From IMG/VR virus record IMGVR_UViG_3300022198_003486, positions 1-29,639 of that record: a stretch of DNA of 29,639 nt; one strand, written 5' to 3'. Positions 1-29,639 of the stretch are shown piece by piece. The DNA is from a virus. Every line of letters begins with the position of its first letter. Within the stretch, counting starts at the first letter, position 1. Under the pieces are notes generated by a model. It did no database searches. It saw only the letters and a list, made by a program, of their open reading frames with translations, and was not told the origin of the DNA. Position numbers and translations under genes: made by a program.

Positions 1-51
1 GTATAACACCCGCCGCAGGCTTGCTATACACCCGCTACGAGTTTAAAAGAG

Positions 52-128
<77 letters not shown>

Positions 129-133
129 TTAAT

Positions 134-208
134 TGGCGGTCTATAGGAGAATTGAACTCCTGATTCCAGCGTGACAAGCTAGCGTGATAACCACTTCACT
201 AATAGACC
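134..208 (-). tRNA. tRNA-Asp (anticodon GTC)
   Basis: On the minus strand the acceptor GGTCTAT pairs with ATAGACC, followed by discriminator G and an encoded CCA. The anticodon loop TTGTCAC sits on a stem CTAGC/GCTGG, giving GTC, and the T arm is AGGAG/CTCCT. Only five bases separate it from tRNA-Thr and four from tRNA-Glu, so the three are probably cut from one precursor. Confidence 0.95.
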
Positions 209-212
209 AGTA

Positions 213-287
213 TGGCAGGGTATAGGAGAATCGAACTCCTGTTGCAAGGATGAAAACCTTGTGTCCTAACCACTAGACGAATACCCC
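213..287 (-). tRNA. tRNA-Glu (anticodon TTC)
   Basis: On the minus strand the acceptor GGGGTAT pairs with ATACCCT (one G-T pair). The anticodon stem CAAGG/CCTTG holds loop TTTTCAT (anticodon TTC), the T arm is AGGAG/CTCCT around TTCGATT, and the CCA end is encoded. It lies six bases past the stop codon of the last protein gene of the operon, so it is most likely read through from that message. Confidence 0.95.
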
Positions 288-293
288 TTTTGG

Positions 294-503
294 TTAATCG
301 AATTGCACCATTCGTAAGTTAACTACTGCTGTAGTAAAAGTAATGTTGTCGTCTTTCAATGTGACGGCTAACTGATTTTGAAGTTGTGCATTTGGCTCTG
401 GACTAGAGACCACTTCAAAATACTGCCCATGTTCTTCAATAATTTTTCTTAGTTTTGGATTAGCTGGTAATATCTTTGCCCACCTTCTATCTCTTAGCCT
501 CAT
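294..503 (-). CDS. Hypothetical protein, 69 aa
   Basis: Last protein gene of the leftward operon, just before the tRNA cluster. The ATG overlaps the end of the upstream helix-turn-helix gene by four bases and is preceded by AGGAG at five bases, which fixes the start. The N-terminus is arginine- and lysine-rich (MRLRDRRWAK); the rest is a mixed sequence with alternating polar and hydrophobic residues that could form beta strands (NITFTTAVVNLRMVQF). There is no membrane segment or signal peptide. I do not recognise a family. Confidence 0.75.
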   Translation of the reverse strand: MRLRDRRWAKILPANPKLRKIIEEHGQYFEVVSSPEPNAQLQNQLAVTLKDDNITFTTAVVNLRMVQFD

Positions 504-877
504 CGAATCTCCTCCTTGAAAACTATTTGATAGCCCTCTAAATTATCTTGACCATTTGCTTCAAACTCATATAAAGTATCCATGAGTTGTTTTAGATCTG
601 ATTTAGGAGATTTCTCTAAACCAAGTATAGAATTTACACTAATGTCTAATATTGAAGCTATGTTTTCTACTATTTCTTTTTTAGTAATCGGGTCTTCGCC
701 AGTCTTTGTTTTATAGACTGTTTTCTTGTAGACACCTTCCCTACTTAGTTTTCCTATTATAGATTTTACACTTTTACCCATTTCTTTACTTAGGTTTTCA
801 ACTGTTTCTCTACTAGGATTTTCTAAGTATTGCTCTTTCATATAGTTTACTTGTTCTTCTGTATAGTTTACACTCAT
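500..877 (-). CDS. Two-domain DNA-binding-like protein (HTH plus C-terminal KxEL module)
   Basis: A 125-aa protein. Residues about 5-50 (NYTEEQV, NPSRETVENLSKEMGKS, SIIGKLSREGVY) look like the helix-turn-helix/SANT-type domain of small phage DNA-binding proteins. Residues about 65-105 (ITKKEIVENIASIL, SILGLEKSPKSDLKQLMDTL) form a second helical module. The protein is clearly paralogous to the gene at 5744-6052 over both domains, and the second module alone makes up the genes at 7200-7334 and 9016-9156. The start is supported by GGGG seven bases upstream and an ATGA overlap with the preceding gene. A regulatory or genome-organising role is inferred. Confidence 0.8.
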   Translation of the reverse strand: MSVNYTEEQVNYMKEQYLENPSRETVENLSKEMGKSVKSIIGKLSREGVYKKTVYKTKTGEDPITKKEIVENIASILDISVNSILGLEKSPKSDLKQLMDTLYEFEANGQDNLEGYQIVFKEEIR

Positions 878-1068
878 ATAATTTCCCCTTCAGCTTCTAA
901 AAGTTCTTGTTCTTTTCTATCATCTTCTATAATTCTAATGATTTCATCAGCACTTAAATGCCAATCCTTCATTAGTATTTGAATACTCTGTTTCTCACCG
1001 AAACCATTTGCTATGTTTTGTTCGTGATCATACAACACATTTATTTTAATACCTTGCCCTATCTGCAT
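874..1068 (-). CDS. Hypothetical acidic protein, 64 aa
   Basis: The start has GGAG seven bases upstream and lies inside the end of the preceding gene, so translation is coupled on both sides (an ATGA overlap follows). The protein is acidic, with a helical C-terminal half (SADEIIRIIEDDRKEQELLEAEGEII). No cysteine clusters or membrane segment. Family not recognised. Confidence 0.7.
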   Translation of the reverse strand: MQIGQGIKINVLYDHEQNIANGFGEKQSIQILMKDWHLSADEIIRIIEDDRKEQELLEAEGEII

Positions 1069-1288
1069 CTGCTTTCTCCTCGTTCATTCTTGTTACACAC
1101 TCGTCAGGTGTGAGTGTCGGTTCTGTTTTAATCATTTCACCACTTGGTGTTTCCAGAGTATATGAACCATCATTATACTCTATTTTAAATCCATTTGGAT
1201 CACCAAGTATATACTTTACTTTCTTAGCCCATTTTTCGGCTTCTAAAAGTTTTCTTTGTTTTTCTACTAACTCGTTATACTGTCCCAT
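1046..1288 (-). CDS. Hypothetical protein, 80 aa
   Basis: Begins with a charged amphipathic helix (residues 1-25, rich in K and E), then a segment with beta character (FKIEYNDGSYTLETPSGEMI), then a second acidic helix. The start overlaps the end of the 56-codon gene upstream; the end overlaps the next gene. Packing and reading direction match the operon. No recognised family. Confidence 0.7.
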   Translation of the reverse strand: MGQYNELVEKQRKLLEAEKWAKKVKYILGDPNGFKIEYNDGSYTLETPSGEMIKTEPTLTPDECVTRMNEEKADADRARY

Positions 1289-1445
1289 GCTTTACCTCGC
1301 AAATAATATAATCATACTCGTCAACAGCTAGAATATACACTTGGTTTCCGTCTGGGTATGTAAATGTATTTCCCTCTTGTTTTGCTACTTTCATTCCTTC
1401 TAATACTCTATAAAGAGGTAATCCTAACTGTGAGCTTGTAATCAT
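1275..1445 (-). CDS. Small hypothetical protein, 56 aa
   Basis: An open frame of 56 codons fills the gap between the Api92-like gene and the 80-aa gene. Its ATG overlaps the upstream stop as ATGA, and its 3' end runs 14 bases into the downstream gene, the same packing seen through the operon. The sequence is MITSSQLGLPLYRVLEG, then FTYPDGNQVYILAVDEYDYI, suggesting a small beta-sheet fold. No family recognised; coding status rests on context and lack of alternatives. Confidence 0.65.
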   Translation of the reverse strand: MITSSQLGLPLYRVLEGMKVAKQEGNTFTYPDGNQVYILAVDEYDYIICEVKHGTV

Positions 1446-2092
1446 ATTAATCTGAACTCTCCTGTTTCAAAGAAGTTATGCACTGCATCATCGGCTACAT
1501 CTTGTGGAATTACTACATTACCATTCTCTAAGGTAAATTCGTCAAACCATTCAAAGTCAGCTTCATCAATAGCTTCACCAAAGTACTCTCTGTATTCATC
1601 CATCATTACATCACCATCAAGATAGTTTTCATCATGGTATACATCCCAGTTGCCATCATCAGCATCTTTTTCAGTTTCCCACTCATCTACACCTATGAAG
1701 TTTCTAAACTCATCTTCATAAGTCATCTTTGCAGTGACGGGTGTGTCAAAAGTTTTACTTAGATGATATACTAAGTTCCACGCCATCTCTGTAGGCGGAG
1801 ACCAAGCACTATAACCTGTTAACATACAGCCACCAAAGTCATCAACACTACACCATTTAGCCCCAACATTGTTAACATACCAATTCCAACTGTCTTTTAG
1901 ATAGCCGTCCTCGTCATATTCTCTTTCACAATGCGACATAAAAGGTTGTTCCTCTAGTTCTTTGAACTCTTGAAACTCATACTCACTGTCATCCCAGCTT
2001 TTCATTTTTCTTGGTTGGGTGGAAATAACACTTTCAAACTGCTCATCAGTAATGCCTTCTACTTGTAGATTAAAATATACATGATTTGCCAT
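1442..2092 (-). CDS. Api92-like (DUF1281-type, ferredoxin-like) phage protein
   Basis: A 216-aa acidic protein. It starts ANHVYFNLQVEG, a beta-strand opening typical of the ferredoxin-like Api92/DUF1281 family, and has the family's tail-end signature: WYVNNVGAKWCSVDD followed by SAWSPPTEMAWNLV. Between and after these is a long, very acidic insertion (about residues 120-190, rich in D, E, Y and W). Proteins of this family are common in phages and mobile elements and have no established function. Family placement is from motif recognition; the acidic part could mimic DNA, but that is speculation. Confidence 0.75.
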   Translation of the reverse strand: MANHVYFNLQVEGITDEQFESVISTQPRKMKSWDDSEYEFQEFKELEEQPFMSHCEREYDEDGYLKDSWNWYVNNVGAKWCSVDDFGGCMLTGYSAWSPPTEMAWNLVYHLSKTFDTPVTAKMTYEDEFRNFIGVDEWETEKDADDGNWDVYHDENYLDGDVMMDEYREYFGEAIDEADFEWFDEFTLENGNVVIPQDVADDAVHNFFETGEFRLI

Positions 2093-2517
2093 TATATATC
2101 CCCCTCTTTTCTTATTTCACTGCGAACAACTTCAAACCCATTCGGATATCTTTGTTCTAGTTTTTTAATGTTTTCTTGCATTACTTCTTCAGGAGTGAAG
2201 CCAAGAGCCATACAGCCTTGACACCAATACCAAAGAACATCACCTAACTCTCTTTTCATATGAAATATCTCTGCTTCAGTGAAAGGAGTGTCAGCTTGGA
2301 ATATCTTTTTCTTTACTACTTCTGCAAATTCACCACTTTCTGCCATCATTCCAATAACGGCAGTCATTAGTCTTGCTACTTGCACAGACTCATAAACATC
2401 TCCGTTTACCTGTCCATGAGTGCCTCGCAAATTTAGCACTCTGTTAGAAAGTATACTTGTATTTCTACTAGCATCTGAAGTAGTTGTGTCTACAAATTTT
2501 GCGTAATCGTTTATCAT
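2092..2517 (-). CDS. mazG: MazG-like nucleotide pyrophosphohydrolase
   Basis: A 141-aa all-alpha NTP pyrophosphohydrolase. The metal-binding pattern is complete: ESGEFAE at residues 60-66 (E63, E66) and ELGD at 90-93, followed by the usual LWYW helix and the closing NIKKLEQRYPNGF motif of single-domain MazG proteins. These enzymes hydrolyse (d)NTPs to NMP and pyrophosphate; phage copies are thought to clean nucleotide pools or alter the host alarmone response. It is cytosolic and lies mid-operon among small genes. The upstream gene ends three bases before the start, so it is co-transcribed. Confidence 0.9.
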   Translation of the reverse strand: MINDYAKFVDTTTSDASRNTSILSNRVLNLRGTHGQVNGDVYESVQVARLMTAVIGMMAESGEFAEVVKKKIFQADTPFTEAEIFHMKRELGDVLWYWCQGCMALGFTPEEVMQENIKKLEQRYPNGFEVVRSEIRKEGDI

Positions 2518-2520
2518 ATT

Positions 2521-2712
2521 TTACCTACCTAATGTTTTTAAATCGTATTCTGTTATATATTGATATGCACCTTTGTTATAGGTGATACCTACCTGTTGTT
2601 TTCTTTTTTCAGCAAGTCGTTTTGCTACTGCTTCACCACACTCTAAACATGTGATATAACCCAAATTAAAACGGGCTTCGGGTATTCTATCCCCACATTC
2701 ATTGCACGGCAT
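2521..2712 (-). CDS. C4 zinc-ribbon protein, DksA/TraR-like
   Basis: A 63-aa protein with CNEC at residues 3-6 and CLEC at 22-25, separated by GDRIPEARFNLGYIT. This spacing and the IPEAR segment resemble the C-terminal zinc finger of DksA/TraR proteins, here without the coiled coil that enters the RNA polymerase channel. A TTG lies directly upstream of the ATG; I take the ATG. The start overlaps the end of the preceding gene by 14 bases. It may bind RNA polymerase or nucleic acid, but the finger alone does not prove this. Confidence 0.7.
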   Translation of the reverse strand: MPCNECGDRIPEARFNLGYITCLECGEAVAKRLAEKRKQQVGITYNKGAYQYITEYDLKTLGR

Positions 2713-2923
2713 CAATTTCTAACTCCTTACTTGTAATAGTTTTACCACTTGCTAATACTACATCCATCCACTTTGGGTTTTTCCAAATTGTTATTCCACA
2801 CCAATGCTTAGTGTATGCACTTGGATCTGTGGGGTGTTTAATTTCAACAATATGTGAATTATTACATTTTGTTCCCAATTTATACTCAAGATTTGGGTTT
2901 CTTTTCCATATTGGTTTGTACAT
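2699..2923 (-). CDS. Hypothetical protein, 74 aa
   Basis: Basic, aromatic-rich protein (MYKPIWKRNPNLEYK; HWCGITIWKNPKWMDVV). Two cysteines (20 and 42) and several histidines are present but not in a recognisable zinc pattern. GGAG lies upstream of the ATG at a normal distance. Its 3' end overlaps the zinc-ribbon gene. No known family seen. Confidence 0.65.
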   Translation of the reverse strand: MYKPIWKRNPNLEYKLGTKCNNSHIVEIKHPTDPSAYTKHWCGITIWKNPKWMDVVLASGKTITSKELEIDAVQ

Positions 2924-2953
2924 AAATTCTCCTAATAAATAAAAAATATACTA

Positions 2954-3160
2954 CTATTCACCTAATACTAATCTCTGTAGCTTCGATAGAATAGCACTAT
3001 ATTCTGCATTTAACTCTACGAGTGCTGTGTTTAAATCATCAAGCTGTTGCATTGCAGTCTTGATATCTTCTTCGCAAAGATCGAGATGTCGGTTTAACAT
3101 CTCGATTTGTTCTTCTCTTTGCAAAATTTCTCTTGATGGAAATTGTAAAATTTTTGCCAT
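2954..3160 (-). CDS. Small coiled-coil protein
   Basis: A 68-aa protein starting AKILQFPSREI, an opening I know from many small phage proteins. It is followed by a heptad-rich helix (residues about 16-64) with regularly spaced L, I and M, so it probably dimerises as a coiled coil. The ATG overlaps the stop of the 26-codon membrane gene (TAATG). No catalytic motif. Function unknown. Confidence 0.7.
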   Translation of the reverse strand: MAKILQFPSREILQREEQIEMLNRHLDLCEEDIKTAMQQLDDLNTALVELNAEYSAILSKLQRLVLGE

Positions 3161-3240
3161 TATAGTTTTCCTACTAATAGTGCCACATATGATATTAGCA
3201 CTAGCCAGCCAATGATTAGGAGTCCTGAGTCGCTACCCAC
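3160..3240 (-). CDS. 26-aa single-helix membrane peptide
   Basis: A GTG-started frame encodes a short polar start (GSDSG) and then an uninterrupted hydrophobic helix (LLIIGWLVLISYVALLVG) ending in KL. It overlaps the end of the upstream gene and its stop overlaps the next ATG (TAATG). GGAG lies ten bases before the GTG. Without this gene there would be a gap in an otherwise gapless operon. It would span the inner membrane once. Size makes the call uncertain. Confidence 0.5.
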   Translation of the reverse strand: MGSDSGLLIIGWLVLISYVALLVGKL

Positions 3241-3443
3241 TGTATTTTTACTCCTCGTCTAATAAGCTCGTTTACACACTTTTGTTTTACTTTCGGTTTA
3301 ACACCATATCTGTTGATTTCTTCAAAGAGTGCTTCTTTGGTTGCACACTTTAAGTAGTAATGTTTATACTTCTTTACTACTATGTTTGCACCGCCTCTCT
3401 TTCTAAAATTTGTTCTTTCACTTTCTCTATACTTAGCTGGCAT
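3216..3443 (-). CDS. Small basic protein, 75 aa
   Basis: Rich in K and R, especially at the start (PAKYRESERTNFRKRGG), with a helical C-terminal half (KQKCVNELIRRGVKIQW). AGGAGG five bases before the ATG decides the start over the GTG two codons upstream. The 5' end overlaps the preceding gene by 11 bases. A nucleic-acid-binding role is possible from charge alone; no family recognised. Confidence 0.7.
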   Translation of the reverse strand: MPAKYRESERTNFRKRGGANIVVKKYKHYYLKCATKEALFEEINRYGVKPKVKQKCVNELIRRGVKIQWVATQDS

Positions 3444-3795
3444 TTGCACCTCCTCTTGTGTTATCGTTTGCCAAAACTCCTGTTATCATACCCACTTCAG
3501 TTTTATACTCTGATTGGGCTTTGTCCTCGATCAGCTCTATAATTTGATCTCGCATGTCCATCCATGAGTGATACTCGTAGCTGAATGTATCTGCCACCTC
3601 TAAGATTGCATCTTCAATCCATAGGTTTGATACTATTACATTATGATCCCCTATGAAATCATCACTGTGAAGGTCTTTATCAAAACTTGGGCAATAATCA
3701 AGCTCGCCTCGTATCTCATTTACACTAAATGTAATGAAGGGGTGTTCATATTCTAAATCTACTTTGCCGTTTTTGATTTCTGCACCTGTAATCAT
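3433..3795 (-). CDS. Hypothetical acidic protein, 120 aa
   Basis: Strongly acidic, with beta-like segments at the start (AEIKNGKVDLEYEHPFITFSV) and a helical middle (WIEDAILEVADTF, DQIIELIEDKA). Its ATG overlaps the stop of the upstream gene as ATGA, marking translational coupling. No membrane segment, signal or zinc motif. I do not recognise a family. Confidence 0.7.
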   Translation of the reverse strand: MITGAEIKNGKVDLEYEHPFITFSVNEIRGELDYCPSFDKDLHSDDFIGDHNVIVSNLWIEDAILEVADTFSYEYHSWMDMRDQIIELIEDKAQSEYKTEVGMITGVLANDNTRGGANAS

Positions 3796-3992
3796 TTGAC
3801 AATCCTTACTTGCCCTACTGTGGACTCAGTTTCTTTCTTTGCTTTTTTGTCATTGATTTTGAACTCGCCTTTCCAGAAGCCCATAGCTTCTCTCCTGCGA
3901 AGTTCTTTTCTTACAGACGCACCGAACTCTCCAATGTCGTATTGGTGAGTCAATAAGTCTTTACTATCCATTTGCATAATATCTAAATTCAC
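3792..3992 (-). CDS. Hypothetical protein, 66 aa
   Basis: GTG start with AGGAGG seven bases upstream; the GTG overlaps the stop codon of the preceding 41-codon gene by one base. Acidic first third (NLDIMQMDSKDLL), then basic (KELRRREAMGFWKGEFK, KKAKKE). The mixed charge suggests a small helical binding protein. No known family. Confidence 0.7.
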   Translation of the reverse strand: MNLDIMQMDSKDLLTHQYDIGEFGASVRKELRRREAMGFWKGEFKINDKKAKKETESTVGQVRIVK

Positions 3993-4117
3993 TACTGCAC
4001 CTCCTCGTTTTTGTGCTTTGATTTTCTACTGTATTTTGATTTATCACGCATAACTGTGCTTCGCTGGAATAATCTAGCGAACTTTGCTACTAAATTTTGC
4101 GTTTTTCCTTTTTTCAT
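3992..4117 (-). CDS. Small basic protein, 41 aa, first gene of the left operon
   Basis: Starts MKKGKTQNLVAKFARLFQRS and stays lysine- and arginine-rich to the end. The ATG lies nine bases after a perfect -10 box, so the expected leader is about three bases with no ribosome binding site: nearly leaderless translation. A longer in-frame start upstream would lie inside the promoter and is rejected. As the first gene it sets expression of everything down to the tRNAs. Function unknown; charge suggests nucleic-acid binding. Confidence 0.65.
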   Translation of the reverse strand: MKKGKTQNLVAKFARLFQRSTVMRDKSKYSRKSKHKNEEVQ

Positions 4118-4126
4118 AATAGATAT

Positions 4127-4155
4127 ATTATACAGGAGTTGGGGAATATTGTCAA
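4127..4155 (-). promoter_or_regulatory. Sigma-70 promoter of the leftward operon
   Basis: On the minus strand TTGACA (4155-4150) and TATAAT (4132-4127) match consensus at every position, with a 17-bp spacer. It is the only consensus promoter I see for the genes at 4117-294 and the tRNAs. Confidence 0.9.
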
Positions 4156-4206
4156 GAAATTTTTTTGATTTGGCATCAAAAATTTGATGTGATGGGATTG
4201 TGGATA

Positions 4207-4274
4207 ACAAAAAACCCTATGAAGCGGTGTTGTTGGTCTTGCCCGTCGGCTCACAACTCCTACAACATAGGGTT
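4207..4274 (-). terminator. Rho-independent-type terminator ending the large RNA
   Basis: On the minus strand AACCCTATG (4274-4266) pairs with CATAGGGTT (4221-4213) over nine bases, and the second arm runs straight into a T-run (4214-4209). The loop is long, about 44 bases, and probably folds inside itself. The same hairpin could be both the 3' domain of the RNA and its terminator. Confidence 0.65.
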
Positions 4275-5460
4275 CAAACGATCTTTTTTGATTTTGATTG
4301 GTTTTAGTTAGGCTATGCAAACCAATGTCTAAAAAATATGCCCATTGCTTTTTTACTGTCAGAGTCGTATATTGCAAATGCTACATTATTTCACTCATTT
4401 ATACTGCAGTGCAGTGTTCGGTTTTGTGGTTTGCAATACCACTACTTCCATAAATTGTGCCATCATAAGGGTGTTTTTTCGCTAGACTCACATCTCCTTG
4501 ATGGTGGCTACTCTACTCGTAAACTTTCGCAGTCTCCACTCGTCCACTGAACTACTCCTTCCACCCGTTGCTCGTATAGGCACTTTCGTTGCGGGTTGCT
4601 ACTTAGAGAAGATAGCTACTCATCATCAGCGTTTCCACCTTGTGAGAGCCAATCCATAGATCTTCTCAGGTACAGATTGGCATTGCCAGTAGCGTGTTTT
4701 TTACCACTTGGACATTGGCTCGTTCCTGTAATTTTCATACTTAGGTCAAGTGTTTATAATGTCAAATTCTCACTTGATACTGCCGTCATGTGGTTGGCAC
4801 TTACTTCGTCCTGCAACTTGCGTTAAGACAAGGCGGGCTAGGTATACACAGCCGAAACTGTTAGTGCCAATGTTTTTGTTAACACTGTGTGAGGTAGGCA
4901 TTTACTCCTCAACCTTACTCACAGCGTAAGAATATTGCTATCCTTAAGAGAGCTTGCATTCGTGGAAGGATTATTTTACCGCCTAAGCTGATACATTTAT
5001 TTTTTCCTATTACCCACTAGGGCAAACTCTATTAAAAATAGTGCTGTTTTCCCACTAGTCTACAGTTTCTCTGGAAAACGCTGCATAAATGCCGAGCATC
5101 TGTCCTGCGTACTCAGTGCAGGCAGTCTGACCTACTATCGACCAGCGTAGGTACTGGGTGAGCGTATTCTCATGCCTACTCACGAGGCACTTATCCCATT
5201 ACCACCTGATAAGAAGGGGGAACAGTCATATAACGATTACTGAACATCACGGGATCGCAATATTAACCTCTATTGCCCGATTATGAGGGGCGTATTCACC
5301 TGTTAGCCATTAGGGTGCACTTTTATCGGAATTGCACACTACGCCACTTCTATTACCATGCATAGTAGCCCTAAGTGGAGGGCAACAAGTCCAGCTCACA
5401 GAGGGATTAACCCATTTTCCGAAAAGCCATTCGAGAACTTGTGTTTTTCTTCTCAAATAT
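4207..5460 (-). ncRNA. Candidate giant structured non-coding RNA, about 1.25 kb
   Basis: This stretch has no credible gene on either strand, yet it starts at a perfect minus-strand promoter and ends in a hairpin followed by a T-run. Strong helices fill it: 4746-4752 with 4771-4777; 4794-4801 with 4863-4870; 4941-4945 with 4966-4970; 5104-5108 with 5118-5122; 5190-5195 with 5208-5213. Two arrangements are pseudoknots: 4606-4613 pairs into the loop of helix 4648-4654/4675-4681, and 5158-5162 pairs into the loop of 5173-5177/5185-5189. Size, pseudoknots, phage setting and nearby tRNAs recall the GOLLD and ROOL large RNA classes, but I cannot confirm membership from sequence alone. The function of such RNAs is not settled. 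Confidence 0.7.
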
Positions 5461-5466
5461 AGGAAT

Positions 5467-5495
5467 ATTATATCAAGAGTGAAACCATTTGTCAA
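5467..5495 (-). promoter_or_regulatory. Sigma-70 promoter for the large RNA (proximal)
   Basis: Minus-strand TTGACA (5495-5490), 17-bp spacer, TATAAT (5472-5467). The predicted transcript start is near 5460. There is no gene for more than a kilobase downstream, which is a main argument for a non-coding RNA. Confidence 0.9.
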
Positions 5496-5635
5496 GAAAA
5501 ATTTTGAATTATTTTTCTTGAGGTGGGCGTTGTATGTGGAATTTTCCTTTAATGCACTTCCAAAAACTTATGCAACCCTACTGAGAAGGTCTACCATTAA
5601 ATTGGTTTGTTATCTTCTCTTTTTCTCTTAAATAT
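5496..5635 (-). other. Gene-free segment between duplicated promoters; possible small RNA or long 5' leader
   Basis: About 140 bases lie between the start predicted for the upstream promoter (5635) and the -35 box of the next one. I find no gene with a ribosome binding site here; the only ATG-led frame on minus is six codons long. GAGAAG and CTTCTC (about 30 bases apart) can form one hairpin. It may be a small RNA of its own or an extended start of the large RNA. Confidence 0.35.
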
Positions 5636-5641
5636 AAGTAT

Positions 5642-5670
5642 ATTATACAGAGATTTTCACCATTTGTCAA
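5642..5670 (-). promoter_or_regulatory. Sigma-70 promoter for the large RNA (distal, near-duplicate)
   Basis: Minus-strand TTGACA (5670-5665), 17-bp spacer, TATAAT (5647-5642). The first bases of the spacer (AATGGT) and the sequence just after the -10 box (ending TATATTT) match the proximal promoter, so the two look like a segmental duplication. Confidence 0.9.
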
Positions 5671-5714
5671 GAAGAATTTTAATTTTTTTACTACTAATTC
5701 ACCTTGACAAAGGG

Positions 5715-5731
5715 GGTGAGTTAGGCTCACC
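5715..5731 (-). terminator. Hairpin after the 5744-6052 gene; weak terminator candidate
   Basis: GGTGAG and CTCACC pair over six bases around a five-base loop, 13 bases past the stop of the minus-strand gene. No clean T-run follows, so it could equally be a processing or pausing site. Confidence 0.3.
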
Positions 5732-5743
5732 ACTCCTTGACAA

Positions 5744-6052
5744 TTAGTCTACGATTGTGTCAATCAATCTTTGGAGGTCAGCCTTGCTGGCTTTCACTAG
5801 GGAAGGAAATTCCGTACCTAATTTTGACTCAATCTGAGCAAGTAGTTCCGCTTTGCGAACAATCGGCTCACCTGCTTTTGTTGTTCTTGGTTGAGTTTGA
5901 TATACGCCCTCTCTTGAGAGTTTAGCGATAACACTTCTTGTGTTTTTACCCAATTCTTTGGCTAGAGCCTCAACTGTATCTCTAGTTGGGTTTGCTGTGT
6001 ATGTTGCTACCATTTTTTCAGTCATAGCTTCTGTGTAATTAGCTGTCGCCAT
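5744..6052 (-). CDS. Two-domain DNA-binding-like protein, paralogue of the 500-877 gene
   Basis: A 102-aa protein beginning MATANYTEAMTEKM. The N-terminal helix-turn-helix-like region (NPTRDTVEALAKELGKNTR, SVIAKLSREGVY) aligns without gaps to the gene at 500-877, and the C-terminal module (KAELLAQIESKL, SLVKASKADLQRLIDTI) aligns to that gene and to the stand-alone proteins at 7200-7334 and 9016-9156. GGAG six bases upstream supports this ATG. A further in-frame ATG at 6091 sits nine bases after the -10 box and would add 13 residues. Related small proteins occur in marine phages as I know them; a transcription or DNA-organising role is inferred. Confidence 0.85.
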   Translation of the reverse strand: MATANYTEAMTEKMVATYTANPTRDTVEALAKELGKNTRSVIAKLSREGVYQTQPRTTKAGEPIVRKAELLAQIESKLGTEFPSLVKASKADLQRLIDTIVD

Positions 6053-6100
6053 TTGTTCTCCTAAAAATTTGTGTTTTAACCATTTAATCATAATAAGAAT

Positions 6101-6129
6101 ATTATACTAACTTTCATCTGTATTGTCAA
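6101..6129 (-). promoter_or_regulatory. Sigma-70 promoter of the 5744-6052 gene
   Basis: Minus-strand TTGACA (6129-6124), 17-bp spacer, TATAAT (6106-6101), all consensus. The spacer and -35 box lie inside the last codons of the upstream gene, so the promoter evolved within coding DNA. Confidence 0.9.
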
Positions 6130-6307
6130 GAACTGCAGCAAATTTTTTTATTTCTGCTTCTTTCATCAAAGCGAGGGCATTCATACCTTTCCAAATTTGA
6201 ATTTGGGTTGCTTGCCACTTCTCGTATGCCACTTGCTTTTCTTTAGCACGGCACTCCTCATTGACTTGCCTAATGTGTTGTAATTTTACTCGCCTGAATC
6301 TACTCAT
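6107..6307 (-). CDS. Small charged helical protein, 66 aa
   Basis: Starts MSRFRRVKLQHIRQVNEECR with an ATGA overlap to the upstream membrane protein gene, so translation is coupled. It is almost wholly helical and rich in K, R, E and Q in its first 45 residues, becoming more hydrophobic (GMNALALMKEAEIKKFAAVL). Its last codons carry the promoter of the next gene. A longer frame runs upstream but would cover the membrane protein gene. Family not recognised. Confidence 0.65.
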   Translation of the reverse strand: MSRFRRVKLQHIRQVNEECRAKEKQVAYEKWQATQIQIWKGMNALALMKEAEIKKFAAVLDNTDES

Positions 6308-6468
6308 AGACCATAACCTAGTATAAGTATGATGACAATTGCCCAAAACGGATGCAGTATCCAGAATTTGTTGTCTTGCCACCATGAATGTGAGTGAACA
6401 TCATACTTAGTCCGTGATCTTTGTGCCACTTTCGCTAAGTAAGTTGATATGTTCATTCTGTTTTTCAT
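6304..6468 (-). CDS. 54-aa membrane protein, leaderless
   Basis: The ATG lies exactly six bases after the -10 box, so the expected transcript begins on the start codon. The N-terminal 35 residues are polar (ISTYLAKVAQRSRTKYDVHS) and the C-terminus is one membrane helix (HPFWAIVIILILGYGL), giving a C-tail-anchored layout. It is followed by a coupled gene (ATGA). An in-frame ATG two codons upstream would place the start within the spacer after the -10 box. Function unknown. Confidence 0.65.
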   Translation of the reverse strand: MKNRMNISTYLAKVAQRSRTKYDVHSHSWWQDNKFWILHPFWAIVIILILGYGL

Positions 6469-6474
6469 ATACAT

Positions 6475-6503
6475 ATTATAACAATTTTTGTTGGTGTTGT
6501 CAA
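6475..6503 (-). promoter_or_regulatory. Sigma-70 promoter giving a leaderless message
   Basis: Minus-strand TTGACA (6503-6498), 17-bp spacer, TATAAT (6480-6475), then six bases to the ATG at 6468. By the usual geometry +1 is the A of that ATG. Confidence 0.9.
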
Positions 6504-6521
6504 GAAATAATTTTCTCTGCA

Positions 6522-6686
6522 TTAAATTTCCCAATTATTCAACCAGCAATAAACTATAGTTACTATGCCTGCGAAGGCAAGAGTCATGCCCCAGTCTCCG
6601 TGAGGATCTACTGCATTAAATATACTAGCGTATATTCCTAAAGCTATGCAAAGTGCTATAAATGATGTTATAATTTTTTCTAACAT
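6522..6686 (-). CDS. 54-aa double-spanning membrane protein, leaderless
   Basis: Two hydrophobic segments (IITSFIALCIALGIYASIF and MTLAFAGIVTIVYCWL) flank a short polar turn (NAVDPHGDWG). The hairpin topology and size fit a small phage membrane protein such as a holin or exclusion factor, but no family signature is visible. The ATG is six bases after a perfect -10 box with no ribosome binding site, so translation is predicted leaderless. The frame extends further upstream, but only through the promoter itself. Confidence 0.65.
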   Translation of the reverse strand: MLEKIITSFIALCIALGIYASIFNAVDPHGDWGMTLAFAGIVTIVYCWLNNWEI

Positions 6687-6692
6687 GAGAAT

Positions 6693-6721
6693 ATTATACA
6701 AGAATTGATTGGCGTTGTCAA
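6693..6721 (-). promoter_or_regulatory. Sigma-70 promoter giving a leaderless message
   Basis: Minus-strand TTGACA (6721-6716), 17-bp spacer, TATAAT (6698-6693), then ATTCTC and the ATG. The start codon coincides with predicted +1. Confidence 0.9.
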
Positions 6722-6742
6722 TAAAAAATGTGGTGCACTCAT

Positions 6743-6796
6743 AAAAAAACATCGCCGAACTCGCGGGGGCGGGACGCGAAACCACGCCAACGATGT
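6743..6796 (-). terminator. GC-rich hairpin with T-run, minus strand
   Basis: On the minus strand ACATCG (6796-6791) pairs with CGATGT (6754-6749), followed by a run of T. The enclosed GC-rich segment can form an inner CGCG stem. It resembles the hairpin ending the large RNA: a stem at the T-run with a long structured loop. It would stop leftward transcription entering from the 7-9 kb region and shield the leaderless promoter just beyond. Confidence 0.5.
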
Positions 6797-6829
6797 GGCA
6801 AAATTTTCGTAAAAAATCACCGCAAATCA

Positions 6830-6858
6830 TTGACAAACTTAAAAAAACTTGTTATAAT
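6830..6858 (+). promoter_or_regulatory. Sigma-70 promoter without an obvious gene
   Basis: TTGACA (6830-6835), 17-bp spacer, TATAAT (6853-6858). The -10 box sits inside an inverted repeat, CTTGT and ACAAG around it, which could be an operator. Downstream to 7145 there are only repeats and GC-rich hairpins, so it probably makes an untranslated RNA. Confidence 0.75.
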
Positions 6859-7145
6859 TACAAGAAGCTTGTTATAACCCCGCGCAAGCGCGCTTAAGAC
6901 TAGCACTTCGTTTTTACACTTAGTTTTTGCACTTATGTATCACTTTAGCACTTCGTTTTTGCACTTGCGTCGGCGCAGCATGGGCGAGGCATGCAAGTAA
7001 GTGCTTACTATCGCGCAATCCCGCATGGTTAATGGGTTTTTGGCAAGGCGTGGCAAGGCGTGGCAAGTTTACCTTTTTATTTTGTCTAGCTTTTTTGCCT
7101 CACGATTGCCCTAGAAAAAATATCTGTCTTTTTGAAAATTTCCTA
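6859..7145 (+). other. Gene-free segment with repeats and GC-rich hairpins
   Basis: No gene with a ribosome binding site is visible. It holds a GCGC-AA-GCGC hairpin near 6887, the 13-bp CACTT repeats, a GC-rich patch around 6965-7025, and a tandem repeat of GGCAAGGCGT near 7043-7065. Base composition shifts abruptly from the surrounding AT-rich DNA. Confidence 0.5.
6904..6966 (+). repeat. Array of CACTT-based 13-bp repeats, copy A
   Basis: CACTT recurs at 6904, 6917, 6930, 6941, 6949 and 6962; full units read CACTTCGTTTTTG or close variants with a 13-bp step. A second array of the same unit lies at 7514-7544. Such iterons can serve as binding sites for a replication initiator or regulator. 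Confidence 0.6.
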
Positions 7146-7174
7146 TTGACATGGCGGATTGGCGTCTGTATAAT
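7146..7174 (+). promoter_or_regulatory. Sigma-70 promoter of the 7200-7334 gene
   Basis: TTGACA (7146-7151), 17-bp spacer, TATAAT (7169-7174), followed after about 25 bases by the start codon with a normal leader. Confidence 0.9.
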
Positions 7175-7199
7175 AGTTGTTATTCAAGAGGAGGAAACC

Positions 7200-7334
7200 A
7201 TGACACAGAAAGTAGAAATCACCAAAGCCGAGCTTGTTCGCCAAGTGGAGCAAAAAATGAGATTGCCAAAGTTTGCCCTTGCTAGCTTAGAGAGAGCAAA
7301 CAAGGAAACAATCAAAGTAATCCTTGCCCAATAG
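7200..7334 (+). CDS. 44-aa stand-alone copy of the KxEL module
   Basis: MTQKVEITKAELVRQVEQKM, then a segment ending SLERANKETIKVILAQ. It matches the C-terminal module of the proteins at 500-877 and 5744-6052 (K-A-E-L, I/V-E-x-K, S-L, K-x-x-L/I) but lacks their helix-turn-helix. GAGGAGG precedes the ATG, there is a perfect promoter upstream and a strong terminator downstream, so this single small gene is a full transcription unit, likely highly expressed. If the module is an oligomerisation surface, this protein could modulate the two-domain paralogues; that is inference. Confidence 0.85.
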   Translation: MTQKVEITKAELVRQVEQKMRLPKFALASLERANKETIKVILAQ

Positions 7335-7351
7335 CGAAAGGCTTGTTAATG

Positions 7352-7375
7352 ACCCCGCAGTAGCGGGGTTTTTTT
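7352..7375 (+). terminator. Rho-independent terminator
   Basis: ACCCCGC and GCGGGGT pair over seven bases around a four-base loop, followed by a run of T, 17 bases after the stop codon of the 44-aa gene. Confidence 0.95.
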
Positions 7376-7387
7376 GTGCCTACCCTA

Positions 7388-7416
7388 TTGACAAGGGAGA
7401 AAATTCGTGCTATACT
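7388..7416 (+). promoter_or_regulatory. Sigma-70 promoter facing gene-free DNA
   Basis: TTGACA (7388-7393), 17-bp spacer, TATACT (7411-7416, one mismatch). Transcription would run into repeats and GC-rich hairpins and then meet the minus-strand genes head-on; a small RNA is the likely product. Confidence 0.7.
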
Positions 7417-7654
7417 ATACGGGTGGAGAGGGCGGGAAGAACTCTAAGTTAAAAAGGGACATTTGTCGCGGTAGACTAAGCACTTGGCAAGCGCGCGCGG
7501 GCTATCACATTTGTACTTCATTTTTGCACTTCATTTTCGCACTTCGGCGCTGCGCGCCTGGCTATTGGCATCAAAATTGCCGGTGCAACCCGTTTCGCAC
7601 CGGGCGCGCCCTTTGCAAGCCCGCCCCGCCCCGCTTTCGCGGGGCTGGCTCCTA
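7417..7654 (+). other. Gene-free GC-rich segment with hairpins
   Basis: No supported gene. It contains CCGGTGC/GCACCGG (7580-7586 with 7597-7603) and CCCCGC/GCGGGG near 7628-7641, plus the eight-base palindrome GGGCGCGCCC centred near 7606. Read on the minus strand the first hairpin is followed by CAATTTT and could end the 9156-7655 operon. TCGCACCGGGCGC here recurs at about 9433, so the patch belongs to a family of dispersed GC-rich elements. Confidence 0.5.
7514..7544 (+). repeat. Array of CACTT-based 13-bp repeats, copy B
   Basis: TACTT at 7514 and CACTT at 7527 and 7540 lie at an exact 13-bp step; the unit matches array A (CACTTC, T-rich part, G). As in array A, a GCGC-rich hairpin follows directly. 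Confidence 0.55.
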
Positions 7655-7888
7655 TCATCTTCCGTAGCCTTTGTCAAGTGCGGGCTGTGGATTATCTTTT
7701 GCAGATTCCCATAGCTCGCCCTGTCTTAGCTCATCGCCTTGCATCGCGGCGATTTCTCGGCGGCTCAATACCTGCCCTGTGTTGATAGCATCACGCGACG
7801 CCCTCAAGCCTTGCTCAAGGTGTCGCCATGCTCTATCCAACGCCGCATCTTTGTCAGAGCCTAAAAGTCTTGATAAATTAATTTTCAT
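7655..7888 (-). CDS. Hypothetical helical protein, 77 aa
   Basis: A helix-rich, charged protein (DAALDRAWRHLEQGLRASRD; LSRREIAAMQGDELRQGELW). Its ATG overlaps the stop of the upstream GIY-YIG-like gene (TAATG), so it is the last gene of the 9156-7655 operon. Its DNA is richer in GC than the genes before it, like the adjacent gene-free patch, which may mark a different origin. No family recognised. Confidence 0.65.
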   Translation of the reverse strand: MKINLSRLLGSDKDAALDRAWRHLEQGLRASRDAINTGQVLSRREIAAMQGDELRQGELWESAKDNPQPALDKGYGR

Positions 7889-8316
7889 TAGTAAACCCCC
7901 TTTTTAATTAATTGACCATTTGTTTTTCTTTCCCATTCTGTAGGCAATCCTACAAAATGAGTTTTAACCCACCTAGAAGCACAAGCAAGATATTTCTTTG
8001 CTAGTGGTGTAGATATTCTAAACCATTCGCTCTTTCCTGCTGATGTTCTAGGCATGTTAATCCAATTTACGCGTTTAGGGAAAAGGTAAGTTTGTATCTG
8101 ATGCTCTAAGTTATAAGCCTTAAAACCACCTTTTCCCTTGCTCGGCAATGTCAAGCTATGTTCTACATAAACAAGAACATCTTTACCAAATTCTTTTCTC
8201 AAAGAGTTTTCTATGCCTTGCCTTCTATTTTCAACATTTTTAGCTACGCCAATTTTTCGCAATCCTCTTGCTTGTGGGCAACCTGATACCCTCATTATAT
8301 AGATAGAGTATGCCAT
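7888..8316 (-). CDS. GIY-YIG-superfamily-like (T5orf172/Mug113-type) protein
   Basis: A 142-aa protein with the spaced features of the T5orf172/Mug113 branch of GIY-YIG proteins: an opening strand YSIYIMRV (residues 3-10), KIGVAKNVENRR (21-32) with the conserved arginine, a glutamate in YNLEHQIQTYL (E71), and a late SEWF motif. Members are often annotated as nucleases; activity of this one is not proven, and the second Y of the name motif is replaced by KIG as is usual in this branch. It lies between a HAD phosphatase and a small protein in a coupled operon. Confidence 0.7.
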   Translation of the reverse strand: MAYSIYIMRVSGCPQARGLRKIGVAKNVENRRQGIENSLRKEFGKDVLVYVEHSLTLPSKGKGGFKAYNLEHQIQTYLFPKRVNWINMPRTSAGKSEWFRISTPLAKKYLACASRWVKTHFVGLPTEWERKTNGQLIKKGVY

Positions 8317-8822
8317 TAGATTAACACCCCTGTAGATGAGCCAACCACCTTGAGCTCATTACATTCTTGAGCGTTAAATACCTCAGTGCAAAGATCTTCT
8401 AAGCTATCTCTGTTTTTTTCTTTGTCGTCAAAGAAAAACACCTCACAATTTTTGAAAGGTTTTAGATTGAGAAGTTTAGAAACCATTTTTCTTTTTAAGA
8501 TATGATCTTCTCTATCATCATCAAGTTGTCTTGAAAGTACAACATTAGGTGTTAAGCCATGATGAGCCAAAAATTCATGATCTGCCTGTTGCATATTTCT
8601 AGCTGTGCATACCCAAACATGATGATTGTTTTTTATAGCCAATCTCATAAAATGAGCAAGTGGTAAAAGCGAATCCTTGAAAATGTTTTCTCTAGTAGAA
8701 TCTTTTTTCCAAGCGTCAAGATCAAGAATGATCTGATTACCTTTGCCAAATGTGAAAGTTGCTCTATGGCTAGAGTCAATGACAGTATCGTCAAGGTCGA
8801 AGATAAATATTTTCTTTTTCAT
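8316..8822 (-). CDS. HAD-superfamily phosphatase (polynucleotide phosphatase-like)
   Basis: A 168-aa protein with all HAD motifs. Motif I is FDLDDTVIDSS with nucleophile D9 and acid D11; motif II is VCTARN with the threonine; a lysine lies in KRKMVSKLL; motif IV is FFFDDKEKN. The DDT-SSHR start, CTAR and FDDKEKN style resemble the 3'-phosphatase domain of T4 polynucleotide kinase and small phage 5'-nucleotidases. The substrate is probably a nucleotide or a nucleic-acid end; with tRNAs and a nuclease-like gene nearby, RNA repair is possible but unproven. Its ATG overlaps the upstream stop. Confidence 0.8.
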   Translation of the reverse strand: MKKKIFIFDLDDTVIDSSHRATFTFGKGNQIILDLDAWKKDSTRENIFKDSLLPLAHFMRLAIKNNHHVWVCTARNMQQADHEFLAHHGLTPNVVLSRQLDDDREDHILKRKMVSKLLNLKPFKNCEVFFFDDKEKNRDSLEDLCTEVFNAQECNELKVVGSSTGVLI

Positions 8823-9028
8823 ATTGTTTCCTTAAAAAGTCTGATTAATAGTATGATTATAGACGATATATTCAAGAATATCAAATTATTTACACGATTT
8901 TTTATTGCTTGAATTGTCAAGAGAGATAATCCAATTATTGCAAGAATACACCATATAACCAAGTCAAAAAATGGGGCAACCATTAAAAAGATTGCCCCAA
9001 CCCAACCACCAAGAGCTACGAAATCCAT
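8819..9028 (-). CDS. 69-aa multi-spanning membrane protein
   Basis: Three hydrophobic stretches (FVALGGWVGAIFLMVAPF, LVIWCILAIIGLSLLTIQ and LIFLNISSIIILLIRLF) separated by short charged turns. The ATG overlaps the stop of the 46-codon gene upstream, and the end overlaps the HAD gene start (ATGA). The frame is open further upstream to 9277, but that part overlaps the better-supported 46-codon gene in another frame and looks non-coding. It may be a holin-like or exclusion protein; no family recognised. Confidence 0.65.
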   Translation of the reverse strand: MDFVALGGWVGAIFLMVAPFFDLVIWCILAIIGLSLLTIQAIKNRVNNLIFLNISSIIILLIRLFKETI

Positions 9029-9156
9029 GCCTGAATTTTCATGAGCATGTCTTTGCTCGTTCTCTCTAGCGAAGTCATTTCGCTTGTTGAAAGCCCTTTG
9101 ATTTTGCCAATTTCTTTGGCAAGTTGAGCTTTTGTTTTTTCCATTTTCTTTTCCAT
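9016..9156 (-). CDS. 46-aa stand-alone copy of the KxEL module
   Basis: MEKKMEKTKAQLAKEIGKIK, then STSEMTSLERTSKDMLMKI. It aligns to the 44-aa protein at 7200-7334 (T-K-A-x-L, two-residue pattern of I/V and E/K, S-L-E-R) and to the C-terminal modules at 500-877 and 5744-6052. GGAG six bases before the ATG supports the start. It is the first gene of the operon that runs to 7655. Confidence 0.75.
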   Translation of the reverse strand: MEKKMEKTKAQLAKEIGKIKGLSTSEMTSLERTSKDMLMKIQAWIS

Positions 9157-9194
9157 TTTTTTCTCCTATATTTGAAAAGTTGAACATAATACGA

Positions 9195-9222
9195 ATTATA
9201 CAGGAATTGATGATATTGTCAA
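9195..9222 (-). promoter_or_regulatory. Sigma-70 promoter of the 9156-7655 operon
   Basis: Minus-strand TTGACA (9222-9217), 16-bp spacer, TATAAT (9200-9195). It leads into GGAG and the ATG of the 46-codon gene. Confidence 0.85.
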
Positions 9223-9283
9223 GCATTAGTATGAAATTCATACCACCTTTTTTTCCTGTTCGATTTCGCATTTCCATAATAGA

Positions 9284-9312
9284 ATTATCTCAAAAAACGC
9301 GTAAAAAGTCAA
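9284..9312 (-). promoter_or_regulatory. Second minus-strand promoter, next to the TGTGACAA array
   Basis: Minus-strand TTGACT (9312-9307), 17-bp spacer, GATAAT (9289-9284): one mismatch in each box. An ATG at 9277 lies six bases after the -10, but the frame it opens is probably not a gene. The phased repeats begin nine bases upstream of the -35, a classic site for an activator or repressor. Confidence 0.65.
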
Positions 9313-9320
9313 GCTTTTTA

Positions 9321-9360
9321 TGTGACAATTGTGTGACAATTTGTGACAATTGTGTGACAA
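9321..9360 (+). repeat. Four helically phased TGTGACAA repeats
   Basis: TGTGACAA starts at 9321, 9332, 9342 and 9353, steps of 11, 10 and 11 bp. That is one helical turn each, so a bound protein would line up on one face of the DNA. The core TGACA is shared with the dyads at 9383-9396 and 10507-10520. Confidence 0.8.
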
Positions 9361-9382
9361 AAATCCGCGTCCTGGTGGTGTA

Positions 9383-9396
9383 TGACATCGTTGTCA
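9383..9396. promoter_or_regulatory. Candidate operator, dyad TGACATCGTTGTCA
   Basis: Arms TGACA and TGTCA are inverted around a short core. It differs at one base from the perfect palindrome at 10507-10520. It lies between the leftward and rightward promoters of the control region. Confidence 0.55.
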
Positions 9397-9480
9397 TCGG
9401 CGGCGCGCCTGGTCTTATTCATGTATTAATGAGTCGCACCGGGCGCTCCCCCTTCGGCGCGCCCCTGTATAAATATACAG

Positions 9481-9500
9481 TAAAAAAGTGCATCTTTTTT
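9481..9500. repeat. 20-bp A/T hairpin element, copy 1
   Basis: A-run plus G pairs with C plus T-run around TGCAT. The identical 20 bases occur at 9762-9781. Each copy sits 10-15 bases before a rightward promoter, so it could stop incoming transcripts or bind a regulator. Confidence 0.55.
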
Positions 9501-9511
9501 TAAAAAAACGC

Positions 9512-9539
9512 TTGACAAATTAAAATATATATGTATAAT
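9512..9539 (+). promoter_or_regulatory. Sigma-70 promoter of the 9588-9764 gene
   Basis: TTGACA (9512-9517), 16-bp spacer, TATAAT (9534-9539). A 12-codon ATG-led frame follows directly and ends in the ribosome binding site of the next gene; it may be a chance leader. Confidence 0.9.
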
Positions 9540-9587
9540 AGGTAGTATGAAAGAACAAAATAACAAACAAAATCTAAGGAGTTAATT

Positions 9588-9764
9588 ATGAATTTTGCAT
9601 TTGAAAATATAATCGACGCTAAAGTCACAGAGTGTGACAAAATGTCTAATCAAAAATTAAGAGAGATTATCTCTCCTATCGTTGCTAGAGGTGCTAGTCG
9701 CGATGAGTTAATTGATCTTGCCGCCATGAAATTGGCTAATATGGAGTTAAGAGATGCCCTTTAA
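9588..9764 (+). CDS. Small hypothetical protein, 58 aa
   Basis: AAGGAG six bases upstream fixes the ATG, and a strong promoter lies 50 bases further up. The protein is helical (NQKLREIISPIVARGASRDE; LIDLAAMKLANMELRDAL) with one cysteine and no membrane segment. The stop codon is the first part of the duplicated A/T hairpin element. No family recognised; probably an early small regulatory protein. Confidence 0.75.
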   Translation: MNFAFENIIDAKVTECDKMSNQKLREIISPIVARGASRDELIDLAAMKLANMELRDAL

Positions 9765-9781
9765 AAAAGTGCATCTTTTTT
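9762..9781. repeat. 20-bp A/T hairpin element, copy 2
   Basis: Same 20 bases as 9481-9500; starts at the TAA of the 58-codon gene and lies 11 bases before the next promoter. Hairpin plus T-run could act as a weak terminator separating two small transcription units. Confidence 0.55.
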
Positions 9782-9792
9782 CATTTGGGGTA

Positions 9793-9820
9793 TTGACATT
9801 TCTAAAAATGTCTATATAAT
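9793..9820 (+). promoter_or_regulatory. Sigma-70 promoter of the 9844-10487 operon
   Basis: TTGACA (9793-9798), 16-bp spacer, TATAAT (9815-9820), followed by GGAG and the start codon. Confidence 0.9.
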
Positions 9821-9843
9821 TAGTAGTATATATAGGAGTTATT

Positions 9844-10014
9844 ATGAAAAATAAAATCTTACAACAAAAAATCAATCGAGCAAGACATCTTGCCGATCAG
9901 TTGCCTTTTAAAGATTTAAAAGGTGTTAAGTTTAATCAACCTAAAATGTCTGTAGAATTTGGCATGGCTAAAGCTACAGCGTTAGCCCTTAGAGGTTTAA
10001 GGAGTGCATCATGA
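9844..10014 (+). CDS. Small basic protein, 56 aa
   Basis: GGAG five bases upstream of the ATG. Basic and helical (KNKILQQKINRARHLADQLP, then KFNQPKMSVEFGMAKATALA). First of four overlapping small genes; its stop overlaps the next start as ATGA. No family recognised. Confidence 0.7.
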   Translation: MKNKILQQKINRARHLADQLPFKDLKGVKFNQPKMSVEFGMAKATALALRGLRSAS

Positions 10015-10184
10015 TAGATGCAGTCTTTCTTTTAAGTGGCAGCATTATAATGATGGCTGCCTTAGCTGTGGCAACCATTGCAAGATGGACAGATAATCTT
10101 CCACCTTTTGTTCATGGTATCTTAGTAGCTGTGTCAATGTTCTCAACGATATTAGCAGCGTTGCTAGTGGGGTTAGGTCTATGA
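10011..10184 (+). CDS. 57-aa double-spanning membrane protein
   Basis: Two membrane helices (LSGSIIMMAALAVATIA and GILVAVSMFSTILAALLVGL) joined by a short loop RWTDNLPPFVH. ATGA overlaps at both ends tie it to its neighbours. Size and hairpin topology fit a small holin or antiholin-type protein, but it lies in an early-type block, so superinfection exclusion is just as likely. No motif decides. Confidence 0.7.
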   Translation: MIDAVFLLSGSIIMMAALAVATIARWTDNLPPFVHGILVAVSMFSTILAALLVGLGL

Positions 10185-10369
10185 GATTTATATTAATGCG
10201 CGATTTCTTTCCTGTTGTTAGTGGCAGTGAAAAAGAAATTAAAAAGCATTTAAGAAAAAATAATCTTATGAAGTGTGTTCTGCTTTGGGCAGATATGAGA
10301 AAGAATGTATCTATTGGCATAGATGGTAGTTTATTTTGGTTAAAGAAAGAGAATGACAGTAATAGTTAA
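10181..10369 (+). CDS. Small basic protein, 62 aa
   Basis: Coupled to the membrane protein gene through ATGA. Basic middle (SEKEIKKHLRKNNLMK) between strand-like ends (MRFILMRDFFPVVSG; VSIGIDGSLFWL). No signal, membrane helix or cysteine pair. Not recognised. Confidence 0.65.
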   Translation: MRFILMRDFFPVVSGSEKEIKKHLRKNNLMKCVLLWADMRKNVSIGIDGSLFWLKKENDSNS

Positions 10370-10487
10370 AGTAGGGAAGGTGCGCCTTGTTGAGAGCAAC
10401 GCGGCGCGTATGCGTTGGGCTATCGCTAGTGAGATGCGAAGGCAAGCCAATCAAAAGTTAAAGCTGTTTAGAAAAGCAAGAGCGTAG
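10353..10487 (+). CDS. Small arginine-rich protein, 44 aa
   Basis: A 44-codon frame begins inside the end of the preceding gene. It opens with a strand (TVIVKVGKVRLVE) and ends in a basic helix (RRQANQKLKLFRKARA). The DNA is GC-richer than the neighbours. Charge suggests nucleic-acid binding. Ribosome binding site weak, so translation probably depends on coupling. Confidence 0.6.
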   Translation: MTVIVKVGKVRLVESNAARMRWAIASEMRRQANQKLKLFRKARA

Positions 10488-10496
10488 CATAGGGGG

Positions 10497-10527
10497 GGCG
10501 GTTAATTGACAACGTTGTCATGACCGC
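10497..10527. promoter_or_regulatory. Nested palindrome, candidate operator upstream of the receptor gene
   Basis: TGACAACGTTGTCA (10507-10520) is a perfect 14-bp palindrome; flanking GCGGT and ACCGC extend the symmetry outside it. No T-run follows, so it is unlikely to be a terminator. It shares its core with the dyad at 9383 and lies about 100 bp upstream of the receptor promoter. Confidence 0.6.
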
Positions 10528-10590
10528 GCTGGACTCCTCTTCACGTACAACTTTTAAATTTTTTGAAAAGTCAAAAAAGACGCCGTGAAC

Positions 10591-10605
10591 GCATCGTAAC
10601 GATGC
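10591..10605. promoter_or_regulatory. Short dyad just upstream of the receptor promoter
   Basis: GCATCG and CGATGC are inverted around TAA, ending 15 bp before the -35 box, a position typical of a regulator site. The sequence is not a recognisable Fur box. Confidence 0.4.
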
Positions 10606-10620
10606 ATTCGAAAATATTTC

Positions 10621-10649
10621 TTGACATTCATGGTCAATTTTGGTATAAT
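10621..10649 (+). promoter_or_regulatory. Sigma-70 promoter of the TonB-dependent receptor gene
   Basis: TTGACA (10621-10626), 17-bp spacer, TATAAT (10644-10649). An 80-base leader and an AAGGAG follow. The match is perfect, so strong expression is expected unless the upstream dyads repress it. Confidence 0.9.
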
Positions 10650-10727
10650 ACACACATCTGTAGGAAAATCTTTCTTACAGTTTCAACAATCTTTGTTAAT
10701 CAACAAAAAGCATTAAGGAGAAAAACA

Positions 10728-13700
10728 ATGGTTTTTAGAAAGCTATTCCTTGGGAGCTTTGCACTAGCGTTATTTACGCTACCAACGTTTGCCCAAGAAA
10801 CAACTTCTTCCATCAGAGGTGTAGTTCTTACGCCAAATGGGTCAGAAGTTTCAGGAGCGTCTGTCTCCATAACCCACGAGCCTTCTGGCTCAGTTTCCTC
10901 TCAAACCACTAATGATGAAGGTGTATTTCTAGCACGAAATTTACGTGTTGGAGGCCCATACACCATTCATGTCACTAGCGGTACAGGGAGTGTTCATACT
11001 GACAATCTTTTTCTAGAACTCGGCGAAACTGAGAGACTTACTCTTGTTGTTCGCACAGAGGCAGCAGAAGAAGTAGTTGTAGTAGGACAAAAATTAGCAG
11101 GTACTGGTTTAACAACTGGACCTAAAAGCACACTTACTTCAGATCAGATCGGTAATATCGCATCTGTAAAACGTGATATTAAGGATGCTGTTGCAACCCA
11201 ACCATTTGTTAATGTTTATAGCATTAGCTTCAATGGTGATGATACAGAAAGTATTTCTATCGCAGGGCAAAATGCAAGATACAGCACTTTTAGTGTTGAC
11301 GGTATCGGACAGTCTGACGATTTTGGACTCGAATTTGGAGGATATCCAGGAGTTCGTTCACCAATTTCTTTAGATTCTGTTGAACAGATAACAGTAAGTG
11401 TCGTTGGCTTTGATGTTCGTGATTCAGGATCAACAGCAGGTAATATTAATGTTGTAACTAAGTCAGGAACTAATGAATTTGCAGGTAGTATTTATGGCTA
11501 CCAGATGGGTGATAGCTGGGTCGGAGATCAAATCGAAGATCAAAAAGTCACTATTGGCGAATTTGACGAAGAAACATTTGGTTTCACATTCGGTGGACCC
11601 ATCATTAAAGACAAATTATTCTTTTTTGTAAATCAGGATAAATTTGAAAAAATGGAACCAGGACTATGGGGAGCTGCAGGATCAGGAGCTCTCAGAGAAG
11701 TAGACGGAGTATCTTTAGCAGATGCAAACGAGATTATAAATATCGCGAATTCTGTTTATAACTACGACGCAGGATCTGCATCAGGCATGAACAACTCATT
11801 ACTTGATGAAGATTTACTTGTAAAAATAGACTGGAACGTAAATGACGATCACAGACTTACATACACTCACCAAACATCTGATAATAATGATGTAAGAGAG
11901 TATGGAGGTTCACAAACAACTTTAGCACTTACAAGTGGTAATTATATTAAAACAACTGAACTAGAAGCAAATAGCATGCAGTTATTTAGTGACTGGACAG
12001 ATAATCTTTCTACTACTTTAAGATATGGTGCAAGAACTGTAGACACAGCACAAGATAGTGTTGGTGGTGCAGATTTCATGAGAGCCGTAATTGAATTAGG
12101 AGAAGGCAATAGAGGCCCTCAAGTATTAATTGGTCCAGACGTATTTAGACACTTTAATACTCTTACTACTGATACTACAGAATTTTCATTTGAAATGTCT
12201 TATCTAGCAGGTAATCATGAATTAGTAGCTGGTGTGCATATGAATGAAGTTGATGTATTTAATGGATTTGTTGCATACTCAGATGCAGAACTTTTGTTTG
12301 CTTCTATAGAAGATTTTGCAAATAAAACTCCATATAAAATAGATTATAGAAATGCTCCAACTGGCGACCCCGCTGATGGTTCAGCAGCTTTCGCAATCGA
12401 AAGAACAAGTTTCTATATTCAAGATACTTGGGATGCTACTGACAGACTTACATTACAATTTGGTGTAAGAATGGAAGACTACTCAATGGATCAAGCTCCA
12501 AAATACAATCCATTAATTGAACAATATCATGGAATTAGAAATGATACAAGTCTTGATGGAAAAGATCTAGTATTACCAAGATTTGGTTTTACTTATGACT
12601 TTGGTGATTTTGGAATGATGAACGGCATTACCTTTAGAGGTGGCGCAGGCTACTTTACAGGTGGAAGACCAAATGTATGGATGGGAGGTACTTTCAGTAA
12701 TGATGGTATTGGTATTCAAAATGCAAACGTACCATTGAGCGCAGCTTTAGATTTTGACGGTTTCGATACTTCTGTATTTGATCCTTATATCTATCAAGTA
12801 GGTCAACCAGGGTTTAGACCAGGATATGCAGATGTCATGGATCCAAACTTTGAACTACCAAAAGAACTTAAAGTTTCTGTTGGAATGGATTGGGAAATGG
12901 GCGATGGCTATTTCTTTAGTGCAGACTACTTAGTAACAGATACAGTCAAAGACTTACATTTCAAACAACTTAGATTAGGCAACCCAGCATTTGGTGGAAT
13001 TGCAAACTGTGGTATTGAAGTAACCAACTTACCAATCGGTACAGGCCCAGACGGTAGAGCAATTTATGCTGACTACAGTCTTTGTGGCAAAGCAATGGAG
13101 AAATTCATTGATAACATGGGTTACGACATGCTACTTACAAATACTGACAAAGGTAACTCACAATTGTTTAGTATTGCAATGTCAAAAGCTTGGGAAAACT
13201 GGGATATCTATGCTAACTACACATGGCAAAATATTAACACTGTTGGAAATTTAACTTCTTCAAGAAATATTTCTAACTATAAGTATACAACTAAATATGC
13301 AGACTTCAATGAAGATGTATTACACAGATCAGTATATGAAAGAGAGCATACATTTAATTTTGTAGCAAATTACAAAACTTTTGTATTCGGCGAAGAAGCA
13401 CCAACTACTTTCTCCTTTATCGGAGCAGCAATTAGTGGTGAGCCTTTCTCTTATACACTTGGACAATATAAAGATGGCGCCCTTTGGGGATTAGACACAG
13501 AATCAGTTAGAGACGAAACTGCTGCATTCTATGTACCAAACGGTGATGTCATTATACCAAGCTGGTTTGCAGATGACTTTAATTCTTACATTGAAGCAAC
13601 TGGTTTAGATCAGTATGCAGGTGGATTTGCACCAATTAACGGTTTTGAAACTGATTGGAACTATAGACTTGATTTCAAACTTACTCAAGAGTTCCCAGGT

Positions 13701-13970
13701 TTCGGATTAACAGATAATGATAAATTTGTATTAACATTTGATGTTGAAAACTTACTTAACTTAATTGACAATGAATGGGGAAGACAGACCAAGGCTTCTT
13801 CCACAGCAAGAGCATTAGCTGAAGCAATTCCTGTCAACTTAGGCGATGGTAATTTTACATACGAATATAGACCAGCTTACGGTATGAATATCAACAGAGT
13901 TTATAACGAAAGCACAAACTATTATAGAAGTTTATATCGTATACAGTTAGGATTCAAATACGTATTCTAA
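10728..13970 (+). CDS. TonB-dependent outer-membrane receptor (Oar-like)
   Basis: A 1080-aa receptor with AAGGAG upstream of the ATG. Residues 1-22 are a signal peptide ending TLPTFA. Residues about 27-105 form a carboxypeptidase-regulatory-like beta domain (SIRGVVLTPNGSEVSGASV), typical of Oar-type receptors. A TonB-box-like EEVVVVG follows, then a plug domain (SISIAGQNARYSTFSVDGI; DVRDSGSTAGNINVVTKSGT) and a long beta barrel ending in aromatic YRIQLGFKYVF, the outer-membrane insertion signal. Such receptors import siderophores, vitamins, sugars or peptides using TonB energy; the ligand here is unknown. It is full length, intact and has its own promoter and terminator. A receptor of this size in a phage genome is unusual. 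Confidence 0.95.
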   Translation: MVFRKLFLGSFALALFTLPTFAQETTSSIRGVVLTPNGSEVSGASVSITHEPSGSVSSQTTNDEGVFLARNLRVGGPYTIHVTSGTGSVHTDNLFLELGETERLTLVVRTEAAEEVVVVGQKLAGTGLTTGPKSTLTSDQIGNIASVKRDIKDAVATQPFVNVYSISFNGDDTESISIAGQNARYSTFSVDGIGQSDDFGLEFGGYPGVRSPISLDSVEQITVSVVGFDVRDSGSTAGNINVVTKSGTNEFAGSIYGYQMGDSWVGDQIEDQKVTIGEFDEETFGFTFGGPIIKDKLFFFVNQDKFEKMEPGLWGAAGSGALREVDGVSLADANEIINIANSVYNYDAGSASGMNNSLLDEDLLVKIDWNVNDDHRLTYTHQTSDNNDVREYGGSQTTLALTSGNYIKTTELEANSMQLFSDWTDNLSTTLRYGARTVDTAQDSVGGADFMRAVIELGEGNRGPQVLIGPDVFRHFNTLTTDTTEFSFEMSYLAGNHELVAGVHMNEVDVFNGFVAYSDAELLFASIEDFANKTPYKIDYRNAPTGDPADGSAAFAIERTSFYIQDTWDATDRLTLQFGVRMEDYSMDQAPKYNPLIEQYHGIRNDTSLDGKDLVLPRFGFTYDFGDFGMMNGITFRGGAGYFTGGRPNVWMGGTFSNDGIGIQNANVPLSAALDFDGFDTSVFDPYIYQVGQPGFRPGYADVMDPNFELPKELKVSVGMDWEMGDGYFFSADYLVTDTVKDLHFKQLRLGNPAFGGIANCGIEVTNLPIGTGPDGRAIYADYSLCGKAMEKFIDNMGYDMLLTNTDKGNSQLFSIAMSKAWENWDIYANYTWQNINTVGNLTSSRNISNYKYTTKYADFNEDVLHRSVYEREHTFNFVANYKTFVFGEEAPTTFSFIGAAISGEPFSYTLGQYKDGALWGLDTESVRDETAAFYVPNGDVIIPSWFADDFNSYIEATGLDQYAGGFAPINGFETDWNYRLDFKLTQEFPGFGLTDNDKFVLTFDVENLLNLIDNEWGRQTKASSTARALAEAIPVNLGDGNFTYEYRPAYGMNINRVYNESTNYYRSLYRIQLGFKYVF

Positions 13971-13980
13971 CTCCTTTCTT

Positions 13981-14010
13981 AAGAGGGGGCTTCGGTCCCC
14001 TCTTTCTTTT
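13981..14010 (+). terminator. Rho-independent terminator of the receptor gene
   Basis: AAGAGGGG pairs with CCCCTCTT, the loop closing as a stable C-TTCG-G tetraloop, followed by a T-rich tail. It starts ten bases after the stop codon and isolates the receptor unit from the late operon. Confidence 0.95.
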
Positions 14011-14045
14011 TCTCCTCTTTTCCCTACCCCCACCAAAAATATATC

Positions 14046-14074
14046 TTGACTTTTAGCTCCCATTTTGTTATAAT
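14046..14074 (+). promoter_or_regulatory. Promoter of the terminase-curli-cyclase operon, leaderless start
   Basis: TTGACT (14046-14051, one mismatch), 17-bp spacer, TATAAT (14069-14074), then TCCACT and the ATG at 14081. Predicted +1 is the A of that ATG. No other promoter or terminator is evident until 20730. Confidence 0.85.
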
Positions 14075-14080
14075 TCCACT

Positions 14081-14548
14081 ATGGCGAAAAATCAAATATC
14101 TACACGAATCAGTCCAGAGGGACTTGAAATCGCTAATGCTTATCTAGAGCTTGGTAATGTTCCAGCAGTCTGTGCAAGGTTACGAATTGATGAAGCAAAA
14201 GCTTCAGAATATCTTGCTAAAAGAGAAGTCAAAGCATATGTTGACCAAGTTTATCTGGATACTGGATACAGAAACCGATTTAAACTAGCAGAGGTACTTG
14301 ATAATTTAATCGAACATAAACTAGAAGAAGCAGAAGAATCACAAGTTTATACAAATAAAGATTTAGCAGATCTTGTCCAAATGGCACATAAAATAAGAAT
14401 GGACGAAATTAAAGCACAAACAGAACTAGAAAAAGCTAAAGCAGCAAATATTAAAAACCAAACAAATATACAAGTCAACAATCAAGAAATGCCGTTTGGA
14501 CAAGGCAATTATGGGGAGCTTATGAAAAAGCTTCTTAAAGATAAATAG
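14081..14548 (+). CDS. Probable terminase small subunit
   Basis: A 155-aa protein with an N-terminal helical, helix-turn-helix-like region (LEIANAYLELGNVPAVCARL, RIDEAKASEYLAKREVKAYV), then DTGYRNRFKLAEVLDNLIE and a long charged helix (residues about 90-130). The VKAYVDQVYLDTGYRNR step is typical of small terminases, which recognise phage DNA at the packaging site and load the large subunit. It lies 10 kb from the large terminase, which is unusually far, so the call is probable. The message is predicted leaderless; no ribosome binding site is present. The gene end overlaps the next GTG. Confidence 0.7.
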   Translation: MAKNQISTRISPEGLEIANAYLELGNVPAVCARLRIDEAKASEYLAKREVKAYVDQVYLDTGYRNRFKLAEVLDNLIEHKLEEAEESQVYTNKDLADLVQMAHKIRMDEIKAQTELEKAKAANIKNQTNIQVNNQEMPFGQGNYGELMKKLLKDK

Positions 14549-14844
14549 TGGAAGAAGTATTTAATCTTATAGCAGAAGTTGGAGCTCCTATAGCTGGAGC
14601 CCTTGTTATGGGTTACTTCATCTTTCTAGTAATGAAGCAAAAGATGGAAGGTGTAGCAGGTTCAATTGGAACTTTAAAAATGTTTTGCACCTCTCTTACA
14701 ACTCGTGTCAAAACTATAAATAATGACATGATACGTTTAGACACAACTGTAAGTGCTGCTCTAGGACTTGTACCAGATTTAAACAGAATAGCTAGAGCAG
14801 AAAATTTTATAGAGTCTGGTACTCTTGATGTGAGAAGAGATTGA
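14548..14844 (+). CDS. One-helix membrane protein, holin-like, copy A
   Basis: A 98-aa protein: a membrane helix near the start (GAPIAGALVMGYFIFLVMKQ), then a coiled coil (TTRVKTINNDMIRLDTTV). The GTG start overlaps the terminase stop (TAGTG). It is paralogous to the gene at 15431-15700: both have G-x-P-I, GYF in the helix and a V-x-x-x-NDMIRL/NDLIRL motif. The helix-plus-coiled-coil layout resembles BhlA-type holins, but no lysin is seen near and the pair flanks IscU, so another membrane role is possible. Confidence 0.65.
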   Translation: MEEVFNLIAEVGAPIAGALVMGYFIFLVMKQKMEGVAGSIGTLKMFCTSLTTRVKTINNDMIRLDTTVSAALGLVPDLNRIARAENFIESGTLDVRRD

Positions 14845-14845
14845 T

Positions 14846-15043
14846 ATGGAATTATTAGTATTAATAGGATTATTATTCTTATGTACCAATACTACTGAGG
14901 AAGCCGAAATTCAACCAGTAGAGGTTGTTGAAGAAGTCACAGAAAAAGTGGAAGTTCCCCTATCAGAAAAAGCAGTAAATGTAACAGAAGTGATGGGGTT
15001 AGCCGAAGCTTTTAAAGCATTAAAAGAATTACCAAAAAATTAA
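14846..15043 (+). CDS. Small secreted or membrane-anchored acidic protein, 65 aa
   Basis: Hydrophobic N-terminus ELLVLIGLLFLC, then an acidic, valine- and glutamate-rich tail (EEAEIQPVEVVEEVTEKVEV). C13 could be a lipidation site, but the box before it (LFLC) is not canonical. Starts one base after the previous stop. No family recognised. Confidence 0.6.
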   Translation: MELLVLIGLLFLCTNTTEEAEIQPVEVVEEVTEKVEVPLSEKAVNVTEVMGLAEAFKALKELPKN

Positions 15044-15045
15044 TA

Positions 15046-15438
15046 ATGGCATATAGCAAAGAAGTAGTAGAAAGATTTGAAGGAGTTTTAAACAGTCCTC
15101 AACAATTTTCAGTAGGAAGATTTGATCCTAAAGATCCAAATGTAGCGACTGGAATGGTTGGTGCACCCGCTTGTGGTGATGTAATGAAACTACAACTTAA
15201 AATTGAAAATGACCTCATAACTGATGTAAAATTTAAAACATACGGTTGTGGTAGTGCTATTGCTTCTAGCAGTCTTTTTGTAGAAATGTTAAAAGGTAGA
15301 ACTATAGAAGAAGCAAAAGAAATTAAAGACAAGGATATTGCAAAAGCATTAAACCTGCCAACAATTAAACTACACTGTTCTGTGCTAGCGGAAGACTCTA
15401 TTCGACGAGCAATTCAAGATTGGGAAAGCCGTGGATAA
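15046..15438 (+). CDS. iscU: IscU-type iron-sulfur cluster scaffold
   Basis: A 130-aa protein that matches bacterial IscU along its length: start MAYSKEVV, GMVGAPACGDVMKLQ (C43 and D45), KTYGCGSAIASSS (C68) and KLHCSVLAED (H110, C111). All three cluster cysteines, the aspartate and the histidine are present, so it should be a working scaffold for assembling 2Fe-2S clusters with the host IscS; the LPTIK segment, close to the LPPVK that HscA binds, is also kept. A few extra residues near position 12-22 separate it from cellular IscU. No other isc genes are near. It lies between two related membrane proteins in an operon of packaging and surface genes. Confidence 0.95.
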   Translation: MAYSKEVVERFEGVLNSPQQFSVGRFDPKDPNVATGMVGAPACGDVMKLQLKIENDLITDVKFKTYGCGSAIASSSLFVEMLKGRTIEEAKEIKDKDIAKALNLPTIKLHCSVLAEDSIRRAIQDWESRG

Positions 15439-15700
15439 TATAGCACAATTAATACAAGACTTTGGATTTCCAATCATAGCAATGGTTGGACTCGGGTATT
15501 TTGTTTACTATATGTGGACAAACCTAAATGACGTGGTAGAACCCGCAGTTGAAGAAATGCACTTTGCACTTATTAAATTAATTGATCAAGTTCGTATGTT
15601 AGATAACGACCTGATTAGGCTGCAACAAAAAGTAGATACTATATTGCAGATGAAAGAAAATGAAAAAAAGTCTCCTAATCTTACTAAGCTTGACGATTAA
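15431..15700 (+). CDS. One-helix membrane protein, holin-like, copy B
   Basis: An 89-aa protein with membrane helix GFPIIAMVGLGYFVYYMW and coiled coil LIDQVRMLDNDLIRLQQKVD. GTG start, eight bases inside the end of iscU. It is a diverged duplicate of the gene at 14548-14844 (shared GYF and ND-x-IRL motifs). Same options as its partner: holin-like pore, or a membrane factor related to the secretion genes that follow. Confidence 0.65.
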   Translation: MDNIAQLIQDFGFPIIAMVGLGYFVYYMWTNLNDVVEPAVEEMHFALIKLIDQVRMLDNDLIRLQQKVDTILQMKENEKKSPNLTKLDD

Positions 15701-16109
15701 TGCTGATGAGATGGTACATAAATTCAAAAGTCCTTCCTTCAATGGTATGGGCACTTCGGCCCATTATCTCACTATAGAAAACCAAGAATCTACACGCCAG
15801 CAAAAACTAAAAGACGATTTACAAACAGCGATTGATGAAGCAAAAAGAGAGGCAGAAAATTCAACTCTTGCACGCTTTCTCAAAAATTTTGAAAGCAGAG
15901 TCTATTCACAACTTTCTAGAGATCTTGTAGATCAACTATTTGGAAGTGATGGGCAAGGACTTGAAGCGTATGGCACAGTTGTCATCGAAGGAAATACTAT
16001 AGAGTATACTTCCGATGGAGTTACCATTACTCTCAAGATAACAGATTCAGATGGCAATATTACAGAAATCACAATTCCTATCGGTTCCTTTGGCGACTTT
16101 ATGCCTTAG
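15660..16109 (+). CDS. csgF: CsgF-like curli assembly protein
   Basis: A 149-aa protein with a signal peptide (KKSLLILLSLTINA), then the CsgF mark: VHKFKSPSFNGMG, equivalent to the F-x-F-x-N-P-x-F-G-G start of E. coli CsgF that plugs into the CsgG pore. The C-terminal half ends in strands (TIEYTSDGVTITLKITDSDG, ITEITIPIG) as in CsgF. In bacteria CsgF links the CsgG channel to the growing curli fibre at the cell surface. It overlaps the previous gene by 41 bases and csgG by 59, so production of the two is tightly coupled. Confidence 0.85.
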   Translation: MKKSLLILLSLTINADEMVHKFKSPSFNGMGTSAHYLTIENQESTRQQKLKDDLQTAIDEAKREAENSTLARFLKNFESRVYSQLSRDLVDQLFGSDGQGLEAYGTVVIEGNTIEYTSDGVTITLKITDSDGNITEITIPIGSFGDFMP

Positions 16110-16914
16110 CGGATGCTTTGGGGGTTATGATGTTGTCAACTTTATGGGGAACAATACAGGCTACTTTACAAAAATGGAAGCAGCTGAGATTAGACAGATC
16201 ACTCATGAAGGTCTTTGGAATCTTACTCGTGAGTCTAGTGATGTCCCAACTGTTGCTGTATATAGCTTCAGTGACCTCACAGGACAACGTAAAAGTAATT
16301 CACAGTTCGCGTTGTTCAGCACTGCAGTCACCATGTCACCTGATGCCTTACTCGTCAGAGCATTAAAGCATGCAGGTAAAGGAAAGTTTTTTCGAGTTGT
16401 AGAAAGAGTTGGGTTAGATCATCTTACAAAAGAGAGACAACTTATTCGGTCAACAAGAGAATCATTAAGAGAAGCAGCAGATATGCTTCCATTATTGTTT
16501 GCTGGACTTATTATTGAAGGAGGTGTTATAGGATATGATACCAATCTCAAGTCTGGAGGAACAGGGGCAAGATATTTAGGTATTGGAGCAACAAAACAAT
16601 ATCGAGAAGATACAGTTACAGTATCTTTAAGAACAGTCAGTGTATCGACTGGAGAAGTACTCATGGAAGTACTTATTACAAAAACAATTTTATCCGTAGC
16701 AGTAAATCAAGATATATTTAGATTTATTGAAATGGGAACCGAACTGGTGGAAGTTGAAAATGGAGTGACAAAGAACGAAAGCGTTACTATCGCACTTCAG
16801 AAAGCAATTGAAACAGGGGTGTATCAAACTATTCTAGAAGGGAATAAGAGAGGCTATTGGAAAATAGCCAGCTTGGGAGACGAGCAAAATGAAATTAGTG
16901 GGGATAAATCTTAG
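16051..16914 (+). CDS. csgG: CsgG outer-membrane secretion channel
   Basis: A 287-aa lipoprotein. The signal peptide ends in lipobox LSGC (C22) and is encoded within the end of csgF. The mature part matches CsgG throughout: VYSFSDLTGQRKSNSQ, VVERVGLDHLTKERQLIRST, IIEGGVIGYDTNLKSGGTGA, RYLGIGATKQY, VSTGEVLMEV and TKTILS, and FRFI near the end. CsgG forms a ring-shaped pore in the outer membrane that exports curli subunits; the Y-S/T-N constriction region corresponds to GYDTNLKSG. Length is close to the E. coli protein. csgE, needed for efficient gating in E. coli, is not seen. Confidence 0.95.
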   Translation: MAILQKSQFLSVPLATLCLSGCFGGYDVVNFMGNNTGYFTKMEAAEIRQITHEGLWNLTRESSDVPTVAVYSFSDLTGQRKSNSQFALFSTAVTMSPDALLVRALKHAGKGKFFRVVERVGLDHLTKERQLIRSTRESLREAADMLPLLFAGLIIEGGVIGYDTNLKSGGTGARYLGIGATKQYREDTVTVSLRTVSVSTGEVLMEVLITKTILSVAVNQDIFRFIEMGTELVEVENGVTKNESVTIALQKAIETGVYQTILEGNKRGYWKIASLGDEQNEISGDKS

Positions 16915-17632
16915 TTTAATAGCTTTAGTAATTTTTACTATAGGTGCTTATGCAGCAGACAATGAAATTTATATTACACAGTCTGGAACAAACGCACAAA
17001 TAGAAATTGATCAAGTAGGAAGTGGAAACCAAGTAAAAGGAAACGAAGCAGCTGCAGGGCAAGATCCAATTAGTGCTTTTAGATTGATTGGAAATAGCCA
17101 AACAATTGATATAGATCAAATTGGCGGTGGAAACGATTTTATCGGTGACATCGTAGCAGATACAGTTGCAGGTAACTTCAGTTTTGATGGTGATAACAAT
17201 ATTTTTGATATTGATGTTGACGCAACTGGATCTTATGGTGGTGATAACCTAAATATAGATGTAGACGTAACTGGAAGTGGAAATGACATGACTGTTACAA
17301 TTGCTACATCTGCTTCAGCAACTGGTGTAGATTATGATGCAATTATAAGCGGAGATTATAATACGATTGTAAGTGCGATTGATCTTGATAATGCAATTTT
17401 CAATATTGATATCACTGGTGATTATAATACACTCAATTATGATGGAGATAACTACGCAGGACATGAGTTCTACTTAGATCACACTGGAGATTATGTAAAC
17501 TTTACAATTGATCAACAGTCAACTCTAGCACAAGACTATTTAAACATAAACAGTACTACAAGCGGAACAAGTGGAGCAAATGCGAATATTTGTATTTATC
17601 AAAATGATTCTGGCACTGTCACTTCATGCTAA
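16889..17632 (+). CDS. Curlin-like amyloid subunit (CsgA/CsgB-type)
   Basis: A 247-aa exported protein: signal peptide ending GAYA, then curlin repeats ITQSGTNAQIEIDQVGSGNQ and IDIDQIGGGND, with the Q-x-G-x-N pattern of CsgA and CsgB. Later repeats drift to TGDYNT and GSGND but keep a strand-turn rhythm, and the C-terminus carries two cysteines (ICIYQNDSGTVTSC). It is rich in D, N, G and T with almost no lysine. GGGAG precedes the ATG, which overlaps csgG. It is the likely substrate of the CsgG-CsgF channel. Whether it truly forms amyloid fibres cannot be seen from sequence. Confidence 0.85.
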   Translation: MKLVGINLSLIALVIFTIGAYAADNEIYITQSGTNAQIEIDQVGSGNQVKGNEAAAGQDPISAFRLIGNSQTIDIDQIGGGNDFIGDIVADTVAGNFSFDGDNNIFDIDVDATGSYGGDNLNIDVDVTGSGNDMTVTIATSASATGVDYDAIISGDYNTIVSAIDLDNAIFNIDITGDYNTLNYDGDNYAGHEFYLDHTGDYVNFTIDQQSTLAQDYLNINSTTSGTSGANANICIYQNDSGTVTSC

Positions 17633-18656
17633 TGGCATAGGAAGTGTTACAGAGTTAAATGGCAATCATGCCGAAATAAATAGAACGGGTGAGAAATTGC
17701 CCGTTTCTACTAATATAGGAGTAGAGAGTTATGATGACGTTCGAACTGCTAATACTCGCCTCGGTATTACTTTTAGTGACGATTCTGTTGTCCGTCTCAC
17801 TGAGCATAGTAAGCTTATACTTGATGAAGTGGTCTTTGACCCAAATCCATCAAAGTCAAAAATTGGTTTACAATTCGCTTCAGGAACTGCAAGATTTATC
17901 ACGGGAAAGATAGGTGCGATTAATAAGGAGAATATTTCTATATCCACTCCGACTGCTCAAATCGGTATTCGTGGGACTGATTTCACTGTTACTGTTGATG
18001 AGTTGGGGCGTAGTTTGGTTATTCTGCTTCCTGATCTCAATGGCATATCTAGTGGTGAAATCACGGTAGCAACGGCAGCAGGCACTACGGTCTTAAACAG
18101 ACCCTTTGAAAGTACAGTAGCAAGCATGTGGGAGAAAGCTCCCACTAACAGTGTAATACTAGACTTAACTTTGGATGCGATTGACAATATGCTAATTGTC
18201 AGTCCTCCAAAGGAAGAAGAGTTGATTGAAGAAGAAAGAACTCAACGAGCAGACTTCTTAGACTTCAACGACTTAGATGTAGACTTACTAAATGAAAACT
18301 TATTAGAAGAAGATTTCGAATTTACAGAATTAGACATAGATTTATTAGATGTTAATTTTTTAGAGGATTTACTCAACATTATCGAGGCACTAGATGAACT
18401 CGAAGAAGATAAAGCATTAGACAGTGATGGAACTGTCAATATTGTAGGAACAGAAATAGGGCAAGACAAAGATACACAAATAATAACGATTGTGGATGCT
18501 CAGACTATAAACTTGAGTCGACAGGTAAGTGACTTTTTAAAAGTTACATTAGACACTCAGAATGGGTATAACCTTACGCTTTCACAAGATGGTAAAGATT
18601 ACAATATTATTATTAATGGTGGTGGTTCCAACATCATTATTCGCCAGTCTGAGTGA
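17580..18656 (+). CDS. Exported FecR-domain protein with acidic linker and curlin-like tail
   Basis: A 358-aa protein from the ATG at 17580 (a GTG three codons earlier is possible). After a signal peptide (RIFVFIKMILALSLHANG) comes a FecR domain: IGSVTELNGNHAEINR, DDVRTANTRLGITFSDDSVV, then STPTAQIGIRGTDFTV, the hallmark end of the domain. Residues about 215-285 are a D/E/L-rich repetitive linker. The last 50 residues include LTLSQDGKDYNIIINGGG and SNIIIRQS, resembling the curlin Q-x-G-x-N pattern of the gene before it. FecR domains often occur beside membrane cyclases. It overlaps both neighbours. Confidence 0.85.
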   Translation: MRIFVFIKMILALSLHANGIGSVTELNGNHAEINRTGEKLPVSTNIGVESYDDVRTANTRLGITFSDDSVVRLTEHSKLILDEVVFDPNPSKSKIGLQFASGTARFITGKIGAINKENISISTPTAQIGIRGTDFTVTVDELGRSLVILLPDLNGISSGEITVATAAGTTVLNRPFESTVASMWEKAPTNSVILDLTLDAIDNMLIVSPPKEEELIEEERTQRADFLDFNDLDVDLLNENLLEEDFEFTELDIDLLDVNFLEDLLNIIEALDELEEDKALDSDGTVNIVGTEIGQDKDTQIITIVDAQTINLSRQVSDFLKVTLDTQNGYNLTLSQDGKDYNIIINGGGSNIIIRQSE

Positions 18657-18954
18657 TTGGACAAAAACAGAGCGAAACTTATTTTATGCTTATAATATAG
18701 GAAGTTGGATAGACTACGAGCAATCAAAAGACGCTCTTAAAAGTGGAAGATATATAGAAAGCAACCCACTATTTCCAGACTCTCCTCACCCAGACAGAAT
18801 ACTTGCACAAAAAATACTAGGATCATATATATTGTATAAATTTAATGATAGTAGAGACAATCGAAAATACGGACTTATTGCAGCAAATATAGTTCAATGG
18901 GGAGTAGTACTTAATCACGAAAGTATGGGCATAAACTTTAAAATATCATGGTAA
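18589..18954 (+). CDS. Exported or membrane protein of unknown function, 121 aa
   Basis: Signal peptide or membrane anchor (VKITILLLMVVVPTSLFA) followed by LSDWTKTERNLFYAYN, WIDYEQSKDALKSGRYIESN and a C-terminus ending INFKISW. A D-x-x-Q-S plus E-x-NPL pattern (ESNPLFPDSPHPD) recalls small membrane proteins of unknown function. The gene begins 68 bases inside the FecR gene and ends inside the cyclase gene start. An in-frame ATG at 18562 would add nine residues before the signal. Position between FecR and the cyclase suggests a partner of one of them. Confidence 0.7.
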   Translation: MVKITILLLMVVVPTSLFASLSDWTKTERNLFYAYNIGSWIDYEQSKDALKSGRYIESNPLFPDSPHPDRILAQKILGSYILYKFNDSRDNRKYGLIAANIVQWGVVLNHESMGINFKISW

Positions 18955-20726
18955 GATTAGCAATAGCAGCAGCATGTTTAGGACTTTTTCTTTGGAATCC
19001 TTATCCATTCAAAGTCGCTGAACTTAAAGGATATGATTATCTTATCATGTCTACACCCGCCGTACAAAATGATAATATTCTTATTGTAGATGTAGATGAA
19101 GAAATTGTAAAAGCATACGGCGGTTATCCGCTTCCACGGACATTCTACGCCGATCTTATAGATAGAACAAATGTAGCAGGTATAACAGTTCTTATGCCTG
19201 ATTCCGATATTCGAGACTCAAGAAATGATTATGCTCTAGCAAGTTCCATGATGCAAGTACCAACTGTTCTTGCCTCTGCAGCTTCAAGCCAATCACAGGA
19301 GCTTTCTTTACACGTAGGAACAGCTCAATTAGGAGAAGACCCACTACCATGGCTATATCAATACCCAGGAATTTTACGTACAGAGTCTATTCTGGCGTCA
19401 ACCGCAAAGGGACTCGGTCTAGTAACCGCTACGCCGGAAATCGACGGGGTTACTCGACGTATTCCTCTAGTACTAAACGTGCAATCAAAACTGTACCCGA
19501 GTTTCGCTCTGGAACTCTTAAGAGTCGCAGTCGGAGATCCTTCGTACCAGCTAAAAACAACACAAGAAGGAGTTTCTTGGGTTAGAGTACCTAACTATCC
19601 ATTAATGAATACAGATGCGAATGGTCGCATCTTTTTAGATTGGAATACTAAATTCTATCGCCAATCAGCAGCAGAGTTTATGCAAAATCCAATACCAGCA
19701 CCTTTTGTAATTGTTGGAGTCACTGCAGAAGGTGTAAATAATCCAACTCCAACACCAGCAGGAGCAAAATATCCACATGAAATACAAGCGAATATTTTAC
19801 ACAATCTTATTAATGGGAGCGCTCCTTCTACCCCTACTTGGGCTGGCGGAGCCGAGCTTGCGGGAGTACTACTTATATTATTACTCCTTATCCTCGTCGC
19901 AGGGAATGTCTATCTATCCCTCCCTACCTTAATATTAGCGATATCAGGTTCCTTATATGGAGCCTGGTATGCGTTTCAATCTTCCTATTTGATAGACGTA
20001 ACTGGCACAATTTTTATCGGGTTTTTATTCTGGAGTATTGAAAGTTTCCGTAATTTCATGACTACATATTTCGAGAAACTTAGAATTAAACAACAATTTG
20101 GGACGTATGTATCTCCAGAGTTAGTGAAAAAATTACAGGAGGACCCAACATTGCTGAGATTGGGTGGGGAGACAAAACGACTCACTTTTCTTTTTTCTGA
20201 CATTCGAGGATTCACACCAATTTCAGAAAAATATCAAAAAGACCCACAAGGTCTTACAAAATTAATAAACAGATTTTTAGACAACCAAACACAAATAATA
20301 TTAAAACACGGTGGAACCATTGATAAATATATGGGAGACTGTATAATGGCATTTTGGGGAGCACCACTTGATGATGACGACCAAGTTAAACATGCCACAG
20401 ATGCTGTTATCGAAATGAAACAGTCATTAGAGGACTTAAATGAAAGACTCCGAGAAGAAGGCTTGGATCAAATTAATACAGGAGGTGGAATCAACACAGG
20501 AACTTGCGTGGTGGGAAACTTCGGTAGCTCCAATCGTTTTGACTATAGTGTGCTTGGGGACGCCGTTAATTTGGCTGCTCGTTTAGAGAGTCTTTGTAAA
20601 GAATATGATGTTGGGATAATAATCTCAGAGTATAGTTTAGTTGATGGGTACGATTATGAATATTTAGACGAGGTAATCGTTAAAGGTAAGACAGAGCCCA
20701 TCAAAATCTATACCATTCGAAAATAA
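18948..20726 (+). CDS. CHASE2-domain adenylate cyclase
   Basis: A 592-aa membrane cyclase. A first helix near the start anchors a CHASE2 sensor (residues about 25-290: ILIVDVDEEIV, PLPRTFYADLI, LVTATPEIDGVTRRIPLVL), followed by three membrane helices (about 302-362) and a class III catalytic domain (about 405-590). Catalytic residues are intact: metal aspartates D418 (FSDIRGFT) and D464 (DKYMGDCIMAFWG), substrate residues K460 and D538 (LGDAVNLAARLE), which point to ATP rather than GTP, and N541 and R545. It should make cAMP inside the cell in response to a periplasmic signal. It ends the operon. Confidence 0.95.
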   Translation: MVRLAIAAACLGLFLWNPYPFKVAELKGYDYLIMSTPAVQNDNILIVDVDEEIVKAYGGYPLPRTFYADLIDRTNVAGITVLMPDSDIRDSRNDYALASSMMQVPTVLASAASSQSQELSLHVGTAQLGEDPLPWLYQYPGILRTESILASTAKGLGLVTATPEIDGVTRRIPLVLNVQSKLYPSFALELLRVAVGDPSYQLKTTQEGVSWVRVPNYPLMNTDANGRIFLDWNTKFYRQSAAEFMQNPIPAPFVIVGVTAEGVNNPTPTPAGAKYPHEIQANILHNLINGSAPSTPTWAGGAELAGVLLILLLLILVAGNVYLSLPTLILAISGSLYGAWYAFQSSYLIDVTGTIFIGFLFWSIESFRNFMTTYFEKLRIKQQFGTYVSPELVKKLQEDPTLLRLGGETKRLTFLFSDIRGFTPISEKYQKDPQGLTKLINRFLDNQTQIILKHGGTIDKYMGDCIMAFWGAPLDDDDQVKHATDAVIEMKQSLEDLNERLREEGLDQINTGGGINTGTCVVGNFGSSNRFDYSVLGDAVNLAARLESLCKEYDVGIIISEYSLVDGYDYEYLDEVIVKGKTEPIKIYTIRK

Positions 20727-20729
20727 CAC

Positions 20730-20758
20730 TTGACATTCCTCCTCCCTTTTGTTATAAT
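20730..20758 (+). promoter_or_regulatory. Sigma-70 promoter of the small-protein and packaging operon
   Basis: TTGACA (20730-20735), 17-bp spacer, TATAAT (20753-20758), starting four bases after the cyclase stop codon. No terminator separates them. Confidence 0.9.
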
Positions 20759-20800
20759 TATGATAGAAATGTATATTTCAATGTATTTAGGAAATTAATC

Positions 20801-20998
20801 ATGAACTCAGAGCAAGTCGCCGCAGACCTAGCAAAACACGAAGCCGTTTGTGCAGAACGTTGGAAAACTGCGTTCAATAAATTCGATGATATGGAAGAAA
20901 ATATCAAGAGAATCGAAATGATTTTAATCACTTGCGCTGGCGGTATAATCGTCGGAGGAGCAACAGTAATTATGACAATATTGTCATTACATGGGTAA
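20801..20998 (+). CDS. XhlA/holin-like protein, 65 aa
   Basis: A charged helix (LAKHEAVCAERWKTAFNKFD, MEENIKRIEM) followed by one C-terminal membrane helix (ITCAGGIIVGGATVIMTIL). The H-E and W start plus coiled coil plus C-terminal anchor is the layout of XhlA-type phage proteins, which work with holins. AGGA lies eight bases upstream of the ATG. Function in lysis is plausible but unproven; no endolysin is visible in the window. Confidence 0.7.
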   Translation: MNSEQVAADLAKHEAVCAERWKTAFNKFDDMEENIKRIEMILITCAGGIIVGGATVIMTILSLHG

Positions 20999-21176
20999 AA
21001 TAAATATGAAAAAAGATTATGAAACTAAAGACATAAAAGCTACTAAAACTAAAAAAGTTGAAGAAGGTGTTATCTTTGAAGATAACGAACTGTTTAAGTT
21101 TGTATGGAAAGGCGAAACTCATGGTTTCGAGAAAAAAGAAAACGCTGAAATAGCACTTAATAGATTTAAAGGTTAA
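20991..21176 (+). CDS. Small charged protein, 61 aa
   Basis: Lysine- and glutamate-rich (KATKTKKVEEGVIFEDNELF), with a strand-rich end (KFVWKGETHGFEKKENAEIA). The first ATG overlaps the previous stop; an in-frame ATG at 21006 is an equally good start, since neither has a clear ribosome binding site. No family recognised. Confidence 0.6.
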   Translation: MGKINMKKDYETKDIKATKTKKVEEGVIFEDNELFKFVWKGETHGFEKKENAEIALNRFKG

Positions 21177-21177
21177 T

Positions 21178-21360
21178 ATGTCAAACAGTATTGAAGACGC
21201 TTTGAAAAAAGCAGTTGAAAAAGCAGAAGTCGGTCAAGTGACCGAAGGGCAAGGTGCAGAAGAGAATCAAGAGCTCTCCGCTAGAATTAAAAAACTAATG
21301 GCGAGAAAGACAAATCTTCAACGCAAGAAAAGACAGAAGCTACCTTCATCGATTAGATGA
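21178..21360 (+). CDS. Small helical protein, 60 aa
   Basis: Helical acidic start (SIEDALKKAVEKAEVGQ), then a basic end (RIKKLMARKTNLQRKKRQ). It begins one base after the previous stop and overlaps the zinc protein gene as ATGA. Function unknown. Confidence 0.65.
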   Translation: MSNSIEDALKKAVEKAEVGQVTEGQGAEENQELSARIKKLMARKTNLQRKKRQKLPSSIR

Positions 21361-21518
21361 AGAAAAAACTCTCTCACGAGGAACGATACGAAATTTGTAA
21401 AAACTGTCCAAACTTAGACAAGAAGTGGAAGTTTTGCAAAATATGTAATTGTTTTATGCCTCTCAAGACTAAGTTAAGATGGGCTGAGTGTCCTGAGGAG
21501 CCTCCTCGATGGACATAG
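21357..21518 (+). CDS. 53-aa cysteine-rich zinc-binding phage protein
   Basis: Six cysteines in the pattern C14-x2-C17, C27-x2-C30-x-C32 and C45 (ICKNCPNL, FCKICNCFMPLK, AECPE), a layout I recognise from many small phage proteins encoded near structural genes. It should bind zinc. ATGA coupling to the gene before. Function unknown in the family. Confidence 0.75.
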   Translation: MKKKLSHEERYEICKNCPNLDKKWKFCKICNCFMPLKTKLRWAECPEEPPRWT

Positions 21519-21527
21519 GAGAAAATT

Positions 21528-21590
21528 ATGCCAATGCATCATTCTGGAAAGAAAAAGAAAAAAGGTGGAAAGAAAAAACGAGGATACTGA
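21528..21590 (+). CDS. 20-aa lysine-rich peptide
   Basis: MPMHHSG followed by alternating KKK and GG blocks and RGY. GGAG six bases before the ATG is one of the clearest ribosome binding sites in the region, which argues that this tiny frame is translated. More than half the residues are lysine or arginine; it may neutralise packaged DNA. Size keeps confidence moderate. Confidence 0.5.
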   Translation: MPMHHSGKKKKKGGKKKRGY

Positions 21591-21606
21591 TGACAGTTTT
21601 CCGTTT

Positions 21607-21903
21607 ATGATTTGGTTAGACCATTTCAGGCGTGACAAATATGTCAATCCTTCTTTCTACAACTCTTTTTTAGAAGGCACGACAAAGATTGTTCCTTATG
21701 ATTACGAAATGTTAACACTTTTTGAAATGAATTGGGAACAAGAACCTTGGGAGGTGATCTTTTACGAGGTGGGTAATGACCTAACTCCTAGTGAGATTAA
21801 GGAAATAGTGGATACAAGAAATAATATCCAGAACAAATGCGCATATATGTGGTCTTGCCCACCCACTTTGCCAAGCCCAGTAATTATACAAAAGGGGAAA
21901 TAA
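21607..21903 (+). CDS. Hypothetical protein, 98 aa
   Basis: Aromatic, acidic protein (MIWLDHFRRDKYVNPSFYNS; DYEMLTLFEMNWEQEPWEV) with a helical end (LTPSEIKEIVDTRNN). The start is uncertain: a GTG at 21565 in the same frame would add 14 residues but overlap the lysine-rich peptide gene. No clear ribosome binding site at either. No family recognised. Confidence 0.65.
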   Translation: MIWLDHFRRDKYVNPSFYNSFLEGTTKIVPYDYEMLTLFEMNWEQEPWEVIFYEVGNDLTPSEIKEIVDTRNNIQNKCAYMWSCPPTLPSPVIIQKGK

Positions 21904-22041
21904 ATGCCAGCAAGAAAAGTAAAAGGCGGATGGAAATGGGGTAAATCTGGAAAAGTCTATAAGACTAAGAAAGAGGCCGAAGCCCAAGGCAGAGCAATAT
22001 ATGCTTCTGGATATAAGAAAAAGAAACGTGTCAAGAAATAG
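21904..22041 (+). CDS. 45-aa basic phage protein
   Basis: PARKVKGGWKWGKSGKVYKT followed by KKEAEAQGRAIYASGYKKKK. I know this KSGKVY...AEAQGRAIYASG motif from many phages, usually near head and terminase genes; its function is not established. It follows the previous stop directly and overlaps the next gene. Confidence 0.75.
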   Translation: MPARKVKGGWKWGKSGKVYKTKKEAEAQGRAIYASGYKKKKRVKK

Positions 22042-22783
22042 TTTTTTAAATGAGTCTTATTTTAATATTGCAAGAGGCAAAATAAATAAAGCTTCGTCTA
22101 TACATAAGTTTGGTAGAAATCCAAATGTAGGTGGTGCTCCAGAAACAATATGGGAACAAGGTGGCATTTATACTTACTTGACAGTTGCCTCAACAGTTTA
22201 TGTGTATGGAGCTGATGCAGAAGATGGTGCATCTGGAACAGGTGCTCGTACCGTTACAGTCCAAGGATTAGATGCCAACTATAATGAAATTGAAGAAACA
22301 CTTACAGTAGATGGTGCAGTTTCAACTAAATCATTTTTAAGAGTTTATAGAGCCTTTGTTGCTTCAGCAGGTTCATTACAAACTAATAAAGGTGATGTGT
22401 TGATATCAACAGGTGCAAGTGGTGGTGGTACAGTATTGGCAAAAATTGCAACAATTGGTATAGGTACAGTATATGGTCAAGGACAAACAAATTTAGCACT
22501 CTATACAATACCTGCTGGCAAAACAGGTTATTTAACAAATTGGAATATAGGAGTAGGTGCTTATAATGACGCCGTAACTGCTAACTTATATACAAGAGAA
22601 ATAGGCAATGGTTTAATTTTTAGAACAAGAGACGTTATGGATGTTCCAGGCGGACTTCATCAAAGAATATATCAAGTACCATTTAACTTACCTGAAAAAA
22701 CAGATATTGAAGTTAGAGCAATTGCTTCAGCAGGTACAAATATATCATCAACATTTGATATTATACTGATTAATAATAACTAA
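22028..22783 (+). CDS. Putative virion structural protein, beta-rich
   Basis: A 251-aa protein starting at a GTG (SRNSFLNESYFNIARG), chosen over the ATG at 22001 because the latter lies inside the basic gene and adds an unlikely KRK stretch. Motifs HKFGRNPNVGGAPETIWEQG and GARTVTVQGLDANYNEIEET, plus threonine- and glycine-rich strands, match a protein type common in marine phages beside the capsid genes, probably a head decoration, fibre or neck protein. No lysine-rich or membrane segments. Assembly role is inferred. Confidence 0.75.
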   Translation: MSRNSFLNESYFNIARGKINKASSIHKFGRNPNVGGAPETIWEQGGIYTYLTVASTVYVYGADAEDGASGTGARTVTVQGLDANYNEIEETLTVDGAVSTKSFLRVYRAFVASAGSLQTNKGDVLISTGASGGGTVLAKIATIGIGTVYGQGQTNLALYTIPAGKTGYLTNWNIGVGAYNDAVTANLYTREIGNGLIFRTRDVMDVPGGLHQRIYQVPFNLPEKTDIEVRAIASAGTNISSTFDIILINNN

Positions 22784-22784
22784 A

Positions 22785-22967
22785 ATGGCGCGTAAAAGAG
22801 TAGCAAAGAAAAGACCAGTGCCAACAAACCCAGCACTTTATGCTAGGGTAAAAGCAGAAGCAAAAAGAAAGTTTAAGGTATATCCGAGTGCATATGCAAA
22901 TGGATGGTTAGTAAAAACATATAAAGCCCGTGGAGGCAAATATAGAATGGGAAAACCTAAGAAGTAG
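22785..22967 (+). CDS. 60-aa basic phage protein with PSAYANGW motif
   Basis: ARKRVAKKRPVPTNPALYAR, then RKFKVYPSAYANGWLVKTYK and RGGKYRMGKPKK. The K-x-YPSAYANGW...K-x-RGGKY pattern is one I associate with marine phages; no function is known. About a third of residues are K or R. Stop and next start overlap as TAGTG. Confidence 0.75.
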   Translation: MARKRVAKKRPVPTNPALYARVKAEAKRKFKVYPSAYANGWLVKTYKARGGKYRMGKPKK

Positions 22968-23371
22968 TGCACTTAAAAGCAAATAAAATACCAGAAGATT
23001 ATAAAGTAACAGAAATAAAACTAGAAGATATTTGGGAAACAGAGCAAGAAAAATTAAAGTTTCCAGATCTAGTATCAGAAAGATACTTAGTACTTGAAAA
23101 AAGTATTCCAGAAAAAGGTATGGCAAATCCCGTACCAATTTATGAGCATAACGAAAAGTATTACTTTTCAAGTGGAATGTTAAGACTTACATATGCTTAT
23201 AAAAATAACTATACTTCTATAGATTGTATAGTATCACGAGATTTAAGAGATCTCAAAGAATTACAAATAATGTTTAGTAAAACAGAACCTGAATATTTCC
23301 CAGAGCATTTAGTAGATAAATGGTGGGATACTAAGCAGAGCTATAATCAAAGGCGACGGAGACAAAGATGA
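22967..23371 (+). CDS. ParB/sulfiredoxin-fold protein
   Basis: A 134-aa protein: VTEIKLEDIW, then LVLEKSIPEKGMANPVPIYE and YYFSSGMLRLTYAYK, IDCIV. This is the order of the ParB N-terminal domain: a short first strand, the S-I-x-E-x-G-x-x-x-P step, and the G-x-x-R nucleotide-binding box (GMLR). The domain is used by ParB, by phage nucleases and by modification enzymes; there is no DNA-binding half here. The GTG start is coupled to the upstream stop. The C-terminus is arginine-rich (RRRRQR). Specific role unknown. Confidence 0.7.
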   Translation: MHLKANKIPEDYKVTEIKLEDIWETEQEKLKFPDLVSERYLVLEKSIPEKGMANPVPIYEHNEKYYFSSGMLRLTYAYKNNYTSIDCIVSRDLRDLKELQIMFSKTEPEYFPEHLVDKWWDTKQSYNQRRRRQR

Positions 23372-23625
23372 AAGCAATTTTAACAAAAGAAGGAAAATTT
23401 CAAGTAGTTGAAAAAGACGGACATACTGATGCAGCTTCCGCAATGACAAGTTGTAAAGTTATTATGTCACATTGTCAAATGATACTTGATAATTTAACAG
23501 ACCCAGAAGCAAGTCTTCCAACTTGGTGGACAAATAAGTTAGCCGTATCAGAATACGAAGTAGTGTCTGCAGCAAATTATCTTGCTTCAAAAGAAGGAGA
23601 CATGAGTCACGCAGAGCCAGAGTAA
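23368..23625 (+). CDS. Conserved-looking phage protein, 85 aa
   Basis: Strand start (KAILTKEGKFQVVEKDG), then helices including SCKVIMSHCQMILDNL and LPTWWTNKLAVSEYEVVSAA. The SLPTWWTNKLAVSEYE segment is a pattern I recall from marine phages. ATGA overlap upstream; stop overlaps next start. Function unknown. Confidence 0.7.
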   Translation: MKAILTKEGKFQVVEKDGHTDAASAMTSCKVIMSHCQMILDNLTDPEASLPTWWTNKLAVSEYEVVSAANYLASKEGDMSHAEPE

Positions 23626-23906
23626 TGGCTAAACCAAAAGGTGGATTAACTAAATGGTTTAAAGAAAGATGGGTAGATATTAGTCGTCCTAAAAAGAAAG
23701 GACGCTATCAACCTTGTGGTAGACCTAAAGCAAGAACTGCTAGAGGTGGTTATCCAAAATGTGTCCCTGCTCGTGTGGCAGCGAAAATGTCAGCAGCAGA
23801 GAAAAGGTCGGCAGTTCGCCGCAAACGAAGTAAAGCGCAAGGAGTTGGTGGTAAACCAACCTTTGTAAGAACTTTTAAAAAACGGGGAAGCCGAAAGAAA
23901 AAGTAG
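23625..23906 (+). CDS. 93-aa basic phage protein with paired cysteines
   Basis: GGLTKWFKERWVDISRPKKK, then GRYQPCGRPKARTARGGYPK and CVPARVAAKM, followed by a K/R-rich tail. The two cysteines and the WVDI...PCGR...YPKCVPA pattern occur in phages and giant viruses in my knowledge, function unknown. Strong positive charge suggests DNA contact in the virion. Confidence 0.75.
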   Translation: MAKPKGGLTKWFKERWVDISRPKKKGRYQPCGRPKARTARGGYPKCVPARVAAKMSAAEKRSAVRRKRSKAQGVGGKPTFVRTFKKRGSRKKK

Positions 23907-23910
23907 GCAT

Positions 23911-24072
23911 ATGAACAAATACGAAATTGTAAGTGAAATCTTACATGTGTTAGACTTATCTAACAAATTTAAACACGCAATAGAACACAGGTTACATATA
24001 TCTCGACAAATACGAGATAGATTAAAAAATGGGCAGCAATGCCAAGAGCTTTTAGAAAGCATAGGACAATAA
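23911..24072 (+). CDS. Small helical protein, 53 aa
   Basis: NKYEIVSEILHVLDLSNKFK, then HAIEHRLHISRQIRDRLKNG and a short end. Amphipathic helices with several histidines; no cysteine pair. It fills the gap between two basic protein genes with four bases before and one after. Not recognised. Confidence 0.65.
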   Translation: MNKYEIVSEILHVLDLSNKFKHAIEHRLHISRQIRDRLKNGQQCQELLESIGQ

Positions 24073-24073
24073 A

Positions 24074-24343
24074 ATGGCAAGACAAGGCGGATTTTTAGTT
24101 GGACCAAGTATTCATGGAACATCTAAACTAAGAAAACACGTATTAAAAAGAGGACTCACTAGAGACCTTAACGCTGCAGCAGGAACTTACGTAAATACTA
24201 AGTCTCCAATGACCACACCAGGTGGTTTTTATGGCGCAGCTCCAAAAGCTATCGGTCCTAGATTCGGCAAGACAGTAACTCCTAAATCAGCGACATTTAG
24301 TAAGAAGGGTGCAGGTCGAATTTTACCGAGACGCGGAAGATAA
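24074..24343 (+). CDS. Glycine- and basic-rich protein, 89 aa
   Basis: ARQGGFLVGPSIHGTSKLRK, KRGLTRDLNAAAGTYVNTKS, and a C-terminus with GPRFGKTVTPKS and RILPRRGR. Low-complexity, basic, mostly unstructured in appearance. One of five basic small proteins in this block. Function unknown. Confidence 0.7.
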   Translation: MARQGGFLVGPSIHGTSKLRKHVLKRGLTRDLNAAAGTYVNTKSPMTTPGGFYGAAPKAIGPRFGKTVTPKSATFSKKGAGRILPRRGR

Positions 24344-24359
24344 AAATATTACATAGTGA

Positions 24360-24401
24360 CTTTCATAAATTTATGAAAGCAGGACGACTTAATAGAGTCG
24401 T
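24360..24401. other. Two adjacent hairpins inside the late operon
   Basis: CTTTCATAAATTTATGAAAG (24360-24379) is a perfect 20-bp palindrome; five bases later ACGACT and AGTCGT pair around a six-base loop. They fill the only real gap (72 bases) in this part of the operon. No T-run, so RNA processing, stability control or a protein site is more likely than termination. An ATG within the first palindrome opens a short frame overlapping the next gene, which I do not call. Confidence 0.6.
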
Positions 24402-24415
24402 GAATATTATTTTAA

Positions 24416-24760
24416 ATGGCACTAACAGCAAGCGAAAAAGCAAGACTAAAAAAAGCGGGTCTAACGAGGCTAAATAAGCCTAAGATGACTCCAAAGCACC
24501 CTACTAAAAAAGCTGTGGTTGCTACAAAAGTGAATGGCAAAATTAAAGTTATTCGCTTCGGTGCCCAAGGTATGGGGCACAATTACAGCCCAGAGGCTAG
24601 AAAATCCTTTAAAGCAAGACATCGTAAGAATATTGCAAGGGGTAAAAAGTCGCCAGCATACTGGGCTGATAAATTTTTATGGGCTGGGAAAGGTAAGCGT
24701 AAGAAAATGCCACCTAAATCCCAGAAATATGTTCGTGGAATCAAAAGAAGGAAAAGATGA
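24416..24760 (+). CDS. 114-aa basic phage protein (IRFGAQGMGHN / YWADKF type)
   Basis: ALTASEKARLKKAGLTRLNK, then IKVIRFGAQGMGHNYSPEAR, KSFKARHRKNIARGKKS and AYWADKFLW. The RFG...ARH...YWxxKxxW pattern is shared by small basic proteins of marine phages I know. The tail is K/R-rich. Probably a virion or DNA-associated protein; function not established. Confidence 0.75.
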   Translation: MALTASEKARLKKAGLTRLNKPKMTPKHPTKKAVVATKVNGKIKVIRFGAQGMGHNYSPEARKSFKARHRKNIARGKKSPAYWADKFLWAGKGKRKKMPPKSQKYVRGIKRRKR

Positions 24761-24996
24761 TACCAAAAGTTATAGACAAAAGATTAGCTTGGCTAGAAGG
24801 CATATGCCTACAAGCAGAAGATGTTCTTACTCGGCTTAAGCAAAGAGAAGTAGCAGGTATAACTTTAACAACTCGTGAAGAGAATATGGCAGAACTTTGT
24901 AGTGCGTATTTATATATGCTACAACTTACTAAAGAATACGGACTTTTTGATTCCGACGACCCTTTTAACTTATTTAACAAAGAGACTTTACATTGA
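24757..24996 (+). CDS. Small helical protein upstream of the large terminase, 79 aa
   Basis: Helical (IDKRLAWLEGICLQAEDVLT; ENMAELCSAYLYMLQLTKEY) with an acidic end. ATGA overlap upstream, and its stop overlaps the terminase start. By position it could help packaging, but it lacks a recognisable small-terminase pattern. Confidence 0.65.
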   Translation: MIPKVIDKRLAWLEGICLQAEDVLTRLKQREVAGITLTTREENMAELCSAYLYMLQLTKEYGLFDSDDPFNLFNKETLH

Positions 24997-26294
24997 TCGA
25001 GATAAGCCGTACAGACATTGTACACGACTATCTCATGGACTTAAATCCTGAGAATCGTTTCATTAAACTACCCATTGAAGGGTATCTAGAATTATTAGGA
25101 ATAAATCCTAATTCCTCCCAAACGGCGATCATTAATGCAATTAATAACCCTAAGTATCGTTTTGTCTGTGCGGCGGTCTCTCGTCGCCAAGGCAAGACAT
25201 ATATTTCAAATATCATAGGACAATTGGTTTGTTTAGTACCAAACTCACACGTGCTACTGATGTCCCCAAACTATTCTTTATCTCAAATCTCATTTGACTT
25301 ACAGAGAAATCTTATTAAACATTTTGATTTAGAAGTTACAAGAGATAATGCAAAAGATAAAGTTATCGAACTTTCAAATCAATCAACAATTAGAATGGGT
25401 TCTATCAACCAGGTAGACTCTGTTGTTGGTCGTTCTTACGATTTAATCATCTTCGACGAGGCTGCACTTACAGATGGCAAAGACGCTTTTAATGTGGCAC
25501 TTCGGCCAACGCTCGATAAAGAAAATTCTAAAGCAATTTTTATTTCTACACCTCGTGGAAGAAATAATTACTTTGCAGAGTTTTATTACAGAGGTTGGTC
25601 AGATGAATTTCCAGAATGGTGTAGTATAAAAGCCACTTATCATGAAAATCCTCGTGTATCAGAAGATGATATTAAAGAAGCAAAGAAAACAATGTCACAA
25701 AATGAGTTTGCACAAGAATATCTTGCAGACTTTAATGTATTTGAAGGACAAATCTGGGCATTTAATCATGAAGAATGTACTGCAGATTTAACACAATTTG
25801 ATACTTCAAAAATGGATGTCTTTGCAGGACTTGACGTTGGTTATAAAGATCCAACAGCTTTCTGTGTTATTGCCTATGACTGGGATGAAGAAAAATACTA
25901 CTTGCTTGATGAATATCTCGATGCAGAAAGAACAACCGAACAACACGCTGCAGTAATCAGAGGAATGATTGATAAATGGAATATTGATTGGATATACATT
26001 GACTCTGCAGCTCAGCAAACTCGTTTTGATTTTGCACAAAACTATGACATTACTACTATTAACGCAAAGAAATCTGTACTTGACGGTATCGGTCATGTTG
26101 CAGGAATAGTAGAAAATAATAAACTTATTGTAGACCAAAAATGCAAACATGTGATGATATCATTAGATCAGTATCAATGGGATCCAAACCCTAACCTATT
26201 AAAAGAAAAGCCAAAACATGACATGTCATCTCACATGGCAGATGCTTTACGATACGCTCTTTATACATTCGAAACTTCAGCGACTACGTTTTGA
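24993..26294 (+). CDS. terL: Terminase large subunit
   Basis: A 433-aa packaging motor and nuclease. ATPase: Walker A-like SRRQGKT (63-69), Walker B LIIFDEA (151-157) and coupling motif STPRG (185-189). RNase-H-like nuclease: AGLDVGYKDPTA with D281, IYIDSA with D337 and the final MADAL near 417. It pumps DNA into the prohead using ATP and cuts it at the end. Start is TTG overlapping the previous stop (TTGA). Portal and capsid genes follow, as is usual. Confidence 0.95.
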   Translation: MIEISRTDIVHDYLMDLNPENRFIKLPIEGYLELLGINPNSSQTAIINAINNPKYRFVCAAVSRRQGKTYISNIIGQLVCLVPNSHVLLMSPNYSLSQISFDLQRNLIKHFDLEVTRDNAKDKVIELSNQSTIRMGSINQVDSVVGRSYDLIIFDEAALTDGKDAFNVALRPTLDKENSKAIFISTPRGRNNYFAEFYYRGWSDEFPEWCSIKATYHENPRVSEDDIKEAKKTMSQNEFAQEYLADFNVFEGQIWAFNHEECTADLTQFDTSKMDVFAGLDVGYKDPTAFCVIAYDWDEEKYYLLDEYLDAERTTEQHAAVIRGMIDKWNIDWIYIDSAAQQTRFDFAQNYDITTINAKKSVLDGIGHVAGIVENNKLIVDQKCKHVMISLDQYQWDPNPNLLKEKPKHDMSSHMADALRYALYTFETSATTF

Positions 26295-26317
26295 CAATAC
26301 CTAATAAAAAACAGTTC

Positions 26318-26347
26318 TTGACATCAGATGTGACTTTTTGGTATAAT
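26318..26347 (+). promoter_or_regulatory. Sigma-70 promoter of the HNH-portal-capsid operon
   Basis: TTGACA (26318-26323), 18-bp spacer, TATAAT (26342-26347), in the only gap between terminase and HNH genes. No terminator precedes it. Confidence 0.85.
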
Positions 26348-26366
26348 TCTAATTAAGAGTATAAAT

Positions 26367-26738
26367 ATGAACTTCAAAAGAGATTTAGTTAAATACGTAA
26401 GAGACAAGGCTAAATCAAAATATAGAAAAGCAAATAATTGCTATATATGCGGCAGTACTGAGAACTTAGATTTTCATCATTATTACGGACTAACCGAACT
26501 ACTAGAAACTTGGCTAAGAAAGAAAAATATTATTATTAAGAATGAACAAGACATACTAGAGATTCGTGAAGTCTTTATTGATGAAAACTACGATAAAGTC
26601 TATAACGCTGCAGCAACTCTCTGCCATGCTCATCATTTACGACTACACTCAATTTATGGAAAACGACCCAAATTGACTACAGCAGAGAAACAAAGAAATT
26701 GGGTCGAGAAACAGAGAGACAAATATGGCATGGTATGA
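26367..26738 (+). CDS. HNH endonuclease
   Basis: A 123-aa protein with zinc pair CYIC (C25, C28), catalytic-type DFHHYYG (H37, H38) and LCHAHHLRLH (86-94), the HNH fold pattern. Such nucleases next to terminase and portal genes assist DNA cutting during packaging in many HK97-like phages; a free homing nuclease is the alternative, but there is no intron here. The gene end overlaps the portal start by 14 bases. Confidence 0.9.
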   Translation: MNFKRDLVKYVRDKAKSKYRKANNCYICGSTENLDFHHYYGLTELLETWLRKKNIIIKNEQDILEIREVFIDENYDKVYNAAATLCHAHHLRLHSIYGKRPKLTTAEKQRNWVEKQRDKYGMV

Positions 26739-27930
26739 CAGGTTTTTAGGAAGACGAGAGGAAAAACTTAATCCTGCTCAATATGTTATTTCCCGTGAAG
26801 AGGGAATAACTATTGATTCTCGTGAAATTCCTACTAATTATAGAAATGCATATGAACAACTAGAAATAGTTAATCGTGCTGTAAACATGATTGTTGACGA
26901 TGTTTCTGAAATTCCTTTCACAGTAGGTGAACAAATAGTAGGAGTTAATAACATCATAAAAAACATGCGTAGATCTAGGTTAGATTTACTTTTGAATAAG
27001 GAGCCAAATCCTTTTCAAGATGTAAGTACTTTTAAAAGAAACCTAATAATTGATCTACTCATAGATGGTAATATATTTATTTATTACGATGGAGCACATC
27101 TTTACCATCTACCTGCTGATAAAGTCACAATCTATTCAGACGATGAAACTTACGTAGAGAAATACTCATTTGACAATAGTATCGATTATAGCGTAAACGA
27201 AATTATACATATAAAAGAAAACAGTTTCAACTCCATTTATAGAGGTGTACCAAGATTAAAACCAGCATATAGAACTATGCAACTTTTAACCTCTATGAGA
27301 AACTTTCAAGATAACTTCTTTAAAAATGGAGCTGTACCAGGTTTAGTATTAAAATCACCAAACACTCTTTCTGAGAAAATAAAAGAAAGAATGTTACAAG
27401 CATGGAGTATTCGATATAATCCGAATACAGGAGGTAGAAGACCTCTTATTCTTGATGGGGGTTTAGAAGTTGATAATTTAACAAATATCAATTTCAAAGA
27501 ATTAGATTTTCAGGATTCTATCAAGGCAAGTGAAAGAGTAATTCTAGAAGCTATGGGTATTCCACCTATTCTTTTTGACGGTGGAAATAATGCGAATATT
27601 CGCCCAAACCATAGACTTTATTACTTAGAAACAGTATTGCCCGTAGTTAGAAAACTTAAATTTGCACTGGAAAGATTTTTTGGTTTTAATCTATCAGAAG
27701 ATGTAACAGGAGTACCTGCTTTACAACCAGAACTAAGAGATCAAGCAGCCTACTATGCAACACTTGTTAATACTGGAATACTTTCAGCAAATGAAGCAAG
27801 AAAGGCACTAGGCAAAGATCCTATAAAAGGGTTTGATGAACCAAGAGTACCTGCAAATATAGCAGGTTCTGCAGCAAACCCACAAGAAGGTGGAAGACCA
27901 GTTGAGACTCCGCCAAGCGAGGAAAATTAA
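26725..27930 (+). CDS. Portal protein (HK97-type)
   Basis: A 401-aa protein of normal length for the family. It contains AYEQLEIVNRAVNMIVDDVS, LLLNKEPNPFQDVSTFKRNL, DGNIFIYYDG and VNEIIHIKENSFNSIYRGVP, and ends with a proline-rich tail after ANEARKALGKDPI. It forms the dodecameric ring at one head vertex through which DNA enters and to which the neck attaches. Confidence 0.95.
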   Translation: MAWYDRFLGRREEKLNPAQYVISREEGITIDSREIPTNYRNAYEQLEIVNRAVNMIVDDVSEIPFTVGEQIVGVNNIIKNMRRSRLDLLLNKEPNPFQDVSTFKRNLIIDLLIDGNIFIYYDGAHLYHLPADKVTIYSDDETYVEKYSFDNSIDYSVNEIIHIKENSFNSIYRGVPRLKPAYRTMQLLTSMRNFQDNFFKNGAVPGLVLKSPNTLSEKIKERMLQAWSIRYNPNTGGRRPLILDGGLEVDNLTNINFKELDFQDSIKASERVILEAMGIPPILFDGGNNANIRPNHRLYYLETVLPVVRKLKFALERFFGFNLSEDVTGVPALQPELRDQAAYYATLVNTGILSANEARKALGKDPIKGFDEPRVPANIAGSAANPQEGGRPVETPPSEEN

Positions 27931-27931
27931 T

Positions 27932-28225
27932 ATGACAAAAGATATGATGGCAAAAGCATTATCAGAGTTTTTAGTAAAACGTAAAGTTGATACTATTTCT
28001 CTTTCAGACTATAAAGGTCTTGGTAATGATGTACCAGTAAAAGACTATCTTTTAAGAAGAGCATTTGGTAGTTGGACTAGAGTTTTATCTGCTATGCAGA
28101 AAAGATACCCAATTGATTTGGAAACTCTAGTAGCACCAGCACCTGCTCCAAAGCCAGCACCTAAAGTTACGCCTAAAAAAGTAACTACAAAGGTAACAAA
28201 AGTGGAGAAAGAAGATGTCAAATAA
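27932..28225 (+). CDS. Small protein between portal and protease, 97 aa
   Basis: Helical N-terminal two thirds (MMAKALSEFLVKRKVDTISL; LLRRAFGSWTRVLSAMQKRY) and a P/A/K-rich tail (APKPAPKVTPKKVTTK). GAGGA lies upstream of the ATG. In its first part the R-x-FGSW-x-x-x-L pattern recalls small homeodomain-like helices. Its role in head assembly or DNA contact is unknown. Confidence 0.7.
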   Translation: MTKDMMAKALSEFLVKRKVDTISLSDYKGLGNDVPVKDYLLRRAFGSWTRVLSAMQKRYPIDLETLVAPAPAPKPAPKVTPKKVTTKVTKVEKEDVK

Positions 28226-29639
28226 AATTTATCACTGGACAAGCACTTTTAAATCATTGGGTGAAACCGATGATGGAGGTGTAGAAATCAAAGGCTCTGC
28301 AAGTACTACAGCATTAGACAGAGCAGGCGATATTATAGAGTCAGAAGCTTGGACTAAAGGCGGATTAGAAAACTTTAAAAACAATCCAATCATTTTGTTT
28401 AATCACAACTATGATAAACCCATTGGTAGAGCAAAAGATATTCAAGTTACAGACAAAGGTTTAGAAATTTCAGCGAAAATTTCAAAAGCTGCTGGTGATG
28501 TAACACAACTAATTAAAGACGGAGTCCTTGGAGCATTTTCTGTTGGTTTCAGGTGCAAGGATTCTGAATACATGACTGAAACTGACGGATATAAAATTAA
28601 GGACGCAGAACTGTTCGAAGTGTCTGTAGTATCAGTGCCTTGTAACCAAGGGGCAACCTTTGGGTTATCAAAGTCATTTAATTCTATGGATGAATACAAT
28701 AAGTTTAAGCACACTTTTTATAAGGCTAACTCAAAAGATTCAGCAGACGCTGTTGAAATTGAGCAGCCAAACGGGGCATCAGCCCAAGTAATGGAGACTA
28801 CTATGTCAAATGAAAAACAAGCTCCTGTAAGCAAACCTGAGTTCGATCTTGAAGCATTTGCTAGAAAAGTGGCAGAAGATACTGCTGCTTCTATCGCAAT
28901 GAAACAAGCTGAGCAAAAGGCTGCTGAGCTAAAAGCTGCTGAAGAGGCTGCTGAAAAAGCTGCTCAAGAAGCTAAAGCTGAGGAAGCAAAACAGGAAGAG
29001 CAAAAAACTATCGTTCAAGCTGGATTATCTGGCGCCGAAAAACTTATGAATGAAGTTGAGAAAAGAGTGAAAGATGACTACTCTAATTTAGAGCAAGTTG
29101 TTAAGTCTCTCGAAGCTCAATTAGCTGAGAAATCAGAAGAAATCATGTCTATCAGAGAGTCAAAAAGACATTTTTCAGATAGAAAAGGTCAAGGCGATTG
29201 GAAAAAAGCTTTCGAACAAGATATTTTAGATGCTAAATTTGCAGGTCTTGCAACTGGTAAAGGTTGGGACAACAAATACGGTAGATCAGTAATGGAAAAA
29301 GTTAACGCCCATTCAGGTGTTGGTGTTTCCTCTGCTGACTTCGAGCAAATCGTATCTACAAACATTGAAAGAGATATTCAAAATGAATTAGTCTTGGCAC
29401 CTCTCTTTAGAGAAATCCCAATGACTTCTGCTAACATGATTATCCCAATTCTACCAGATAGCGGTTATGCTGAATTCCAGTCTAACCAAACAGCTTCTGG
29501 AAGTTCACCACACGGTAACTTAGCACAGAGAGGAGACACTTATGGTTCACCTTTCGGCGGGGTTGATCTAACAGAAAGAACTCTTTCAACCAAAAAACTT
29601 ATTTCACAATCTTACTTAGGTAACGAAACTGAAGAAGAT
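28215..29639 (+). CDS. Prohead protease-major capsid fusion (partial, runs off the window)
   Basis: One open frame of at least 475 codons with GGAG seven bases before the ATG. Residues 1-165 are an HK97-type prohead protease: LDRAGDIIESEAW, LFNHNYDKPIGRA (catalytic H), GAFSVGF (catalytic S) and FEVSVVSVPCN. Residues about 215-265 are an A/E/K coiled coil, equivalent to the scaffold delta domain. From about 310 comes the HK97-fold capsid (FEQIVSTNIERDIQNELVLA, FREIPMTSANMIIPILPDSG). An in-frame ATG at 28803 (residue 197) has its own GGAG at six bases, so a separate capsid product is likely. The 3' end lies outside the window. Confidence 0.9.
   Translation, partial: MSNKIYHWTSTFKSLGETDDGGVEIKGSASTTALDRAGDIIESEAWTKGGLENFKNNPIILFNHNYDKPIGRAKDIQVTDKGLEISAKISKAAGDVTQLIKDGVLGAFSVGFRCKDSEYMTETDGYKIKDAELFEVSVVSVPCNQGATFGLSKSFNSMDEYNKFKHTFYKANSKDSADAVEIEQPNGASAQVMETTMSNEKQAPVSKPEFDLEAFARKVAEDTAASIAMKQAEQKAAELKAAEEAAEKAAQEAKAEEAKQEEQKTIVQAGLSGAEKLMNEVEKRVKDDYSNLEQVVKSLEAQLAEKSEEIMSIRESKRHFSDRKGQGDWKKAFEQDILDAKFAGLATGKGWDNKYGRSVMEKVNAHSGVGVSSADFEQIVSTNIERDIQNELVLAPLFREIPMTSANMIIPILPDSGYAEFQSNQTASGSSPHGNLAQRGDTYGSPFGGVDLTERTLSTKKLISQSYLGNETEED

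Follow-up and report, generated by a model that had tools for sequence, protein, structure and literature searches.

A probable new class of giant structured noncoding RNAs in phages

The locus and its surroundings

The DNA analysed here, a complete IMG/VR record with a length of 29,639 bases, comes from an uncultivated tailed phage; this whole stretch is called the window in the following. It carries phage genes for a portal protein, a prohead protease and a large terminase. The best cultured matches of the terminase, at about 50% identity, come from Serratia, Yersinia, Vibrio and Klebsiella phages of 109-123 kb, which we take to be T5-like. A stretch with no credible gene (4207-5460) sits among small leftward genes, in a block that also contains tRNAs and a polynucleotide kinase-like gene. 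The initial annotation had pointed to phage tRNAs nearby, and three tRNA genes are indeed found at 52-287, about 4 kb downstream of the RNA that we describe here. On its other side, and conserved in this place next to the RNA, lies a gene for a small D5-like/HTH DNA-binding protein (5744-6091, minus strand; phrog_323, phrog_1725). A second D5-like regulator gene is located near the tRNAs (500-877, minus strand).

Elsewhere in the window, a 44-aa mini-protein is encoded at 7200-7334 on the plus strand, with a perfect promoter of its own (7146-7174) and a terminator-like hairpin downstream; it weakly resembles the C-terminal part of the D5-like regulator and is kept in the relatives L140 and L003. 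Two clusters of iteron-like GCACTT repeats with T-rich spacers (6903-6966 and 7480-7544) adjoin divergent promoters and are possible candidates for an origin or a regulator binding site. We also find a 1135-aa TonB-dependent-receptor-like outer membrane protein (OMP_b-brl_4, CarboxypepD_reg and Plug; 10563-13970, plus strand) that has no PHROG match. Finally, CsgG, FecR and a CHASE2-adenylate/guanylate cyclase protein are clustered at 16051-20726 (plus strand), that is, host-like sensing and secretion genes occur in a phage; a NifU-like gene (15046-15438) accompanies this cluster.

Boundaries of the transcript

The consensus promoters reported in the initial annotation are present on the minus strand as two sigma-70 promoters of the form TTGACA-17-TATAAT, each matching at 12 of 12 positions. 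The proximal one (5495-5467) has in addition a TG before the -10 element, and relatives have a perfect or 11/12 promoter in its place. From the upstream one (5670-5642), which is kept in many relatives but not in all, the transcript would be about 175 nt longer. The tandem promoters are separated by a leader (5641-5496, minus strand), and the promoter units are copies of about 79% identity. The spacing of the tandem promoters is variable across relatives, with roughly 110 to 305 nt, while a single promoter is present in some.

At the other end, the same-strand hairpin with a T-run that had been noted before corresponds to an intrinsic terminator (4275-4208, minus strand) with a 10-bp stem (GAACCCTATG/CATAGGGTTT), a 44-nt loop and a T run (TTT). 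A simple terminator scanner missed it because of the long loop. Comparable terminators are present in 66 of 71 relatives, as opposed to 1 of 71 shuffles. Directly past the terminator follows the promoter of the next operon (4155-4127, minus strand), again TTGACA-17-TATAAT with 12/12 matches and conserved in relatives. From these bounds we predict a giant noncoding RNA of about 1254 nt on the minus strand, with its 5' end near 5460 and its 3' end near 4207.

The ORF statistics speak against a coding stretch, and we rejected this explanation: the longest sense ORF has a mean length of 55 aa over the 71 full family RNAs, compared with 56 aa after shuffling, which bears out the earlier observation that the stretch holds no credible gene. 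A role as leader of the next gene was rejected as well, because the terminator and the fresh promoter after it close the RNA off.

Relatives of the RNA

Using the D5-like protein (5744-6091), for which the collection holds 182 relatives, we gathered 33 loci at first and 80 subsequently. In nearly all of them a regulator is followed by one or two perfect promoters; a stretch of 0.4-1.6 kb without genes then leads to a terminator, another perfect promoter and small genes. This arrangement of regulator, promoter, noncoding stretch, terminator and promoter is seen in about 80 related phage contigs, which contain 66-77 distinct RNAs: 82 promoter-bounded segments were reduced to 66 distinct RNAs at 97% identity, and the number is 77 once loci found via the RNA itself are added. 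Among the loci that were found by the RNA pattern alone and that had enough upstream sequence, 15 of 17 have the D5-like gene upstream, and one of the two exceptions is a chance hit (L212, see below).

While the layout is constant across the roughly 80 loci, the RNA sequence diverges past recognition by BLAST. An alignment with the window RNA over the full length, with 82-84% identity, is possible only for L116 (which is identical to the contig L003) and L140; other relatives share islands, some of which, including the core module and GCGAGATTCAGCTTTAGCTGTCAACCCCATCAAG, are common to several groups. The latter is found in L116, L140 and 22 other RNAs, and the window has a different sequence instead. 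From the sharing of islands between groups and from this replacement we infer that the RNA evolves by modules.

We were not able to find cultured relatives, neither with the RNA nor with its D5-like neighbour protein. The window RNA had no similar record in the whole phage collection, and members of three groups showed no similarity to any of 50,697 phage records. In one relative, a tRNA-like Rfam match just under the threshold (26.7 bits; L148:525-603, plus strand) is located between the regulator gene and the promoters of the RNA.

Secondary structure and covariation

The initial annotation described many perfect helices. These helices are present, but in the single sequence they do not go beyond chance: the MFE z score is about -1.2, neither strand exceeds its shuffles, and better scores than that of the RNA stretch are reached by two coding stretches of the window (-3.7 and -5.8). 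Single-sequence folding energy was therefore dropped as evidence. The single-sequence case alone is weak, and it is the comparison with relatives that establishes the predicted structure.

When aligned relatives are folded together, the alifold energy compared with column shuffles gives z = -7.4 for the trio of window, L116 and L140, -11.5 for group A and -13.4 for group B. Within the trio there are seven helices of at least 5 bp with two or more compensated pairs, versus 0.8 after shuffling.

To analyse covariation we used a self-written test, which is R-scape-like but not R-scape itself: a G-test with APC, with a null in which substitutions are redistributed on a FastTree tree, and with a cut-off of E <= 0.05. 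Covariation among homologues had been proposed in the initial annotation as a check of the helices, and in group B (28 sequences) this tree-aware test yields 11 significant pairs. Ten of these form standard base pairs in 93% or more of the sequences, some of them crossing. Widening group B to 45 sequences degraded the alignment and left 10 significant pairs, of which only 6 are standard, so that the global alignments have to be considered imperfect. In the window's own group, which with 11 sequences has no power, no pair is individually significant.

The 5' domain (5385-5442, minus strand) consists of an outer helix (5442-5435/5392-5385) with two compensated pairs in the trio, and of an inner hairpin with the conserved TTTCGKAAA...TMTGTG, the stem of which covaries among relatives (GCT/AGC, ACT/AGT, ACA/TGT and TCG/CGA). 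A search with a stricter 5'-domain pattern gave no additional genomes. Furthermore, a hairpin module GTTTTCC...GGAAAAC (5046-5079, minus strand) is common to the window's group.

Two interlocking pairs of helices had already been suggested, and both exist. Pseudoknot a (4606-4681, minus strand) is formed by the stem 4681-4675/4654-4648, whose loop (4667-4660) pairs with 4613-4606. Its chance is about 0.02 according to dinucleotide shuffles; the stem has one compensated pair in the trio and the knot stem is invariant. Pseudoknot b (5158-5189, minus strand) combines the stem 5189-5185/5177-5173 with a pairing of loop 5183-5179 and 5162-5158. About 45 pseudoknots of this size are expected by chance in the window RNA, but both stems are compensated in the trio, the hairpin at two pairs and the knot stem as GTGAG/CTCAC versus GTGTG/CACAC. 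Pseudoknot c (4711-4775, minus strand), which is absent from the initial annotation, shows four compensated pairs of the trio in stem 4775-4771/4752-4748 and two in stem 4763-4758/4716-4711.

The core module

The core module (4962-5017, minus strand) is composed of P1, an A-rich internal loop and the P2 hairpin; the covariance model matches the window at 5009-4966 with 60.7 bits. P1 is formed by GTGGG/TCCAC and AGG/CCT, the internal loop by AAAAAATAAATG and AAATAA, and P2 is a hairpin with a bulged A (TATC-A-GC...GC-GGTA). As a search pattern we used AGG-n-AAAAAATAAATG-(P2)-AAATAA-n-CCT (5009-4966 in the window), in which the pairing positions were left free. This pattern is found in 48 of the 77 RNAs; part of the family is without a core module. 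P2 is fully paired in each of 47 sequences, compared with a mean of 13 after shuffling, and P1b in 46 of these, in both cases by nine different helices. P1a, which lies outside the pattern, shows concerted changes too.

Across 30 distinct loop-trimmed sequences, pairing holds in 270 of 270 cells, and at seven of the nine pairs both sides have changed. The number of cells changed on both sides is 48, compared with 13 after shuffling, and pairing falls to 47-48% if the partner is slid by one column. One of the P2 pairs is U-G in 13 of the 30 sequences, where the opposite strand would give A-C; therefore the minus-strand RNA, and not the DNA, is the selected molecule.

A core model built from 19 members finds the held-out member L192 with 49.9 bits. 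In viral contigs the pattern matches 55 stretches, and 27 of the 29 newly examined ones have a perfect promoter upstream, while one is cut by the contig end. L212 was rejected as a chance match, having neither promoter nor pairing. The eight matches in 257 Gb of cellular genomes are likewise attributed to chance, as none of them has all four free pairs and none has promoters.

A conserved U tract near the 3' end of the RNA (about 4340, minus strand) is complementary to the A-rich loop of the window (4993-5005, minus strand), and a tertiary contact between them is possible. We did not adopt this long-range pairing, which fits the window but not fully L116.

Interpretation

To our knowledge, only a handful of giant structured RNAs of bacteria and phages are known, and their functions are unsolved. 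Judging from the sequence comparisons, the RNA described here is very probably an independent, structured, noncoding RNA of a class that is not in Rfam, and our best reading is a new class of giant structured phage RNA that would act in trans. The comparison indicates that the RNA is noncoding, folds on the sense strand and is separate from the next gene, and it supports the family, the predicted transcript bounds and the base pairing. The central claim of the initial annotation, a giant pseudoknotted noncoding RNA with its own predicted promoter and terminator, thus finds support in the comparative data.

According to this reading, the host sigma-70 polymerase would start at about 5460 from the perfect consensus promoter, transcribe about 1.25 kb leftwards and stop at about 4207; from the consensus promoter we infer that the RNA is made early and strongly. 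It would then fold in domains, namely the 5' hairpin domain, the core module with its large A-rich internal loop, and pseudoknots, at least two of them supported by covariation and a third one conserved. Since it would stay untranslated and is closed off from the next gene, the RNA would act in trans as a folded object.

As with GOLLD and ROOL, this object may be present in large amounts during infection and may serve as a rigid scaffold, perhaps a particle self-assembled from several copies, a mechanism that we consider plausible, if tentative. The analogy is based on its size and pseudoknots and on its location in a phage with tRNAs nearby, as in GOLLD and ROOL (PMC12286853). As a signature of symmetric self-kissing we looked for palindromic loops that covary; their number did not exceed what chance would give, so that self-assembly gains no support here. 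That we see a new giant phage RNA class, unrelated to GOLLD, ROOL and OLE, which assembles its own RNA-only or RNA-dominated particle, is rather doubtful as a combined claim; if it is true, RNA particles would be a tool of infection on which unrelated phage groups have converged with several classes of giant RNA.

Potentially, the RNA could instead be bound by the small basic D5-like protein encoded upstream, or by a host protein, and could tune transcription or titrate the protein, as 6S and CsrB-type RNAs titrate theirs. Gene and RNA adjoin in 15 of the 17 loci found via the RNA alone, and the D5-like protein resembles DNA-binding regulators. However, its matches are DNA-binding and not RNA-binding families, adjacency without interaction is common in phage genomes, and CsrB-type RNAs contain many copies of a simple motif, whereas the core module occurs once per RNA. 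We regard this explanation as unlikely.

We hold it to be quite improbable that the RNA serves as a decoy for anti-defence or host takeover, keeping a host RNase, a tRNA-cleaving nuclease, the ribosome or a defence sensor occupied early in infection. The perfect host-type promoter suggests early and strong expression, the block of small genes around the RNA includes tRNAs and a polynucleotide kinase-like gene, close relatives can exchange a domain, as would fit an arms race, and GOLLD was reported to pull down ribosomes (PMC12286853). On the other hand, the strong conservation of several core features (P1/P2, A-rich loop) points to a partner that is conserved as well. Noncoding DNA with many inverted repeats might also be suspected to be a decayed gene, or to act at the DNA level as a replication origin or as a site of packaging or recombination, but this is hardly credible given strand-specific promoters and terminators in all groups, the free use of sense-strand G-U pairs, pairing that is kept while the sequence changes, and ORFs no longer than in shuffles.

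The 2025 cryo-EM study of GOLLD, ROOL and OLE left open how common RNA cages are among large natural RNAs (PMC12286853). Read as a new class of giant phage RNA, the present family would add to them an independent case, which can be synthesised and directly tested. It comprises dozens of diverse members; its transcript bounds are predicted exactly, its helices and pseudoknots were tested by covariation, and the gene next to it is conserved. It also illustrates that such RNAs can escape Rfam and BLAST though conserved across a phage clade.

Comparison with known RNAs

GOLLD, ROOL and OLE are large structured RNAs with a poorly understood function, and the former two occur near phage tRNAs and assemble into cages made of RNA only (PMC12286853). 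The GOLLD cage is a 14-mer with D7 symmetry and that of ROOL an octamer. GOLLD is a giant noncoding RNA of phages and prophages, often longer than 800 nt, near tRNA genes and with an elaborate secondary structure; we count its less conserved 5' region as a further likeness (PMC12286853). The window RNA is likewise phage-encoded and, with 1254 nt, longer than 800 nt, and has the tRNA genes at 52-287. ROOL resembles it in being phage-borne, several hundred nt long, with multiple pseudoknots and near tRNA islands, and is very abundant where measured (PMC12286853).

The initial annotation left the choice between a divergent GOLLD or ROOL member and a new class. Size, phage setting, nearby tRNAs and pseudoknots would agree with the former, but Rfam 15 contains no family that matches the window RNA. 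GOLLD (RF02032) reaches 11.5 bits (E 4), compared with a gathering score of 150, in a truncated hit at 5651-5800, that is, upstream of the RNA and outside it. The ROOL covariance model is not among the matches up to E 10 for positions 4000-5800, and neither model matches in the relatives scanned. A divergent GOLLD or ROOL RNA is thus extremely improbable, and a new class is favoured. A publication on the present family was not found in a literature search that covered a minority of the subscription journals.

The most abundant transcript of ICP1 is a noncoding RNA of about 800 nt, from the gp139-gp140 interval, in which about 1 kb is without orfs, a likeness to the window RNA (PMC7567579). Moreover, the ICP1 noncoding interval (L257:5080-6120) ends with a terminator followed by promoter-like sequence, which is the layout of the window RNA without sequence similarity. 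Recognisable homology was not found: the core model has no match in ICP1 75-105 kb, BLAST aligns only 43 terminator-like nt, and the adjoining genes are unrelated. A homology in structure that leaves no trace in the sequence is conceivable. ICP1 also differs in having no tRNAs (PMC7567579). Staphylococcus phage K, finally, has two long noncoding RNAs near tRNAs, which by their description are similar to the RNA presented here, being long, highly transcribed and next to tRNA genes (PMC9241854).
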